Both the position numbers and the translations under genes were made by a program. Shown in pieces: positions 1 through 64,000 of a stretch of 64,000 nt of DNA. The stretch is from Planctomycetota bacterium (GTDB lineage: Bacteria > Planctomycetota > UBA8742 > UBA2392): NCBI GenBank assembly GCA_019636215.1, contig JAHBXZ010000009.1:62001-126000 (forward strand), read 5' to 3'. Position 1 is the stretch's first letter, and the number at the start of each line of letters is the position of its first letter. Below the pieces are notes generated by a model. That model was not told the origin of the DNA and did not search any database. It saw nothing but the letters and a program-made list of their open reading frames with translations.

Positions 1-49
1 GGAATACGACAGCCTTGCGGCGATTGACGACGCCGCCAAGGCCGCATAA
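1..49 (+). CDS. C-terminus of an upstream gene, possibly triosephosphate isomerase
   Basis: The window opens inside a reading frame that ends at the TAA at 47-49; the last 15 residues are EYDSLAAIDDAAKAA. An Ala-rich helical end of this kind, 9 nt before secG, fits TpiA, which often precedes secG in bacteria. Only the tail is visible, so the identity rests on gene order and is weak. Confidence 0.4.
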   Translation, partial: EYDSLAAIDDAAKAA

Positions 50-58
50 GGAAAAGCC

Positions 59-385
59 ATGAGCATACTCGCGGCGGCAAGCAACACCCTGTTGATCATC
101 CTGGCAACGCTGTTCGTGCTTAACTGCGTGGCGATGATCGTGTTTGTGCTGTTCCGCCAGAGCGACAGCGGTGGCATCGGCGCTGCGTTCGGCGGCGGCG
201 ACGGCGGCGGGGCGTTCGGCACCAAGGGCCAGGCGGTGGTCGATAAGGTGATCACCTTCATGGGCGCGACATTCATGGTGATCGCGCTGGTGTTCAGCCT
301 GGTCAGCACCGGCACCAAGGGCGCGGACGCGCGCGGTGTAAGCGACGACGCCGGCACGGAATCCACCCAGGAAGGGAGCAAGTAG
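59..385 (+). CDS. secG: SecG, preprotein translocase subunit
   Basis: Small inner-membrane subunit of the SecYEG channel that helps SecA-driven export. The 108-residue product has two hydrophobic segments (about residues 8-32 and 65-84). They are joined by a Gly-rich loop containing the family-typical FRQSDSGGIGAAFGGG pattern. A charged, low-complexity tail follows. The start has an AAGGAAA ribosome site just upstream. The stop at 383-385 directly abuts the GTG of the next gene, so the two are probably translationally coupled. Size and topology match the family. Confidence 0.9.
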   Translation: MSILAAASNTLLIILATLFVLNCVAMIVFVLFRQSDSGGIGAAFGGGDGGGAFGTKGQAVVDKVITFMGATFMVIALVFSLVSTGTKGADARGVSDDAGTESTQEGSK

Positions 386-1267
386 GTGCCCCAGGGCATG
401 ACCGGTTTCGGTCGCGCCACGGCCACCCACGCGATGGGTTCGGTTACCATTGAGGTCAAGTCCGTCAACAACCGCTTCCTGAAAGTCGGCCTGCGCCTGC
501 CCGATGCGTTTGCCGAGCTGGAGTCTGACCTTGAGGCACAGATTCGCGCCGCGCTGCTGCGCGGCAGTGTGTACGCCAACGTCAGCTTTGACCGCGGCCG
601 GCCGGATGTGCGTTACAGCCTGAACGAGGAAATGCTGCAACAGTGGCTGCCGAAGCTGCGCGACATCGCGCGCCAGGCAGGGTCCCGGGCGCCCGAGTTA
701 CCGGACATGCTGGCCATGCCCGGCGTGGTGATGGAACAGGCAGAGCCGCTTCAGCCCGACGAAACACTGTGGACGACGGTGAAACAGGCACTGGCCGCGG
801 CACTGAACGGCCTGCGCGAGATGCGCGCCCGCGAAGGTGACAGCCTTCGGCGTGACATGGATGGGCGGGTCAAGGCCGTGGCGGCCCTGGCCCAGAAAGT
901 AGCGGCACGCGCGCCGCAGGTGGTGCAGGAGTACAAGGTCAAGTTGAAGCAGCGCATCGACAAACTGCTGGCGGATTCTGGCGTGGCCGCCGACGACGCG
1001 GCGCTGGCCCGCGAGGTTGCCTACTTTGCCGACCGCTGTGACATCACCGAAGAAACCACGCGGCTGGACCACCACTGCACCCAGTTCCTGAAGGTGATCG
1101 GCGGTGACGGCGAAGTGGGGCGACGGCTGGATTTCATCGCGCAGGAAATGCTGCGCGAAGCCAACACGATTGCCAGCAAAGCCAACGACGCAGAACTGGC
1201 CAGTGTGGCAGTGGAAATGAAGTCGGAAATCGAGAAGATCAAGGAACAGGTGCAGAACCTGGAGTGA
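386..1267 (+). CDS. yicC: YicC-family endoribonuclease
   Basis: YicC/YloC proteins are stress-linked RNases, and the family is commonly found next to gmk. The 293-residue product starts near the hallmark MTGFGRA motif and has the EVKSVNNRFLKV block (about residues 23-34). The C-terminal DUF1732 region contains DRCDITEETTRLDHH and ends in the usual QVQNLE helix. Its length is normal for the family. The GTG at 386 follows the secG stop directly; the ATG at 398 is an alternative start that would still leave the core motif complete. It lies in the secG-gmk-rpoZ operon. Confidence 0.9.
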   Translation: MPQGMTGFGRATATHAMGSVTIEVKSVNNRFLKVGLRLPDAFAELESDLEAQIRAALLRGSVYANVSFDRGRPDVRYSLNEEMLQQWLPKLRDIARQAGSRAPELPDMLAMPGVVMEQAEPLQPDETLWTTVKQALAAALNGLREMRAREGDSLRRDMDGRVKAVAALAQKVAARAPQVVQEYKVKLKQRIDKLLADSGVAADDAALAREVAYFADRCDITEETTRLDHHCTQFLKVIGGDGEVGRRLDFIAQEMLREANTIASKANDAELASVAVEMKSEIEKIKEQVQNLE

Positions 1268-1273
1268 TGGTTC

Positions 1274-1906
1274 GTGGCGCAGCCTCTTCCCGGCCTTCTG
1301 GTTGTGCTTTCGGGGCCCTCGGGCGTCGGCAAGTCAACCGTTGCATCCAGGTTGCTGCAGTTGCCGGGTTATGTCCGGTCGATCAGCGTCACCACCAGGC
1401 CGATGCGGCCCGGAGAACAGGAAGGCAGGGATTACCAGTTTGTCAGTCGCGAAGTCTTTGAGGGTCTGGTTGCACACGGGGAGTTGATCGAGCACGCGCA
1501 GGTTCACGGCAACTACTACGGCACACCCAAGGAACCGCTGCGCCGTGCCTGTGCCCAGAACCAGGTGATGCTGCTGGTCATTGACGTGGCCGGGGGAGAA
1601 CAGGTTCGCGCCCGGGACCTGGATGCCACGCTGGTGTTCCTGCTGCCGCCCGACAAGGCAGAGCTGATGCGCCGGCTGCAGGGTCGCGGCACAGAAGACG
1701 TCAAGCAGCAGACTGTGCGGCTGCAGGCAGCAGAGATTGAGATCCAGCGGGCGAAGGCGACCTACGACCACCTGCTGGTGAATGAAGACCTGGATCGCTG
1801 CGTGAATCAGGTGGCCGACCTGGTTCATGCCGCGCGAACAAAGTTGAAGGACCGCAGGGACGCAGGCGAACAGTTGTACCCGGGCTTGAAGTCCCAGCCC
1901 GAGTAG
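1274..1906 (+). CDS. gmk: Guanylate kinase
   Basis: Phosphorylates GMP to GDP with ATP, in the cytoplasm. The P-loop GPSGVGKST lies at residues 14-22. The GMP-binding stretch SVTTRPMRPGE and the downstream HGNYYGTP motif are both present, as expected in Gmk. The product is 210 residues, a normal length. The chosen GTG at 1274 lies 6 nt after the yicC stop. An antisense frame over the same span is only a shadow. Gene order yicC-gmk-rpoZ-coaC is a widespread bacterial arrangement. Confidence 0.95.
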   Translation: MAQPLPGLLVVLSGPSGVGKSTVASRLLQLPGYVRSISVTTRPMRPGEQEGRDYQFVSREVFEGLVAHGELIEHAQVHGNYYGTPKEPLRRACAQNQVMLLVIDVAGGEQVRARDLDATLVFLLPPDKAELMRRLQGRGTEDVKQQTVRLQAAEIEIQRAKATYDHLLVNEDLDRCVNQVADLVHAARTKLKDRRDAGEQLYPGLKSQPE

Positions 1907-1952
1907 GCAAATCGCAGACACCGCCCGAAGGGGCAAGACAAAGGAGACGAAC

Positions 1953-2192
1953 ATGTCCTACGCATTGGATTATCCTGAGCTCGAGAAACTGTATTCGCGC
2001 GCCGGCGGCAAGTTCCGCCTGACCGTGCTGCTGCAGCGCCGAGTCAATGAACTGGTCAAGGGCGCGCCCAAGCTGATCAAGGTCGAACAGAAGCACGAAA
2101 AGGACTACGTCTTCATCGCCGTGGAAGAGTTCAAGAACGGCCGCATCGCGCTTTCCGACGACGAACAGACGATCGTCCACGCGGAAGACTAA
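1953..2192 (+). CDS. rpoZ: RNA polymerase omega subunit
   Basis: Omega binds the beta-prime subunit and helps RNA polymerase assemble. The 79-residue protein contains the typical core R-hydrophobic-VLLQRRVNELVKGAPKLI, followed by an EEFKNGRIAL segment. The start is preceded by an AAGGAGACGAAC ribosome site, one of the clearest in the window. The position between gmk and coaC supports the call. Omega proteins are short and divergent, so synteny carries part of the weight. Confidence 0.88.
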   Translation: MSYALDYPELEKLYSRAGGKFRLTVLLQRRVNELVKGAPKLIKVEQKHEKDYVFIAVEEFKNGRIALSDDEQTIVHAED

Positions 2193-2199
2193 CCAGCAG

Positions 2200-2262
2200 A
2201 GTCGGCGGTCCGGAGTCAGCAGTCGGCAGCACCTGCCTTCCTGCGGACTGCGGACTGCCGAC
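2200..2262. repeat. Degenerate heptamer repeat, inverted pair
   Basis: Between rpoZ and coaC lie imperfect 7-nt units (AGTCGGC, GGTCCGG, AGTCAGC, AGTCGGC), then a spacer, then the complementary series (GGACTGC, GGACTGC, CGACC). The arms can pair. Related arrays occur at 11736-11818, 17978-18080, 21938-22000 and 56438-56500. Confidence 0.7.
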
Positions 2263-2278
2263 CGGTTGTTCTTAGATC

Positions 2279-2833
2279 ATGGCCAAGAAGACCAAAAAAC
2301 GGCCTCACATTGTGATCGGCGTCTGCGGCAGCATCGCGGCGTTCAAGATTGCCGTGCTGCACAAGCACCTGCGCGACCACGCCGAATGCACCGTGGCCAT
2401 GACGCCCAGCGCCCAGCAGTTCATCGGCGCACAGACCTTCCTGGCGCTGACTGGCAACCCGGTGATCACCACCCTGTGGGAGCCCAGCCACACCAAACCC
2501 AAGCACATCGACCTGGCCGACGAGCTTGACCTGCTGTTGATCGCCCCGGCCACGGCGAACATCCTGGCCAAAGCCGCCACTGGCATTGCTGACGAGCCCG
2601 TAAGCACCCTGGTCATGTCCTGCCTGCCGGACGAAAAGCCGATTGTGTTCGCCCCGGCCATGAACACCCGCATGTGGAAGAACCCGGCCACCAAAGCCAA
2701 CGTAAAGCTATTGAAGCAAAGGGGTTACCACTTTATTGACCCGGATGCCGGCGATCTTGCCTGCGGCTGGCAGGGTCAGGGGCGCCTGGCCGAGCCCGAA
2801 GTGATTGCAAAACAAGTACTTGCGCTACTGTGA
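2279..2833 (+). CDS. coaC: Phosphopantothenoylcysteine decarboxylase, stand-alone CoaC
   Basis: FMN-dependent enzyme that decarboxylates phosphopantothenoylcysteine in CoA synthesis. The 184-residue product has the flavoprotein start GVCGSIAAFK, the catalytic-His region KPKHIDLA, the APATANILAK stretch and the substrate-recognition clamp APAMNTRMW. It lacks the C-terminal CoaB synthetase domain, so CoaB must be encoded elsewhere. The start codon has no obvious Shine-Dalgarno site, and a heptamer repeat lies just upstream. It is the last gene of the housekeeping run. Confidence 0.9.
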   Translation: MAKKTKKRPHIVIGVCGSIAAFKIAVLHKHLRDHAECTVAMTPSAQQFIGAQTFLALTGNPVITTLWEPSHTKPKHIDLADELDLLLIAPATANILAKAATGIADEPVSTLVMSCLPDEKPIVFAPAMNTRMWKNPATKANVKLLKQRGYHFIDPDAGDLACGWQGQGRLAEPEVIAKQVLALL

Positions 2834-2863
2834 TTGGACGCCCCCGGTTTCGTGGGATAGACT
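2834..2863 (+). promoter_or_regulatory. Candidate promoter with -10 box next to the start codon
   Basis: TTGGAC at 2834-2839 and TAGACT at 2858-2863 are 18 nt apart. The ATG at 2871 is only 7 nt after the -10 box, so transcription would begin at or very near the start codon. This is inferred from the pattern only. Confidence 0.45.
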
Positions 2864-2870
2864 GTCATGA

Positions 2871-3269
2871 ATGCCGGAACTCGCGTCCAAATCGGCGCTT
2901 AAGTTTCTCGACGAGCACCGTCGAGGCCGTTTAGATCTTGCCGAAGAGTATGAACTGACTCCCTGGGCTGCGGCCTACGCCGCGCTGCACCTGTTTGGTT
3001 ACCCAAACAACAAATTGCCCAAGGGTAAACAAAGTACCTTCAGTTACATTTTCACTACCGACTACGACGGCCTTTACCTCGAACTATCGGATTTCAAGGC
3101 CTACGTAACCGTCCACCTGGTTTACTCCGACGTAGCCGGCGAAGACATGGCCCAGAAGTACAAGCACGAGCTCAAGGGGCGCGCACAGGAAGTCTTGCAG
3201 CGGTTGCGTCAGCCCGTGGATCACTTCGGGGCCTTGTTCGACCCGATTCACTGCACATTTACCGAGTGA
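2871..3269 (+). CDS. Conserved-looking hypothetical protein
   Basis: I do not recognise this 132-residue protein. It appears soluble, with no signal peptide or membrane segment. It is rich in aromatic residues in the middle (FGYPNN, FTTDYDGLYLEL) and ends in a charged helix. No ribosome site precedes the ATG; instead a TAGACT box sits 7 nt upstream, suggesting a leaderless transcript. An overlapping ATG at 2867 is in another frame. It is transcribed towards a minus-strand lipoprotein gene that ends 15 nt downstream. Confidence 0.65.
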   Translation: MPELASKSALKFLDEHRRGRLDLAEEYELTPWAAAYAALHLFGYPNNKLPKGKQSTFSYIFTTDYDGLYLELSDFKAYVTVHLVYSDVAGEDMAQKYKHELKGRAQEVLQRLRQPVDHFGALFDPIHCTFTE

Positions 3270-3283
3270 TTGCCGCGTGTCGG

Positions 3284-3715
3284 TCAGCGCGCGGTGCGCC
3301 CGGCGGTCCACACCTGCCAGCCGCCGCGGAAGTACTGCACGTTGCGGTGGCCGCGCTCAAGTGCCGTGGTGGCGGCCTGTTCCGGGCGCTGGTCGAGCGG
3401 CCCTTCACCCATGAACAGAATCGGCGCGTCCTTGTCATCGGGCAGGCCCAGGCCGTGGCCCAATTCTTCAAGTGTCAGGCGGCGGGCACCGGGAATGTGG
3501 CCTTGCGCCCAGGATGCGTAGTCACGCAGGTCAAAGGTGACTGCGCCTTCCCAGATAGACAATTCAACAGAAGGAACGTCATCCAGAATCAGCACCTTGG
3601 CATCGGCCGGGCGGGAAACACCCTCGCCCCCGCCGAAGTCGCGCCGGAAACGGCCGCCGCATGCCGCCAGCAGCAGGCACACCAGCGCAAGCACGATCAA
3701 CAGATGGATTCGCAC
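3284..3715 (-). CDS. Rhodanese-like lipoprotein lacking the catalytic cysteine
   Basis: A signal peptide with lipobox LLAAC (Cys at about residue 19) predicts a lipid-anchored protein. Residues 45-140 follow the rhodanese fold: VTFDLRDYASWAQGHIPGA, a central strand ILFMGEGP, and the closing VQYFRGGWQVW. The strand that normally ends in the catalytic Cys loop reads GEGPLDQRP, with no cysteine, so sulfurtransferase activity is unlikely. GTG start at 3715 with AGGAGAG just upstream. It is divergent from the Lnt-like gene at 3804. Its role is unknown; binding or regulation is a guess. Confidence 0.75.
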   Translation of the reverse strand: MRIHLLIVLALVCLLLAACGGRFRRDFGGGEGVSRPADAKVLILDDVPSVELSIWEGAVTFDLRDYASWAQGHIPGARRLTLEELGHGLGLPDDKDAPILFMGEGPLDQRPEQAATTALERGHRNVQYFRGGWQVWTAGRTAR

Positions 3716-3803
3716 GGCTCTCCTGTTGCCACTTGCAGGTCATGGTACTCTGGTTCACTGACCCGCAGAACCATGCATGTAAGCGACCAGGCGGCCACGG
3801 TCA

Positions 3804-5300
3804 ATGCCCCGCACAATGGAAGACCCGCACCATGAACTGCGCCGCCCGCCCTTCCGGTTGATCAACGACCTGGAGCGCGAAGAACTGCTCGGCGGTTTGC
3901 GCAGCCTGCCCCTTCGGCTTTGCGCGGGCGCCGTGACAGGCCTGCTGCTGTACCTCAGCGGCGATGCTGTCGGATACTGGCCGCTGTGCTGGTTTGCCTT
4001 CCTGCCGCTGGCCTTTGCGTGCCGCGGTGCCGGGGCCCCGGGCGCGTTTCTGGTTGCGCTTGCCATTTTGTCGGCCACCACGGCTGCCCAGACTTTGTGG
4101 CTGCTGGACGGCCCGCAATCGCCGCTGTGGCTGTGGATTGCCGCCGGGGCTTTTCCGGCCATTGCGATTGCGACCACCGAGCTGCCCTTTGCCGTCACCC
4201 GTCTGCCCTGGCCCGTGCGCCCGCTGATTGTCGGTGTCGGCGCGGTGGGCTGGTATGCCCTGTTGCCTCCTGAGGCCGGCATGATGCTGCCGCTGGGCGG
4301 CCTGATTGACAGCGAGTTCACGCGATTTGCTTACCCCAAGCTGGGACTGGCCACGTTCGCGGGAATCTTTGTTGCCATGGCGTGGCTGGCTGCAGAACTT
4401 TACACGCGCAAGTCGGAGGGCGACCGCCTGCTTTCTGGCTGGCCCGGCATGCTGGCCGCAGGCCTGCTGGTGCTGGCTGGTGTGATTGACGGACTGGGCG
4501 TGCAACTCGCAGCCAAACCCGTGACGGCCGATTCCGTGGCCCGCGTGGCCGTGGTGCCCGACCAGCCGAACATGGATGCCGTTACGCAGAAGCTGCTTGG
4601 CCCGCGATCGCGCGGCGGAATCGTGCTTTGGGGTGTGCGCGTTGCGGAAAACCAGCAGGCAGAAGACGCCGTGGTTGAGTCCGCCGGAAGGCTTGCCCAG
4701 CAACGCCAGTGCACGATTGCCGTAGTCGTGGCGCGGCCGGAGTTCAGCACCGGGTACATCTTTGCCAACGATGCCGCGCCAAAGTTCACGCGGCGCTGGC
4801 AGGGCAAGCCCGGCGAAGTTGACGGCGAGCCCCTGCTGGTGGACGGCCAGGGGGTGCTTTCGCTGCAACCCGGGCTGATACCGCCCCAGGGGTTTTCTAC
4901 CAACTATGACCTGCAGCTTTGCACCACGGCGCAAAAGCCGGTACACACCGCACAGGAGAACTGCTGGCTGCGTGAACAACGCCGCGGCGCGCTGATCCGG
5001 GGAGGACGCCAGCTTTGCGTCTGGCCCGGAGGCGGCGCCATCATTGACACCCAGGGTAGGCTTGTCGCCCGCAGCCGCGGAGAACCGGTGGCCGGCGGCC
5101 TGCCCATGACACTGGAACTGGGCGAGGCCATGGGTAAGCCCCGTATGACCGTTGCCGAGAAAATTCTGCGCTTCACCGCGCCCACCATGACCGTCACACT
5201 GATCGTGTTGACCATCGTGGCCTGGGCCAAGCGCAGGTACCGCGCCCGCCAGCAGCAGCGCGCGGAGATCGCCATCGAAGAAGTCTACGACGGCCAGTAA
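3804..5300 (+). CDS. Membrane protein resembling apolipoprotein N-acyltransferase, probably inactive
   Basis: 498 residues with the layout of Lnt: several N-terminal membrane segments (residues 25-235), a periplasmic nitrilase-like half, then one C-terminal membrane segment and a basic tail. It parallels the true Lnt at 49296-51149, including a WPLCWFAFLPLAFA stretch matching GLVGLAPLLVALP. Where Lnt has the catalytic Glu (CWAET), this protein reads LWGVR, and the Lys loop is also altered, so the acyltransferase triad seems lost. The ATG at 3816 is an alternative start. The antisense frame over the same span is a shadow. The similarity was judged by eye. Confidence 0.7.
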   Translation: MPRTMEDPHHELRRPPFRLINDLEREELLGGLRSLPLRLCAGAVTGLLLYLSGDAVGYWPLCWFAFLPLAFACRGAGAPGAFLVALAILSATTAAQTLWLLDGPQSPLWLWIAAGAFPAIAIATTELPFAVTRLPWPVRPLIVGVGAVGWYALLPPEAGMMLPLGGLIDSEFTRFAYPKLGLATFAGIFVAMAWLAAELYTRKSEGDRLLSGWPGMLAAGLLVLAGVIDGLGVQLAAKPVTADSVARVAVVPDQPNMDAVTQKLLGPRSRGGIVLWGVRVAENQQAEDAVVESAGRLAQQRQCTIAVVVARPEFSTGYIFANDAAPKFTRRWQGKPGEVDGEPLLVDGQGVLSLQPGLIPPQGFSTNYDLQLCTTAQKPVHTAQENCWLREQRRGALIRGGRQLCVWPGGGAIIDTQGRLVARSRGEPVAGGLPMTLELGEAMGKPRMTVAEKILRFTAPTMTVTLIVLTIVAWAKRRYRARQQQRAEIAIEEVYDGQ

Positions 5301-5358
5301 GCCCTGCCGCACACGCGGAAGGAGCAGCTTTGCCCGGCGATAAATTCTACTGTGCGGA

Positions 5359-5379
5359 TGACTTCTAACACTGAAGTCA
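5359..5379. promoter_or_regulatory. Perfect inverted repeat upstream of the cbb3 operon
   Basis: TGACTTC and GAAGTCA form a perfect 7-bp inverted repeat with a 7-nt spacer, in the AT-richer gap before ccoN (5301-5524). It does not match an FNR box (TTGAT-N4-ATCAA). It may be an operator or a chance hairpin. Confidence 0.3.
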
Positions 5380-5524
5380 AACTTCAACGTAACAGTATGA
5401 AAACAAGACCATCTAGAGCCATTTTATCCTTTTTATATTTGGTGTTGCGCGGTTCTGGAGGGCTTGGAAAGATGCCGACGTGATGCGGCAAACCGCCGCT
5501 GGTTCCATGCAACCTGGAACAATC

Positions 5525-6925
5525 ATGTCTGAGGCACCGACTGTTGCCGCGCCAGCGCCCGTGATCGCGCCCGACGAAGCGCGCTTGATCAAGTTCCACA
5601 TCGTCGCGTCGATTGCCTGGCTGGTTATCGGCATGCTGGGCGGCACGCTGATGGGCTACCGCCTGACCAGCCCCGCGGCCGCAGAGTGGCTGGGTGACAC
5701 GGCCGAGTTGAGTTTCGGCCGCATCCGCATGTTCCACAGCCACAGCGTGATCTTCGGCTGGCTGACCAACGGCTTCATGGCCTTTGCGTACTATTCCATC
5801 CCGCGCCTGACCGGTCGCAAACTCTGGCTTTCCAGGCTGGCCTGGTTCAACGCGCCGTTGATGCAGGTTGCGCTGGTGCTGGGCGGCGGCGCAATTCTGA
5901 TGGGCCACGCGCAGGGCGTGGAACACACCGAAGCGCCCTGGTTTGCCGATGCCGCGTTTGCCGTCACCTTTGTGATTTCGCTGCTCAGCTGCGTGGGCAC
6001 GATTCTGCTTTCCGGCGTGCGCAACATGTACGTCAGCCTGTGGTACCTGGTTCTGGGTTTTGTTTTCACGGCCCTGAACTTTGTCATGGCCAACACGATT
6101 GTCGCGTTTGTCGCGCCGGGTGCCGCGGGCGCCTCGCTGGCCGGCCTGTGGATTCACAACGCGGTGGGGCTGTGGGTCACCCCGATGGGCAGCGCCATCA
6201 TCTACTACCTGCTGCCGGTGACGCTCAAGAAGCCGATTGCCAGCCACAAGCTTTCGCTGCTGGGTTTCTGGACGCTGGCATTCTTCTACCCGCTGGGCGG
6301 CAGCCACCACTACTTCTACAGCCCGGTGCCCTGGTGGCTGCAGATGCTGGCCGTGCCGCTGACCTTCAGCCTGATCTTTGTCGTCTACAGTGTCGTGTAC
6401 AACTTCTTTGCCACCATGAAGGGCCAATGGAAGCAGATTACCCACAACATCCCGCTGCGCTGGCTTACGTTCGGCATCTTCAACTACATCACCACCTGCA
6501 CGCAGGGGCCCTTTCACGCGCTGCTGAGTGTCCAGCAGGTCATTCACTTCACGGACTGGGTCGTCGCCCACGCGCACCTGGCGCTGTTTGGCGTTTTCTC
6601 CTGGTGGCTGTATGCCTTCACCTACTGGGTCTGGCCCAGGCTCACCGGCCGCGGCTACAGCAAGGCCCTGGCCGAATGGCACTTCTGGATCACGTTCTTG
6701 TCCTTCTGGGTGCTGTATTACATTCCTGACACCATTGCCGGCCTGATGCAGGGGTTCTTCTGGCTGACGACCCTGCCGCTGCAGGATTCACTCGAGGCGG
6801 CCATGCCGTTCTGGATCACTCGCGCGATCTCGGGCGTGCTGCTGATGGCGGGCACGACGATCTACATCATCAACCTGTTCTTCGTGAAGAAAGCCAGGCA
6901 CGGACTGGAGGTGGCCGGTGAGTAA
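5525..6925 (+). CDS. ccoN: Cytochrome cbb3 oxidase catalytic subunit I
   Basis: Membrane haem-copper oxidase subunit that reduces O2 to water and pumps protons, usually at low oxygen. About 466 residues with roughly 12 membrane segments. Ligand motifs are present: FHSHS (His71/His73), WIHNAVGLW (His211) with a nearby IIYYLLP tyrosine pair, GSHHYFY (His261/262) and VVAHAH (His349/351). I chose the ATG at 5525 because the family motif region begins soon after it; a GTG at 5480 and an ATG at 5483 are alternatives. The last 8 nt overlap the next gene's start. Confidence 0.92.
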   Translation: MSEAPTVAAPAPVIAPDEARLIKFHIVASIAWLVIGMLGGTLMGYRLTSPAAAEWLGDTAELSFGRIRMFHSHSVIFGWLTNGFMAFAYYSIPRLTGRKLWLSRLAWFNAPLMQVALVLGGGAILMGHAQGVEHTEAPWFADAAFAVTFVISLLSCVGTILLSGVRNMYVSLWYLVLGFVFTALNFVMANTIVAFVAPGAAGASLAGLWIHNAVGLWVTPMGSAIIYYLLPVTLKKPIASHKLSLLGFWTLAFFYPLGGSHHYFYSPVPWWLQMLAVPLTFSLIFVVYSVVYNFFATMKGQWKQITHNIPLRWLTFGIFNYITTCTQGPFHALLSVQQVIHFTDWVVAHAHLALFGVFSWWLYAFTYWVWPRLTGRGYSKALAEWHFWITFLSFWVLYYIPDTIAGLMQGFFWLTTLPLQDSLEAAMPFWITRAISGVLLMAGTTIYIINLFFVKKARHGLEVAGE

Positions 6926-8090
6926 CGACGTCAAAGCCGAACGCCCGATGTTTGTGCTGCTGGTGGCCGGCCTGGGGTTTTTCGTGCTGTCGTTTGTTGC
7001 CATGGGCGTCTTCCCGTGGCTGACGATTGACCGCATTCAGGCGCCGGACTCCATGCAGAACCCCTACAAGGACGAAGCCGGCCAGCCCACGGCCGTGGCG
7101 CGCGGCCGCGACGTGTACATCGCCGAGGGTTGCTGGCACTGCCACAGCCAGTTCGTGCGCCCCGTGGCCAATGAAGAATTCCGTTACGGCCCGCGCAGCC
7201 AGGCCTGGGAATCGATGTTCGACATCCCGCACCTGTACGGCACACGGCGCATCGGGCCGGATCTCTCTCGTGAGGCCGGGCGCCGCAGCGACGACTGGCA
7301 CCTGGCGCACCTGTGGAATCCGCGCGCGACCGTGCCGGGCTCGTTGATGCCCAAGTACACGTGGCTGTTCGAACAGAAGGAAGGCAAGTGGCAGCCCACC
7401 GAGAAAGCAACCGACCTGGTGGCTTACCTTCAGTACCTGGGGATTCACTTCAAGGATGATGTTCGAAAGCAGGTGTGGCCGTCGCGTGTCACCGTCAGCG
7501 GATCTCCGACGCCGACGCCCCTGTCCCAGCAACGCGGCAGTGACCTGTTCCAGCACTACTGCAGCGGCTGCCACGGTGAATCCGGCAACGGACAGGGGCT
7601 TGCGATGGACTTCCTTAAACCCTCGGCCAGCGATTTGACCACGCGTTACCTGCCGCGCGAGGAAGTGTTCCGCATCCTGTTCATGGGCAGCGAAGGCAGC
7701 GCCATGCCCAGCTTTGCCGAACTGACCGAAAAAGACCTGTGGGCGATCAGCCAGTATGTGCACGGCATGGGGCGCAGCGCGCGCAAGCCCGCGCTGGAAA
7801 CCGCCACGGTTGCCCAACGCCGCGACCGCGGGGCAGAGCTGTACCGCAAAAACTGCCAGACCTGCCACGGCGAGAACGGCATCGTGCCGCCGGCGATGGA
7901 AAACCTGAAGCCGGCGCCCAAGCACTTCCGCGACCGGCTGTACGAACCGGGCTACCTGGCGGAAGTGATCCGCAAGGGTCGCCCCGGCTCTGCCATGGCT
8001 GGCTACAGCCAGTTCAGCGACGCCGAGCTGCAGGACCTGGTGGCATACATCAGCAGCCTGTTTGACCAGAAGCTGTACCCCGAGGACTGA
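6918..8090 (+). CDS. ccoO: CcoO-CcoP fusion: tri-haem cytochrome c subunit of cbb3 oxidase
   Basis: Residues 1-40 hold one membrane anchor (FVLLVAGLGFFVLSFVAMG). A CcoO-type domain follows, with CWHCH at 72-76, the SQFVRPV motif and a distal GSLMPKY methionine. Two more class I cytochrome c domains follow, with CSGCH at 215-219 and CQTCH at 313-317, each with a later methionine ligand candidate (SAMPSF, SAMAGY). The two extra domains correspond to the di-haem part of CcoP, normally a separate protein. 390 residues, GTG start overlapping the end of ccoN. The fusion would carry electrons to CcoN. Confidence 0.9.
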   Translation: MSNDVKAERPMFVLLVAGLGFFVLSFVAMGVFPWLTIDRIQAPDSMQNPYKDEAGQPTAVARGRDVYIAEGCWHCHSQFVRPVANEEFRYGPRSQAWESMFDIPHLYGTRRIGPDLSREAGRRSDDWHLAHLWNPRATVPGSLMPKYTWLFEQKEGKWQPTEKATDLVAYLQYLGIHFKDDVRKQVWPSRVTVSGSPTPTPLSQQRGSDLFQHYCSGCHGESGNGQGLAMDFLKPSASDLTTRYLPREEVFRILFMGSEGSAMPSFAELTEKDLWAISQYVHGMGRSARKPALETATVAQRRDRGAELYRKNCQTCHGENGIVPPAMENLKPAPKHFRDRLYEPGYLAEVIRKGRPGSAMAGYSQFSDAELQDLVAYISSLFDQKLYPED

Positions 8091-8092
8091 CC

Positions 8093-8347
8093 ATGCGCGG
8101 CCCAACCGCAATTCTGCTGCTGCCCCTGCTGGCGCTGGCCCAGCCCGCGCAGGCGTGCTTTTTCTGCGAGGAAGGTGCGTTCACCACGGCCATGTTTGCC
8201 GTGACGGTGTTCGGCTTGGCGTTTGCGGGCATGGCGGCGCTGTGCATCGCGTACTGGCGAGCCGGCGCTTTCAAGTCCTCCAACCATACAGAGATGCGTG
8301 TGCTGGAAGTGGAAGGTGTGATCCCACAGGCGGAGGAAAAGCCATGA
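8093..8347 (+). CDS. Small exported membrane protein with a CxxC motif, cbb3 operon
   Basis: 84 residues: a signal-peptide-like start ending in AQA, then CFFCEEGAF (cysteines at about 22 and 25), a membrane helix rich in Ala, Phe and Met, and a short acidic tail. The CxxC would lie at the outer membrane surface side, suitable for metal or haem handling, but no function is established. It starts 2 nt after the fused ccoO and overlaps the next gene by 4 nt (ATGA), so it is part of the oxidase operon. Confidence 0.75.
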   Translation: MRGPTAILLLPLLALAQPAQACFFCEEGAFTTAMFAVTVFGLAFAGMAALCIAYWRAGAFKSSNHTEMRVLEVEGVIPQAEEKP

Positions 8348-8514
8348 GCGAAGAGACCAAGCCCCAAGGTGAAGAGTCCGTGCCCACGGCGATTCCGGAA
8401 ACCGGTGACCTCAAGATCCCGCTGTGGGTCAAGCTGATGTGGCTGGGCGGCATGGCCTGGGTGATCTGGTACATCGTGTTCGGCATGCAAAGCAGCCCCG
8501 ACAAGTGGGCGTGA
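8344..8514 (+). CDS. Detached CcoP-type membrane anchor
   Basis: 56 residues. A soluble N-terminus carries GDLKIPLWVKLMWLGG and runs into one membrane helix (about 29-47). This is the pattern of the CcoP N-terminus, where a short 'elnNPLPrWWlw' segment leads into a helix before the haem domains. Here the haem domains are on the neighbouring ccoO fusion, so this looks like the left-behind anchor. A CcoQ-like role is the alternative. The ATGA overlap with the previous gene indicates coupling. It was judged by eye from a short protein. Confidence 0.65.
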   Translation: MSEETKPQGEESVPTAIPETGDLKIPLWVKLMWLGGMAWVIWYIVFGMQSSPDKWA

Positions 8515-9768
8515 TCACCGCGTGCGGGGTTTGCCTTGCCAGGTGTCGAAGACCTTGCCGTTGTGCAGGATTGTCTCGACAGTCAGGGTTTCTTTGGTGA
8601 CCGTCACTTTCTGCACGTGGCTGGCGCTGCCGGTCTTGCCGTCTTTGAAGTACCAGCGTTCGGGATCGGGCGTGCGCTGCTTGACCCCAAGGCCGCCTTC
8701 GCCGATGTACGTTACGCCCGTGGCGTCGGGCTTGTCGCCGCGGATCGCGACCGTGCGCTTGATGGTGTGGCCGTCACTCTCAAAGGCCACGTCCAGGTTG
8801 TACTTCTCGAACAGCGGCACCCAGTGCTGCTTGGCGACACTGGGTTCTTTCACGGCCGGGTAGGCGGGCCGGTGATAGTTGGCCAGCTGCCAGCGGATCT
8901 TGGGGTTGACCTTGAGGGTTTCTTCGAGCCATTTGGCCTGGTCGCCGCCGGCGCTGATTTCGGTGTTCAGGTTCACGACCATGACCTGGCTGCCGAACAT
9001 GGTCTTGTAGTAGTTCTTGCCCCGTCCACCGGTGTCGGCCCAGATTTCGTCGTATTGCACGTCGCCGGCCTCGTGGTTCCCGCGTGCGGGCACAACCGGA
9101 AGCATGCGCCCAGCAGTGGTGACGGTGAGTTCGTGGTCGGTCAGCCAGTCATTCCACTGTTCCATGTTGCTGCCGTCGGCCACATAGTCCCCGCCGTGCA
9201 CCAGGCACAGGATGGCGGGGTCGGCCTCGAACAATTCCCGCATGCGGCGGTTCATGGTGCGGCGGCCTTCGCGGTCGCTGCGTGAATCACCCCCGTACAG
9301 GAACTTCAGGTCGGCATCGGTGTCGGGCGCCGTGATAAAGAAAAACTCGCGGGTGAAGTTGTCATCGCTGCCCAGGCAGAAGTAATAGGCCGTGTTCGGT
9401 TCCAGTTTCTCAAGCTTGGCGTGGTGGTAGTGCAGCCTGAAGCTTTTGGCCGTGTAACGACCGCTGGTCTGGGCCTGCACTTTGTGCTTGTAAGATGGCA
9501 CGTCGCCCTTGAGCGCCCGGGTGTCGTAGTGAACCGTGTTGACCTCTGTGGCTTCTTTGGTGGACCAGCTGATCGTGGCCTCGCGCGCGGGGTTTTCGCC
9601 CCAGGTCACGCGCCACTGGGCAGGCGCCTTGCCTGCGGGGCCTGCAGCGCCAGCCCCGGCAACGCCGCCTTCTTCGGCCACGCTGGTGGCCGGCGCGGTC
9701 ATCATGCCGACCACTGCGGCACCAAGCATCAGGACAATCACGGCAACATGAGGCAGGTATCGGTTCAT
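8515..9768 (-). CDS. Secreted purple acid phosphatase-like metallophosphoesterase
   Basis: N-terminal membrane or signal helix (start MNRYLPHVAVIVL), then a fibronectin-like domain (about 55-150). The metallophosphoesterase domain follows, with metal-ligand motifs GGDSRSD, HGGDY, RGNHE and the later NYHRP. The final GHTIK matches the last GH-type motif. It resembles PhoD/PAP-like enzymes that hydrolyse phosphate esters outside the cytoplasm. I chose the ATG at 9768 because the upstream in-frame region overlaps the neighbouring gene; it shares a 4-nt overlap with that gene's stop. About 417 residues. Confidence 0.8.
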   Translation of the reverse strand: MNRYLPHVAVIVLMLGAAVVGMMTAPATSVAEEGGVAGAGAAGPAGKAPAQWRVTWGENPAREATISWSTKEATEVNTVHYDTRALKGDVPSYKHKVQAQTSGRYTAKSFRLHYHHAKLEKLEPNTAYYFCLGSDDNFTREFFFITAPDTDADLKFLYGGDSRSDREGRRTMNRRMRELFEADPAILCLVHGGDYVADGSNMEQWNDWLTDHELTVTTAGRMLPVVPARGNHEAGDVQYDEIWADTGGRGKNYYKTMFGSQVMVVNLNTEISAGGDQAKWLEETLKVNPKIRWQLANYHRPAYPAVKEPSVAKQHWVPLFEKYNLDVAFESDGHTIKRTVAIRGDKPDATGVTYIGEGGLGVKQRTPDPERWYFKDGKTGSASHVQKVTVTKETLTVETILHNGKVFDTWQGKPRTR

Positions 9769-10529
9769 GGGCTGACTTCCGGTCGCGGTTTCCACAGCAG
9801 GAACAGTGTAAGCGGCACGGCGCAATTCGCCATGCGCATCAGGGTTTCCGGCCATTGGGTCCAGCCGGCATAGTACACACGCAGTAGCGCAGTCATGCCG
9901 CCCCAGGCCGCCATCCAGATTGCCACGGCACGCAGCCGGGCAGGCACAAGTATCGCGAGGGCGCAGGCAACGTCGACGATGCCGACAACGAACAACATTC
10001 TCTCGGCCAGAATCTGGCTGGGTTCAGCGCCCAGCCCGAACATGACCGACAGCGCGTAGTCCACGAACAAACCGCGGCCCAGCAGCGCCGCCACACCGTG
10101 GCCGGCAAAGGTCAGGGCCGCCGCAACCCGCAATGTCCATTGCACCGGGGCATCGGCCGACCTGCGCTGGGCCCACAGTGCAACCGCCAGCGGTGCCAGG
10201 ATGCGGCTGGCGTGGTCGGCCGGTGCAAGCCAAGGGTACCAGCTGCCGGTCGCGGCCGTCGCCAGGGCAACCAGCAGCAGCCACAGCGCCGCCAGCTTAA
10301 GACCCAGCCAGGCACGAGGCACAAACAGCATCGGAATCGCGGCCAGCAGCGCGCAGGCGCCGGCGCGATCCACCGCCAGGGCACGGTGTTCGGGCCAGTC
10401 GGCCTCCAGCCACAGCCAGGTGAACACCGGCGAACCAAAGCCAAGCACGGAAGCCGCAAGCCCGACCAGTGTCAGCGCCGTCCCGACGCGCAGGGTATTG
10501 AGAGCCAGCTTGTCGTTACTGTTCGTCAC
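9765..10529 (-). CDS. Multi-pass membrane protein, possibly DoxX-like
   Basis: About 254 residues with 6-7 predicted membrane segments. A GHGVAALLGRG stretch and a late AERMLFVVGIVDVACALAILV helix recall DoxX-like families, but this is a weak resemblance. I chose the GTG at 10529, since the longer upstream frame is basic and unlike a membrane protein N-terminus. It ends in a 4-nt overlap with the phosphoesterase gene, so the two are probably co-translated. Function unknown. Confidence 0.6.
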   Translation of the reverse strand: MTNSNDKLALNTLRVGTALTLVGLAASVLGFGSPVFTWLWLEADWPEHRALAVDRAGACALLAAIPMLFVPRAWLGLKLAALWLLLVALATAATGSWYPWLAPADHASRILAPLAVALWAQRRSADAPVQWTLRVAAALTFAGHGVAALLGRGLFVDYALSVMFGLGAEPSQILAERMLFVVGIVDVACALAILVPARLRAVAIWMAAWGGMTALLRVYYAGWTQWPETLMRMANCAVPLTLFLLWKPRPEVSP

Positions 10530-10597
10530 TGGGCCACAGAGAACACCGGGAAAGGCCGGAATGCCAGCCTGGGTACTCGCTGAACCCAGGCGCAGCT

Positions 10598-11650
10598 TTA
10601 TTGTTTCTTGTTGCTGGCGCTGACTACGGCTTCGTCGCCGTCGACGTACACGCGGCCATTGAAGGTCAGGGTGTGAATGCGCAGCGTTCCCTGTGTGCTT
10701 TCCAGAACCAGCACACAACCGAACAGGTTGAACTCCAGCGTCCACTTGCCCGCGTGGTCGTTGTCGTTATCCGCCGCAAAACCGCCGCTGACACTGGGGT
10801 TGCCAAGCCCGTCCTTGACTTCCACGCTGGCGCTGTTGGTGGTGCGGCCCGAGTAAACATAAGTGCCGTCGCTGCCAAAGTGCCAGTAACGGTTAGTCTC
10901 GCTGGACCAGCTGCTGCCGCCGCTGCCGCTGAAGCCGCTGCTTTTGAACTTGAAGACATGCAGGCATTTGCCCTTCAGCCCTTCATTCCACTGCTTGCGC
11001 AAGTCTTCGTTCCTGGGTTTGGCAAACTTTGCGCTGTCCACCATGGCGCGCACGAGCTTCTGGCCGCGCTCGGCCTCGGCTTCGGGAACCAGGTAACTGA
11101 AACCGGCAAAACTGTGGGGCGCAACGATGCCGGTAACGTCGGTCATGTAGAAACCATTACTGAAGCGGCGCGTCTGGCTGTCTCCGCTGACCTTGATCTC
11201 GCCCTGCGGCTGCAGGATCAGCCCGGGCTCCAGGCTGGAAAGGTCCAGCGGCTGTTCCAGCAGCTTGCGCAGGCCGTCTTTTGTCATGCCGGTCTGCAGC
11301 AACACCAGCCCCACACCCTGCTTGCTGACATCGCGCACCACAATCGCAAGACCGCCGGGGTAGTAAATCGCCGCGCAGCCTTCGGGCACAACAAACGAGG
11401 CACCCAGGGAAGGAATCTGCACACGGTCACCGGCGGCGTACTGCACGTTTGGCTGAAGTTCCTTGCCGCTGAGGGAATCACTCACGGGAACTTTGCTTTC
11501 CGGGCTGGAGGCGTCAGACGTAGTGGAAGGGCTGGAATCCCCCGAACTGGAAGAACTGGACGAGCTGCCTGAGCCCGAACTGCTGGTGCCGTTGTCGCCG
11601 GAACAACCCGCCAGCAGGCACAGGCAAAGCAGGCAAAGCGCGTGTTTCAT
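10598..11650 (-). CDS. Lipoprotein with a Ser-rich linker
   Basis: Start MKHALCLLCLCLLAGC with lipobox LLAGC (Cys16) and GGAGATTCCC ribosome site upstream. After the lipid anchor comes a long Ser/Gly/Pro linker (about 20-60), then a globular part of about 290 residues. The C-terminal half has aromatic/Gly strands (NRYWHFGSDGTYVYSGRT) that suggest a beta-rich module. I do not recognise a family. It lies upstream of the DoxX-like and phosphoesterase genes on the same strand, but with a 68-nt gap. Confidence 0.7.
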   Translation of the reverse strand: MKHALCLLCLCLLAGCSGDNGTSSSGSGSSSSSSSSGDSSPSTTSDASSPESKVPVSDSLSGKELQPNVQYAAGDRVQIPSLGASFVVPEGCAAIYYPGGLAIVVRDVSKQGVGLVLLQTGMTKDGLRKLLEQPLDLSSLEPGLILQPQGEIKVSGDSQTRRFSNGFYMTDVTGIVAPHSFAGFSYLVPEAEAERGQKLVRAMVDSAKFAKPRNEDLRKQWNEGLKGKCLHVFKFKSSGFSGSGGSSWSSETNRYWHFGSDGTYVYSGRTTNSASVEVKDGLGNPSVSGGFAADNDNDHAGKWTLEFNLFGCVLVLESTQGTLRIHTLTFNGRVYVDGDEAVVSASNKKQ

Positions 11651-11735
11651 GGGAATCTCCGGCGTCATTGTGACTTGCGGGCCCGGCGTTGCTAGAAAAT
11701 GGTTGGATGCCATCTTGCGGCACAGGACGTGTTTA

Positions 11736-11818
11736 CGGTCAACGGTCAACGGTCGACAGTAGAGTGCCAAGGTTACAGTAGGTCGTAACCGTCAACCGTG
11801 AACCGTTGACTGTTGACA
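11736..11818. repeat. Degenerate heptamer repeat, inverted pair
   Basis: Left arm GGTCAACGGTCAACGGTCGA and a right arm reading CCGTCAACCGTGAACCGTTG on the plus strand are near-complementary, both built of 7-nt units. It sits between a divergent lipoprotein gene and an ECF sigma gene, so it could affect either promoter. It belongs to the same family as 2200-2262. Confidence 0.75.
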
Positions 11819-11907
11819 TTCAGCCCGACGCCGGTGTTCATCCGATCGAAACAAACACGGTGAATTGTGCGTGAGGGGCAACGTGCCCCCGTGACTAAGG
11901 ACGGCAG

Positions 11908-12450
11908 ATGGCTGACGGATCGGAAGACACGCATGCGCTGGTGCTGCGAGCCCGATCCGGCGACCGGACCGCCTATGAGTCGCTTGTAAGTCGTTATGAG
12001 GGCGGCGTTTACGGACACTTGCTGGCCCGCACCGGAGACCCCGAGCGCGCCCAGGAAGTAACCCAGGACGCCTTCATTACGGCCTGGACGACCCTGAAGC
12101 GGCTGGAGAAACCCGCCAGCTTCCGGTCCTGGGTAATCGGCATCGGGCTGAACCTGGCCCGCCGCCGCAAGAAGGAAGTAGCGAATCTGGACCTGTTGCA
12201 GGGCTCGGCAGAGCAACGCGAGAGTGGCGCCGAGGCAGTCATCACCAACGAAAGAGTAGACGCGGTTCGACGCGCGATTGAGGAACTGCCAGAGAATTAC
12301 CGCGACGCATTGATGCTGCATTACTTTGACAAGCTGCGCGGCAGGGAGATCGGGAAACACCTGGGAGTCAGCGAAGGCGCGGTGCACATGATTCTGTTGC
12401 GCGCGCGCAAGGCGCTGTCTGAAAAGTTGCAGGCGTTCGCGCCGGAGTAG
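11908..12450 (+). CDS. ECF-type RNA polymerase sigma factor
   Basis: 180 residues with sigma2 (about 15-85: GDRTAYESLVSRYEGGVYG, then AQEVTQDAFITAW) and sigma4 (about 125-175: ELPENYRDALMLHYFDKLRG, GREIGKHLGVSEGAVHMIL). The missing sigma1 and sigma3 regions define it as an ECF factor. AAGGA precedes the ATG. The next gene, 82 nt downstream, encodes a membrane protein with an anti-sigma-like start, the usual partner. The target promoters are unknown. Confidence 0.9.
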   Translation: MADGSEDTHALVLRARSGDRTAYESLVSRYEGGVYGHLLARTGDPERAQEVTQDAFITAWTTLKRLEKPASFRSWVIGIGLNLARRRKKEVANLDLLQGSAEQRESGAEAVITNERVDAVRRAIEELPENYRDALMLHYFDKLRGREIGKHLGVSEGAVHMILLRARKALSEKLQAFAPE

Positions 12451-12532
12451 ATCCGGTCTGAACGCGAAGCGTAAGCGAGCGCCATGACCATGGGATGAGT
12501 CGTCCCGGGTTTGCGCTCCAACGGAGCAGGCC

Positions 12533-13849
12533 ATGTCGGGCCGTGAAGAACTTGAACTGCTGTGCTCGCGCCACTTCGATGGCGACCTGGACGCCGCCGA
12601 ACAGGCGCGCCTGGATGCGGCACTGGCCACTGACGCAGAACTGCGCGAGCTGTTTGAGAGCCTGCGCCGCGCCCACCAGGGCGTGGCGTTGCTGGCCGAA
12701 ATGCACCCCCTGCCTGCGGATTTCACGCGCCGGGTCATGGGTGCATTGGATGAAGCCGCACATGACGACGCGCAGGCACCGGTGCATGTGCTGCCCAACC
12801 GGCGCTGGAGCACAATCATTGCCGCGGCAGCGGCGATTGTGCTGGCGATTGGCCTGGTGTTCGGCGCCAGCTATCTCAATGGCCCCCAAAGCACTGTCGT
12901 TCCGCCCGTGGCCCGGGGCGGCAACCCGGACCGCATTACGCCGCCGGTTGAAACTCCCGACGCCCGGCCCACGGCCGAGCTTGTCGCCTATAGTGACAGC
13001 AAGCTGCGCGTGACCGACGGCGCCGGCACAGTCCGCGAACAGAAGGATGTGCGCGGCCGCGTGATCCTGCCCGCGACGGTGCATGCACCCGCCGACACCC
13101 ACGCCGTGATTCAGGTCGGTGGCGGCACGGCTGTGCTGCCCCCGGGGGCTTCAGCTCGCCTGACAGACCTGGACGCCGACGGCGTGCCCAACCTCGAAAC
13201 AGTAGAGGGTGACCTGTACCTCGAAAGCGGCGATCGCAAGGTGCGTTCACGCGTGAACAACATCCGCCTGAGTGTGCGCAAGGGCGGCATCACGCTGCGT
13301 CGCGCAGACCGCGGCATGGTGATTGAGCCCAGCTTCGGCGAAGCCACCGTCGGCGAACACACCGTAACTTACCGCCAGCGCGCGGTGGTCAGTGCCGACG
13401 AGATTGAGATCAACGCATTTCCCAACCCGGTGCTGGACGGCTGGGCCGTGGACGGCCGCCTGGACGCCATCAAGCAGCAGTTGCGGGCCGTGCTGGGCGA
13501 CAAGCACGACCAGTTCATGGCCGAATCCTGGCCCCAGTTCGACAAGATGCTGCGCGGCATTCTTTCCAGCCCTGCAGAGTCCGCGGCCAACGCCATGATG
13601 ATGCGCTTCTTTGTGAAGCACGGCTGGCTGGACGACCGCCCTGAGGCAGAGCGCACGGTGTTCTTGAACATTGCCGACATCATCGGCCAGGGCACCACGG
13701 AACAGGACGTGCCGGTTCAGGTTCGCCAGATGTTTGCCATGCTCGAGGCCGAACTGCAGCGCGACCCCAACGCTTTGCGCGAGTTCGCCCGCATGATGCG
13801 CGAAGCCCTGGAACGCAAGGCCGAACGCCATCGCAAGCGCGGCGAGTAA
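12533..13849 (+). CDS. Probable membrane anti-sigma factor with FecR-like domain
   Basis: 438 residues. The N-terminus (LCSRHFDGDLDAAEQARLD) matches the short anti-sigma helical domain, here with one Cys and no full zinc-binding set. One membrane helix follows at about 98-115 (TIIAAAAAIVLAIGLVFGAS). The outer part has FecR-like beta strands (VRGRVILPATVHAPADTHAV, GTAVLPPGASARL, EGDLYLESGD), then a helical C-terminus of about 130 residues. Co-orientation with the ECF gene suggests it binds that sigma factor and releases it on an external signal. This role is inferred from the neighbourhood and layout. Confidence 0.65.
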   Translation: MSGREELELLCSRHFDGDLDAAEQARLDAALATDAELRELFESLRRAHQGVALLAEMHPLPADFTRRVMGALDEAAHDDAQAPVHVLPNRRWSTIIAAAAAIVLAIGLVFGASYLNGPQSTVVPPVARGGNPDRITPPVETPDARPTAELVAYSDSKLRVTDGAGTVREQKDVRGRVILPATVHAPADTHAVIQVGGGTAVLPPGASARLTDLDADGVPNLETVEGDLYLESGDRKVRSRVNNIRLSVRKGGITLRRADRGMVIEPSFGEATVGEHTVTYRQRAVVSADEIEINAFPNPVLDGWAVDGRLDAIKQQLRAVLGDKHDQFMAESWPQFDKMLRGILSSPAESAANAMMMRFFVKHGWLDDRPEAERTVFLNIADIIGQGTTEQDVPVQVRQMFAMLEAELQRDPNALREFARMMREALERKAERHRKRGE

Positions 13850-13862
13850 ACGGCAGGCAACG

Positions 13863-13892
13863 AACAAGGCCGCGCACAGGCGCGGCCTTGTT
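13863..13892. terminator. Bidirectional hairpin terminator
   Basis: A perfect 12-bp stem, AACAAGGCCGCG and its complement, with a 6-nt loop. It lies between the ends of convergent genes and carries A and T runs at its base, so it can serve both. Confidence 0.75.
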
Positions 13893-14224
13893 CATTGCAC
13901 CACACCATCAATCGGCCGGAAGTGTGGAAACGGGGTCTCTGCTTCCTGCAGGCTGATCAGCGGCACGAACTCGGCCACCTCTTCCATCTTCTTCCACAGC
14001 TTCTTGATCGCCGGGTGGTCTTCCGCGGTCTGGGCCGCGCCGGGTTTCCATTCGAAGATTTCCAGCAGCGTGCCGTCCTTGGCCTGCAGCAGTTGGGCCG
14101 GGCGGTCGGTGATCAGTCCTTCCACGCGCAGGGTGGTGTTGTGCATGCGCACCAGTTCCAGCAGCGGCTTGCGCCTTGACTCGTCCAGGGGCCGATAGGC
14201 CGCAATCACCATTTCGCCGGGCAT
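13892..14224 (-). CDS. Small cytoplasmic protein, possibly ABM-like dimeric alpha/beta barrel
   Basis: 110 residues from the ATG at 14224, which has GGAGACACCC upstream. The pattern of a first strand (MVIAAYRPL), a charged helix (SRRKPLLELVRMHNTTL), then a strand (LLQAKDGTLLEIFEW) and a second helix (HPAIKKLWKKMEEVAEF) resembles the antibiotic biosynthesis monooxygenase fold. The sequence support is weak, and no catalytic residues can be named. Longer in-frame starts exist but lack a ribosome site. Confidence 0.65.
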   Translation of the reverse strand: MPGEMVIAAYRPLDESRRKPLLELVRMHNTTLRVEGLITDRPAQLLQAKDGTLLEIFEWKPGAAQTAEDHPAIKKLWKKMEEVAEFVPLISLQEAETPFPHFRPIDGVVQ

Positions 14225-14270
14225 GGGTGTCTCCGTGGTTGCCCGCATGGTAGCGACCGGCTGCGATAGA

Positions 14271-14301
14271 CGCATAGCCCCAGCCGCAGGCTGGGGGTGC
14301 G
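14271..14301. repeat. GC-rich hairpin, REP-like
   Basis: CGCA flanks a perfect 8-bp stem (CCCCAGCC / GGCTGGGG, loop GCA) and is matched by TGCG on the other side. It lies between the minus-strand genes 13892-14224 and 14331-16118, so it may be a transcript terminator or an intergenic palindromic unit. Confidence 0.45.
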
Positions 14302-14330
14302 CGTACATGCTTCGAGAGGACCAGGCGGGA

Positions 14331-16118
14331 TCAACGGTTGCGTCGACGGCGAAACACCGTCAGCAGCAGCACAGGCAGCAGCGTCCCGCCCGTGGCCGCG
14401 ACACAGCCGCCGCCACCCCCGCCGCCGGAGCCTCCGCCACCGGCCGGCGGGCTGACCGGCGCCGTGACGAACGCGATGGTGGAGGCCTGGTTGCTCCAGC
14501 CGCTGTCACCCTGCGCGTTGTAGGCGCACACACGGTAGGTGTAGCTTGCGCCGTCGGTCAGGCCGGTGTCGGTGTAGCTGCCGCTGTCTGCGGGCAGGGT
14601 CGTGACCGTAAGCCAGGACCCGGTGCCCTCTCGACGCTCCAGCCGGAAGCCGTCTTCATTGTTGCTGTTGTCGGCCCACGCCAAGGCGCACTGCAGCCCT
14701 GCCTGAGCCGTCGCGGTAAGCGAACCTGGCGAGGCCGGCGCTGTCGGGCCGGTGCCACCGCCACCACCGCTGCCGCCGGTCCCCACCGTGCCCGCCGTGG
14801 GTGGAACAGCCAGCGCCGTGCCGCCGGTCTGGTCGGCGCCGATGTCCCACGCGCCGCTGCGGGTGTTGCCGTCAAAATCATCGCTGAAGCCGCTGATGGT
14901 CACAGCCGTCCCGATGCAAGCGCTGCCGCTGTTCAGGTGGCCGGTGGACAGGTTCACGCCAGTGGCGCCTTCAGTGCTGTTGGCGTCGGTGCCCATCAGT
15001 GTGCGCCAGTTGGCCAGTGTGATGCCGCTTTGGCCGGTCTGGTCGTTGTTGAACGTCACGCTGCCGCTGGCGCGATGGTACCGGTTATAGTTCATGGCAA
15101 GCCCGCCTGCGGCCAGGGTGTGATACCCGCCCGTGCCCACGCGCACGGTCATGAACGGCCGCGAACTGGCCACGTACACCAGGTTGTTGCGCACATCCAG
15201 CCCGGTGCAGGGCGGGTTCTGGCCGTTGTCTCCATCGCGCGGGTGAAAGTGAATGGCGCTTTGCGAGGTGCTGGCCACGTTGATCAGCGTGTTGTTGTAG
15301 ACCTTGGCATTGAGGGCACTGCAGAATCCAATGCCCGCCTGCGCCGTGTTGATGATGATGTTGTTGCGCACCGTGCCGTCGATGTTTTCGTAGTAGCTGG
15401 GGTTGTTGTCGCCGGCCTGGTTCATCCACACGCTGTCTGTGCTGAAGCCCAGGTAGATGCCCCCCGTGCCGCAGTTCATGATCAGGTTGCGTTCAATGAT
15501 CGCGTTGCGCGCGCCGCCCTTGGGGTAAACGCCATTGGTGGCAATGTTGTGTATGTAGCAGTCATGCACGTGCATGTGGTCGCCATTGACGTTGTCGATG
15601 CCCTCTGCGTTGCTGCTGTCGCGGATGCCGCTGTTGTAAATCTCGCAGCGGCGGATGGTGATGTAATCGCTTTGCGGCGTGATCTTGAAGCAGTCACGCC
15701 CGCTGTCATGGACTCTGCAGTCTTCGACAACATGGTTGTCGGTGCCCTCATACTTGATGCAGTAATAGCTGCCGCCGCTTACCTCCAGACGCGAAAGTGT
15801 GCTGCCGCTGCCGGTTATCCAGATGCATTGGGCCGGGTCGCTGGCGCCGTTGCCGATACTGACAATCGCCCATTCGCCGCTGTGGCTGCGCAGCGTGATG
15901 TTGTTCTTGCTGATGGTAACGTTGCCCGCGTGGGTGCCCCCGCGCAGGACTATCGTGTCGCCCGCTGCTGCCGCCGTGTGCGCCCCGCCGATGGTCTTCT
16001 TGGGCGACCCGATGGTGCCGGGGTTGGCATCGTTGCCCGCGGCGCCGGCATCCACATAGATGTCAGCGGCCTGCAACATGCCTGCGAACGCAACCAACAG
16101 CAACGCGTGCTTGAACAT
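14331..16118 (-). CDS. Secreted parallel beta-helix protein with C-terminal sorting-like tail
   Basis: 595 residues. A signal peptide (MFKHALLLVAFAGMLQA) precedes IYVDAGAAGNDANPGTIGSP, the usual start of right-handed beta-helix repeats, which continue to about residue 420. A fibronectin type III domain follows (about 455-545). The tail is a Gly-rich run, then GCVAATGG, a hydrophobic stretch and FRRRRNR, like a CTERM-type protein-sorting signal. Probably surface-exposed; ligand unknown. The ATG at 16118 has GGAG upstream; a longer start at 16154 is less likely. Confidence 0.8.
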   Translation of the reverse strand: MFKHALLLVAFAGMLQAADIYVDAGAAGNDANPGTIGSPKKTIGGAHTAAAAGDTIVLRGGTHAGNVTISKNNITLRSHSGEWAIVSIGNGASDPAQCIWITGSGSTLSRLEVSGGSYYCIKYEGTDNHVVEDCRVHDSGRDCFKITPQSDYITIRRCEIYNSGIRDSSNAEGIDNVNGDHMHVHDCYIHNIATNGVYPKGGARNAIIERNLIMNCGTGGIYLGFSTDSVWMNQAGDNNPSYYENIDGTVRNNIIINTAQAGIGFCSALNAKVYNNTLINVASTSQSAIHFHPRDGDNGQNPPCTGLDVRNNLVYVASSRPFMTVRVGTGGYHTLAAGGLAMNYNRYHRASGSVTFNNDQTGQSGITLANWRTLMGTDANSTEGATGVNLSTGHLNSGSACIGTAVTISGFSDDFDGNTRSGAWDIGADQTGGTALAVPPTAGTVGTGGSGGGGGTGPTAPASPGSLTATAQAGLQCALAWADNSNNEDGFRLERREGTGSWLTVTTLPADSGSYTDTGLTDGASYTYRVCAYNAQGDSGWSNQASTIAFVTAPVSPPAGGGGSGGGGGGGCVAATGGTLLPVLLLTVFRRRRNR

Positions 16119-16179
16119 GACGGCTCCGGGACAGGGTTCTGTTCCCGGATGCACCGCGCCCCGCCTTGGGGTCAGAAAA

Positions 16180-16746
16180 TCAGCCGGAATCCAGCCAGTT
16201 GCGCAACATTGTGTGGCCGTGCTCGGTCAGCACGGCCTCGGGGTGAAACTGCACTGCCTGCACAGGCAGCTCACGGTGGCGCAGGCCCATGATTACGCCG
16301 TCTTGTGTGCGCGCGGTTACCTCAAGGCAATCCGGCAGGCTGGCCGCATCCAGGCACAAAGAGTGATAGCGCGTGGCTGAAAACGGGCTGGGCAGCCCGG
16401 CAAACAAACCCTTGCCGGCATGCAGCACAGGGCTGGTGCGGCCGTGAACAATCGTGGGTGCGTGAACCACCTTTGCCCCGAAGTGCATGCCGATCGCCTG
16501 CAGGCCCAGGCACACGCCAAGAATCGGCAGCTTGCCGGCCAGGGCCGCGATCAGCTCAAGTGTAATGCCCGAGCTCTCCGGGCGGCCCGGGCCGGGGGAG
16601 ATCACCAGCCGCTGTGGGCCAAGGGCAACGGCCTCGGCCACGGTGGCTGCGTCATTGCGAAGAACCTGAACCTCCTGGCCAAGCTCGGTCAGGTAGTGGG
16701 CCAGGTTGAAGGTGAAGCTGTCGTAGTTGTCGAGAAGAAGGAGCAA
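16180..16746 (-). CDS. trpG: Glutamine amidotransferase of anthranilate or aminodeoxychorismate synthase
   Basis: Class I glutaminase subunit that releases ammonia for anthranilate (TrpG) or aminodeoxychorismate (PabA) synthesis. 188 residues with [13 protein letters not shown] at the start, the oxyanion motif ISPGPGRPE, the nucleophile in GVCLGLQ (Cys79), and the catalytic His168 and Glu170 in VQFHPE. TTG start. Sequence alone does not separate TrpG from PabA, and the synthase partner is not in the window. It is 26 nt from the beta-helix gene. Confidence 0.88.
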
Positions 16747-16749
16747 GGT

Positions 16750-16895
16750 TTGTGGCCGCTACGCGGCCTGTCGAGGGTCAAAGGGTCGAAGACGGTTGTG
16801 CGGCCTGGTTCGAAGAATGTCCACGAGAATGCCGCAGGCCACAGTGCGGCAACCGCTCTCGACCCGCGACAAGCGGCCAGGCCGCGCCTGACTTT
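16750..16895. repeat. Imperfect long palindrome with heptamer units
   Basis: The gap between trpG and the YciI gene carries GTCGAGGGTCAAAGGGTCGA units. Around them is a palindromic layout: GGCCGC...CGGCCTGTCG at the left and CGACAAGCGGCC...GCCGC at the right. It is related in style to the heptamer repeats elsewhere. Confidence 0.5.
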
Positions 16896-16921
16896 CGGCG
16901 GGCGACGAAGCGGCCCAAAAC

Positions 16922-17203
16922 CTACGCCAGCCGTTCTGCACCCAGCACCGGGTTCCATTCCCGGATGGTGTACATGGCCAGGTGCAGCTTCGCGAAGGGG
17001 TCTTCCAGCAGCATACGCTCCAGTGCTTCCTGCGTTTGGGCACGCACAAGCAGCATGCCGCCGCTGCGCGGTACAAACGGGCCGCTGGCAAGCAGGTGGC
17101 CGGCATCCAGCAGGCCTCGCAGCCAGGCGCGATGGTCGGGCGTCGCGGCCTCGATTTCAGGCAGCGTCCGCATGTAGTCGATCGTCACGACGAACGTGGG
17201 CAT
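16922..17203 (-). CDS. YciI-family protein
   Basis: 93 residues with the alpha/beta YCII fold pattern: FVVTIDYMRTLPEIEA, HRAWLRGLLDAGHLLASGPF, a GGMLLVRAQTQEALERML stretch and DPFAKLHLAMYTIREW at the end. The conserved His and Asp that form the family's proposed active site are in HRAW and DPF. Biological role of the family is mostly unknown. I chose the ATG at 17203; the longer frame upstream runs through a hairpin repeat and looks non-coding. Confidence 0.85.
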   Translation of the reverse strand: MPTFVVTIDYMRTLPEIEAATPDHRAWLRGLLDAGHLLASGPFVPRSGGMLLVRAQTQEALERMLLEDPFAKLHLAMYTIREWNPVLGAERLA

Positions 17204-17230
17204 ATGTGTGCAGGTTCCGGGTTGCGCGTG

Positions 17231-17323
17231 GCATCGCCGTCCCGGCGATGCGTCTTGAGGCGCGTCTCGCGCCGGGGCATGGCCGGGACGGCCATGCAGA
17301 CGCATCGGCGAGGACGCCGATGC
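17231..17323. repeat. Three tandem REP-like hairpins
   Basis: Three perfect 9-bp stems follow one another: 17231-17251 (GCATCGCCG, loop TCC), 17277-17297 (GCATGGCCG, loop GGA) and 17302-17323 (GCATCGGCG, loop AGGA). All begin GCAT and end ATGC. The outer two and their GCGTCT/AGACGC flanks also form a larger inverted repeat. This is like a BIME cluster between yciI and ssb. Confidence 0.75.
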
Positions 17324-17337
17324 CACGTTGCGATCGC

Positions 17338-17865
17338 CTAAAACGGTGGTTCTTCGCCGCCACCGGGCGGCAGGTTGGTCGCGTAACTGTCGTCGTAGCT
17401 GCCTTCGTCCGATGGCGCGCCGCCACCGGCAGCGGGCTTGCCACCGCTGCGGTTGCCGCCACCCTTGTTGTAGCCACCGGAGCCGCGGTTGCCACCCTGG
17501 CCACCGCCGCCTTCACCGCCGCCGGCACCACCACCGCGGCCAACGAACGTGAAGCCGACTCCGACAACCTTGAGCTTCTTGCGCTTTTCGCCCGACTGCT
17601 TGTCGTTCCATTCGTCCATCTGCAGGCGACCTTCCACAAGCAGCGGGTCGCCCTTTTTCTTCCAGCGACACAGCGTTTCGGCCTGCTTGCCCCAGAAGGT
17701 GATGTCAACGAAGGTCACGCGTTCCTGCTTGTTGCCCTGGGCGTCGGTCCAGTTGTCGTTGACGGCAATGGAAACGTCGGTCACCTGGGCGCCACCGGGC
17801 GTGCTGCGAAGCTCGGGGTCGCGGGTGATGTTGCCCATCAGAATGACTTTGTTGAAGCTGCTCAT
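17338..17865 (-). CDS. ssb: Single-stranded DNA-binding protein
   Basis: Binds single-stranded DNA during replication and repair. Residues 1-110 form the OB fold: FNKVILMGNITRDPELRSTP, FVDITFWGKQAETL, and GDPLLVEGRLQMDEW. A Gly-rich disordered linker follows. The protein ends in the acidic EEPPF tip that recruits partner proteins. 175 residues, and an AGGAGAATGCC site precedes the ATG. It is divergent from rpmB, with a heptamer repeat between them. Confidence 0.95.
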   Translation of the reverse strand: MSSFNKVILMGNITRDPELRSTPGGAQVTDVSIAVNDNWTDAQGNKQERVTFVDITFWGKQAETLCRWKKKGDPLLVEGRLQMDEWNDKQSGEKRKKLKVVGVGFTFVGRGGGAGGGEGGGGQGGNRGSGGYNKGGGNRSGGKPAAGGGAPSDEGSYDDSYATNLPPGGGEEPPF

Positions 17866-17977
17866 GGCATTCTCCTGTGTACCCCCGGGACAGGGCGCGG
17901 TTTAGTATTGGGTTCCCGTACCTAAACCATACCACCCCGTGCGACATTTTCGGGCAAGTTGAAGGGTGTCAGAAAAT

Positions 17978-18080
17978 AGTCGGCAGCCTGGAGTCAGCAG
18001 TCCGCAGCAACGGCCAGGTGCCAGTTCAGGCTTCGCCGCACCCCGCTGTTGCTGCTGACTGCTGACTTCAGACTGCCGAC
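17978..18080. repeat. Degenerate heptamer repeat, inverted pair
   Basis: AGTCGGCAGCCTGGAGTCAG at the left and GACTTCAGACTGCCGAC at the right are arms of a hairpin about 100 nt long, both made of 7-nt units. It lies between divergent ssb and rpmB, the clearest inverted member of the family in this window. Confidence 0.75.
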
Positions 18081-18154
18081 TTTGCCATACCTACCCGCCC
18101 CTTGACCTTGCCCCCTGCCGGGGTATCTTCCGCGCCCCCTGCAGGAGGAGCGCC

Positions 18155-18409
18155 ATGTCCCGTAAGTGTGAGATTTGCGGCAAGCAGACAACGGCCGGCG
18201 GCCAGATTACCCGCCGCGGTTTGGCCAAGAAGTACGGTGGAGTGGGTTCGCGCGTGATTGCCCACAGCAAGCGCGCCTTCCGCCCGAATCTGAAGCGCGT
18301 TCGCGCCAGCGTGAATGGTGTGAACAAGCGCGTTACAGTGTGCGCAAGCTGCCTGCAGGCCGGCAAGATTACCAAGCCGGTCAAACGTAACTGGAAGCCC
18401 GCGGCCTAG
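18155..18409 (+). CDS. rpmB: 50S ribosomal protein L28
   Basis: Component of the large ribosomal subunit. 84 residues with CEIC (Cys5, Cys8) and CASC (Cys63, Cys66), so this is the zinc-binding (C+) form. The core SRVIAHSKRAFRPNLKRVR matches L28. GGAGGAGCGCC precedes the ATG. It is followed by a strong terminator at 18437. Zn-free paralogues exist in many bacteria, but none is in this window. Confidence 0.95.
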   Translation: MSRKCEICGKQTTAGGQITRRGLAKKYGGVGSRVIAHSKRAFRPNLKRVRASVNGVNKRVTVCASCLQAGKITKPVKRNWKPAA

Positions 18410-18436
18410 TGCATTTCGAAGCCGAGCCCGACAAGC

Positions 18437-18466
18437 AACCGGCCCCCGTTGAAGGGGGCCGGTTTT
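18437..18466. terminator. Rho-independent terminator after rpmB
   Basis: A perfect 11-bp stem AACCGGCCCCC with loop GTTGAA, followed by TTTTG on the plus strand. It also lies 10 nt beyond the end of the minus-strand gene 18477-19313. Confidence 0.85.
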
Positions 18467-18476
18467 GTTGTCGGCG

Positions 18477-19313
18477 TCAGCTTATACGCGGCAGGGCGGC
18501 CGCACTCTGGCGTTGCTCGCGCAATGTCAGCCAGCGCTTGCGCAGCGTGGGGTAAATCAGCTCGTTGAAGAACTTCGACGACGACGCCATCGCCCCGCCG
18601 TAGGCCGTCTGGTACTTGCCCCAGGCCGTCATGCGTGCAATCAGGCGTGACAGCCCCTTCTTGCGCGTATCGACCATGCGCTCGGGGTCCAGGTCGGCGC
18701 GGACTTTCTCCATCACACTTTGCAGGGTTTCGAAAGCGGCCATGTTCAGCGTGGTCATGTTGCGCACGCGCTGGCGCAGCGCGCGGAACAGTTCGTCTTC
18801 GGGCAGGTCGGCGTTGGTGACGCGATCCAGCACCCACTTTTCAAAGGGCATGCCCTCGGTTTCGGGCTGGGCCATGTCGAACTCGCCGGCCAGTTGCTGC
18901 ACGCCGCGCTCCAGCTTGGCGATTTCATAGACCAGCGTCAGCAGCAGCCGCGCCACGCGGCGCTTACGCGGGTCTTCGACGACGGGTTCAGGTGCCGGTT
19001 CTGGTTCGGCAACGGCCTGTGCAACTTCGGCCTTGGTGTGGCTGGTGTCGGCAAACGAGAGGATGACGCCCGCAACCTCAAGGCTCACGCCGTGCTCGAC
19101 GGCCTGGGGTTGTGGGCGTCCATCCAGTTCGCACAGGGTGCGGCCACCGGCGGCATGCAGCTTTCCGGTGCGCGCGGGCGAACCGGGAAGCGGAATGTCG
19201 TCCGTGCGGGCGCCGCCCATGGAAAGGCCATGGAAGAAATCCACGCGATCAAAGACACGACAGAACAAGAGATCGCCACTGTGGCGATCATGGACGGAAA
19301 CGCGGATGGCCAT
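18477..19313 (-). CDS. Protein with FHA-like N-terminal region
   Basis: About 278 residues from the ATG at 19313, which has CTGGAG 6 nt upstream. The first 90 residues (strands around DDIPLPGSPARTGKLHAAGG and LEVAGVILSF) resemble an FHA domain, a phosphothreonine-binding fold. An acidic/Pro linker (AVAEPEPAPEPVVEDP) follows, then an all-helical C-terminal half of about 150 residues. A Ser/Thr kinase gene lies at 22016, so phospho-signalling is plausible. The FHA call is by pattern and uncertain. Helical-domain function unknown. Confidence 0.6.
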   Translation of the reverse strand: MAIRVSVHDRHSGDLLFCRVFDRVDFFHGLSMGGARTDDIPLPGSPARTGKLHAAGGRTLCELDGRPQPQAVEHGVSLEVAGVILSFADTSHTKAEVAQAVAEPEPAPEPVVEDPRKRRVARLLLTLVYEIAKLERGVQQLAGEFDMAQPETEGMPFEKWVLDRVTNADLPEDELFRALRQRVRNMTTLNMAAFETLQSVMEKVRADLDPERMVDTRKKGLSRLIARMTAWGKYQTAYGGAMASSSKFFNELIYPTLRKRWLTLREQRQSAAALPRIS

Positions 19314-19415
19314 CGGTACTCCAGAGAGAGGTGGCGGCGTCAATGCAACGCCCGTGCCAATCGCGCAGGTAAGCATGTTTGCGGGCAGAGGCACGGTTTT
19401 CGTTTACGCGCAGGT

Positions 19416-19454
19416 AACGCCGCCGGTTACGAATACGAACGGCAAGTGCCGACG
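19416..19454 (+). repeat. 39-bp direct repeat, copy 1
   Basis: AACGCCGCCGGTTAC then AATACGAACGGCAAGTGCCG follow, with one mismatch to copy 2 at 20871-20909. The two copies flank the orphan gene 19550-20848 in the same orientation. Confidence 0.85.
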
Positions 19455-19549
19455 CGAAGAACTACTCTGCCGGTACGGCTCGTGCGGCTCTACAAAACTG
19501 GCGCGACTTCGGATTCGCCGGTTTGGGTTGGATGGGATAGGCTTAACCC

Positions 19550-20848
19550 ATGGCCGAAGACGACCCCAAACCGTCACGCCGCTTCCCCCGCGCTGGCTGG
19601 GCGGCCGTCGGCCTGATTGTGCTGCTGCTGGCGTCGCCGCTGCTGGTTGAGCTTTGGCGGCAGCACGACATCGCCAGCGCGCGCGATGAGTACCGCCGCG
19701 CCCTGCGCGAAACGAGCCAACCCTGGGCGCACATCACGGATTGGGACGCCTGGTATCGCGCCAACGTACCCTACGGTGAAGGCCAGAAGGGGTTCGCACG
19801 ACTCCGCGTCGAGGCCATGGCGCTGGAGGACGAGTACGAGGCAAAGGGCGATTGCGAGACCGGGGACATCCGCACATGGTTGCGCACGGGCGCGGTACCC
19901 GACCCAGCAGGATTCAGCCAACACCGGGTCGACTCGTACCTTGCGGACAGTGAGGAGCTGAGCCGTTCGGCCCTTCTCCTGCTTTCGCACAGCCAGCTAC
20001 TGGGGCCGCCTGCGGAATCTTTGCGTGCGTCCGTAATTCCAGTGATTTCGGTTTTTAGCGTACTCGAGCGCAGGGCATTGTTCCTCGCCTGGAATGGCCA
20101 GCACGCCGAAGCGCTGGAGGTCTGCCGGCAGGGGCTTGAACTTGCGCAAAGACTACTGCCACTCTCGAATTGGAATGACGTTTTTGCCGTGGTTGCGGCG
20201 CGCCACCAGATGTTCAAGGTGGCGGGGCTCTTGATCAGTGCGATTCCCACTGGCCCCGCCGCCGCGAACTGGCCCGAGCATCTGCTGACGGATTTCGCGC
20301 TCGACGAGACACTGGTGCTGGAACTCGAACTTCACAGCCACGCGCGCTATGCGGCTGCACCGGATGATGCCCTTACAGAACACGTGGCAATGTGGGATTG
20401 GCCGGGATCGCTAACGCGGTTCGGGTGGTTTGGGCTCGATCTGGGCATGGAACAACGCCAGGAGAAGTTTGAATTCGCTGCGGACTACTTTCGATGGCTG
20501 CGCGACGACACGTACCTTTTGGAGTCCAATTGGAATGCCTTGCGGCGCGGAGAATCTGTATCGAACCAGCAGGCCTGCTCGCGGTTGCGTCAAGTTCGTT
20601 GCTTTGCGCGCATAGACAAACTTCATGCGCGGCGGGCGCGGGCGGCTTTGGCGCTGCGGATTCAGGACGCGGCAGGCCAGCCGCTGACCCTTGAAGCTGC
20701 GAAGTTCCCGTTGCTGCGGTTGAAAGAGCAGGACGGGGCGACCTATTTGCTGCTGGAGCCGGACGCGGCGGTGTTGTCGCAGCTGGGAATGGATCCCAAC
20801 TCGTTCGAGAGTGAGTTCGAGCCGATCCGATTTCAGCGCACCCGTTGA
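19550..20848 (+). CDS. Orphan membrane-anchored protein flanked by direct repeats
   Basis: 432 residues, not recognised. One N-terminal membrane helix (about 15-36: AAVGLIVLLLASPLLVELW), then a long soluble part that looks mostly helical (RALFLAWNGQHAEALEVCRQ suggests TPR-like helices). Composition is rich in Trp, Leu and Ala. The start has a TAGGCT box 6 nt before the ATG and no ribosome site, which fits a leaderless message. 39-bp direct repeats lie on either side, about 1.46 kb apart, so it may have arrived as a cassette or been duplicated along with its flanks. Confidence 0.65.
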   Translation: MAEDDPKPSRRFPRAGWAAVGLIVLLLASPLLVELWRQHDIASARDEYRRALRETSQPWAHITDWDAWYRANVPYGEGQKGFARLRVEAMALEDEYEAKGDCETGDIRTWLRTGAVPDPAGFSQHRVDSYLADSEELSRSALLLLSHSQLLGPPAESLRASVIPVISVFSVLERRALFLAWNGQHAEALEVCRQGLELAQRLLPLSNWNDVFAVVAARHQMFKVAGLLISAIPTGPAAANWPEHLLTDFALDETLVLELELHSHARYAAAPDDALTEHVAMWDWPGSLTRFGWFGLDLGMEQRQEKFEFAADYFRWLRDDTYLLESNWNALRRGESVSNQQACSRLRQVRCFARIDKLHARRARAALALRIQDAAGQPLTLEAAKFPLLRLKEQDGATYLLLEPDAAVLSQLGMDPNSFESEFEPIRFQRTR

Positions 20849-21188
20849 TGCTTTGGATGCGAGTTCAGGGAACGCCGCCGGTTACCAATACGAACGGCAA
20901 GTGCCGACGGCATGGCCGCAGTGACGCGAAGAACAGCCACGGCGAGATGCCGCCGAAGCGCCAAAGCAGCCATAAGCTTCGCGCAATGCCGGGAATCACC
21001 ACGGAGACACAGAGTTCGCAGAGAAAGCCAACGCGAGCAGTCGTCGTTCCACAAAGCGGAACGGTCGCAGGCTGACGCTGCGGCATTCGCCGTGCGGTCT
21101 CTGTGCCTCCGTGTCTCTGTGGTGGACCTGGGCTCCGGCCCGACAGGCTGCTTTGGCGATCTGCTTCTGTTGTCGCCGCAACAACGCC
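20849..21188. repeat. 340-nt gap with repeats only; large inverted repeat
   Basis: No gene seen. The gap has copy 2 of the 39-bp repeat (20871-20909). It also has an inverted repeat with arms 20997-21023 (CACCACGGAGACACAGAG...) and 21098-21124 (CTCTGTGCCTCCGTGTCTCT...). The right arm's complement CACCACAGAGACACGGAG differs at a few positions. This CACGGAG/ACACAGAG style of element resembles repeats I have seen described in intergenic DNA of other environmental bacteria; that link is from memory, not checked. Confidence 0.6.
20871..20909 (+). repeat. 39-bp direct repeat, copy 2
   Basis: It matches 19416-19454 at 38 of 39 positions by eye. Copy 2 then has an extra GCATGGCCGCAGTGACG before a shared CGAAGAAC. 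Confidence 0.85.
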
Positions 21189-21929
21189 CTAAGTATCCCC
21201 ACCGCCGGAGTTGCTGGCGTAGCGTTGGTCGTCAATCACCTCGCGCGGGTTGCTGCGGATGTCGAGTTCGTGCAGCACCTCAGTCACCAGTTGCTCCGTG
21301 GTCTTGTCGCGCCAGTCTTCGCCAGCGTGTTCGCGCACACTCAGGTGCGCGATGTTCGGGCCCTTGATGCGCGCGTAGCGCCGGCGGATGCTTTGCAGAA
21401 AGTTCAGCTTCTCGGTGGTCTGCGGCGCGTCGCCATCCTTGAAGATGTACTTCTGGCCCTGCTGCCGCACATAGCGCTGGCCCACCCCCAGCGTGCGCTT
21501 GCGCGTGCGCGCCAACCCGAAACGCGGGGCAATATCCAGAATCACCACCAGGTCCGGCGCTGGGTGCCAGCCCTCGTGGCGTTTCATGATTTCAGCGCCG
21601 CTGATGCCCATTTCGCCCTGGTAGACCAGCGTGCTGTAAAAGCTGCGGTCCTGGATTACGTCCGTGCCGCGCTCAAGTGCCGGTTTCACAATCGTGTCGA
21701 TGTTCATGCGCCGGTCGACCACGAACATGCCCAGCCATTCGTGGGCCGTCAGTTTCAGAGATTTGTCGGTCAGGCGTTCCAGGATCATCTTGCCGCTGGG
21801 CAGGCGCGAGGGCTCGTTGGTCAACAGCACTTCCCGGCCGCGGGCGCGCAATGCGTCGGCCAGCTTCAGCGCCAGCGTACTCTTGCCGGTGCCGTCGATT
21901 CCTTCAATCACTATGAATCGGCCGCGCAT
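21189..21929 (-). CDS. tmk: Thymidylate kinase
   Basis: Phosphorylates dTMP to dTDP. Residues 1-20 carry the P-loop (IEGIDGTGKST, Lys16). NEPSRLPSG, the DRRMNID and RSFYSTLVYQG motifs follow in order, then the LID region with TRKRTLG. 246 residues, slightly longer than most Tmk, with an extended C-terminus. The upstream frame is a plausible start without a ribosome site. Confidence 0.85.
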   Translation of the reverse strand: MRGRFIVIEGIDGTGKSTLALKLADALRARGREVLLTNEPSRLPSGKMILERLTDKSLKLTAHEWLGMFVVDRRMNIDTIVKPALERGTDVIQDRSFYSTLVYQGEMGISGAEIMKRHEGWHPAPDLVVILDIAPRFGLARTRKRTLGVGQRYVRQQGQKYIFKDGDAPQTTEKLNFLQSIRRRYARIKGPNIAHLSVREHAGEDWRDKTTEQLVTEVLHELDIRSNPREVIDDQRYASNSGGGDT

Positions 21930-21937
21930 TTCGGTGG

Positions 21938-22000
21938 TCGAGGGTCGAGTTTCAATGTTCGGGAAGATACCGCATTTTTCCGGTCATCGAACATCGAATC
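21938..22000. repeat. Degenerate heptamer repeat
   Basis: TCGAGGGTCGAGTTTC at the left and CATCGAACATCGAATCA at the right, with 7-nt spacing, lie between tmk and the Ser/Thr kinase gene. Confidence 0.55.
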
Positions 22001-22015
22001 ACGGCCAGCGGGTGT

Positions 22016-23995
22016 CTACCAGCTTCCGTCAAAGCGCTTCTTGCGTTTGCGGGGCAGGCGCGGGTCGTCGGCCGTGGGCGCCGGCGGTGCCGGAGGGTTC
22101 ACCTGCGCTGCGGGCGCGCCGGGCATGCCGTAGCCCTTCAGGTTCGGCAGCCGGCCGCTTTTGACAATCTGCCGCGAATCCTTGTTCACCTTCAAGCCGC
22201 CCGGGGGCGGCGGGCCGTCAAACAGCCCCGGAAGGCGACCGGTGCGGATCAGGTGTTCAATGTCCGATACCAGCTGGTTGGCGCTGGCGGGTCGGTCCTC
22301 CGGGCGCTTGGCCATCATGTTGAAGATCAGCGTTGACGTGGCGTCGCCAACGTCAGGCCGGAAGTTCCTGGGGTGCGGTGGCGGCTCATGGATGTGGCGG
22401 TACATCACCACTTCGGGCGGGCCTTCAAATGGCACACGCGCAGTCAGCGCGAAGTACAGCGTGACGCCAAGAGAATAGATATCGCTGCGGGTGTCGATGT
22501 CCTGGCGGCCCATGGCCTGTTCAGGCGAAATGTAGTTCGGCGTGCCCACGGCCATGCCCTTGGCGCTGCCTGTGTCTTCGGCCGCGCGCACCTTGGCCAG
22601 GCCGAGGTCCAGCAGCTTTACCGTGCGGTCGCGCGTGACCATGATGTTGTCGGGCTTGACGTCGCGATGCACCAGCGAGTGCTTTTCGGCGTGCTCAAGC
22701 GCCTTGCCCACCTGCACAATGGCTTCCAGCGCCTGGCGCTCGTCCATCGCGCCGCGTTCCTTCACCAGCTGCTGAAGCGTCTTGCCCTCAACGTACTCCA
22801 TCGCGAAGTAGCACAGGCCGTTCACTTCGCCGGCGTCAATGCCTGTGATGACGTTGGGGTGGTTCAAGCGCGCGCTGGCGCGGGCTTCCTGCAGGAATCG
22901 GCCCTTGATGGTCGGGTTGGCGGCAAGCTCCGGCTGCAGCACCTTGATGGCAACCCAGCGTTCCATGCGCACCTGTTTGGCCTTGTAGACCGTGCCCATG
23001 GCGCCCTGGCCGAGCTTTTCCATCAGCTTGTAGCCGGGGATCTTGTCAGAGATCTGGTACATCTGCTGGTAGCTCTTGATGCGCTCCACGCCGGCTTTGT
23101 CCAGGTAGCCGCGCTGCAGCAGGATCTGCCCCAGCAGCGGCACGCGCTGGCCCTTCTGCAGCAGGGCGCGCTGGACGTTTACACATTCCTGGATCTGCGG
23201 TGGGGTAACCAGCTTCAGCATCACCGCGGCCTGACCAAAGCTCACCCGCGCCGTGCTGTCCCCGACGGGCGGCGGCGGTTCCACTTCCGCAGGGTCCATG
23301 TCCTGCGTTTCGGTCAGTGCCGGCGACGGCTGGGTGCGGTACTCCATGCGGACGGTGTCGTCGCGCACGGCGCCGGTCTTGCCAACCTCGGTGACTTCGC
23401 CGGTGGTCTCGGTGATCTCGCCAATGCCGCCCATGGATGGCGCCGAAGCACGGGCAGCCTGTGCCTTTGCAGCGGCATTGTGATCAATCTTGTCGGCGGG
23501 CACAGGCCCGCCGATCTCGCGGCGAGGCAGCGGTGACACCTTGGCCGCCGGGGCTGATACGGGCTTGGCCTGAGGCTGGGCGGCCGGAGCCGAAACCGGC
23601 CTGGGCGCGGCAGCGGCAGCCGGCCTCGCGGGCGCAGCAGCCGGTGGCGCGACGGGCTTGGCAGCGGCCGGAGGCGCGACGGGCTTGGCAGCGGCCGGTG
23701 GGGCATCCAGCGAAACTGTCGGAATGCCGTGGCTGCGGTTCTCCGGCGGTGGCGGAGATTGTGCCGGCCTGGCAAGGCTTGGAATTGACGGTGCGCTGCG
23801 GCGAACCGGCGGGGACACCGCACCCGGGGCCGGAGAACCGTCCTGGGTCTGCTTGTCTGTGCCCGGAAGCTTGCGGTCTGCTTGCGGCGCAACGGCGCGG
23901 CGGGTAACCCGCGCTTCGGGTTTCTTGAACGGGTACACGCGCGGGGGCTGGCTGCCCCCACCCGCATTGCCGCCACTTGCCGCGTTATCCGGCAT
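22016..23995 (-). CDS. Hanks-type serine/threonine protein kinase
   Basis: 659 residues from the ATG at 23995. The kinase domain is C-terminal: GQGAMG near residue 327, VAIKVL Lys soon after, HRDVKPDN near 442, DLG (in place of DFG) near 464, then SPEQAMG and the sequence RSDIYSLGVTLY. The first 230 residues are Pro/Ala-rich and probably disordered. A short helical segment (about 235-300: VTPPQIQECVNVQRALLQKG) precedes the kinase. No membrane helix, so probably cytoplasmic. The longer frame upstream is not protein-like. Confidence 0.9.
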   Translation of the reverse strand: MPDNAASGGNAGGGSQPPRVYPFKKPEARVTRRAVAPQADRKLPGTDKQTQDGSPAPGAVSPPVRRSAPSIPSLARPAQSPPPPENRSHGIPTVSLDAPPAAAKPVAPPAAAKPVAPPAAAPARPAAAAAPRPVSAPAAQPQAKPVSAPAAKVSPLPRREIGGPVPADKIDHNAAAKAQAARASAPSMGGIGEITETTGEVTEVGKTGAVRDDTVRMEYRTQPSPALTETQDMDPAEVEPPPPVGDSTARVSFGQAAVMLKLVTPPQIQECVNVQRALLQKGQRVPLLGQILLQRGYLDKAGVERIKSYQQMYQISDKIPGYKLMEKLGQGAMGTVYKAKQVRMERWVAIKVLQPELAANPTIKGRFLQEARASARLNHPNVITGIDAGEVNGLCYFAMEYVEGKTLQQLVKERGAMDERQALEAIVQVGKALEHAEKHSLVHRDVKPDNIMVTRDRTVKLLDLGLAKVRAAEDTGSAKGMAVGTPNYISPEQAMGRQDIDTRSDIYSLGVTLYFALTARVPFEGPPEVVMYRHIHEPPPHPRNFRPDVGDATSTLIFNMMAKRPEDRPASANQLVSDIEHLIRTGRLPGLFDGPPPPGGLKVNKDSRQIVKSGRLPNLKGYGMPGAPAAQVNPPAPPAPTADDPRLPRKRKKRFDGSW

Positions 23996-24083
23996 GTTGA
24001 TCGCCCAGCTCCGGTTACCCACCCGAGGGTTACTACGCCGCATTATGGGACAATGCCGGCGGCAACGCGAGTGTTGGCAAAAT

Positions 24084-25595
24084 TCAATTCCCGTCGTCGT
24101 GCCGGTCCAAGGTGACCGCAATCGCACCCCGGGGGCGCGCCCGGCCGCCCGGGGGCACCGGGTCGAAGCTGGCCTCGGCGGGGCCCAGACGGGCCAGCCG
24201 CCCTCGCCAGGCCTGTTGATCCAGCCACCAATCCAGCAGGCGACCCTGTTCAACGTCATAGCCTCGGCCGCCCAGGCGGGCCTCAGTGGCAAAGTCCCGA
24301 AACGGCACACCGTCAACGGCTCCGCCGCGCAGCGATGACCACCTTCCGTGGCTGCCGGCCGCCAGGGGTACATCAACAACCCATGCCCTCTTTCCGTCGA
24401 TGTCGGGCAGGGGACGGGCCAGAATGCGCGGCCCGGGAGCATCCAGGTCGATCTTCCACTCGCCCAGGCCCGGCTGGGCCACAACAAAACCGCGCAGCGA
24501 CATTGGGCCGCCTGGGCGCGGGCCACTGGAGGCCACCGACCACAGGTCGGCCACCGGCGCTGGCCCGGGCTGCAGCGCCGCCAGCCCTCCCGTGGCGGCG
24601 GCAAACACAAACACCCCCGCTGCGGGCGCGGCAGCCATCGACACCAGCCGCGGAATCACAACCGGCAGCACGCACGCGCCCAGAACAAGCACGCAAAGCA
24701 GTACCCAGAATGCCGCGCCGGGCGAGGCCTCTACGGGCGAGCCGGGCACAAGCAGCGGCAAGGCCGCGGGCGCGGCCCTTGTCGGGGCCGGGCCGCCGGG
24801 TGCTTCGGTGGCCCCGCGCCACAGGTGGTCGGCCACCGCTTCCGTAACAACGGCCTGGGCAGAGCGCGACCGCCGCAGGGAGTCCCATTCGCAGCGATAG
24901 ATTGCCCCGGGGCCGTACTCAAACCGCTGCAACGCAACGTCGCGGATAGTCAACGGGCGCGGCTCGCCGGGGGCAGGAAGGTCAGCCGCCTGTTCGCCGA
25001 AACGAAAGCTGCCGGCCACAAACAGCACCCCGCCCAGGCTGCAGTACTCGGCAATCGCCCGCTGGGCACCGGAAGGAAGGCGCGCGTCGTCAGGATTGAA
25101 CAGGATGATCGCGTCGTAGCCGTCGGCCAGCCGCCAGTCGGCAAAGAACTCGCTGACTTCAAAATAATCGGCCAGCATGCGCCCAGGCTGCGTGGGCAAA
25201 ATCGCGCGCGCGTACATCGAATCGCCCGCAAACACCGCCAGGTAGGGCTGCGAATGCGAGGCCGCCGCGGATCGCGGCGGCGGCGTCGGCCGGTGCTCGG
25301 CCTGGTCCTCGCCCACCCGCACGGTCACGCGAACACCAGCACTTGCCGGAACCGGCAGCACTACCCGCACAGGCGACTGCGCCACGGCCACAACCCTGCG
25401 CAGCAACACACTGCCCCACTGGACTTCAACTTCGGCCGTGCTGCCCGCCGGTGCCGCAAACTGAAGCCGGTAGGGCGCGCAGGTGCCGGGGCGCGCCTGG
25501 GGCTCAGACAGAAAGCGGCTGGCCTCGGCATCAATGGTCTGCGCGCGCAACGCAGCGCACAGCAGGGCCAGCGCCATCATGGCGGGAAGCCTCAT
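24084..25595 (-). CDS. Membrane-anchored protein with glutaminase-like domain
   Basis: 503 residues from the ATG at 25595. A signal peptide (MRLPAMMALALLCAALRAQ) precedes an immunoglobulin-like part. Then comes a Rossmann-like stretch (GYDAIILFNPDD, EYCSLGGVLFVAGSFRFG) like the inactive glutamine amidotransferase-type domain found in some outer-membrane assembly proteins. One membrane helix (FWVLLCVLVLGACVLPVVI) and a soluble C-terminal half end the protein. Function unknown. The 4-nt overlap with the upstream gene (25592) suggests they act together. Confidence 0.6.
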   Translation of the reverse strand: MRLPAMMALALLCAALRAQTIDAEASRFLSEPQARPGTCAPYRLQFAAPAGSTAEVEVQWGSVLLRRVVAVAQSPVRVVLPVPASAGVRVTVRVGEDQAEHRPTPPPRSAAASHSQPYLAVFAGDSMYARAILPTQPGRMLADYFEVSEFFADWRLADGYDAIILFNPDDARLPSGAQRAIAEYCSLGGVLFVAGSFRFGEQAADLPAPGEPRPLTIRDVALQRFEYGPGAIYRCEWDSLRRSRSAQAVVTEAVADHLWRGATEAPGGPAPTRAAPAALPLLVPGSPVEASPGAAFWVLLCVLVLGACVLPVVIPRLVSMAAAPAAGVFVFAAATGGLAALQPGPAPVADLWSVASSGPRPGGPMSLRGFVVAQPGLGEWKIDLDAPGPRILARPLPDIDGKRAWVVDVPLAAGSHGRWSSLRGGAVDGVPFRDFATEARLGGRGYDVEQGRLLDWWLDQQAWRGRLARLGPAEASFDPVPPGGRARPRGAIAVTLDRHDDGN

Positions 25596-26149
25596 GCCGG
25601 CCTCCGGGCCCGCAGGCAAAGGGCCAGGGCCGCCAGCCATGCCGTGATGCCGGCTCCGCCCAGCCACCAGGCGGGGCCGATGCGGCCCTGGGCCAGCAGC
25701 CAGTGCGGCGAAAAGCCGGCCATGGGCAGTTGTGATGCCCCCGCGTACTCCAGCCCCAGGTAATGAAACAGCGCCGGCAGGCCAAACACCGCTGCCACGG
25801 CCATCCGGGCGCGCATGGCGCCGTCGGGCGAGATGCAGCAGGCCAGGGCCGCGGCGCCACCGGCGGCCAGCCACGCGCAAAGGCTGAGAGCGCGCGCATG
25901 CAGGGCCGCAGGCAGCGGGTCGACAAAGCTGAACAACAGCACTGCCGCGCTGGTGGCACCCCAGCAGCCAGCCCAGGTGGCAAAGTTCAGGGCCAGGTGC
26001 CGGCGATCCCGCCCGGCCCGATACGGGACCAGCAGCACCCCAAGCGCAAGTTCCAGGTGCAGCAGTGCCGTGATCAACCCGGCATCGCGCCCGACCCGCC
26101 ACTCTGAGGGGGCAAGCCCCGCCCACAGCAGGCCGGCAGCAGCCAGCAC
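25592..26149 (-). CDS. Multi-pass membrane protein, partner of 24084
   Basis: 185 residues with about five membrane segments; not recognised. The GTG at 26149 is the best start in frame; the few upstream codons (down to a stop) carry no ATG or GTG. The stop overlaps the next gene's start (ATGA), indicating coupling to the anchored protein at 24084-25595. The gene is divergent from the aldehyde dehydrogenase. Confidence 0.6.
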   Translation of the reverse strand: MLAAAGLLWAGLAPSEWRVGRDAGLITALLHLELALGVLLVPYRAGRDRRHLALNFATWAGCWGATSAAVLLFSFVDPLPAALHARALSLCAWLAAGGAAALACCISPDGAMRARMAVAAVFGLPALFHYLGLEYAGASQLPMAGFSPHWLLAQGRIGPAWWLGGAGITAWLAALALCLRARRPA

Positions 26150-26246
26150 GACAGTGACACAGATCAGCGGTGCGGCGCGCAGGGCAGACTCCGGGTGACG
26201 TCTTGGCGATTGTGCTGCATACTAGGACTCGATCGGAAACGACAAC

Positions 26247-27668
26247 ATGAATACACACCACCTGTGGCTGGCAGGCCGACCCACCGCCACGCAGAGTACG
26301 TTCCAGCACCGCGGCGCCTATGACGGCCGAAACCTGGGATTGGTTCACACCGCCAACCAGGGCGAAATGGCCGCTGCCATATCTGCGGCATTCCACTGCC
26401 GGCCGGCGATGGCACGGCTGTCCAGCGGCGCGCGCGAGGCAGCACTGCTGACCATCTGCGAGGGCCTTCGCGCGCACAGCGAGGACTTCGCCCAGACCAT
26501 CACGGCCGAAACCGGCAAGCCGATCAGCCTGGCCCGCGGCGAAGTACAGCGCAGCCTGAACACGTTCCAGTTGTGCGCCGAAGAAGTCAAACGCAACGCC
26601 GGCGAGGTCATCCCGCTGGACACCCTGGCGACCAGTGACGGGCGCTTTGGCGTGGTACGGCGCTTTCCCAGGGGCGTGGTCGCGGCGATTACGCCGTTTA
26701 ACTTTCCGCTGAATCTGGTCGCGCACAAGGTGGGCCCGGCGATTGCCGCCGGCTGCCCGGTGATTCTGAAACCGGCACCTCAATGCCCGCTGACGGCGCT
26801 GATGCTGGGGCGCCTGATGTCGATGGCGCGCCTGCCGGAGGGCGCTTTTTCCGTGCTGCCCTGCGACAACCAGGTCGCCGAGCTTCTGGCAACCGACGAG
26901 CGCATCGCCGTGCTGAGCTTCACCGGCAGCGACAAAGTGGGCTGGCGCCTGCGCGAACTGTCCCCCCGCAAGACCGTGCTGCTGGAACTTGGCGGCAACG
27001 CCGCCGTGATCGTGGAGCCCGATGCCGACCTTGAACAAGCCGCGCAACGCATTGTGACCGGCGCCTTTGCCCATGCCGGGCAGGTCTGCATCAAGGTGCA
27101 GCGGGTGTTCGCCCACCAGGGCATCGCCCCGCAGCTGATGAAACGGCTGGTGGAACTGACGGAAACCGTGGGACTGGGCGACCCTACGCACGAGGACATC
27201 CTGGTCGGCCCCATGGTCAGCCAGGAAGCCGCCGCGCGCGTCGAAGCCTGGGTCAATGAAGCGCGCCAGCAGGGCGCCAACGTGGTCTGCGGAGGCGAAC
27301 GCGACGGCCAATTCTACCGGCCCACATGGCTGACCGACGTGCCGGAAGACGCCAGGATAAGCTGCCAGGAAGTGTTCGGCCCGGTGGCGGTGTTTGCGCG
27401 CTACATGGATTTTGAGGCAGCATTGCGCGCAGCCAACGCAAGCACGTACGGCCTGCAGGCGGGGGTGTTCACGCAAAGCCTGCCGCGCATGATGGAAGCC
27501 TTTGAGACGCTGGAGGTTGGCGCCGTGATCATCAATGACATTCCGACCTGGCGCGTGGACCATATGCCGTATGGCGGCGTCAAGGCCAGCGGCCTGGGCC
27601 GGGAAGGCCCGCGTTACGTGATTGAGGAGTTCACCGAACCCAAGCTGCTGGCCATCAAGCCGCGATAG
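26247..27668 (+). CDS. Aldehyde dehydrogenase family protein
   Basis: NAD(P)-dependent oxidation of an aldehyde to an acid. 473 residues with the nucleotide-binding ITPFNFPLNL and FTGSDKVG, the general base Glu247 (LELGGN), the nucleophile Cys281 (AGQVCIKVQR) and the later EVFGPV. This is full length for the family. The substrate is not evident; features near the Cys resemble lactaldehyde or glyceraldehyde dehydrogenases, but this is weak. It is separated by 48 nt from the toxin-antitoxin pair. Confidence 0.88.
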   Translation: MNTHHLWLAGRPTATQSTFQHRGAYDGRNLGLVHTANQGEMAAAISAAFHCRPAMARLSSGAREAALLTICEGLRAHSEDFAQTITAETGKPISLARGEVQRSLNTFQLCAEEVKRNAGEVIPLDTLATSDGRFGVVRRFPRGVVAAITPFNFPLNLVAHKVGPAIAAGCPVILKPAPQCPLTALMLGRLMSMARLPEGAFSVLPCDNQVAELLATDERIAVLSFTGSDKVGWRLRELSPRKTVLLELGGNAAVIVEPDADLEQAAQRIVTGAFAHAGQVCIKVQRVFAHQGIAPQLMKRLVELTETVGLGDPTHEDILVGPMVSQEAAARVEAWVNEARQQGANVVCGGERDGQFYRPTWLTDVPEDARISCQEVFGPVAVFARYMDFEAALRAANASTYGLQAGVFTQSLPRMMEAFETLEVGAVIINDIPTWRVDHMPYGGVKASGLGREGPRYVIEEFTEPKLLAIKPR

Positions 27669-27716
27669 GGCTACAGTCCGCCGCGTCTGTCAGTATGATG
27701 TGGACAAGGAGTTTCC

Positions 27717-28391
27717 GTGAGCGCAGCCATCGAAATGATTGGACACGGAGTTTACGGCATCGCGGAAGCCGCGAAGCTCACCGGTTTGCATCCCGGTCGG
27801 CTGGGTCGCTGGTTCAAGGGTCGTTCCGACCATCCGGAAATGGAACCATTCTTGATCGCTGATTATGAGCCCCGAGGCGGAAAGCTGGCGATCAGCTTCC
27901 GGGACATGGTGGATGCATTCATCGCTTCGCAGCTTTACACCCACGGCGTTCGCGTGCCGACACTGCGCAAGGTCTACCGAAACCTGCAACAGCGCTTTGG
28001 AGGCAAACACGGATTCAGCCACGAAGAACTGCGAACCGACGGCAGTACCGTGTTCCTTCACTCATTGAGCGACACCGACCGTGAAGGACTTGTTGACCTC
28101 CTGAACAACCAGCGAGTTATGCCCAAGGTGTTGATGCCGTTCCTGCGAAAGCTTGATTTTGACCCCATCAGCAAGCTGGCCGTCCGTTGGAGAATCGCCG
28201 ACGGAGTGGTAGTTGACCCAAGCATGAACTTCGGCAAACCAGTCGCTACTGGCGCTGGCGTTTCCACCCATGTTCTTTATCGAGCATACTTGGCGAACGG
28301 ACACAACCTGCAAACAGTGTCGGGCTGGTACGATGTCGACATCAGCGCTGTGCGGGCCGCCGTGGCCTTCGAGCAAGGTCTTGCGGCTTGA
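27717..28391 (+). CDS. Probable antitoxin: MerR-like and DUF433 domains
   Basis: 224 residues with a GTG start and AAGGAGTTTCC upstream. N-terminal half: HTH-like YGIAEAAKLTGLHPGRLGRWF, typical of MerR-type DNA-binding starts. C-terminal half (about 155-222): GKPVATGAGVSTHVLYRAYL then WYDVDISAVRAAVAFE, the DUF433 pattern of VapB45-type antitoxins. The next gene (TTG overlap) is the toxin. This protein would bind the operon's DNA and neutralise the toxin, inferred from family knowledge. Confidence 0.8.
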   Translation: MSAAIEMIGHGVYGIAEAAKLTGLHPGRLGRWFKGRSDHPEMEPFLIADYEPRGGKLAISFRDMVDAFIASQLYTHGVRVPTLRKVYRNLQQRFGGKHGFSHEELRTDGSTVFLHSLSDTDREGLVDLLNNQRVMPKVLMPFLRKLDFDPISKLAVRWRIADGVVVDPSMNFGKPVATGAGVSTHVLYRAYLANGHNLQTVSGWYDVDISAVRAAVAFEQGLAA

Positions 28392-28801
28392 ATTTCTTTT
28401 TCGACCGCAATGTTCCGATGAAGCTGGCCCGCATGATCGCGGGATACGAATACACCAGCATCACCGTCGAGCACCACGACGACAGCTTTGAGAAGACAAC
28501 ACCCGACATCGTTTGGATCGGCGCGGTTGCACAGCGTAGTGAGACGTGGGCGGTGCTGTCTGGCGATGGCCGGATACTCAAGAATCCGGGTGAACGGGCC
28601 GTTCTCAAATTTTCAGGCCTGAGTTTCTTTCACCTTCGTCCGGGTTGGCTGAACTTGCCCGTTCACGAAATCGCGTGCAAGTTGTTGCGGGTCTGGCCAA
28701 AGATCTTGGCAGCCGCTGACAATGTTAAGGCTCCTACTGTCTTTGAGTTACCTGTGTCCTCTGCAAAAATTGACTTCCTCTGCCACACCGCAGACCTCTA
28801 G
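28388..28801 (+). CDS. PIN-like toxin, VapC45 type
   Basis: 137 residues with a TTG start overlapping the antitoxin stop. FFFDRNVPMKLARMI at the start gives the first acidic residue of the PIN-like fold. TPDIVWIGAVAQ and VLSGDGRIL give the others, as in the PIN-like VapC45/Mut7-type families. Such toxins cleave RNA when not neutralised. The call depends on the fold pattern and the neighbour. Confidence 0.75.
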   Translation: MNFFFDRNVPMKLARMIAGYEYTSITVEHHDDSFEKTTPDIVWIGAVAQRSETWAVLSGDGRILKNPGERAVLKFSGLSFFHLRPGWLNLPVHEIACKLLRVWPKILAAADNVKAPTVFELPVSSAKIDFLCHTADL

Positions 28802-28815
28802 AGCCGCGATAACCC

Positions 28816-29640
28816 GTGTCGATCATTTTCTACGTTGATTACCCCTGCCCTGTGAAAGAGTCCATCCGCCCCGGACGGATGCTGAGGCTGCTGTACGCGC
28901 GCGAACGCGCCAACGAAGCCCTGAACAAGGCCCGGCGCGACACCCCGGACATCGCGCCCGAGCAAGTGATGGTGGACTTGACCCTTGGCGCCGGCACCGG
29001 GGCAAAGGAGCTGCGCCGAATTTCGGCCGCCGATGTGCAGAAACAGTTCGGCCCGCTGGTTGCCCTGGCCGATCATTGCCGCCAGTGCAGGGCGCGCGTA
29101 GAGCCCCAGAACTTCGGCTGCCGGTCGCGGGTCGATTTCCCGATTTCGTTCAAGGCCGAAGCCTTCCTGATGGGACTGATCCACGCCAAGGATGGCGACC
29201 CCACGCCAACGCTGTTGTGCAACTACCTCGAGAGCAACGGCATGGCCGGCAACCAGCCCGCGGAGATGCGCAAGCTGCCGGGCGTGTTCTTTGAAAGCGA
29301 CAAGCCGCTGGTGCGGCGCTTTGCCGACGGGCGCAGGCTGTCGGTCAATCAGTTGTTTGAGCTGCTGTTCCTCACCGGGCAGATCAGCCCCAAACACGCG
29401 CGCTTTCTTCTGGGCCTGTTGGGTCTTTACGCGGGCAACCTGCCGCTGGACCGCGGACTGTTTTCGCTGCCCAACCTGTTTGTGGTCGAGAGAGAAGAAG
29501 CCGGCATGGTGGTCAGCCGCGCGGGACTGAACCTGAGTGACAGCCCCGGCGACGACCGCTGCACCAAGCAGATCCAGAACTTCTTCGGCGCGCTGTTGAT
29601 CGGCGCCGAGCTTGGCTGCGACGTCTGGGTCAAGCGCTAG
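28816..29640 (+). CDS. Hypothetical protein with a cysteine cluster
   Basis: 274 residues, GTG start, not recognised. A cluster CRQCRA followed by FGC (about residues 94-107), plus an earlier CP near residue 11, could bind a metal. No signal peptide. The rest is helical. It follows the toxin gene by 14 nt, so it may share its transcript, though no functional link is evident. Confidence 0.65.
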   Translation: MSIIFYVDYPCPVKESIRPGRMLRLLYARERANEALNKARRDTPDIAPEQVMVDLTLGAGTGAKELRRISAADVQKQFGPLVALADHCRQCRARVEPQNFGCRSRVDFPISFKAEAFLMGLIHAKDGDPTPTLLCNYLESNGMAGNQPAEMRKLPGVFFESDKPLVRRFADGRRLSVNQLFELLFLTGQISPKHARFLLGLLGLYAGNLPLDRGLFSLPNLFVVEREEAGMVVSRAGLNLSDSPGDDRCTKQIQNFFGALLIGAELGCDVWVKR

Positions 29641-29788
29641 CCCCCGGTGAACTGGAAGCCTGCAATCGAAGTGAAGAACGCGCCGCGAACCGTTTGCGGA
29701 TTTGCCTGAGCATACTGGCAATGGCCTTCGCGCTTTGCGATACTGCGACGACACACAACCTGGCATTCGCGCATCGGCAAGGAGCGCC

Positions 29789-31303
29789 ATGAACAGCCCT
29801 ACCACCGGCGAAGCACCGATCAGCACCCACGTGTACGACGAACAGATCCGCGAGCGCATGCGCGTGCTGGTGAAAACCCGCAGCCAAAGCGACCTCGCGC
29901 GCAAGACCAACACGCTGGTCAGCACCGTCAACCGCTACCTCAAGTCCACCAAGATCCCCGCCGAGTTCTGCACCGCCGTCATCAACGGCCTGGGCGTGAA
30001 CCCGGCCTGGCTGATGACCGGCGAAGGCACGCCGTACCTGGCCGATGTTTCGGCCGGCACCAGTGAAATGGCCACCAACCTGCTGGAACTGGTCGAGGCC
30101 ATGAACCAGGTGGCCAAGATGAAACTGGGGGCCTTGACAGGTCAACATCACCTGAAGGTGCTGCGCGAGCTGAACGACGCGCTGGAACGCTATGAATCCC
30201 TGCGCGCGGTGCTGAACCGCCGCACCCGCACCGTGTTCCGCGAGCTGCTGGACGGCCTGAAGAAGGCCCTGCACGAGCTTGACCAGCAGCGCGCCACAGA
30301 AATCCGCAAGGCCGCGGCCCAGGTTTCGCGGCTGTGTGACGACCCGCAACTGACCGTTGAGTTCGACAATCTTCAGGAGTTCTACGAGCAGATCTTCGGC
30401 GACCAGGTGCGGGCGCTGGAGCTGAGCCGCAAGGTTTTTGTCAAAAGCCTGGGCGCGGCCGATGTCACGATGGACAAAGACCACATGACGCTGGCCATCA
30501 ACCTGGTGGTCAGCCTGCACAAAGCCGACCGCTGCCGCGAAGCCCGTCGCATCTGCCGCGCGACCCTTGCCCTGTACGAAGACGTGGGAGCTGACTGGGG
30601 TCGCTTCGGCCAGTTGCGCGCCCTGAACGCCGTCCTGGACATTGAACTGGGGCACCTGCGTGAGGGCCTGCGCAACCTGCACGACACGTACCCGAACCTG
30701 CCCGAGGCCCTGCAGCGCGCGTTTTCGGGCAAGCTGGTCGAGACCATGCTGCTTTCGGGCCTGGCGCCGCTGGATTACGCCCCGGCCATCGGCCTGGATT
30801 CCACCAGCAAAGCCACGGCGCTGGTGCGTTTTGCCGGGCTGGTGGAGGACAGCGAAGCCGTCAAGCAGCTCTGGCAGCGATACAAGAGCGACGAGAAACA
30901 CGGGCTGTCCGAAGACAGCATTTTTGAAGTCTATGCCCGGGTGCTGGCAGGCCGCGACAATGCCGCGGTGTTTGAAAAGGCCCTGCTGGCGGAACGCAAC
31001 CGGCTGGCCGTGCGCCCGACGCAGGAGTTTGCGTACGCGGCCTGCAGTTGCCAGTTGGCACGCATGCGTGGTGATGAAAAGGCCGCGCGCAAGCACTTTG
31101 ACGACGCCGCCCAGCGTCTGGCAGGGCTGGACCCGCAGGTGAACCCGCAGATGCTGGCGCTGGCGCTGCACTGGGCCAACGCGTTGAAGCTGTTTGGCGG
31201 GTCAACCAAGGCCAAAGACGCCAAGGACATCCGCGAACAGGCGCTGGCGTTCTTCAAGGACGGCTTCAACAACGGGTACGGGGCGTTCTCGCGTTTTCTT
31301 TAG
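29789..31303 (+). CDS. CI-repressor-like HTH protein with long helical C-terminus
   Basis: 504 residues from the ATG at 29789, which has GGAGCGCC just upstream. Residues about 10-75 (ERMRVLVKTRSQSDLARKTN then INGLGVNPAWLMTGEGTPY) follow the CI-repressor N-terminal domain. The remaining 400 residues are helical, in TPR-like runs (SLHKADRCREARRICRATL). This looks like a regulator with a protein-binding tail rather than a phage repressor. No neighbouring prophage genes are visible. An ATG at 29702 is possible but lacks support. Confidence 0.7.
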   Translation: MNSPTTGEAPISTHVYDEQIRERMRVLVKTRSQSDLARKTNTLVSTVNRYLKSTKIPAEFCTAVINGLGVNPAWLMTGEGTPYLADVSAGTSEMATNLLELVEAMNQVAKMKLGALTGQHHLKVLRELNDALERYESLRAVLNRRTRTVFRELLDGLKKALHELDQQRATEIRKAAAQVSRLCDDPQLTVEFDNLQEFYEQIFGDQVRALELSRKVFVKSLGAADVTMDKDHMTLAINLVVSLHKADRCREARRICRATLALYEDVGADWGRFGQLRALNAVLDIELGHLREGLRNLHDTYPNLPEALQRAFSGKLVETMLLSGLAPLDYAPAIGLDSTSKATALVRFAGLVEDSEAVKQLWQRYKSDEKHGLSEDSIFEVYARVLAGRDNAAVFEKALLAERNRLAVRPTQEFAYAACSCQLARMRGDEKAARKHFDDAAQRLAGLDPQVNPQMLALALHWANALKLFGGSTKAKDAKDIREQALAFFKDGFNNGYGAFSRFL

Positions 31304-31310
31304 GCGGCGG

Positions 31311-32969
31311 TCAGTTCTTGTCGCCCGGGAAGTCGGCCAGTTTGCGCAGGGTTTCCAGCAGAATCTTGCGCTGGCCGTCCTTGGCCTGTGACAGGTCCTC
31401 AGCCACCTGCAGCATGTTCTGTACGCGGTCGCGCATCACGCGTAGTTGTGTGCGCTGGGCCAGCAGCGCTTCTTGCCTTTGTTCGCTCTCCTGTTCCAGG
31501 CGCTCGGCACGGGCCATGTGGCGCGAAAGTTCGCTGCCGTGGGCTTCGCCAAGCCGGCGCAGGGATTCGGCAATGCGCGCGCGTTCGGACTCTACGTCGC
31601 GCAGGCGGTTGGCGGTGCGGCGCAACTCATCATCCACAAGCGACCGGGCATCAACATCGCCCGTGGCGATAATCTGGGTGTCCTGCGCGCGGGCCTTGGC
31701 CCCTGACAGCGCGCGCTCCAGGTCGGCCACTTTGTCCTTCAGCTCGCGGGCCTGGTCATCCAGGGTCTGGTTGCGCAGTTCCGCCTTCTGCAGCTTTCTC
31801 TCCAGTTCGCGGTTTGCCTCCTGCGCGTCCTCAATCTCCTTGTTCAGCGCGGGAATGCGGCGCTGGCTCAGGCGGTAACTGCGCGCGGCCTCGGTATCGA
31901 GCTTTTCCTGCAGTTCGGCCACGTCTCTTTCTCGCGCGGACAATTGCTCCTGCAGCGCGGCCGCGCGATCCTCAAGTGCGGGCACCCGCAGTGCCTCTCC
32001 GGCCCCTTCCTGTAAAGCAGCAACCTGGCTGCGCGACTCGGCCAGGGCGGCCAGCGCTGCCTCGAGCTCGGCCTTCTGCGCGTCCAGCGCGGCAGTTCTT
32101 TCGGCCACGGCTGCGGCCGCGTCGCGCTGGTCGGCAAGGTCCTTGCGGGCAAGCGCCAGTTCCCGGCCGGCCTGCTCCAGGTCCGCCAGTCTGGCGTCCA
32201 GCGCTGCGCGTGCTTGCTCCACTTCGGCGCGCAGGCCGGCGTTCTCGGCCTCCAGCTCGGCCAGTTTGCGACGAAGTTCGTCGTGGGCGTGTTCGGTGCG
32301 GCTTTCCGCGCCCTGGGCCTCGGCAAGCGCGTCGCGCAACTGGGTGTTCTCGGCCTGCAGGGCATTCAACTGGGCCTCAGTCACCTCCAGCTCGCGGCGC
32401 TCGACCATATCGGTCACGGGCTCGGCGGCGGCGTGTGCCTGCGCGGCTTGGGCGACAGCCCGGGCCGTTTCCAGTTCGGCGCCAAGCCTTGCAATCTCGG
32501 CCTCGGCGGCGGTGTGGCGGCCTCGGGCTTCGGCCAGTTGGGCGTTCAGGCGCGATACCTCGCCGGCCGGTGGCGCCTGCTGCAACCGCGCCTGGAGTTC
32601 GTCAACGCGCTGCTGAAGGTCGTGGCTCTCATCGCGCAGGCTGTCGCGTTCGGTCCGCGACGAAGAAAGCTCAACCCGCAGCCGGTCGGGTTCCGGTGAC
32701 GAAGGCTGGGCGGGCGGGGCGGCCTCGATTTCTTCGGCCTCAACGGAAAGGTCAGGCCCCAGGTCTGGTTCAACGTCCAGGGGCACGTCGGCGTCTTCGA
32801 CCAGCGCGATCGGCTCGGGCTCGGGCAGGCGGATGGCCACATCGCGCACCGATGCGGGCGGGGGGTCGGCCGCCACGGGTTCCATGGTCAGTTCAGGTTC
32901 GCCAAAGCCCATCTCCGGGTCCGCGAGGGACTCATCGGGCATCAGGGAATCAGAGTTCGACCCGGCCAT
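31311..32969 (-). CDS. Long coiled-coil protein
   Basis: 552 residues. An acidic, Pro-rich N-terminal region (1-95) is followed by almost continuous heptad-like coiled coil (about 95-520) with Glu, Ala, Leu and Arg dominating. No signal peptide or membrane segment. It could be a cytoskeletal, scaffold or cell-division protein; nothing in the sequence decides. Its start overlaps the end of the next gene upstream by 20 nt (32950). Confidence 0.75.
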   Translation of the reverse strand: MAGSNSDSLMPDESLADPEMGFGEPELTMEPVAADPPPASVRDVAIRLPEPEPIALVEDADVPLDVEPDLGPDLSVEAEEIEAAPPAQPSSPEPDRLRVELSSSRTERDSLRDESHDLQQRVDELQARLQQAPPAGEVSRLNAQLAEARGRHTAAEAEIARLGAELETARAVAQAAQAHAAAEPVTDMVERRELEVTEAQLNALQAENTQLRDALAEAQGAESRTEHAHDELRRKLAELEAENAGLRAEVEQARAALDARLADLEQAGRELALARKDLADQRDAAAAVAERTAALDAQKAELEAALAALAESRSQVAALQEGAGEALRVPALEDRAAALQEQLSARERDVAELQEKLDTEAARSYRLSQRRIPALNKEIEDAQEANRELERKLQKAELRNQTLDDQARELKDKVADLERALSGAKARAQDTQIIATGDVDARSLVDDELRRTANRLRDVESERARIAESLRRLGEAHGSELSRHMARAERLEQESEQRQEALLAQRTQLRVMRDRVQNMLQVAEDLSQAKDGQRKILLETLRKLADFPGDKN

Positions 32970-33900
32970 GGGCCGCCCAGTTTAGCAAACTTGGGCCGGT
33001 TTTTGGCCTGCGCCGCGCAAGCAGCGCCAGGGCCGGCAGCAAAGCCATGATCCCCGGCCAGCCGGCAGCGGGGTTCGTGGTGCAACTGCCGTCGTCATCG
33101 TTGCTGCTGCCGCCGCCACTCTGCACGCGATCCACCGCAACCTCGGTCGGGGCCGTTACGCCCCAGCTGTAACCGCCGGAAACGCCCGTCGCGCCGCGGG
33201 CGTTGACCCGCAACGTGCGCACACCGCTGCCGGTGATGGGTACCGCAGTGGCATCCGGAAATGTCGTGAACGTGGCCAGGATGGTGGCGCTGCCCCCGGT
33301 GTTTTCGATCAACTCGACTTTGTCCACGCCGCTGGCGGCGGCGTCAAAACGGACAAAAACCGTGCGCGAAACCGGCCCCAGGTCCAACTGGAAGCTGCTG
33401 CTGGTGGTGGCACCCGGGCTGGTTGTGCCGCTGAAAAACGCCATGCGACCCACGGCCGTGCGCAGGCCGGTGGCCGAGACCACCAGCTGGTCGCTGGCCA
33501 CAAGCTCCAGGCTGCCCGCGCTGCTGGTGACGCTGCCGCTGAATGTGGAGCCCGAGCCGTTGCTTTCAATCTCCAGCGCGAACTCGCGCCGCCCGCTGTA
33601 GCTGCCCGCCAGGGAAGCATTGGCCGTTCCTGCCCCCGGCACGATGGATTCATCGAAGCCCGGCGGGTTCAATGCGCCGCTGCCGGAAACCGCGTCCAGG
33701 TCAATCAACCGCACGATCAATCCCTGGCTGGAAGACGTGTTGAAGTTGGCCGCCAGGCTGAAGCTGGTCGTCGCGCCACCAAACTCCGCGCGCAGCAGAT
33801 AGTTCAAGCGCCTGTTGCCCGGCACAGTGCCCGAGATCGGCTCGCTGTCCTGCGCGGCCAGCAGCGGGGCAAACAACAGCAGCAAGACAAGATATCGCAT
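32950..33900 (-). CDS. Secreted protein with sorting-like C-terminus
   Basis: 316 residues from the ATG at 33900. Signal peptide MRYLVLLLLFAPLLAAQ, then beta-rich domain with Ser/Gly/Ala repeats (about 20-255), a Gly/Ser/Asp linker, and the tail GSCTTNPAAGWPGIMALLPA, then LLARRRPK. This matches the Cys, hydrophobic, Arg-rich pattern of the beta-helix proteins at 14331 and 42012, but with 18 extra residues after the arginines. Function unknown. The longer frame starting at 34095 runs through a terminator and is less likely. Confidence 0.7.
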   Translation of the reverse strand: MRYLVLLLLFAPLLAAQDSEPISGTVPGNRRLNYLLRAEFGGATTSFSLAANFNTSSSQGLIVRLIDLDAVSGSGALNPPGFDESIVPGAGTANASLAGSYSGRREFALEIESNGSGSTFSGSVTSSAGSLELVASDQLVVSATGLRTAVGRMAFFSGTTSPGATTSSSFQLDLGPVSRTVFVRFDAAASGVDKVELIENTGGSATILATFTTFPDATAVPITGSGVRTLRVNARGATGVSGGYSWGVTAPTEVAVDRVQSGGGSSNDDDGSCTTNPAAGWPGIMALLPALALLARRRPKTGPSLLNWAAHGRVEL

Positions 33901-34081
33901 GATGTCCTCTGCCAGTGTAACGACCGGAGTCCACGCACCGTTGCCCACATTCCCGGCCTTGCCCGAATTCGGGGGCGTGTTACAGTTGTTGCGGGCACGC
34001 GGAGTTAGGGCGTGAACCTGGTCAGGCCGGAAACGGAGCAGCCATAACGCACCAAGCTGGTGCGTGCCCACCTGAAACGCC

Positions 34082-34107
34082 AGCGGACGAGCCAAGGCTC
34101 GTCCGCT
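34082..34107. terminator. Hairpin terminator after the cyclophilin gene
   Basis: A perfect 12-bp stem AGCGGACGAGCC with a 2-nt loop, just downstream of the stop of 34126-36132. A second hairpin at 34047-34065 (ACGCACCA, loop AGC, 8-bp stem) follows. Confidence 0.7.
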
Positions 34108-34125
34108 TTGTATTTGCCGCGTTGA

Positions 34126-36132
34126 TCAGCCGCCAAAGCGCAGGCCGTCCATGCCCGGCATGGAGGGCCGATCCATGGCCGGCGGCTTGTCGGCCTTCTT
34201 CTTGGCCTCTTCGCGGGCCTTCTTGATGTCTTCTTCGGTGGGAGGAGTAACTTTTTCCTTTTCCTTCCACAGGCCGTCGGACTTGTACTTCACCTCCGGC
34301 ACGTACTTGGTCGAACGCTTGCGAATCACCTTGGCGGAAAGGATCGGGTCGTCCTGCTTGACCTGCGCGCAAAGGTGCAGGCCCTCAATCACGCGGCCGA
34401 ACACGCAATAGGGGTCGTTGCGGGTGTCCCAGTTCGGGTGGTCCTTCAGGTTGATGAAGAACTCGGTGCTGGCACCGTCCAGGCCCTGGCCGTCGTTCTT
34501 GCCGATACGAGCCATGGAAATGGTGCCGCGGCTGTTGGCGATACCGCCCATGCCAAGCCCGAAGAACGCGTCGTACTTGTCGTTTTCAAAGGCCTCGTTG
34601 CGGATGTAGTAGTCGTACTTGTCGCGGCCCTTGGACTGGTCGTTGCCGCCTTGGATGATGCGCTCGCCCTGGCTGCGATAGATATCGGCAAGGTCTGCGC
34701 CCGTGCCCAGGATGCGGTAGAACTCGCAGTCAATGTCGTAGAAGCGCTCTTCCACCATGTTGATGAAGTTCTTGACGGTATTGGGCGCGATATCCTCGAA
34801 CAGTTCAATCAGCACGTCGCCGCTTTCGAGTTCCAGTACGACCAGCGGGTTGGCCCTGTCGTCGATGACCAGCGGAATCTTGCCGAAGCGAACGGGCTCG
34901 GGGGTTTTCTCGCGCTTCTGGGTCGCGACCGGCCAGCCGTCGTAGTGCACCATCGGCAGGTACTTCACGCCTTTGCGCTTCTGTTCGACAAACGTGTAGT
35001 AGATGTCGGCATTGGCCAGCCGGGCAAAGGCCTTTTGCACGTCCTGGCCGCCCACCAGTTTGCCCAGCGGCTTGAAGTTCAGGTCCAGGGCGCTGCTGGG
35101 TTCCAGTACCACAATCAGGTCCGTGCGCGCGCGGGACGGGTCGGTTTCCTCGCGGCCCAGCGCGATGGTGCCAGCCTCAAAGGCCCTGGTGTCGCTGCCC
35201 TCGTAGGCAATGGTGTACGGGTTCTTGGCCGGCGCAAGGTCGACGTCGTCGCCATCCTTGGCGGTTGTCGGGCGCTTGAGTTCCACGCCCACGGGGCGGC
35301 CTTCACGGCCGGTGGTAACCACACTGGCGCCGCGGTAAGGGCCGCTGGCGAACTCGGCGTTTGAGAACGACTGCGCGCGCCACTCGCTGCGGTCGAAGAA
35401 GCCTTCTTCGCACAGGCTTACAAGGTGCTTCACTGCGTTTTCGGCGTCGTTTTCGAACAGCTCAAAGCGCACGTCCCCGACACTGGTGCGGAACACCACA
35501 ATCGGGTTGCCTTCGTCCACTTCCCTGGCCTTGGGGCGGTCGAACTTGGTGTTGTGGTCCCAGGGCAGGCGCGAGGCTGTGTCGGGCTTTTCCAGAAATG
35601 CGGCGTCTGACGCCAGGCGCGACTGCAGGCCCTTGATGCGGCTGTTCCAGCCCGCCTGCTGTTCGGATTCGCCGTACTTCTTCAGGTACTCGTCGAAGAT
35701 GCCCAGCACTTTTTTTACTTCGTCGGCCTTGTACGGCCGCGCCATCAGGTCATAGGCGCGGACTGCGTAGCGATACTGCGCGTAGGCCTGCAGCTTGCCT
35801 TCCTGGTCAGCCTCGGCGATTACTTCTTCCATCTTGCCGGGCAGGTCGGCCAGCTTGTCGACGCTGGCGGCGCGGTCGATCTTGTTGCGCAACTCCAGTT
35901 CACTGGTGCTGCTCATCGAGTGCACGATCCACCAGGTTGTCAGGCCGGCAATCACGATCAGCACGGCCGGTGCCAGGATCTTGCCGTAGCCCGCCAGGAA
36001 CTTGGAGAGACCGTCAATGATCTGCGCGCCCGCCGAAAGGCCGGTACGCGGCAGCACGTCGCGGTGCGCGTCCTGGCTGGCTGCCAGGGGTTCGTCGGGT
36101 TTGATCTGCTTGCGGATCTTGGTCCAGGCCAT
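34126..36132 (-). CDS. Membrane-anchored tandem cyclophilin-type peptidyl-prolyl isomerase
   Basis: 668 residues. One membrane helix at about 51-70 (ILAPAVLIVIAGLTTWWIVH). A helical spacer follows to about 195. There are two cyclophilin-like units. The first (about 205-385) is divergent and lacks most catalytic residues. The second (about 425-610) has NTVKNFINMVEE, IIQGGN, NSRGTISMARIG, STEFFINLKDHPNWD and YCVFGRVIEG, so it may be active. It probably assists folding in the periplasm or outer cell layers, inferred from the anchor. Confidence 0.75.
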   Translation of the reverse strand: MAWTKIRKQIKPDEPLAASQDAHRDVLPRTGLSAGAQIIDGLSKFLAGYGKILAPAVLIVIAGLTTWWIVHSMSSTSELELRNKIDRAASVDKLADLPGKMEEVIAEADQEGKLQAYAQYRYAVRAYDLMARPYKADEVKKVLGIFDEYLKKYGESEQQAGWNSRIKGLQSRLASDAAFLEKPDTASRLPWDHNTKFDRPKAREVDEGNPIVVFRTSVGDVRFELFENDAENAVKHLVSLCEEGFFDRSEWRAQSFSNAEFASGPYRGASVVTTGREGRPVGVELKRPTTAKDGDDVDLAPAKNPYTIAYEGSDTRAFEAGTIALGREETDPSRARTDLIVVLEPSSALDLNFKPLGKLVGGQDVQKAFARLANADIYYTFVEQKRKGVKYLPMVHYDGWPVATQKREKTPEPVRFGKIPLVIDDRANPLVVLELESGDVLIELFEDIAPNTVKNFINMVEERFYDIDCEFYRILGTGADLADIYRSQGERIIQGGNDQSKGRDKYDYYIRNEAFENDKYDAFFGLGMGGIANSRGTISMARIGKNDGQGLDGASTEFFINLKDHPNWDTRNDPYCVFGRVIEGLHLCAQVKQDDPILSAKVIRKRSTKYVPEVKYKSDGLWKEKEKVTPPTEEDIKKAREEAKKKADKPPAMDRPSMPGMDGLRFGG

Positions 36133-36143
36133 GTGTGCCCTGT

Positions 36144-36584
36144 CTAGTTGTCAAACGGCGGGTTCATTTCCACGGTCAGTACGCTGAAGCGGTCGGACTT
36201 GTTCAACTGGTTGTCCGGCGCGAGCTTGAGCACCAGGCGGTCATCGTTCTTGATGTACCGCAGTGTCATGGTGCCCTTTTCATCGTTGGCTTCTTCCACC
36301 TGGTGTTCCCAGCCCTGCTTGGGAAGTTCTTTCTTGAACCAGGCGGCCAGGCGCGACGGCTTGTCCATGCCTTCCTTGTTGCGGTAAGCATAGCGGCCGA
36401 AGATGCGCTTGCCGTCGGCACCATCAGTGCGCTTGAACGGCGGGGTGCCGTAGGCCTCATAGCCTGCGGGAACAACGACGTCTGTATAGGTCTCGCCCCA
36501 CTCGACTTTGGTCTTGTCAGTGGTCTTGCAGCCTGCGACCAGGCAGGTGAGCACCAACAGCAGCAGGCTTAGATTGCGGGTCAT
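36144..36584 (-). CDS. Lipoprotein of unknown function
   Basis: 146 residues from the ATG at 36584. Lipobox LVAGC at Cys19 (MTRNLSLLLLVLTCLVAGC). The mature part is a compact mixed alpha/beta domain (VVVPAGYEAYGTPPFK, ELPKQGWEHQVEEANDEKGT). It lies 11 nt upstream of the tandem cyclophilin gene on the same strand, so the two are probably co-transcribed. The longer frame reaching 36968 overlaps the plsC gene and is not real. Confidence 0.75.
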   Translation of the reverse strand: MTRNLSLLLLVLTCLVAGCKTTDKTKVEWGETYTDVVVPAGYEAYGTPPFKRTDGADGKRIFGRYAYRNKEGMDKPSRLAAWFKKELPKQGWEHQVEEANDEKGTMTLRYIKNDDRLVLKLAPDNQLNKSDRFSVLTVEMNPPFDN

Positions 36585-36676
36585 AGGTTCTCCACGTCGG
36601 CCAAAAAGGCAGCCGTGAGGGGCGCAGAATATACACAAACAGGGGTTTGGGCGAAGGGGGGAAAGCGACTTTGACG

Positions 36677-37498
36677 CTACCAGCCCAGGATTCGAAATGC
36701 CGCCCGTTCGCGCTTGTGCGCCGGGCTCTGCGCTGGCAGTGGCCGGTCGCGCAAAGGGTCGCCGCGCCGCGCCAGCTCTGCCAGCCTTGCCTGGTGGGCC
36801 TGCTGGCGGTTGATGATCGGCTGGTTGATGATCTGTTGCAGTTTCTCGGCCAGCTGGTCCTGTGCCGCCCGGCCGGCTGGGCCATCGCCAGCCCCGGCGC
36901 CATATTCGGAAAACGGAATCGCCCGGTGAATCACAATGTGATGGTCGCGAAACAACTGCGGGCGCCACATGCGCTTGGGCCAGAACTCGCCCACTGTCAC
37001 AAACGTGACCGGCAGTATTGTTGCCTCGGTGGTAAAGGCCGCCCGCAATGCGCCCGGCTTCCAGGGGCCCATCAGGCGCTGGTTGCTGCGGCTGCCTTCC
37101 GGGAAGACCCCGGCGACCCCGCCCTTTTTCAGGATATCCAGCAGGGTCACGTAGGGCCCGCGGCCGGGATTGTCGCGGTCCACGGGGTAGGCCTTGTAGG
37201 TGCGGGTGAAAAAGGCCACGAACGGGATGCGGAACAGCTTGTCCCAGGCCATGATCGAAAGATCGCGGCGCGCGAAGTAGATCGATGTCGCCACCAGCGT
37301 GGGCGGGTCCAGGTAGCTGGGATGGTTGGCAACCACCAGCACGGGGCCGGCTGGCGGGATGTTCTCATAGCCGGTGCAGCGAAAGAACAGGAACACGCGG
37401 CCGATGGCAATCGCCAATTTCACGGCCCAGCGATACACCCAACCGCGCCATCCCGAGGGCGGCTTCTGTTCCACAAGCACATGCTGGTGCCGGGCCAT
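36677..37498 (-). CDS. plsC: 1-acyl-sn-glycerol-3-phosphate acyltransferase
   Basis: Adds the second acyl chain in phospholipid synthesis, at the inner membrane. The catalytic H-x4-D lies in NHPSYLD (His59 to Asp64), and the substrate-binding FPEGSRS near residue 131. A hydrophobic N-terminal segment (about 20-40) fits a membrane association. 273 residues, with a charged C-terminal extension. No ribosome site is clear. Confidence 0.88.
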   Translation of the reverse strand: MARHQHVLVEQKPPSGWRGWVYRWAVKLAIAIGRVFLFFRCTGYENIPPAGPVLVVANHPSYLDPPTLVATSIYFARRDLSIMAWDKLFRIPFVAFFTRTYKAYPVDRDNPGRGPYVTLLDILKKGGVAGVFPEGSRSNQRLMGPWKPGALRAAFTTEATILPVTFVTVGEFWPKRMWRPQLFRDHHIVIHRAIPFSEYGAGAGDGPAGRAAQDQLAEKLQQIINQPIINRQQAHQARLAELARRGDPLRDRPLPAQSPAHKRERAAFRILGW

Positions 37499-37796
37499 GC
37501 ATGCGTTTTAAAGCTCTTTCGGCGTTTGTATGCAGAGATTCCGCGCAGCGCCGGTCGAGCAGGGCAAGGAGCGCGGACGCAGGCGTGGCTGAAGGGTTGC
37601 GGCGCAACGGCTTGAAAACGCACCGCGTTTTCAAGAGGCCGAGGAAGCGCGACGAGGCCATGCGAAGGCCGCCGCAAGCGGAAGCCTGCAGACAAACGTT
37701 GAAAGTGCTCCAAGGTGCTGGCGGCGCATGGCCAGTGGGCACAGTCGCGGAGTCTGTCCCTCAACCTGTGCCCTCATTCAGGCTATACCGTAGGCC
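37499..37796. other. 298-nt gap with hairpins, no gene seen
   Basis: No convincing reading frame. It holds a perfect 10-bp hairpin at 37611-37635 (CTTGAAAACG, loop CACCG), a small one at 37596-37608 (GTTGC GGC GCAAC) and other GC-rich complementary blocks (GGCCGCCGC...GCGGAAGCC). It ends with TATACC at 37784-37789, 7 nt before the next start codon. A structured RNA or dispersed element is possible. Confidence 0.4.
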
Positions 37797-39248
37797 ATGA
37801 CGCCGCTGCGAGTGATAGTTGTGGGCGCGGGAATCTCGGGCCTGGCCTTTGCCTATCGCATCCAGAACCTGGCTGCGAAGGCCGGCCGTACCCTTGACCT
37901 GACACTGCTTGAAGCCAGCGGCCACGTGGGCGGCGTGATCCGCAGCGCGCGATTCGACGATTGCCTGCTGGAAACGGGCCCCGATTGCTGGGCCGGCAAC
38001 AAGCCCGCGGGCATGGAACTGTGCCGGGAACTGGGTCTGGAGCCTGAGTTGATCGGCACCCGCGCGGGTGTGCGCCGCAGCTTTATCCTTCATCGCGGAA
38101 CGCTCAAGCGCCTGCCGGAAGGGTTCTTTCTGATTTCGCCGATGAGTGTTCGTGCCCTGCTGGCCACGCCGCTTCTGAGTGTGGCGGGCAAGCTGCGCAT
38201 GGGCCTGGAACTGCTGGTTCCGCGCCGCACCGACGACGCTGATGAATCACTGGCGCACTTTGTCCGCAGACGGTTCGGGCATGAGGCGCTGGCCCGCATC
38301 GCCCAGCCTATGGTCGCCGGCATTTACACCGCCGACCCCGAGAAACTCAGCCTTCAGGCGACATTCCCGCAGTTTCTGCAGATGGAGCGCGATCACGGCA
38401 GTGTCATCCGCGCCCTGCGCCGCAAGGCCGCGCAGGAGGCTCGCGGGGCAGTATCCACCGGGGGGGAGGTTTCCCGTGCCGCGGGCCCGCGCTATGGCAT
38501 GTTCGTGACGCTGAAACAGGGCATGAGCACCCTGACCAACGCACTGGCCGCGGTGCTGCCGCCCAATGCACTGCGCGTAAACTGCCCCGTTGCTTCTGCC
38601 CGCCGCGAGGCCGGGGCCTGGCGCGTGCGGCTTGGCGACGGCGACGAGCTTGCCTGCGACCTGCTGTGCCTTGCACTGCCGGCTCACGCCAGCGCGCGGC
38701 TGCTGGCTGGCTTCGCGCCAGCGGCTGCGGGGGCCCTTGGCGAGTTTGAGTACGCCGGGGCGGCGGTGGTGAATTTTGTGTTCAGGCGCGAACAGATAGC
38801 GCACGCGATGGACGGCATCGGCGCCGTGATTCCGTCCGTCGAAAAGCGCCGGCTGGTAGCCTTCAGTTTCAGCAGTGTGAAGTTTGAGGGCCGCGCGCCC
38901 GAGGGCAAGGTTGTGCTGCGGGCGTTCATGGGCGGGGCGCTGCAGCCGGAAGTGGCCGCCCTTGCGCCGGCCGAACTGCAGAAAGTCGCCCTGGAGGAAC
39001 TTCGCGACCTGGTGGGAATCCGGGGCGAGCCTGAGTTCGCCCTGGCCGGCGCGCACAACCGGGCCATGGCCCAGTATCACGTCGGGCACCTGGCCCGCGT
39101 GCAGGCGGCGCGCCGGGCAGTCGGGGCGCTTGCGGGCCTGAGCGTGATCGGCAACGCCTTTGACGGCGTGGGTATCCCGGACTGCATCCGCGGTGCCAAC
39201 GAAGCGGCACAAAGCGCCATGCAGGCCGCGCCGGCGCCTGTCATGTAA
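37797..39248 (+). CDS. hemY: Protoporphyrinogen or coproporphyrinogen oxidase, HemY/CgoX type
   Basis: FAD flavoprotein that oxidises porphyrinogen in haem synthesis. Residues 5-40 form the FAD-binding VVGAGISGLAFAYRI, with the ribose-binding Glu at the end of DLTLLE. Later motifs are the LETGPDCW substrate-side segment, PMVAGIYTADPE, and the C-terminal FAD stretch IGNAFDGVGIPDCI. 483 residues, usual size. HemY and CgoX cannot be told apart here. The TATACC box is 7 nt before the ATG and there is no ribosome site. The haem supply is relevant to the cbb3 oxidase. Confidence 0.85.
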   Translation: MTPLRVIVVGAGISGLAFAYRIQNLAAKAGRTLDLTLLEASGHVGGVIRSARFDDCLLETGPDCWAGNKPAGMELCRELGLEPELIGTRAGVRRSFILHRGTLKRLPEGFFLISPMSVRALLATPLLSVAGKLRMGLELLVPRRTDDADESLAHFVRRRFGHEALARIAQPMVAGIYTADPEKLSLQATFPQFLQMERDHGSVIRALRRKAAQEARGAVSTGGEVSRAAGPRYGMFVTLKQGMSTLTNALAAVLPPNALRVNCPVASARREAGAWRVRLGDGDELACDLLCLALPAHASARLLAGFAPAAAGALGEFEYAGAAVVNFVFRREQIAHAMDGIGAVIPSVEKRRLVAFSFSSVKFEGRAPEGKVVLRAFMGGALQPEVAALAPAELQKVALEELRDLVGIRGEPEFALAGAHNRAMAQYHVGHLARVQAARRAVGALAGLSVIGNAFDGVGIPDCIRGANEAAQSAMQAAPAPVM

Positions 39249-39253
39249 ATGAA

Positions 39254-39280
39254 CGCGGCCCGCCAGGCTGGCGGGCCGCG
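39254..39280. terminator. Bidirectional hairpin terminator
   Basis: A perfect 12-bp stem CGCGGCCCGCCA with a 3-nt loop, between the ends of hemY (plus) and dnaK (minus). Confidence 0.8.
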
Positions 39281-39296
39281 AACTCTGCGATGCGGC

Positions 39297-41231
39297 TTAC
39301 TTCGAGTCTTTCACCGAGTAATCGGCGTCCACCACGCGGTCGTTACCGCCGTCGTTGCCACCCTGGGGCGGCACGGTGCCGCCGCGGGCGTGCTGCTCGG
39401 CGGCCTTGCGCATTTCTTCCTGCTCCTGCGGGCTGGCGCTGGCGTACATCTTTTCGGCGAGCTTGTGGCTGGCCTTGGTCAGCGCCTCGGTGGCCTGCTT
39501 GATGCGGGCAACGTCTTCGCCCTTCACGGCCTCGTCGAGCTCTTTCTTCTTTTCCTCGATGTCCTTGCGCTCGGCCTCTTCCAGCTTGGTGCCGTGTTCT
39601 TCCAGCATCTTGCCGACACTGAAGCTCATGCGGTCGGCTTCGTTCTTGGCATGGATGACCTCAATGCGCTTCTTGTCGTCGGCAGCGAATTTTTCGGCCT
39701 CCTGCTTCATGCGCTCGACTTCTTCCTTGCTGAGCCCGCTGTCGCTCTTGATTTCAATCTTGGCTTCCTTGCCGGTGCCCTTGTCGCGGGCACTGACCTT
39801 GAGGATGCCGTTGGTGTCAATGTCGAACTTGACCTCAATCTGCGGCACGCCGCGCGGGGCAGGCGGAAGACCCGTCAGGTCAAAACTGCCCAGCAGGCGG
39901 TTCTGGGCCGCGATCGGGCGCTCACCCTGGTAGACCTTCACAGTCACGGCGGTCTGGTTGTCGGCCGCAGTGCTGTAGGTCTGGGTCTTGTCAGTGGGGA
40001 TGGTGGTGTTCTTGGGGATCAGCACGTTCATTTCCCCGTGCAGAACCTCTACGCCCAGGCTCAGCGGCGTGGCATCCAGCACCAGGATTTCCTTGAACTC
40101 GCCGGTGGCAATGCCGCCCTGCACGGCCGCGCCCAGCGCCACTACTTCGTCGGGGTTCACGCTGCGGTTGGGCTCGCGGTTGAAGATCTGCTTGCAGATC
40201 TGCTGCACCTTGGGAATGCGGGTGCTGCCGCCGACCAGAAGCACTTCGTCGATTTCGCCTGGCTGCACCTTGGCTTCGCGCAGGGCCTGGTGAACGGGTT
40301 CCACCAGGCGCTTGAACAGGCTGTCGGTCAGTTGCTCGAACTTGGCGCGGGTGATGGTGGTCTGCAGGTGCTTGGGGCCGCTGGCATCGGCGGTAATGAA
40401 GGGCAGGCTGACTTCGGTCTGTTCCACCGTGCTGAGGTCGCACTTGGCCTTCTCTGCGGCTTCCTTCAGGCGCTGCAGGGCCATCTGGTCCTTGCGCAGG
40501 TCAATGCCGTTGGCGCGGGCGAACTCGTCGGCCAGGTGGTTGATCAGCACCTGGTCCCAGTCGTCGCCGCCCAGATGGCCGTCGCCGGCAATGCTCTTGA
40601 CGTCAAACACGCCTTCGTTGACGTCAAGCACGCTCACGTCGAACGTGCCGCCGCCAAGGTCGAACACCAGGAACTTGCCGGTCTTTTTCTTCTCAAGGCC
40701 GAATGCAACTGCCGCCGCCGTGGGTTCCGGCAGCAGGCGCAGCACCTTCAGCCCGGCGATTTCGCCGGCTTCCTTGGTGGCCTGGCGCTGTGCGTCATTG
40801 AAGTACGCGGGCACTGTGATGACAGCCTGCGTGACGGCTTCGCCCAGGTAGGCTTCGGCGGTCTTCTTCAGGTCGGTCAGGATCATCGCGCTGATTTCCT
40901 GCGGCGTGTAATCCTTGCCATGGATGCGCACTTTCACGGACTCGTGCGCGGCGCCGACTACTTCGTAGGGCACCAGCTTCTCTTCGCTGGCCACTTCACT
41001 GTGGCGGCGGCCCATGAAGCGCTTGATGCTGAAAATGGTGTTGCGCGGGTTGGTCACGGCCTGGCGCTTGGCCATCTGGCCGATGGCGCGCTCGCCGTTT
41101 GCCAGAAAGCCGACCACGCTGGGCGTCAGGCGAAAGCCGCTGGGGTTGGCGATCACCTTGGGCTCTTTGCCTTCCATAATGGCGACCACCGAGTTTGTGG
41201 TGCCGAGGTCGATTCCGATGGTCTTTGCCAT
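39297..41231 (-). CDS. dnaK: Molecular chaperone DnaK (Hsp70)
   Basis: ATP-driven chaperone that folds and protects proteins. 644 residues, normal length. [20 protein letters not shown] at the start, the [15 protein letters not shown] block, [10 protein letters not shown] and the substrate domain from about 390. The ATG at 41231 has GGAG upstream. A hairpin (CCGGC TTT GCCGG, 41247-41259) sits a few bases before the ribosome site. No CIRCE element was seen. dnaJ and grpE are not in this window. Confidence 0.97.
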
Positions 41232-41538
41232 GGCTGTTTCTCCGTTCCGGCTTTGCCGGTCTGTGCTGGCAGACAAAAGCAATGCTTGTGCCAAGGTTGG
41301 GGATTGTCACTAAGTGGCGTTGAATACAATGCTTACGCTTACTCTTTAGCTACAGCCAAGCTGCCGTTTTTGCAGTCTACCTGTGCGCAGAGCCTACTGG
41401 GCATGATGACTGCCAAAACGGCTTGCGGCGAGATGCAGGCGGACAGTTGACCAGCCGCCAATCCACACGTTTCTGACACTCAAGTTGTGACCCAACTTGG
41501 TACGATAAAGATTGGGTTAAGCGTTCACGGAGGGGCCT
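41232..41538. promoter_or_regulatory. 307-nt divergent intergenic region of dnaK
   Basis: No gene seen. It contains a small hairpin at 41247-41259, a 7-bp inverted repeat at 41481-41499 (CAAGTTG, spacer TGACC, CAACTTG) upstream of the plus-strand gene, and GGAGG before the ATG at 41539. The inverted repeat is a candidate operator. Confidence 0.4.
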
Positions 41539-41943
41539 ATGTCCGGGCTCACCGTCAGCGGCCGTGTCGAGCACGTTCTTTCGTTGCGCTTCACGGACCT
41601 GCTGACCATCACACCGCAGGTAGATGACGTCTCTGCGCTGGTTCCCGGGCGCGCCGGCGCGGCTGTTCGCCTTGCCAGCTTGCTCGAGAAAGCCGGCGCA
41701 CAGTCTGCGGCCACGCACGTTGTGCTGATTTCGCGCGACGGGGCGTTTACGGCAAGGGTCGAGATAGCGGAGGCGCGCAGCGCCCTGATCGTTTACCGGC
41801 TTGGCAGCGGCCCCCTGCCTGAAAAAGACGGCGGGCCCATCCGGTACCTGAACCCACAAGCCATGGCCTGCGAACCCGGCAACAAGGCCGCCTGCAGCAA
41901 CGTCAAGTTTCTGGGCTCCATCGAGCTGATCACCGCCGCCTGA
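41539..41943 (+). CDS. Small protein with sulfite-oxidase-like (SUOX) fold
   Basis: 134 residues with GGAGG before the ATG. Its order of motifs follows the molybdopterin-binding SUOX domain: LTVSGRVEHVLSLRFTDL, the THVVLISRDG strand, YRLGSGPLPEKDGGPIR and the closing CSNVKFLGSIEL. No signal peptide. Similar stand-alone short proteins occur in bacteria, but a cofactor has not been shown and many catalytic residues of real oxidases lie outside this span. Function is uncertain. Confidence 0.7.
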   Translation: MSGLTVSGRVEHVLSLRFTDLLTITPQVDDVSALVPGRAGAAVRLASLLEKAGAQSAATHVVLISRDGAFTARVEIAEARSALIVYRLGSGPLPEKDGGPIRYLNPQAMACEPGNKAACSNVKFLGSIELITAA

Positions 41944-41963
41944 ATCCAGGACCACCAAACAAG

Positions 41964-41990
41964 AAGGCCCGCCGATCACCGGCGGGCCTT
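41964..41990. terminator. Bidirectional hairpin terminator
   Basis: A perfect 11-bp stem AAGGCCCGCCG with a 5-nt loop (ATCAC). It is between convergent genes 41539-41943 and 42012-45758. Confidence 0.8.
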
Positions 41991-42011
41991 GAGTTGCCTG
42001 AACCTGGCAGA

Positions 42012-45000
42012 CTAGGCCGCACGGCGTCGGCGCAGCGCCAGCATGGCTGCCGGTACTACCGCCAGCAGGGCAAGCCAGCTGGTGTTACTGCCGGCTGCGC
42101 AACCACCACCACCGCCGCCACCGCCACCACCACCGCCGGAACCGCCGCCACCACCCGCAACAATGATGATCGTGAGGTCGGCCGTGGCAGTTGTACCCCA
42201 GCTGTCCGCGACACGCAGAGTCACAAGGTAGCTGCCCGCCGCAATCGTGGGCGCGCTGGTAATGTTGGCTGTAATCGCACCCGAGGCGTTGGCAAAGCCG
42301 CCCAGCAAAAGGCCCACAGGCGCGTTGACCACGTTGACAACAAGGCCGCCAGCGGGCTCATCCGGGTCACTGACCGTCGCCACGGCGCGATTGTTCAGCG
42401 TCGCCCCGGGGCCCATGCTGATTGCCGCGGCTGCGGTGATGCTGGGTGCTGCATTGGCCACCACCGTGAAGTTGTAGGTGCCCACGCTGCTGCGGGCGCT
42501 GCTGTCGGTAACCGTGAATGTAACCGAGTTGCTTCCGGGCGTGGCCGCGGCTGTGGCCTCAATGCTGCAGGTGACATCGCCGGAGATTCCGTTGACGCTG
42601 ATGGCCGTAACCAGAATGCCCGTGGGTACGGTGGTGGCGACAACGTTGAGGGCGCTTGGGGCATCTTGCGCGTCGCTGACAATTCCGACGTTCACGCCCG
42701 TCTGCGTTGTCAACTGGGCCAGGCTAATGCCCGTGGTGTTGGCCGTGAACACCGGGGCGGTTTGCGGGGCGACGTCAATGCTGACGGTGATGACGACCGG
42801 GTTTGTGCCGTCGGTGATTGTCACTTCGAACACCTGTGTGCCAACGTCGGCGGCCACCAGGGTGCCTGCCGGCGACACGCGTAGTACGGCGCCACCTGGC
42901 AGGGTAAAGCTGAAACCCGCGCCGGTGCTCGGGCCTGAAATCTGGGCAACACCGGACAACGACACGCTCTGGCCGGTGTTCGGGTCTGACACGTCGCACA
43001 GGTCCACCGTGGAGGTGCCGGTATCGTCTTCCATGAAATCGGCTTCGTACGGGTTTGCGCCAGAGCCGTCGGCGGTGCCGGGCTGGCCGGTGGCGGGGGT
43101 GTGCTCGGGCTCAAGGTCAAGAATGACAATCGAGACACTGATGTTCACCGGCGTGCCTGTGCCCGCGTCCTGGAACTGGATTGTCCAGGTGTAGGTACCC
43201 GGGGTGTTGGCCGGGTCGGCCGTTCCGGTCCAGGTAAGGGTCAGCGGCTGACCAGGCGAAGGAATGCTTGGCCCGGTGATGCCCGACGGCGGCGTGCCGG
43301 GCGGCGTGATCGAGTTTACGGTGATCGTGTCCGCATCAGGATCTGTCAGATCGATCGCCGCGGAAGCCAGGGTTGCGCCGGGGGCAACATCCTGCGTGAA
43401 CGGGCCATTCTGCGGGCCGGAGAAGCTGCTGCCCGTGGCAATGTTGGCGCGCGCCGGCTGGTTGGCCAGAAAGCCGGTTCCGGTAACGGTGAATGTGTAG
43501 GGGCTTTCGTTGGGATCGGTGTTGGTGATGCTTACCGTGAAGCTGAATGCACCAACGGCCGGAATCACCTGCAACTGAAACGTAGTGGTGCCGGTTGTTG
43601 CCGCCACAGACGTTGCCGGTTGCTGAAGTGTGTTGACCGTCGGGTTACCAGTGCCGGGCGTGACAGTGATTGGCGTTGTTACGCCCAGGGCAACCGGGCC
43701 GGTGTTCAGGATGGTCCAGGTGAAGCTGGTGCCGCCGGTGGACACGGAACCAATGTTGTCGTTGCCTCCGACGGGGATGCTGCCGCTGCGCTGGACGTCG
43801 ATTTCAGGCGCAGGGGTCACGGCGCGTTCATCGGCGCCGGCGTCACGCTGGCTGTCAATCGGGCGCGTCTGGCCGTCAATGTCGATGTTCTGGCTTGAGC
43901 CCACTGCCAGTTCCAGCGCGGGCGAGAAGCCTGTTACGTGCAGGTCTTCCGAGCCCGTGGTGCGGCTGACGAAATCCGGGTCCGCAAACGCACTGTTCAC
44001 GTCGCGGCCGGCGGCCTGCCACTGGGCGACCGTGCCGTAGGTGGTGATGTTGCTGGTCATCACCGCGTTGCTTCCCAGGAAGATGCAGTTGCGGTTGGCT
44101 GTGGTGGGCAGAGTTGTCGAGGTGGTGTTGTTGTATCGGTACAGCGGCTGGTTGGCCACTGTGGGCGCGAAGTACACCGCGTTGAAGCTGCAGTCTGTCC
44201 AGCCGCCGGACTGCATCAGAAACACCGAAGTGTCAGCCGCCGTGGGCATGTGCAGGATCGAGTTGTGACGCACGATCCAGTTGGACCCGTACTGGAACCC
44301 GCCGATCACACCCTTGGCGTAGCTGGCAAATCCTGTCGATCCTGCCTGGCAACCCCAGAACATGTTGTTTTCGATTGTGACGTTGCTGGTGCCGGTGCCG
44401 CCGTTGGCCCACACAAAGAACGCGCTGCCCTGGGTGATATTGAAGATGCGGCTGCGCCGCAGGCTGACGTTCGTGCCCGTGCCGCCACTGTAGTAGAAGG
44501 CAATGCCGGCGTGTGTGCCACCGGTGACAGTCAAACCTTCAAAGTGAATGTTGCCCATGTTGTCAAAGCCCATGGTGCAACTGCCGGTCCCGGACCAGCG
44601 GGTTACGGCGCCGCTGCCGCTTATCACCGGCGTTTCCCCGCTTGCGGCGCGGATCGTGATTGTGTTTGTTGCGCTCAAGCCTGCAATTGTCTTCAGGATC
44701 GCCCCGTCAGCACCCAGCTGATAAGCCGAAGTTGACGTGAAGTTGCCGCCGTCGTCGTACAGCTCCAGTACCGTAGGACCGCTCAAGCCTGCGGCTTCAA
44801 TGTCGCTGAAGACCGTGCCAAGGTCGGCGTAGTGGAACGCGCCGCCGGGGTTGCCCGCCGCGATTGTCCAGGTGCCGCTGAATCGAACATTGATGCGAAC
44901 GGTGTAAGTGGCGGTGCGTGTGCCGTCGTTGATGGCCACGCTGTAAGTGTATGACCCGGGTTTGGTTGGGGTACCTGTCCAGGTGATCGTAGATGGCGAA

Positions 45001-45758
45001 CTGACGCCGGTCTGGCCCGTTGGTGCGGTCACGCCCGGCGCCGGAACTACGGGGGTCACCGTGTAAGTAACTGTGCCACCGGTTCCCGCTGTTACGTCCA
45101 GTGACGCGTTGGACAGCGCGGTGTTCACGTTGGTGGTCATCAAGGCGGAGCTGTTGAACGCAGAGCCTGTCGTCGGAACCAAGGTCGGAGGCAGGCTTCC
45201 CAGCAATGTGTAGTGCAGCACCCCATTCCAGTTGTACTGGTTGCTGCTGCCAGCAAATGGATAAATGCTGAAGTTACCCATGATCATGGTGATGTTCGCA
45301 TCCGAATACTCCGGAGGCGGATTCGTGCCGTGCTGGCTGAATGTGCAGCTTCCGACACCCTGAGGTGCCACATATAGTCCGATCAATGTGTTGGCTGCTA
45401 CGTTTATCGGCGCACTCAGCGCAACCTGTGTCAAGGCGCCGCTGCCCGCGCTGGTGGTCGGCACGTTCTCGTGCAGTGTCCATGCACCGGGATTGCTCTG
45501 GAATCCTACCCAGGTACCGGTTTTCCAGTAGACCGCAAAGGTCACCGGTGTGCCCGCCGTCGAGCCAAAGCGCATTTCAAAGCGCGTAATGTCGATTGGT
45601 GCACCGGGCTGCGTCTGCAGATTCCACATGTGGCCGGCACCGGCACTCGAACCCCAAGTGCCAGTCAAGTCCGTGGCCAGTGAGTAGGTCTGCGCCGACA
45701 GACAACTACTTGCTGCAATCAGCATCAGAAAAACAAGGCCGAACCGAGTAACTGGCAT
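42012..45758 (-). CDS. Giant surface protein: beta-helix and Ig-like repeats, sorting-like tail
   Basis: 1248 residues from the ATG at 45758, which has GGAGGCACTATC upstream. Signal peptide MPVTRFGLVFLMLIAASSCL, an N-terminal beta domain (about 20-190), an Ig-like domain, then a beta-helix with Thr/Asn/Gly turns (about 310-640). A choice-of-anchor-D-like block and putative-Ig repeats (GSYTYSVAINDGT, ANTPGTYTWTIQF, STVDLCDV) run to about 1185. The end is a Gly run, CAAGSNTSWLALLAV and LRRRRAA. Likely an adhesin or matrix component; ligand unknown. Confidence 0.8.
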   Translation of the reverse strand: MPVTRFGLVFLMLIAASSCLSAQTYSLATDLTGTWGSSAGAGHMWNLQTQPGAPIDITRFEMRFGSTAGTPVTFAVYWKTGTWVGFQSNPGAWTLHENVPTTSAGSGALTQVALSAPINVAANTLIGLYVAPQGVGSCTFSQHGTNPPPEYSDANITMIMGNFSIYPFAGSSNQYNWNGVLHYTLLGSLPPTLVPTTGSAFNSSALMTTNVNTALSNASLDVTAGTGGTVTYTVTPVVPAPGVTAPTGQTGVSSPSTITWTGTPTKPGSYTYSVAINDGTRTATYTVRINVRFSGTWTIAAGNPGGAFHYADLGTVFSDIEAAGLSGPTVLELYDDGGNFTSTSAYQLGADGAILKTIAGLSATNTITIRAASGETPVISGSGAVTRWSGTGSCTMGFDNMGNIHFEGLTVTGGTHAGIAFYYSGGTGTNVSLRRSRIFNITQGSAFFVWANGGTGTSNVTIENNMFWGCQAGSTGFASYAKGVIGGFQYGSNWIVRHNSILHMPTAADTSVFLMQSGGWTDCSFNAVYFAPTVANQPLYRYNNTTSTTLPTTANRNCIFLGSNAVMTSNITTYGTVAQWQAAGRDVNSAFADPDFVSRTTGSEDLHVTGFSPALELAVGSSQNIDIDGQTRPIDSQRDAGADERAVTPAPEIDVQRSGSIPVGGNDNIGSVSTGGTSFTWTILNTGPVALGVTTPITVTPGTGNPTVNTLQQPATSVAATTGTTTFQLQVIPAVGAFSFTVSITNTDPNESPYTFTVTGTGFLANQPARANIATGSSFSGPQNGPFTQDVAPGATLASAAIDLTDPDADTITVNSITPPGTPPSGITGPSIPSPGQPLTLTWTGTADPANTPGTYTWTIQFQDAGTGTPVNISVSIVILDLEPEHTPATGQPGTADGSGANPYEADFMEDDTGTSTVDLCDVSDPNTGQSVSLSGVAQISGPSTGAGFSFTLPGGAVLRVSPAGTLVAADVGTQVFEVTITDGTNPVVITVSIDVAPQTAPVFTANTTGISLAQLTTQTGVNVGIVSDAQDAPSALNVVATTVPTGILVTAISVNGISGDVTCSIEATAAATPGSNSVTFTVTDSSARSSVGTYNFTVVANAAPSITAAAAISMGPGATLNNRAVATVSDPDEPAGGLVVNVVNAPVGLLLGGFANASGAITANITSAPTIAAGSYLVTLRVADSWGTTATADLTIIIVAGGGGGSGGGGGGGGGGGGCAAGSNTSWLALLAVVPAAMLALRRRRAA

Positions 45759-46065
45759 GATAGTGCCTCCAACTTTGCCATTGCCCAGACTGTGCATTTA
45801 GTGCTTTTCAGGATTCTACAAGCTTCTTCCAATGCTAGCGCTGGCGGCTGGCCTACGCAAAGTGAATTCCACTACATGTAGTTACGTCACAATCATGTTG
45901 TGCTGCTATCCACAATGGGTTGTGGTATTTCGATTTGCCATAGCATGCTCGTGTATATTCTTCCATTTGTCGTGTTCGACATCTGAGTTTCTAGAGAATG
46001 TTGCCGCCAGGAAAAACAAGCGCCCTGCCGCTGGGGGCAGGGCGCCATGATTCTGACGGCCGGCT
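45759..46065. promoter_or_regulatory. 307-nt AT-richer gap with clustered inverted repeats
   Basis: No gene seen. Three inverted repeats lie close together at 45871-45882 (ACTACATGTAGT), 45888-45902 (CACAA...TTGTG) and 45910-45925 (CCACAA TGGG TTGTGG), 113-167 nt upstream of the surface-protein start. They are candidate operators. A terminator (46020-46045) belongs to the next gene. Confidence 0.4.
46020..46045. terminator. Terminator of the TPR-peptidase gene
   Basis: A perfect 10-bp stem GCGCCCTGCC, loop 6 nt, just beyond the stop at 46066 on the minus strand, whose transcript reads into CTTGTTTTTC after the stem. Confidence 0.8.
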
Positions 46066-49000
46066 CTAGAAACCCTCTTCCTCTTCTTCGCCGCCTTCGA
46101 GTTCGCGCTCGATGGTCTTGATGCGCGGGTTGTTGGGGTCAACCTGGCGCACCTCGTCCAGTACCTTGCGGCACTTGTCTTTCTCGTCGGCCTGCATCCA
46201 CGTGGCCGCGATGTCCAGCAGGGCGTTGATCTCGGCGGCCTTGATTTCTTCGGGTGTGCCAGAGGCCAGCCGGCGCACGAACTCGAAGTGCTTCACGGCC
46301 TCGTCCCACTGCTTGAGCTTGCGCAGCGCAAAGGCGCGGAAGCTGTGGGTCCGCGCGTCCAGCGGCGCCACATACAGGGCCTGCAGGGCCATATCGGCCA
46401 TCTTGGTCCAGTTGCGGCCCTGCTGGTAGACGTTCTCAATCAGCCACAGGCGCACATCCAGGTTGTTTTCATCCACGCGCATCCATTGCTCGGCGGCCTG
46501 AACGGCCATCTCGCGGTTCTGCATGCCCATATAGATCTGGTACTTGGCCGCGTAGGGCTGGGGGCTTTCCGGAAACGCGCGCTGGGCCTCGTTCAGCCAG
46601 TGCATCATCATGTCGGGCTTCTGCTCTGCCCGGGCCATCTGGGCGAGCATCAGAAACGTGTTGTAGTCCTCAAGGCCCCTGCCGATGGCGGTGTCGATGT
46701 GCTGTCGCAGCAGGCGCTGCCGGTCGGCGGCGCTCAGGCTTTCGTCGCTGCGCGCCAGCATTGCGCGTGTGTAATGCCACAGCGCGCCTTCCTCGCCGAG
46801 TGCGGCATCGGCGCCCTGTTTCTGCGCCATGCCCGAAAACAGCCTGGCGTCGACCATGCTGCCGATCTGCATGTAGCCCAGGGCGAGCTCTACCAGGTTG
46901 GCGCGGGTGGCCTTGCCGTCCTCGTACAGGAAAAACAGCTCGTCGATGCGCTTCTGGCTTATGCGCTTGACCATGCGCAGGTGGGCAATGCGTTCGTCGC
47001 GGACGTATTCGGCAAACCGCCGGTCGAACACTTCCGGCTCAATGCCCAGGCAGGCGCGGAAGACCTCCTCTGGTGTCTTCTTCTGCCCGAACATCTCCAG
47101 CATCTTGCGCACTGCGCCCATGCCGCCGAGCTTCTTGTCGATGAACTCAAGCATCACGTTGCCCAGGTAGTAGGCAAACAGGATCTTGCTGCCGTCGCGG
47201 AACCACTCATTGAAGCGCTTGATCGGCGGGATGTCGTTCATGTGGTAGTGCATGAACAACTGGTCTTCCATGTGGCGCTCCCACTCCGGGCGCGTGGTCT
47301 TTTCCTCGTACACGCTCAGGCCCTCGGCCAGCCAGCGCGGCACCTGGCCGTTGCTGATCTGGATCTGCCACACGTGGTCCATCTCGTGACGCAGGGTACT
47401 GGCCCAGTTGTAACTGCCGGGCGGACGCGCCGACGGGCTGTCCAGCGTCACCAGCTGGCCGAAGCATGCCCCTAACGCCGGCAGGCCGGTCACGCCCACG
47501 GTGCGCACCTCAAAGTCCGCATGAATGTGAAAGGCCTCGATCGTCAGTGGCACGCGGGGCTTGAAGTCGTACTTCTTCTCCAGGTGCTCCCAGGCGTCGT
47601 TCAGGTGCTCCAGGTAGATGTCGCGCATCACCTTGGCTTCGGACTTGTGCACCAGCAGGCGCCAGCGCCCGTCGGGGCTCTCGTAGCGCTCAAAGTTCTT
47701 GTAGCTGTCCAGCAGGGTCAGGATGTTCAGCGTCTGCAGGTTGTTGCGGATCGGGTCGTTCTTGTGGGCGATCTCCAGCGACTTCTTGCCCAGCACGTCG
47801 TCGCCCTTGTTCATCGCCGCCATGCCCTGGCCCTTGTAGGCCGTCCAGTGCGCGGGGTTGCAGGCGATGGCCTTTTCATACAGCGGCAGGGCCTCGTGGT
47901 ACCGGAAGCGCTCACTCAGGCCGTCGGCGATGATCTCATAGAACCGCGCCGGCTTGCCGTTGAAGGCAAGCACTGCGCGCTCGGCGTCGTTGTACACGTC
48001 GGTCAGGCCAAGTGTCGCGCCGTGCAGCGCCTTGGCGCCCAGTGCCTCGATGCTGCGCGGGTTCAGGCGCAGCGCGCGGTCGTAGTCCTTGCGGCCGCCG
48101 TCATAATCGTCCGTGCTGATCAGCCGTTGCGCCCGGTATGCCAGGCCGTGCACGTGGTCCGGCGCGATTTTCAGGCATTGTTCCAGCGCGCGCAGACCCA
48201 GGCCGCCGCGCCACTGGCTGAAGTGCACCTGCGAGGCCCAGAAGTGCAGGTCCGCGGCTGCCGGGTTGTGTTTAAGGCCGGCCAGCGCGTAGTTGTTCAG
48301 CGCGCTGGTGTGGTGGTTCTGCTCGAGGTACAGCCGCGTCATCCAGCCCAGTGTGCGGATGTGGTACTCATCGGCACTCAATGCGTTGCCCCACGCCGCA
48401 TTGGCGTTGTGCAGCAGGTTAAGCATGAAGTAGCACTCGCCCGCGCTGCACCACAGTTCGGCGATCTCGGGCTGGCGTTTGCCCTTTTCAAAGCGCCAGG
48501 CCTTGCCGGTGTTGGCCGGTGCGATCTCGCGTACGCGCCCGAACTGGGCGGCGGCTTCGTCAAATCTGCCGGCGTCGTACAGCACCCGGCCGGACAGCAG
48601 CACGCCGTCGATGTCGTCTTTGTCCAGCGCAAACAGTTGCCCGGTCACTGCGCTGACCCCGGCGTAGTCACCCAGGTTCAGCCGCAGGCGGCCAAGCTGC
48701 GCCAGTGCGGCGGCGGGCGGCGCCTTGTGGGCCTGCACGGCCTTTTCGAGGGCGCGAACAGCGTCTTTGTACTCGCCCTCGGCGGCCATGGCTTCCGCCA
48801 GGCCGCGTGACGCCGTGATGTTGTCGGGTTGTTCCTTCAGCACCTTGCGGAACTCGGCGCGGGCGGATTTGTAACGGCCGAGGTCCAGCGCCATTTCACC
48901 CTGCGCCAGCCAGGCATTGACGGACTCGTCCTCGGGCTCTTCGGCTTCGTCGTCGGGATCGGGCTTTGCCTGCATCGGTTCCGGCTGCAGGTAGGCCGGG

Positions 49001-49074
49001 GCCTGTGCCGCAAATGCGGCGCAGGGCAGGGCAAGCATCAGGGCAGCAAGCAACTGCGCGGCAGGCACCTTCAT
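46066..49074 (-). CDS. TPR protein with metallopeptidase (HExxH) domain
   Basis: 1002 residues. Signal peptide (MKVPAAQLLAALMLALPCAAFA), an acidic linker, TPR repeats across about 60-430 (YKSARAEFRKVLKEQPDN), then a peptidase-MA-like domain with the zinc site HEMDH (His563, Glu564, His567) and the third ligand in WLAEGLSVYE. More TPR repeats follow, ending in an acidic tail GGEEEEEGF. GGAG is just before the ATG. Probably exported; substrate unknown. Confidence 0.85.
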   Translation of the reverse strand: MKVPAAQLLAALMLALPCAAFAAQAPAYLQPEPMQAKPDPDDEAEEPEDESVNAWLAQGEMALDLGRYKSARAEFRKVLKEQPDNITASRGLAEAMAAEGEYKDAVRALEKAVQAHKAPPAAALAQLGRLRLNLGDYAGVSAVTGQLFALDKDDIDGVLLSGRVLYDAGRFDEAAAQFGRVREIAPANTGKAWRFEKGKRQPEIAELWCSAGECYFMLNLLHNANAAWGNALSADEYHIRTLGWMTRLYLEQNHHTSALNNYALAGLKHNPAAADLHFWASQVHFSQWRGGLGLRALEQCLKIAPDHVHGLAYRAQRLISTDDYDGGRKDYDRALRLNPRSIEALGAKALHGATLGLTDVYNDAERAVLAFNGKPARFYEIIADGLSERFRYHEALPLYEKAIACNPAHWTAYKGQGMAAMNKGDDVLGKKSLEIAHKNDPIRNNLQTLNILTLLDSYKNFERYESPDGRWRLLVHKSEAKVMRDIYLEHLNDAWEHLEKKYDFKPRVPLTIEAFHIHADFEVRTVGVTGLPALGACFGQLVTLDSPSARPPGSYNWASTLRHEMDHVWQIQISNGQVPRWLAEGLSVYEEKTTRPEWERHMEDQLFMHYHMNDIPPIKRFNEWFRDGSKILFAYYLGNVMLEFIDKKLGGMGAVRKMLEMFGQKKTPEEVFRACLGIEPEVFDRRFAEYVRDERIAHLRMVKRISQKRIDELFFLYEDGKATRANLVELALGYMQIGSMVDARLFSGMAQKQGADAALGEEGALWHYTRAMLARSDESLSAADRQRLLRQHIDTAIGRGLEDYNTFLMLAQMARAEQKPDMMMHWLNEAQRAFPESPQPYAAKYQIYMGMQNREMAVQAAEQWMRVDENNLDVRLWLIENVYQQGRNWTKMADMALQALYVAPLDARTHSFRAFALRKLKQWDEAVKHFEFVRRLASGTPEEIKAAEINALLDIAATWMQADEKDKCRKVLDEVRQVDPNNPRIKTIERELEGGEEEEEGF

Positions 49075-49295
49075 TTGCGTCTCCGTGACAAAACCCGCCC
49101 GCAGGCGGGCGTCCCAACCATAGTACGTCCGGCGCGGTGCCAGGGTTCAGGAAAACCTGCCTGTTTGGCCACTTGACACGTCAATAGGCTGGCCTGCGCC
49201 CGGGGCATCCCGCCGGTCCGGTTTGCCGGCTGACCCGGCGTGACTTGCCGCCCAGCACCTGCCACCGGGCCGCAAACTTCCTACCCTTGGCACCC

Positions 49296-51149
49296 ATGCT
49301 TGCCCCGCAGATGGAGCCCCTTTCCGGAAGACCGCGCAAGCTGGCATGGGCGCTTGCCCTGGCCAGCGGCCCGCTGATCACACTTTCGCAGCCGCCGGCC
49401 GATGTGCCGCTGATCGGGCTGGTCGGGCTTGCCCCGCTGCTGGTTGCGCTGCCCCGCCTCAGCGCGGGTGGTTCCTGGCTGGCGGGCTGGCTGGTAGGCC
49501 TGTGCTACTTCTGGGGCAACATGTGGTGGTTGGGCCAGATGGTCACGGACCCGGGCAACGAGTGGATCGTCTTTGCCATGTTCGCGTTTGTGGCCACGGC
49601 CATGGCGGCCTTCTGGGGTGTGGCGGCCATGATCTCGCGCTGGTTGCTTACGCGCCGCGCGGCATGGTGCGTGTGGCTGGTGCCACTGGCCTGGCTGGGC
49701 ATTGAGTTCCTGCACGAGTTCAACACGCCCGCGCCTTACCCGTGGCTGCCACTGGGGGCGGCGCTGTGCGAGATGCACCTGCTGATCCAGACCGCCGACA
49801 TCTGGGGCCAGTACGGGTTGACCCTGCTGCTGGTGCTGGTGAACCTGGCCCTGGCGCGCAGCCTGCAGATCGGCGGGCCGGGTTTGCCGGCACGTTCCAG
49901 CGCGCCGTTTGGCACCGCGCTGGCCGTCGTGGCACTGCTGCTGCTGGCCGCAGGAAGCCTGTACGGCTGGGTACGCATCGGGCAGATCGAGGCCGCCGAA
50001 ACCGGCAACGGCCCGGCCGTGGCACTGGTTCAGGGTAACCTGGCACAAGAGGTCAAGGTGCGCGCAGGGCCCGAACGCATCAAGATCATCCAGGAAAGCT
50101 ACATGGACCACCTGCGCCTGTCGCAGCAGGGCGTGGACGCCGGGGCAGAGCTGGTGTGCTGGGCCGAGACCATGGTGTTCGGCGGCTGCACCCGCGACGG
50201 CCTGGACCGGCGCGACCCGGCGGAATCCGCGCGGCACTTCCCCGATGGTGTGCCCAGCCGCGACCTGCTGCACGGTATCGTGCAGGATGAACGCGGCCGC
50301 GCACGCCCCGTGGGCATCGTCGAAAACCTGCGCGCCCGCGTGGCCTATGAGCTGCGCACACCGATGCTGGTCGGCGCGATCACGGATATCCCGGCCATTG
50401 AGCGCGACGTGGACTGGAAGATGGCCAGTTATGATGACCGTTTTTACAACACCGCGCTGCTGCTGGACGCCCAGGGCCGCGTAGCAGACAGCTACGACAA
50501 GCGTTACCTGGTACCGGGTGGCGAATACATCCCGCGCGAGGAAATCGCGCTGGTTCGCGCGTTGATTGAGTATTACGCGCAAGGGTTACAGGGCGCCGTC
50601 AGCCGCGTGGAGCCCGGCCGCCGCCTGACCACGTTCAGCCTGCCCGCAGGGCCGTCGCGCAAGGACGGCCTCGACTGGGCGTTTACCGCCAGCATCTGCT
50701 ACGAGTACGCATGGCCGGGCTGTTACCGCGAGCTGCACCGCACCGAGGCGCGATACCCGGACTTTCACATCAACATCAGCAACGAAGGCTGGTTCAAGCA
50801 GAGTTCGGAGCTGGACCAGGCCGTGGACTTCTGCCGGCTGCGCTGCATCGAAAGCCGTGTGCCGATGTTGCGCGCCACCAACACCGGCGTGACCTGCCAC
50901 ATCGATGCCACCGGCCGTGTGCGCGAAATGCTGACCCTGGACGGCAAAGACCGCGAGATCCGCGGCGTGCTGACGGTGAAACCCGCCGTGCTGCGCGACC
51001 CCGGCCCAACCTTGTTCGTGGCCCTGATCGGGCGAGGCCTGGGACACATCGCCATGTGGACCACCCTGGCGTTGCTTGCCCTCATGGCCGCGGGCCGTGT
51101 CCAGCAGCGCCTGCAAAAACGCAAGGCCGCGAAAGCAGCCGGGCAATAA
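49296..51149 (+). CDS. lnt: Apolipoprotein N-acyltransferase
   Basis: Adds the third acyl chain to lipoproteins in the inner membrane. 617 residues from the ATG at 49296, which has a TACCCT box 8 nt upstream and no ribosome site. N-terminal membrane segments (about 10-215) precede the nitrilase-like half with catalytic Glu291 (CWAET), Lys402 (SYDKRY) and Cys468 (ASICYEY). One more membrane helix (about 580-600) and a basic tail end it. The window's many lipoproteins are its likely substrates. ATGs at 49245 and 49311 are alternatives. Confidence 0.85.
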   Translation: MLAPQMEPLSGRPRKLAWALALASGPLITLSQPPADVPLIGLVGLAPLLVALPRLSAGGSWLAGWLVGLCYFWGNMWWLGQMVTDPGNEWIVFAMFAFVATAMAAFWGVAAMISRWLLTRRAAWCVWLVPLAWLGIEFLHEFNTPAPYPWLPLGAALCEMHLLIQTADIWGQYGLTLLLVLVNLALARSLQIGGPGLPARSSAPFGTALAVVALLLLAAGSLYGWVRIGQIEAAETGNGPAVALVQGNLAQEVKVRAGPERIKIIQESYMDHLRLSQQGVDAGAELVCWAETMVFGGCTRDGLDRRDPAESARHFPDGVPSRDLLHGIVQDERGRARPVGIVENLRARVAYELRTPMLVGAITDIPAIERDVDWKMASYDDRFYNTALLLDAQGRVADSYDKRYLVPGGEYIPREEIALVRALIEYYAQGLQGAVSRVEPGRRLTTFSLPAGPSRKDGLDWAFTASICYEYAWPGCYRELHRTEARYPDFHINISNEGWFKQSSELDQAVDFCRLRCIESRVPMLRATNTGVTCHIDATGRVREMLTLDGKDREIRGVLTVKPAVLRDPGPTLFVALIGRGLGHIAMWTTLALLALMAAGRVQQRLQKRKAAKAAGQ

Positions 51150-51169
51150 GAATATCCGCCCGGCGCGGG

Positions 51170-51712
51170 TCAGCCGGTGGCGCGGCCCTGGGTGCGGGCC
51201 ATGTGGGCGTGGCGGGCCATGTGGAAGAAGTTGTCGTAACGGCCGGATTTGAAGTCGGCAAAGGTGTAGTCGCGCTTGATCCACTGGCCGTCACGGAAAC
51301 TCATGGTCACTTCGGCGCTGATGCCCTGGCCGATGTACACGCGATGCGCCATGGCCTTGGTGCTGGCCAGCACCAGGCGGCAGCCGTCGATGTAACCGGG
51401 GTCCAGGTTCACGGGCCGTTGTTTGGCCATGCGCTGGGCACATTCCTGTTCAATGCGGTTGGTGGCCAGCTTCCATTCCGGCAGCAGCGCGGGGTCGGCG
51501 GAAAGGTCGAAGCTGAAGAAGCGGCGCTTGAGGCCGGTGCCCATTTCCCCGGCATAGAAGTCCGAGTCGGTGAAGTCCCAGACTTCACTGGCCAGCGCGA
51601 CATCGCCCATCACGCGTTCGACCCAAATCATGGCGTCATCCAATGCGTGCTCGGATGAAAAAAGCACACCCAGAATCGGCGTGACAGGCTGAACCGGCTT
51701 TACGTGGCCCAT
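51170..51712 (-). CDS. DUF4416 family protein
   Basis: 180 residues from the ATG at 51712. The order of blocks is that of DUF4416: VKPVQPVTPILGVLFSS, SEVWDFTDSDFYAGEMG, LKRRFFSFDLSADPALLPEWK, VNLDPGYIDGCRLVLASTK, and HRVYIGQGISAEV. The family is conserved but uncharacterised, mostly in anaerobic or environmental bacteria. It is convergent with lnt, 20 nt apart. A longer frame upstream exists but lacks a ribosome site. Confidence 0.85.
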   Translation of the reverse strand: MGHVKPVQPVTPILGVLFSSEHALDDAMIWVERVMGDVALASEVWDFTDSDFYAGEMGTGLKRRFFSFDLSADPALLPEWKLATNRIEQECAQRMAKQRPVNLDPGYIDGCRLVLASTKAMAHRVYIGQGISAEVTMSFRDGQWIKRDYTFADFKSGRYDNFFHMARHAHMARTQGRATG

Positions 51713-51798
51713 GGGTGGACGATTGTACCACCAAGTGCGCGCCAAGACGAACCGACGACGACACAATCGCCGCTGCGATCACAGGGGCGCAAAAACAA

Positions 51799-51824
51799 AC
51801 AGCGGGGCATCTCTGCCCCGCTGT
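51799..51824. terminator. Hairpin terminator
   Basis: A perfect 11-bp stem ACAGCGGGGCA with loop TCTC, just after the end of the peptidase gene 51845-54346 on the minus strand, with GTTTG following the stem on that strand. Confidence 0.8.
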
Positions 51825-51844
51825 CCGGATTGGAACTGGTTTGC

Positions 51845-54346
51845 CTAGTCTTCGCGCAGCGCGGCCTGCTGGCGCTGGTTTGGCTTGCCGGCGCGGTCTT
51901 CGGGCTGGCTGGGCCAGAAAGGATCGTTGGCATCATAGGCCGGGCCGAAGTAACCCTCTTCTTCCTTGATGTCGGGGCCTGCCGAGCGGCCCACGTTTTC
52001 GGGCTTCAGCTTCACCGTGTAATCCTCAAACTTCTTGTCCAGGGCTTCCCAGTCTTTGTCGGTCTTGATGCCGAACATCTGTTTGAAGGCATCAATCGCC
52101 TTGGTGTCGGAAAAGCTGGAAAGCTGAATCTCGCCCTTGTAATCCTTGGCGACGAACTGCCACCACTTGTCGCGGTAGATGTACTTGCCGCCTTCCTGGT
52201 AGGTTTCAAAGAAATAGCTGGCCTGGCAGGAGCTGGCATAGAACATGCCCAGTCCGACCTGGGCCACCCAGTTGACGTGGGCCTGGCTCTGGAACCGCAG
52301 GCCAAGCTGCTGCCAGCGATCCACGGCCTTCTGCTGACACTGCCCGTAGTTGCGGCACTCGACCATGTCCTGGATGCGGAACAGCATCTTCTTGCCGATG
52401 CGTTCGTAGAACCCCTGCCAGTCCTTCAGGCGCAGGTGGTTCTGGGTCAGGAACTGGTACTTGGCGTCGCGGCCATCGCCGCCGCTGCGCGTGAAGCCGG
52501 AAATCGAATCCGTCAGGCCTTCCTGCACCAGGATGCTGGTGTAGCGCGGGCGGGTGCGCATTTCGGCTTCTTCAAACATCGGCCCGGCGGCGTAGTGGTC
52601 CGACAGCAGGTGGAAGGTTTCGTGGATCACCACAGAGTCGTTGAACCACTCGGTTTCGGGGCTGGGGTTGTCGGTGTCGTCAAACGTCATCACGCGCTCG
52701 TTCAGCGGTGAATAGAATGCGCGCGCGCCGGGGATGCGGCGACCGTCGTTCACGTCCTCCACGAACTGTTCAAACGTGGGGCTGTCCTTCAGCACCACGA
52801 TTTCCAGCGGCCAGCCCTCTTTTTCGGCCAGCGCGGCGTTGTAGCGAGGCTTCACGCGCTGAAGGTTGAACTTGTCCACCAGGTTGGTGCGGAAGTATTC
52901 GTGCAGGTGCTGAAGCAGCGCCGAACGCGCAGCCAGCGACTCCTTGAACTTGGGATCAAGTTCGCCGCCACCCACCGGGCGCTCCACAAACACGATGAAA
53001 GGCTTCCAGTACGTATAGGTCCAGATCTGGTCAACCTTTTCGTCGGGCCGCTGCATGGCTTCCGGCGAAAAGGCCCGCTGGTTCTTCTTGCGGTTGACCT
53101 TGCCGGCCTTGTTGGATTCCAGAAAGCGCAGGAAGGCGGCGCGGGCATTCTTGGCAAAGCCGTCTTTGCTGTGCTGGTCTTCCAGGTCCTTGCCTGCGGC
53201 CTTGACCTTGTTTTCAAGCTCGAGCAGTTTTTCGATCAATTCGGGCGCAACCAGCTCTACGTCGCGGCTGCCCTGCGGGATGCCTGCATAGGCGTCGTCG
53301 TAATCGGCAATGTGCTCGATGCCCAGCACGCGATAGTCGTCAAAGGCTGCCGGGCGCCGATACTCCTTCCAGCCCAGGCGCGTGGCGACCTGGACAAACA
53401 GCTCGTTCTTCACAAACGTGGTGACAGTCTTGCCGTCCGGGGTGGTGCGGCGCGAGGTCTTGCCTGCCTCGAGCGACTCCAGGGCCTGGCGCATCAGGTT
53501 CTTGCCGGTGGGATACCCATCGGTATCCAGCATCAGGCCAAGCCTGGCCTTTGTGGGCGCATCGGCCGAGCCTGCCTTGCCCGCGATGCCGCGTGCAAAA
53601 CCGTCGCACAGTTCCTTGAACTCGGCGCGCGACTTGTGCTCTTTGGCCTGCTTGTAAAGGCTTTCAATATCCTCGACCTTCAGCGCATCAATGTTGTTCA
53701 GGTGGGTGCGCAGGTCGGTAAGCAGTATGTCCTGCTGTGACTTTGACGTCGTGGCATTACCAGCGGGGGTGTTGCCTGTGACAGCAATCTGGTTGCCGAA
53801 GCCTTGTGTGCCGCCACCCGGACCACTGCTGGCAATAATCACCACGATAATGACGATCACAACCAGGGCGCCGCCGCCGATGCCGGCATACATGGGCATG
53901 GGTGACTTCTTGCGCGGTGCGCCGCCGTGTGCCTGGCGGCCTTGATGGGCCGGGGCATGGGGCGCTGGCGCGGGCCGCCCGGCCGGGCCCGTGGTCGGGC
54001 CGCGGCGCGGCGCCGGCACGCGCGTGCCGGCCGACGTCTCCTGGGGCACCTGCTGGCCGTACAGCGTTTCGTCCTTGCGCATCACCGATGCGCCGCCCTT
54101 CATGTCTACTTCGGGTGCTTCTTCCATGGCCGGGCCGTCGGCGCGGGCCGCGGTCATGGCGTCAATGTCGCTGCGGCGGATGGTGCGCGTGCCCCCGATG
54201 AACGTGGGGTTGGCGACTTGCGGGGTAGGCACCGTTACCGGGGCCCCGCACTTCTTGCAGGTGGTCTTCTTGCCTGCGTGGTGCGGGCCTACGCTGTACT
54301 TCGTTCCGCAGGCCGGACACGGAAAAACAATAGTGTCTTCTGACAT
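51845..54346 (-). CDS. Zinc-ribbon membrane protein with HExxH peptidase domain
   Basis: 833 residues from the ATG at 54346, which has GGGAGCCGACG upstream. Residues 8-40 form a zinc ribbon (CPACG, CKKCG). A Pro/Ala-rich linker and one membrane helix (about 198-220) follow, then a soluble domain with HETFH (His575, Glu576, His579), followed by QEGLTDSISGF, in the DUF1570 style. An alternative start at 54529 would add 61 residues in frame. It follows an ECF sigma gene, so a signal-linked role is plausible. Cleavage activity is inferred from the motif only. Confidence 0.75.
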   Translation of the reverse strand: MSEDTIVFPCPACGTKYSVGPHHAGKKTTCKKCGAPVTVPTPQVANPTFIGGTRTIRRSDIDAMTAARADGPAMEEAPEVDMKGGASVMRKDETLYGQQVPQETSAGTRVPAPRRGPTTGPAGRPAPAPHAPAHQGRQAHGGAPRKKSPMPMYAGIGGGALVVIVIIVVIIASSGPGGGTQGFGNQIAVTGNTPAGNATTSKSQQDILLTDLRTHLNNIDALKVEDIESLYKQAKEHKSRAEFKELCDGFARGIAGKAGSADAPTKARLGLMLDTDGYPTGKNLMRQALESLEAGKTSRRTTPDGKTVTTFVKNELFVQVATRLGWKEYRRPAAFDDYRVLGIEHIADYDDAYAGIPQGSRDVELVAPELIEKLLELENKVKAAGKDLEDQHSKDGFAKNARAAFLRFLESNKAGKVNRKKNQRAFSPEAMQRPDEKVDQIWTYTYWKPFIVFVERPVGGGELDPKFKESLAARSALLQHLHEYFRTNLVDKFNLQRVKPRYNAALAEKEGWPLEIVVLKDSPTFEQFVEDVNDGRRIPGARAFYSPLNERVMTFDDTDNPSPETEWFNDSVVIHETFHLLSDHYAAGPMFEEAEMRTRPRYTSILVQEGLTDSISGFTRSGGDGRDAKYQFLTQNHLRLKDWQGFYERIGKKMLFRIQDMVECRNYGQCQQKAVDRWQQLGLRFQSQAHVNWVAQVGLGMFYASSCQASYFFETYQEGGKYIYRDKWWQFVAKDYKGEIQLSSFSDTKAIDAFKQMFGIKTDKDWEALDKKFEDYTVKLKPENVGRSAGPDIKEEEGYFGPAYDANDPFWPSQPEDRAGKPNQRQQAALRED

Positions 54347-54529
54347 CGTCGGCTCCCTGCCCTGATCCGGCTTTCCGGACCGGCTAGTGTACGAATTTTC
54401 CTTATTTGGCGAAAGTCGCGGTGACGCACCGCCGGCCTTGCCCTTTGCCGCTTCCAGAACCCGCCGGTCGAGCTCCGGTGGCGGGGTCGGGCCGCGGAAT
54501 CTGCCCCCCAGGTGGTCGCTGTCACTCAT
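54346..54529 (-). other. In-frame upstream extension overlapping the sigma factor stop
   Basis: The same frame as the peptidase gene stays open back to an ATG at 54529 that overlaps the sigma-factor TGA and has a strong GGGGAGGCGCC site. It encodes GPTPPPELDRRVLEAAKGKA, which resembles an anti-sigma N-terminus. Part of this stretch (NKENSYTSRSGKP) is AT-rich and looks like a promoter. It may be a remnant or a true longer start. Confidence 0.45.
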
Positions 54530-55059
54530 GGCGCCTCCCCCGGCAACGCGTGGCGCAGCTTGTCCAGCGCCAGCCGGTGCCGCGATTCCACGGTCTTCAG
54601 GTTGTGCCCGGTAACCTCGGCTATCTCGGGAAAGGTCATGTCTTCGTATATCCTCAAGAGCACCACTTCACGCTGATCGTCCGGCAGTGCCCGCAGGGCC
54701 TGGTTCAGGGCCTCGGCATCCACTTGCGGCCTGGCCGCCCGCACCAGCGGCACGGACTGTGTGGCGCGGCGGTCGCGGCCCCGGGCGCGCTGAAGCTCAA
54801 TCACCCGGTTGCGCGCCGCCCGGTAAAGGTACGCGCGCGGGTTCTGGGCTGCCGCAAACCGGCCCGTCTGCTCTACCACGGCAAGCCAGGTGTCCTGGGC
54901 GGCGTCGGCTGCCAGAGAACCGTCGCCGCACAGACCAACCAGAAAGCCATACACCCCGCGGCGGTGTCTGTCATACAGGGCTTCGAACGCCGCCAGGTCT
55001 CCGCCTTCATAGGCGGACAGCAACTCGGCGTCGGAACTCCGGGTGGTGTGGGTTGGCAC
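54526..55059 (-). CDS. ECF-type RNA polymerase sigma factor
   Basis: 177 residues with sigma2 (about 10-85: DLAAFEALYDRHRRGVYGFL, AADAAQDTWLAVVEQ) and sigma4 (about 120-172: ALPDDQREVVLLRIYEDMTF, EIAEVTGHNLKTVESRHRLA). The region between lacks sigma3, as in ECF factors. Its stop overlaps an ATG that opens the frame of the zinc-ribbon peptidase, so the two genes are likely coupled. Confidence 0.9.
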   Translation of the reverse strand: MPTHTTRSSDAELLSAYEGGDLAAFEALYDRHRRGVYGFLVGLCGDGSLAADAAQDTWLAVVEQTGRFAAAQNPRAYLYRAARNRVIELQRARGRDRRATQSVPLVRAARPQVDAEALNQALRALPDDQREVVLLRIYEDMTFPEIAEVTGHNLKTVESRHRLALDKLRHALPGEAP

Positions 55060-55157
55060 TGCAACATGAGACGCCGGGAAGCCCGAAAAACCTCAATAGA
55101 AAATGAAAATTCCAGCGCAGTCCGGCAGAAGGGTCCGAGGTTGCCTATACTCCTGCC

Positions 55158-56426
55158 GTGCGCACGATTGCTCTCTCACTGGTGCTGCTGGCCCTTGCCG
55201 CCTCGACACTTCGGGCCCCTGCCCGCGCCCAGGCCGCCGACGGCCTGCGATTTTATGATTCCGCCCACTACCGGCTGGGAACCGACGCCCCCGAAGATAC
55301 CGCCCGCGAATACACCAGGGTGCTGGAAGCCGCCTGGCCGCAGATGGAGGCCTTCTTTGGCAAGGCGCCCAAACTGGCCAAGGACGAGCGCCTGCACATC
55401 TACTTTTCGCAGACACAGGATGGCTGGCACGATCGGTTGAAGGCCGACAAAGTCGAGATCCCCGTGGGTGCCGGCGGCTACTACTGGCCCGGCAACAAGC
55501 GCGTCTACCTGTGGAAGCAGCCGACCATCTACAACACGCGCCAGCTGCTGCTGCACGAGGCCATGCACCAGTTTCATTACCTTGCCTGCTGCAACAACGT
55601 AAACCCCAAGGATGTGTGGTACATCGAGGGTGTCGTTGAGCACCTGTCGCGCCACCACTGGGATGGTGAAAAGCTGACCCTTGGCGTGGTGCCGCTGTGT
55701 TCGCTGGAGAACTATCCGCGCCTGGCGCTGGAACTGTTTGAGCGCCCGGATTTTGACCTGGCCGCGATGATCGATGACAAGCGCGCCAGTACCCGGCCTG
55801 AACAATGGGCGCTGGTGCGATACCTGCTGCTTGGTGACGACGGCAAGCACAAGCCCCGGTGGGACACTCTTCGCCCGAAGCTTGACGGCGGCCAGAACGG
55901 CAAACAGGTGTTCCGGCAGACCATCGGCGAGCCCAGGACACTGCAGCCGAAAATCCTTGCCTGGCTGAAGGGCCAGCAGGAGCCGCTGGTGCCTGTATGG
56001 AACGAATGGTGGGGCCTTGGGCCGGACTCTGCCTGCGGCACGGCCACGGTCACCAGCGGGCTGCGCACACGCGAGGCCGCCACCGAGTTCAGCGCCACGC
56101 TTCACGCGCCGGCGGAGGGCGCCTTCAAGGGCGGGCTGCTGATCGGCTTTGAGGACACCAGCACCTACTGCGTGGCTCTGTTCGACAACCATGGCGCGTT
56201 CAGCGTCAACCTGCGCAAGGAGAATGCCTGGCATGTGCTCAAGCGCGGGCAGGCGGCCCCCGCCAGGGTGCAGGGGCAGCTTCAACTGAAGGCCCAGCGC
56301 ACACCGGGTGGCATTCGCCTGACCCAAGACGACGTGGAAGTCGGCGTGTTTGATCTGCCGGGCGAAAAGCTGGGCCTGTGCCTGGAAAACTGCACGCTCA
56401 GGTTCACCGGCCTGGCCTGGAAGTAG
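55158..56426 (+). CDS. Secreted HExxH peptidase-like protein
   Basis: 422 residues. GTG start with TATACT 6 nt upstream and no ribosome site. Signal peptide (MRTIALSLVLLALAASTLRA). The domain at about 30-260 carries LLLHEAMHQFHY (His133, Glu134, His137) and the later YIEGVVEHLS, in the DUF1570 style. The C-terminal 150 residues are beta-rich, possibly a lectin-like or concanavalin-like domain (GAFKGGLLIGFEDTSTYCVA). Catalysis is inferred. Confidence 0.75.
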   Translation: MRTIALSLVLLALAASTLRAPARAQAADGLRFYDSAHYRLGTDAPEDTAREYTRVLEAAWPQMEAFFGKAPKLAKDERLHIYFSQTQDGWHDRLKADKVEIPVGAGGYYWPGNKRVYLWKQPTIYNTRQLLLHEAMHQFHYLACCNNVNPKDVWYIEGVVEHLSRHHWDGEKLTLGVVPLCSLENYPRLALELFERPDFDLAAMIDDKRASTRPEQWALVRYLLLGDDGKHKPRWDTLRPKLDGGQNGKQVFRQTIGEPRTLQPKILAWLKGQQEPLVPVWNEWWGLGPDSACGTATVTSGLRTREAATEFSATLHAPAEGAFKGGLLIGFEDTSTYCVALFDNHGAFSVNLRKENAWHVLKRGQAAPARVQGQLQLKAQRTPGGIRLTQDDVEVGVFDLPGEKLGLCLENCTLRFTGLAWK

Positions 56427-56437
56427 TTCCGCCTGCG

Positions 56438-56500
56438 TTGACAGTTGGCCGTTCACGGCCGACAGTAGCGGCCGGGTAGCCTTGACCGTCAACCCTCGAC
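56438..56500. repeat. Degenerate heptamer repeat, inverted pair
   Basis: GTTGACAGTTGGCCGTTCAC at the left, and TTGACCGTCAACCCTCGACG at the right, follow 7-nt spacing, in the gap before the GT fusion. Confidence 0.6.
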
Positions 56501-56511
56501 GCCCCTTGCCG

Positions 56512-58383
56512 ATGAAGCTGATTGTCGAAATCTCGCAGGGCCTTGGAAACTGCGTGCAGGGCACGCCGTTGTGCCAGGCACTCTGGCTGATGGGCCACGA
56601 AGTTGACCTCTACATCAACTCGCCGATTGCCGACAAGCTCAAGCCCCTGTGGCAGGGCTGGCAGGTGCTGAACCGCGTGTTCACGCACCACGACCAGTTC
56701 CGCGCCCGCGACTACGATTTCGGCGTTTCGGCCTATGGCCGCCGCCAGCTGGTGCGCATGTTTGCGCCCGGGCTGTGCCTGAAGGCCGAAAAACGCCACG
56801 TCAAGCGGCAAAGCGAAACCGAGGCCAACGTCGAACTTGCCCGCTGGCTGGGGTATGCGGGGCCCACCCCGGCCGCGCACATTGAATCCGTGACCGGCGA
56901 CTATGGTTGCCACGGCAAGACCGTGATCGTGCATGCCGGCTGCGACCCGGCCAACAGGGCCAAGCGCTGGCCGTTCTGGCCCGAGATCTGCCGCCGCCTG
57001 CGCGAGGCCGGGCGGCACATTGTGGTTGTGGGCACGGCTGCCGACCGCAGTGCCGACGGCTGGGAAGACCAGCATGACGCGCGCTTTGGCATGACTCTGC
57101 CTGAGCTGGCAGCAGCGCTGAAGCACGCCGGGGCGTACCTGGGCAATGACTCCGGCGTGGGGCACCTGGCCTGCGCCGCGGGCCTGCCCGGGTTGATGCT
57201 GTTTGGCCCCAGCAACCCGGTGAAGAACGCGCCGAACTCCAGGGTGATGAAGACGCTGATCGCGCCGGCCGAAGATGGCGAACACCGCGACCCCGGCGCC
57301 GCGCGGCCCGTGGACATCAGCCGCCTGGGCGTGGATGACGTGTGGTCGAAAGTGCTGCGCCTGCTGGATAGCCCGGCCCGCGACCCGGCCCGCGACCTGC
57401 CGCCACGGCTGATTGATGGGCCTGACCTGCGCTGGCAGCATTACGTCGCCAGTACGTTCGCCCAGCCCGAGCCCGCCGGAGTAACCGTGCGTGCGAACCT
57501 GCCCCATGACCTGCGGCCGAAGGTCAGCGTGGTGATCCCGGCCTGGAACCGCGCCGAAAACGCCTTGCGGGCCATGCACTCGGCGCTGGCACAGACGGAG
57601 CCGTCACTGGAAGTGCTGGTCATCGACGACGGCAGCACCGACGACACAGCACAGGCATTTGCCGAACTGCCGCCGCGGGTGACGTACATCCGCAAGCCCA
57701 ATGGCGGTGCCAGCTCGGCGCGCAACGCGGGTCTGCGCCGCGCGCGGGGGCAATGGGTTGCGCTGCTGGATTCTGACGACGAATGGGCGCCCGCCAAGAT
57801 CGCCAGGCAGCTTGCCGCCATGGGCAGCGACTATGTGGCCTCGGCCTGCCGCCATGTTCACATCAATGCCGACGGCAGCCGCCAGGACAAACCCGAGCAC
57901 CTGCCCGGCCGGAACAACCACCTGTTTGCCGACCTTTACGGCAACCTTTCACTGAAAACTTCCACGCTGGTGTTCCGGCGCCACCTGCTGGAGAAAGTGG
58001 GGCTGTTCCATGAACGGTTCCCGATCAGCAACGACTGGGATTTCTTTCTGCGCCTGGCCCGGGCCGTGAACAACAGCGGCATGGTGATTCTGCCCGACGC
58101 GCTGGTCACCGTGCACCGCAGCGACAACAGCATCAGCAAAACCGGGCGGGCCAACGCGCTGGAAGAAGCGTACTCGCGCATCTGCATGATGAACGCGCTG
58201 CTGCACAACGCCGACGCGGAAACCACCCGGCGCCATGTGCGCCGTGCCGGCCGCAAGCACCTGGAGCTTTCCCGGGCCCTGGCCCGCCAGGGCGAAAAGG
58301 AACAGGCCGCCGAGCACGCCAAAGAGGCGATTCGCGCCGGCCTGCACGCCGCCGGCATCTGGCGCTGGCTGAAAGCGCTGTAG
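56512..58383 (+). CDS. Fused glycosyltransferase: GT9 heptosyltransferase-like and GT2
   Basis: 623 residues. Residues 1-290 follow the GT9 family (ADP-heptose transfer to LPS core): LIVEISQGLGNCVQGTPL, VIVHAGCDPANRAKRWPFWP, LGNDSGVGHLACAAG and MLFGPSNPVKN. Residues 340-615 form a GT2 domain: KVSVVIPAWNRAENALRAMH, VLVIDDGSTDDTAQAF, WVALLDSDDEWAP and SNDWDFFLR. The two domains would make a bifunctional enzyme of surface-sugar assembly. Acceptors are unknown. The ATG at 56512 has weak ribosome-site support; longer frames are non-coding. Confidence 0.85.
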   Translation: MKLIVEISQGLGNCVQGTPLCQALWLMGHEVDLYINSPIADKLKPLWQGWQVLNRVFTHHDQFRARDYDFGVSAYGRRQLVRMFAPGLCLKAEKRHVKRQSETEANVELARWLGYAGPTPAAHIESVTGDYGCHGKTVIVHAGCDPANRAKRWPFWPEICRRLREAGRHIVVVGTAADRSADGWEDQHDARFGMTLPELAAALKHAGAYLGNDSGVGHLACAAGLPGLMLFGPSNPVKNAPNSRVMKTLIAPAEDGEHRDPGAARPVDISRLGVDDVWSKVLRLLDSPARDPARDLPPRLIDGPDLRWQHYVASTFAQPEPAGVTVRANLPHDLRPKVSVVIPAWNRAENALRAMHSALAQTEPSLEVLVIDDGSTDDTAQAFAELPPRVTYIRKPNGGASSARNAGLRRARGQWVALLDSDDEWAPAKIARQLAAMGSDYVASACRHVHINADGSRQDKPEHLPGRNNHLFADLYGNLSLKTSTLVFRRHLLEKVGLFHERFPISNDWDFFLRLARAVNNSGMVILPDALVTVHRSDNSISKTGRANALEEAYSRICMMNALLHNADAETTRRHVRRAGRKHLELSRALARQGEKEQAAEHAKEAIRAGLHAAGIWRWLKAL

Positions 58384-58403
58384 TCCCCGTGCCGGGCGGG
58401 ACG

Positions 58404-58435
58404 ATGCCCGGGTGAACACCCGTAACAGCGGGCAT
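58404..58435. terminator. Candidate branched hairpin after the GT fusion
   Basis: ATGCCCG and CGGGCAT form an outer 7-bp stem around an inner GGTG/CACC hairpin. No T run follows, so a terminator role is uncertain. Confidence 0.4.
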
Positions 58436-58499
58436 GGTCAATGCAAGTAGTCGACCGTCCTGAACCGCGGCAGAGAGCCGTCGATGCCGTCGCCAATGG

Positions 58500-58604
58500 C
58501 TATGCATGCCGTTCCAGGCCGTAATCGCGGGGCATGGGGGGCACTGGCTCGTCGGCCCAGGCGCTTACGGGTATGAAGACGCTGCGCCGGACGTCGGCGT
58601 TCAT
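58500..58604 (-). pseudogene. Duplicated fragment of the 59265-60458 gene
   Basis: A 34-codon frame (start 58604, stop 58500) matches part of the N-terminus of the gene at 59265-60458: residues RRSVFIPVSAWADEP here, RRSIFIPENAWADEP there. At the DNA level 58514-58590 and 60281-60357 differ at about 6 of 77 positions by eye. The remainder of the gene is missing. It lies just after the PDZ gene and is probably non-functional, but a small protein cannot be excluded. Confidence 0.65.
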
Positions 58605-58628
58605 GTCATCGCGAAGATCGCGTCGCAC

Positions 58629-59249
58629 CTATGGCTCCAAGGACAGCATGCGCGGCCACACCCTGAGGAACTCTTCTTTGCCGTTCCTGACTACTGTCAC
58701 CGAGACCACTTCTCCCCATTTCGAGCGGGTACTCACAAGATAGGCCACTGCCCTTTCGGCGTTGTCTGACTGGAAGTTGCCACCGTCTATGCTCGTGATG
58801 ACATCGCCGGGCAAGAATCCAAACCCCGGATCCCGATAGGTCTCCTTGAGGCGCACTCCCCGCTTTCCGCCGGGAAGCTGGAACGCTTCAACAAACTCCG
58901 GCGAGAAGTGCTTCTGCAGAAGCAGGTAATGCATGCGTGACTGCCAGGCGATGTCATCCTGGACTGCAAGCCAATACCGGCCCTTACCCTCCAGGTAGGG
59001 CCGCATCACAAACGACTCGCCGGTCTGACTGTTATAGCGCACAAAGCCCCCTTCGCCCGCCGTTACTCGCCAGGGACCTTCCACTCCTGTCGATTGCGCT
59101 GGCTTTGGCTCCGGGTTCGGTTCGGGCTGGGGTTGCTGCTGGGCCGAACTGACGGGAATTGGCGGCAATAGGCCGAAGAACAGGATGATCATTGTGGCTG
59201 CGGCCGCTGCCAGTACCGCCGAAAGAATGGCAATCAGTGCGCGCGACAT
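58629..59249 (-). CDS. Membrane-anchored PDZ-domain protein
   Basis: 206 residues. An N-terminal membrane helix (about 5-28: AILSAVLAAAAATMIILFFG) is followed by a Pro/Gln/Glu linker and a domain with a PDZ-like stretch (about 125-200: FLPGDVITSIDGGNFQSDNA, VVSVTVVRNGKEEFLRV), as in GspC-type proteins. The N-terminal part (about 60-125) matches nothing I recognise. It is 15 nt from the next gene upstream (59265-60458). Confidence 0.7.
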   Translation of the reverse strand: MSRALIAILSAVLAAAAATMIILFFGLLPPIPVSSAQQQPQPEPNPEPKPAQSTGVEGPWRVTAGEGGFVRYNSQTGESFVMRPYLEGKGRYWLAVQDDIAWQSRMHYLLLQKHFSPEFVEAFQLPGGKRGVRLKETYRDPGFGFLPGDVITSIDGGNFQSDNAERAVAYLVSTRSKWGEVVSVTVVRNGKEEFLRVWPRMLSLEP

Positions 59250-59264
59250 AGTGTGGTCACTCCG

Positions 59265-60458
59265 TTAAGGGGCGGCGCACCAGAAGTCAGCCAGTGCTTC
59301 CAGCGTGAAGTGCCGAACCAGCCAGACCTTGTAGTACAGCCGCTGTTTCAGGGGGTCGTTTGAAAGTTCGACTGTGCCGCGAACCGTGAGTTGCAGCCGC
59401 ATGTAAACCATGTCGGTTGTGAGTTCGCACGGCGGGTCGCAGGTCCAGCGCAGCGTGTCCTTCATGTAGCGCAGCAGCATGGTGGCAGCCGTGCCATCGG
59501 ACTCAGCGCGTTCCACTTCCTGTGGCACCTTTACTGCCGCTACTGCCGCCTTGGCGGCGTCTATCGCAGCCTGGTTGCGCTCTTTGGAATCGTCTTCCCA
59601 GAACTCCCCGGCCAGGCTGCTCTCCCACCAGTAAATCCCGGTGAAGTACCGCATCTTGGAGTTCGGGCAGGGCAACCGTTTTGGCTCTATGGGCGGTTTG
59701 ACGTACTTGCCACGCACAAAGTCTTCCAATACTTCGGCCACTTTTGGCGCAGGGTCCGGGTTGACTTCAGGCCCGTCGCTTTTCGGTGCCTTGTATCGAC
59801 GCTTGCTGTCCGCAGCCTTCTCGGTGCCCGCCGTCGGATTTTCCCACTTGGTGTCCGGGGCCTTGCCGGGTACCGGCTTGTAGACTTCTTCCGGGATCGC
59901 ATGGGGGCCCCCCTTGCCCTCTTTCTCGGACTCTTCTTGAGCGGCAAGGATAGGAGTGCCAGCGACCAACCCCGCTTGGGCCAAAGTTGGGGTGCCGGGG
60001 CCGGCCATGGTGCTTTCGCCCAGAAACGTGGAACGCTGCATCGGCACAAAGCCGGGCAGGTAGCTCACATTCGGGTTGGTTGACCTTGCTTGCCCCATGA
60101 AATCCGATGGGTCGGGCGGCGCGAACAGCCGCTCGGCGCGGGCCGGGCCCGGTCGCGGAAAACCATTCGCCGCCATTCCCGCGTCCGATTCCCGGTAAGG
60201 CCGCGCGCTCACGTCCTGCATGGCGGTTTCAAGGTTGCCCGGCGCAATCCGTGCCATGCCGCCCCCGCCCATGGGTTGTTCCAGGCCGTAATCGCGGGGC
60301 ATGGGGGGCACTGGTTCGTCGGCCCAGGCGTTTTCGGGGATAAAGATGCTGCGCCGGCCGCTGGCATCCGGCGGCAGGTAGTGCAGGTTGTCGCAGGCGC
60401 AGGGTTCACGCCCCGCGCCAGCCGCAAGGCCGCTGCTTTCCTCACTGGGCTGGTTCAT
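59265..60458 (-). CDS. Uncharacterised protein, neighbour of the capsid-like gene
   Basis: 397 residues, no signal peptide, not recognised. The first 210 residues are Pro/Ala/Gly-rich and probably disordered, with a cysteine pair near residue 20 (CACDN). The C-terminal 150 residues look folded: CPNSKMRYFTGIYWWESSL, LRYMKDTLRWTCDPPCELTT, DMVYMRLQLTVRGTVEL. It begins 10 nt after the capsid-like gene, so they are likely co-transcribed. A fragment of its N-terminus is duplicated at 58500. Confidence 0.65.
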   Translation of the reverse strand: MNQPSEESSGLAAGAGREPCACDNLHYLPPDASGRRSIFIPENAWADEPVPPMPRDYGLEQPMGGGGMARIAPGNLETAMQDVSARPYRESDAGMAANGFPRPGPARAERLFAPPDPSDFMGQARSTNPNVSYLPGFVPMQRSTFLGESTMAGPGTPTLAQAGLVAGTPILAAQEESEKEGKGGPHAIPEEVYKPVPGKAPDTKWENPTAGTEKAADSKRRYKAPKSDGPEVNPDPAPKVAEVLEDFVRGKYVKPPIEPKRLPCPNSKMRYFTGIYWWESSLAGEFWEDDSKERNQAAIDAAKAAVAAVKVPQEVERAESDGTAATMLLRYMKDTLRWTCDPPCELTTDMVYMRLQLTVRGTVELSNDPLKQRLYYKVWLVRHFTLEALADFWCAAP

Positions 60459-60467
60459 GGCCGCCTC

Positions 60468-61223
60468 CTACCCAATGGCACAATCCGCCGGGGCCGCAAA
60501 GTTGTGAATCAGGCTCAGCGCACCCTGGCTGCCCACTGCCAACCCCGCCGGAAAGCTCACCCAGGTGTCCGTCACCGGCAACACCGGCACATCAATCGCC
60601 GCGATGTACGGCACACTGGGAACCTCTAAGTTCAGGGAGCTGATGACAGACCCGTTGGTCGCGCGTTTGACAAACAGGTTGCCGGCCCTGTGGCTGGGAA
60701 TGATCCCGGTTACGCCCCGCGTCGGCCCCTGGCCTGCGTCGTCGCCCAGCACCATGAACCAGATGCGCTGGTCAGCGGCCGTGGCGCTGGACTCAGAGAC
60801 CATCAGGCCGTTCACCAGCCATGGCGTGCCGTTGAACTCGGTGACCAAGCGTTGCTCCATCCGGCCCGTGGCGGGATTGTACCACGGCCACGGCATCTTT
60901 GGCGCGTCATAGCCTTTGTCGCGGCACAGTTTCTGGTACAGGCGCAGGCCGCGGGTGCTGGACATGATCAGGGTAGGCCGCCCTTCATTGGCGGTTACAA
61001 GCTGGTATGCGTGATCCAGACAGTCCAGTGTCAACGCGCCGCCGGCGTGTGTGGTTGGGCGCGCGTCGCCATGCTGTGCGATGGCCGCCCATTGGTCGTC
61101 ATCCAGGCGTTCCAGCGTCACGCGCAGGTCGCCGGCGACTGAACCGGAACTTGAACTCCGCGGCCGTAATCCAAGGTTGCTGAGCCTTGCGCGTGGCGCG
61201 GCCTTGGCATGCAATGGCGTCAT
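60468..61223 (-). CDS. Phage capsid-like protein, possibly domesticated or a remnant
   Basis: About 251 residues. Its segments resemble the C-terminal half of HK97-fold major capsid proteins: RPTLIMSSTRGLRLYQKLCR, TEFNGTPWLVNGLMVSES, RIWFMVLGDDAGQ, then GLAVGSQGALSLIHNF at the end. Its N-arm is short, and its proposed ATG (61223) overlaps the start codon of the divergent acyltransferase gene, so it may be truncated. No portal, terminase or tail gene is in the window. The capsid call is by eye and moderate. Confidence 0.5.
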   Translation of the reverse strand: MTPLHAKAAPRARLSNLGLRPRSSSSGSVAGDLRVTLERLDDDQWAAIAQHGDARPTTHAGGALTLDCLDHAYQLVTANEGRPTLIMSSTRGLRLYQKLCRDKGYDAPKMPWPWYNPATGRMEQRLVTEFNGTPWLVNGLMVSESSATAADQRIWFMVLGDDAGQGPTRGVTGIIPSHRAGNLFVKRATNGSVISSLNLEVPSVPYIAAIDVPVLPVTDTWVSFPAGLAVGSQGALSLIHNFAAPADCAIG

Positions 61224-62202
61224 GAGTGGTACCGCCACGGAAACTCCCGCGCCGCAGGCGCAGACGCAGGCCCGCCCCAAGGACTGGGACGGAAGGTCGC
61301 GCACCGGCATCGGCATCCTGATCTTCTTTTACCTGTTCCGGTTCCTGGGTCCGCGCTTTGCCTATGCCCTGCTGTACCCGGTGTGCCTGTACCAGCTTGT
61401 CTTCAACCAGCGCCACGGGCGCGCAAGCCGGGATTACCTGCGCCGGCGCTTCCCGGGCCTGCGCGGCCCGGCCCTGTGGTGGAAGAACTACCGCCACTTC
61501 CTTAGCTTCGGCCGCGTGCTGATTGACCGTGGCTTCGCGTTTCTGGGCATGCTGGGGCAGGTGCGGCTTGACCGCGATGGCCAGGAGTCCTTCGCACAGG
61601 CCTTGGCCATGGGCAAGGGCGTGATTCTGGTGTCCGCCCACCTGGGCAACTGGGAACTGGCCGCGTACTGCCTGGGCGAGTTCCAGCGCGACGGCCAGCG
61701 CGTGATGGTCAATGCCGTGATGTTCAAGGGTGAAAGCGAAAAGGTGGAAAAGCAGCTCAAGCGTGCCAGCGGCGACCCTCCGTTTCGCGTCATTTCCAGC
61801 AACGACAGCCTGCAGGCCAGCATTGAGTGCATGAACGCGCTCAAACGCGGTGAAGTGGTTGCCATCCACGGCGACCGAGTGCTGGGCGCCGAAGGCATAG
61901 AGGTCCCGTTCATGGGCGCGCCGGCCCGGTTCCCGATCGGGCCGCTGGTGCTGGCGGCCAACACCGGCGCGCCGGTGGTGTTCACGTTTGCCAACCGCGT
62001 CGGCATGCGCCACTACGCGCTGCTTGCCCGCGGCCCTTACCTGTTCCAGTTTGAAAGCCGCGCCCGCCGCCAGGAAAACCTGCGCCAGTGGGCGGGCATT
62101 TATGCCGGGCTGCTGGAAGAACTGGTGGGCCGATACCCGTTGCAGTGGCACAACTTCTTCCTGTTCTGGGCCGCAGGGCAGCAGGTTCGGCCCAGGAAGT
62201 AA
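61222..62202 (+). CDS. Lipid A acyltransferase-like protein (LpxL/HtrB family)
   Basis: 326 residues from the ATG at 61222. A membrane segment (about 30-60: GILIFFYLFRFLGPRFAYAL) precedes the acyltransferase motif SAHLGNWELAA (His140) with the family H-x-G-N-W-E pattern, and later AIHGDRVLG and PFMGAPARFPIGP. It would add a secondary acyl chain to lipid A or another surface lipid. The exact substrate is unclear. A longer frame back to 61051 runs over the capsid-like gene and is unlikely. Confidence 0.82.
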   Translation: MSGTATETPAPQAQTQARPKDWDGRSRTGIGILIFFYLFRFLGPRFAYALLYPVCLYQLVFNQRHGRASRDYLRRRFPGLRGPALWWKNYRHFLSFGRVLIDRGFAFLGMLGQVRLDRDGQESFAQALAMGKGVILVSAHLGNWELAAYCLGEFQRDGQRVMVNAVMFKGESEKVEKQLKRASGDPPFRVISSNDSLQASIECMNALKRGEVVAIHGDRVLGAEGIEVPFMGAPARFPIGPLVLAANTGAPVVFTFANRVGMRHYALLARGPYLFQFESRARRQENLRQWAGIYAGLLEELVGRYPLQWHNFFLFWAAGQQVRPRK

Positions 62203-62341
62203 AACTTGAGCATTTTGTTACAGTTCGTTGGCTGATGGGTGCCATGGTCCAAGTCACAACCTGTTCCGGTGGTGAAGTTTATGTGAAACCATGGTACCAG
62301 TCCGCCAACGGAGAGTTTTTCACGAATCGGTCACGCGGTTC

Positions 62342-62370
62342 TTGACACCGTGGCAGAAAGTGGGCGTAAT
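62342..62370 (+). promoter_or_regulatory. Candidate sigma70-like promoter of the repeat lipoprotein
   Basis: A perfect TTGACA at 62342-62347, a 17-nt spacer, and CGTAAT at 62365-62370 (4 of 6 to TATAAT). It is 86 nt before the ATG at 62457. The best -35/-10 pair in the window. Confidence 0.6.
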
Positions 62371-62456
62371 CGCGCCCCACTTCAACTCAAGAGTGCGCGT
62401 TCACAGCCCCGGCATGGGGTTCGCACTTTAGGTATGGGGATAGGAGAGCGAATTCA

Positions 62457-64000
62457 ATGGCATTTAACGGACGTGGTATCGGCAGGTTGGCGCGCAATAC
62501 GTTTATTGCGGCCTCATTGATTGGCATGGCGCTGATCACCGGCGCATGCAGTGGTGACGACGGCGGCGGCGGCGGCGGTGGTGGTGGCGGACCTGGCTAT
62601 GCTCCTCCCCCGACCGCGCGCCCGACCTTGACGGGCCTCAACACACTGATCAACACCTCGGGTGGCGCTGGCAGCGCCGGTGCCGGCGGTAGCGGTGGCG
62701 ATATCACGATCTACGCCATGCTTGGGGCGCTGGTTGAGGGCGGTGGCGGTGGCCGTGCCGCGGCCAATGCCAACGTGTTCACCGCAACCGAGCTTGGTGA
62801 CAGCGTTGTTTCTGGTGCCGAGGTTCAGTCTGCGGCTGGTCTTGCCGCGCAGGTAGTTGGAACAACACTGACAGTTGACCTGACCACGCAGGACTTCTTC
62901 ATTCCTGCGGGCACATCCCTCGACCTCTCCGGGCTTACCGTTGGCGTCATTGACGCCGTGACCATTCGAGTACACGGACCCGGAAACGTCATTCGCATTG
63001 ACGGCACTGTAACGCTGACTCGTGCAGGTGGCAGTGCAGTAGACTTGTCGCTGGAAAGCCGCGGCAATAACCCGATGGCGATTTCGGTGGATGGCGCTGT
63101 CAACGGCACAGGTGCCGCGACATTCGCCGGCGCAGACATCTCCATTGATGCCCACCAGGGTCATGTGGCGGTTACCGGCGCGATCAACATTGGTGGTGGA
63201 AGTGGTACCACCGGCGGGCCCGGCGGTGACATTTACATCACTTCGCGCAAGGGCAACGTGTACCTGCCGTTTGGCATGTTCTTGCTTAGCGGCGGCACCG
63301 GCACGACTACGGGGGGCGCCGGTGGCACCATCGAATACTACGGCGGCGAAAACGGCCAGGTCAACGGCTTCCGCTGGGGCATTCGCACCAATGGCGGCGG
63401 CGGTGGCTCGGGCAACGGCGGTGCGTCAGGCTACGTGTATCTCTACCCGTACAACGACGTCAACGTGTTCAGCTACATCGAAATGAACGGTGGCGCCAGC
63501 GCGGCTGCGGCAGGCGGCAACTGTAACACCATCTACTTCGATGCCGACATCATGTACGGTGTGCTGCAGCTTGCAGCCAGTGGCGGCAACGGCGGCACGA
63601 ACGGTGGTAGTGGCCCTTACGTTGACATCTACCCGCAGCACATCATCAGCGCGGCTGTGGTGATTGACGTTGCAGGCGGCAACGGCAGCAACGGGGTCGG
63701 AGGCAGTCCGTTCTCGGGCTTCTACCTGTACTCGTACTACGGTGACACGCACCAGGCGTACTTTGACCTCAGCATGGTCGGCGGCAACGGCACGACCGGC
63801 GGTGGCTCGGTTGGCGGTGCAAACTATTACGTGTACGGAGCGTCGTCCGGCGTAACCATGGACATCACCCAGACCGGTGGCAACGCCACCACCAGCGGCA
63901 ATGGTGGCAGCGCTGGCGACTTTTACGCATACATGTATGGCCCGGCAGTCGCTTGGGACGTCAACTACGTCGGAAACGGTGGTGCCGGCTTTGCCAACGG
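62457..64000 (+). CDS. Gly-rich repeat lipoprotein, runs off the window (partial)
   Basis: Open from the ATG at 62457 (AGGAGAG upstream) to the end of the window, at least 514 codons with no stop. Lipobox LITGAC (Cys31), then a run of Gly, then a beta-helix-like protein with loose repeats built around GGNGG and YYVYG-type aromatic strands (for example GGNGTTGGGSVGG, followed about 35 residues later by GGNATTSGNGGS). The protein has almost no charge in these repeats. Probably a surface-exposed lipoprotein; function unknown. Confidence 0.85.
   Translation, partial: MAFNGRGIGRLARNTFIAASLIGMALITGACSGDDGGGGGGGGGGPGYAPPPTARPTLTGLNTLINTSGGAGSAGAGGSGGDITIYAMLGALVEGGGGGRAAANANVFTATELGDSVVSGAEVQSAAGLAAQVVGTTLTVDLTTQDFFIPAGTSLDLSGLTVGVIDAVTIRVHGPGNVIRIDGTVTLTRAGGSAVDLSLESRGNNPMAISVDGAVNGTGAATFAGADISIDAHQGHVAVTGAINIGGGSGTTGGPGGDIYITSRKGNVYLPFGMFLLSGGTGTTTGGAGGTIEYYGGENGQVNGFRWGIRTNGGGGGSGNGGASGYVYLYPYNDVNVFSYIEMNGGASAAAAGGNCNTIYFDADIMYGVLQLAASGGNGGTNGGSGPYVDIYPQHIISAAVVIDVAGGNGSNGVGGSPFSGFYLYSYYGDTHQAYFDLSMVGGNGTTGGGSVGGANYYVYGASSGVTMDITQTGGNATTSGNGGSAGDFYAYMYGPAVAWDVNYVGNGGAGFAN

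Follow-up and report, generated by a model that had tools for sequence, protein, structure and literature searches.

A cbb3-like oxidase operon from a planctomycete with a three-haem CcoO and a separate haemless protein resembling the CcoP anchor

In canonical ccoNOQP systems (Rhizobium, Sulfitobacter, PDB 3mk7) CcoN carries a Glu, CcoQ is present and a separate CcoP holds its haems behind a FixP_N anchor. The operon described here lies in a window of 64,000 nucleotides, the whole stretch of DNA analysed, from a Planctomycetota bacterium (assembly GCA_019636215.1, contig JAHBXZ010000009.1). It shares with these systems the CcoN fold and ligands, the CcoO haem domain and a CcoP-like anchor helix, but differs from them in the former points. 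Enlargement of the cbb3 electron-input subunit by fusion of a cytochrome c domain has been described for the tri-haem CcoP of Neisseria (PMC2924362), where, however, the domain was added to CcoP and not to CcoO as in the window. The family NF011054/PRK14486, ‘bifunctional cbb3 subunit II/cytochrome c’, is a precedent for a CcoO joined to a cytochrome c domain but is shorter, with 294 positions against the 390 residues of the window fusion.

Fusions of FixO with two added haem domains in one protein, with a Gln-containing CcoN encoded directly upstream, occur in Paraburkholderia and Acetobacter as in the window, although the identity is only 36–38%. There, a CcoS-like protein of 63 amino acids is encoded next, but no haemless anchor was seen, and two more c-type cytochromes lie upstream. 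Intact three-haem CcoO copies are found in Acetobacter ascendens and on another Komagataeibacter plasmid, whereas on Komagataeibacter pGX4 (L109, 3844–5107) the protein is split into two annotated genes by a frame change. Phyllobacterium zundukense and Sinorhizobium fredii (WP_100001625.1; L114, L115) share with the window the CcoN (Gln), the three-haem CcoO, the CcoS-like protein and the haemless anchor, encoded in this same order; their fusion is longer (561 amino acids), and SafE-like genes follow in the operon, in Phyllobacterium also a CcoI-like gene. Our literature search, with a scope that did not include Ducluzeau 2008, Sousa 2012 and Muntyan 2015, yielded no description of the split CcoP layout or of its link to Gln.

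Four genes that overlap or abut form a compact operon on the plus strand of the window, probably an oxygen-reductase operon of a little-noticed cbb3 oxidase branch. The following features were assigned:

5525–6925, plus strand: CcoN-like catalytic subunit (Pfam COX1, E 6.2e-69)
6503–6505, plus strand: Gln codon in CTQGPF; Glu (FEGP) in CcoP-bearing C-family enzymes
6918–8090, plus strand: three-haem CcoO fusion, 390 amino acids, GTG start (FixO and two Cytochrome_CBB3 domains)
6945–7028, plus strand: membrane helix at the N-terminus of the CcoO part, residues 10–37 (AlphaFold2, low to moderate confidence)
7131–7145, plus strand: haem 1 site CWHCH, the CcoO haem (sequence; probable axial ligand Met144)
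7560–7574, plus strand: haem 2 site CSGCH, first added domain (sequence; probable axial ligand Met263)
7854–7868, plus strand: haem 3 site CQTCH, second added domain (sequence; probable axial ligand Met360)
8093–8347, plus strand: membrane protein of 84 amino acids with signal peptide, CxFC motif (CFFC) and one helix
8344–8514, plus strand: haemless CcoP-anchor-like protein of 56 amino acids (FixP_N 15.3 bits, E 0.016, under the Pfam cut-off of 24.9; profile matches)

The ccoN reading frame (5480–6925) is open from a GTG at 5480, with the ATG at 5525 as the likely start. Its stop is overlapped by the start of the fusion gene, and the genes of the two small proteins overlap by ATGA. A phosphatase gene on the opposite strand follows 3′ of the operon. 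We consider it quite likely that this operon encodes a terminal oxidase of a cbb3-like branch marked by Gln, in which the tasks of CcoP are divided between a haemless helix and a di-haem cytochrome module.

In the 390-residue protein, Pfam recognised FixO (PF02433, E 7.6e-43) at residues 31–183 and, C-terminal of it, two Cytochrome_CBB3 domains of the class I cytochrome c type. The three CxxCH sites together with Met144, Met263 and Met360 are invariant in an alignment of 13 sequences (A4). An AlphaFold2 model based on genome loci only (mean pLDDT 77.6, with residues 77–115 poorly predicted) consists of one N-terminal helix followed by the cytochrome domains, and in a Foldseek search it found CcoO (9g6b_B), the tandem di-haem proteins Kuenenia 6h5l_B and actinobacterial QcrC and, more weakly, CcoP. 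A mono-haem FixO/CcoO domain preceded by an N-terminal helix, as expected of a CcoO, is thus present; the CcoO score of 131.5 bits nevertheless lies far below the TIGR00781 cut-off (200.7), and the best NCBIfam match, NF011054 with 182.8 bits, does not reach its cut-off of 447. The preliminary description had reported a single gene with CWHCH, CSGCH and CQTCH in this order behind a CcoO-type anchor, located downstream of CcoN, and had interpreted it as CcoO joined to two haem domains in a cbb3-like operon; the reading frames, Pfam domains and predicted helix confirm all of this. The fixed 1:1 ratio of the electron-transfer domains that it predicted would follow from the fusion.

We identified 12 further loci with the three-haem protein in public genomes (Planctomycetota, one Nitrospirae and one Parachlamydiales metagenome-assembled genome). 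In each, proteins similar to the 84-aa and the anchor-like protein follow, so all four operon genes recur, and an assembly or frameshift artefact was therefore ruled out. Among 294 Planctomycetota genomes, the full-length fusion and the anchor co-occur in exactly the same 11, all belonging to the family of the window's organism (11 of its 16 genomes). Longer multi-haem CcoO fusions with large insertions between the haem domains were seen in other Planctomycetota families (L082, 5010–7118; G048, G116, G162, G201). In Planctomycetota with a true CcoP (L141–L148), ccoN and ccoO lie in one open frame and CcoP has one haem only.

The genome from which the window is taken (91% completeness) contains a single FixO gene and no FixP_N, and neither a second CcoO nor a CcoG gene was found in it. 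A second CcoP or CcoO hidden elsewhere was consequently discarded within this completeness, and the assumption that no separate full CcoP exists in the genome stood. A separate CcoP with FixP_N anchor and haem domains in one chain, typical of the C family, was not found; the haem domains sit on CcoO. At another site of the same genome (L086, C1:252000-270000), a gene for cytochrome cd1 nitrite reductase is clustered with genes for SCO1, a ferredoxin-domain cytochrome b and another COX1-family protein, together a candidate NO-forming and NO-reducing unit.

CcoN possesses the His ligands of haem b, haem b3 and CuB and the helix VII Tyr of the C family. The six ligands and this Tyr are conserved in 51 aligned CcoN sequences (one gap in one row), the first Tyr being invariant. 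The Glu of authentic C-type CcoN, in contrast, seems to be replaced: Gln stands at the FEGP Glu position in all 42 members of the window branch, against Glu in 9/9 true cbb3 enzymes with a FixP_N CcoP, and in two CcoN chains of known structure a Glu aligns with the window Gln. With 218.8 bits, the window CcoN scores far below the TIGR00780 cut-off of 583. In the CcoN tree a branch of length 3.3 with 100/100 support separates the true cbb3 enzymes from the Gln-bearing sequences, and the window fusion group is held together at 100/99. As judged from the sequences, the exchange of the C-family Glu for Gln appears to define a separate cbb3-like branch within the C family of haem-copper oxidases, and it could go along with a different substrate or pumping behaviour. 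The helix VII Tyr argues for O2 reduction, while the missing Glu would leave other functions possible. A passage of PMC5492636, citing Muntyan 2015, names a Glu in the active centre as mandatory for authentic C-type enzymes and refers to an ‘unknown group’ in that work. This Glu may be the FEGP Glu replaced here by Gln, and the ‘unknown group’ may be the Gln branch, which we regard only as a lead.

For the 56-aa protein, hhalign comparison of its family profile gave 97% against the anchors of relatives with a one-haem CcoO and 76% against CcoP anchors, where the alignment keeps the P-x-W motif in register, a match resting on a short membrane segment and lying under the FixP_N cut-off; the decoys (CcoQ, the CcoO helix and CcoS-like proteins) gave 0.4–1.7%. 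The profile (A1) landed on the true CcoP anchors of three genomes (G095, G002, G034), at the same sites as FixP_N. Because CcoQ remained at decoy level (1.7%) and was ruled out, we regard the protein as anchor-like and not as CcoQ, in agreement with the preliminary description. Assembly is a frequent function of the small single-helix proteins encoded in cbb3 operons. The 56-aa protein might accordingly be an assembly factor or a CcoH/CcoQ-like stabiliser instead of a structural stand-in for the CcoP helix, and a solved cbb3 complex with N, O and H subunits (9g6b) fits such a role; we consider this unlikely given the profile match to CcoP anchors with its motif in register, the decoy-level result for CcoQ and the fact that profile A1, searched at E up to 10, matched neither CcoH nor any other PDB chain.

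Between the fusion and the anchor gene lies the gene of the 84-aa protein, which had been missed in the preliminary description. It is conserved in all 12 fusion loci and occupies the place where relatives encode the CcoS-like protein. Its tail reads YWRAGAF...E.RVLEVEG, and in this family the first helix of the CcoS-like protein gives way to a signal peptide and, at the N-terminus of the mature protein, an invariant CxFC. The family profile matches the CcoS-like family of the one-haem loci at 57% (decoys 0.7–1.7%, hhalign) and CcoS directly at 6%; the CcoS-like family in turn matches CcoS at 82%, and one of its members matches FixS (6.8e-6) above the cut-off. We take the 84-aa protein to be a probable CcoS-like assembly factor that may handle copper through its periplasmic CxFC. 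In the window and in L006–L017, the gene may represent a periplasmic copper-handling CcoS variant that is named in no library.

About 65 further loci encode a CcoO with one haem. Where the flanking sequence sufficed, the haemless anchor is encoded downstream as a separate gene in 58 of 64 of these loci (for example ..YHTYEANPVPWWIALLWVSFFVFGIAYLVVNL) and a two-helix protein with a CcoS-like tail in 62 of 64. A separate periplasmic di-haem cytochrome is encoded upstream of ccoN in at least 45 of 52, a lower bound owing to the filters applied. A CcoI-like P-type ATPase often comes next, as judged by eye from the translations. Since the haemless anchor occurs in these relatives too, it is a normal separate component of the branch, with fused and unfused CcoO alike. 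In one-haem loci we also noticed, close to the free di-haem cytochrome, a gene of about 210–230 residues with a ..WPP[KR]G[FY].. motif (L072, 2630–3316; L027, 1738–2367), whose L072 copy matched no family in Pfam. In two Nitrospirota loci (L053, 1771–3606; L059, 1–1461), two consecutive di-haem cytochrome genes precede ccoN.

The origin of the two extra haem domains was addressed with profiles of the haem pair. The window-type profile scored 145 bits against the Paraburkholderia/Acetobacter fusions, up to 104 bits (median 88) against the free di-haem cytochromes, up to 55 bits (median 41) against di-haem CcoP and 17 bits against a c4-like control. The reverse profile, built from the free di-haem cytochromes, scored the window type at 111/96 and CcoP at 34/30. 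In the haem-pair tree CcoP is separated from the other sequences at 100/100. The window type has the Paraburkholderia/Acetobacter type as its sister (97/95), and the rhizobial fusions occupy a position of their own. The haem pair of the Phyllobacterium/Sinorhizobium fredii fusion scores best against the free di-haem cytochromes (218 bits), and this fusion may therefore have arisen independently.

The preliminary description had proposed that CcoP's own haem domains moved to CcoO and left the anchor behind as a remnant. The resemblance of the 56-aa protein to CcoP anchors would fit such a transfer, as would TIGR00782 (ccoP) being the best di-haem family for the C-terminal part of the fusion (71.6 bits); moreover, when the CcoN tree is rooted with the true cbb3 enzymes, the fusion groups diverge early within the Gln branch, allowing an early transfer and a later split in the one-haem clade. 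We nevertheless consider this scenario quite improbable and CcoP disfavoured as the source, because the haem pair scores higher with the free cytochromes encoded upstream (88–111 bits) than with CcoP (30–55 bits), CcoP is excluded from the haem-pair group in the tree, and the haemless anchor exists where CcoO has only its one haem. Since the extra domains match the free cytochrome much better than CcoP, a separate di-haem module has probably been attached to CcoO, or else became detached from it in other members. The comparisons favour a branch with its own di-haem module, free in some members and fused in others. It may have been fused once and the fusion later undone, or there may have been two or more fusions; the CcoN and haem-pair trees are not in full agreement and contain long branches.

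If the tasks of CcoP are divided in this way, the haemless one-helix protein would pack against CcoN at the position of the CcoP helix and complete the CcoN complex. The periplasmic di-haem cytochrome, provided by its own gene upstream of ccoN in most members and joined to the CcoO C-terminus in the window lineage, would take electrons from the donor. Electrons would then pass from a soluble c-type cytochrome or cupredoxin via haems 3/2 of the fusion, the CcoO haem 1 and haem b to haem b3-CuB and O2. In canonical cbb3 enzymes the CcoP helix borders a proton path, which would explain why the helix is kept without haem. It is quite improbable that nitric oxide or another substrate than O2 is what this haem-copper reductase mainly reduces: the Gln in every branch member and the cytochrome cd1 nitrite reductase, by which NO may be made in this genome, speak for it, but no sequence lacks the helix VII Tyr that takes part in the cbb3 His-Tyr cross-link, the best solved relatives of the window CcoN are cbb3 CcoN chains (9g83_t, 6xkw_n; 1.3e-49) with NorB only distant in the PDB comparison (5e-8), and the genome's nirS cluster has another COX1 gene.

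The branch occurs in Planctomycetota, Verrucomicrobiota, Myxococcota, Nitrospirota, rhizobia and others. With about even confidence, we see in it a widespread cbb3-like branch composed of CcoN(Gln), CcoO, a CcoP-anchor subunit devoid of haem and, either free or fused, a mobile di-haem module. Its layout coincides perfectly with the Gln in place of the C-family Glu, and routine annotation merges it with cbb3. Cultured carriers are available in Paraburkholderia fungorum, Acetobacter ascendens, Phyllobacterium and Sinorhizobium fredii. The branch represents a natural experiment on the purpose of CcoP: if dozens of operons retain a CcoP-type helix without haem and have the haems elsewhere, the helix must do more than carry haem, and, should the reading as a widespread branch be true, it would have a role of its own, in proton entry or stability, separable from electron transfer.
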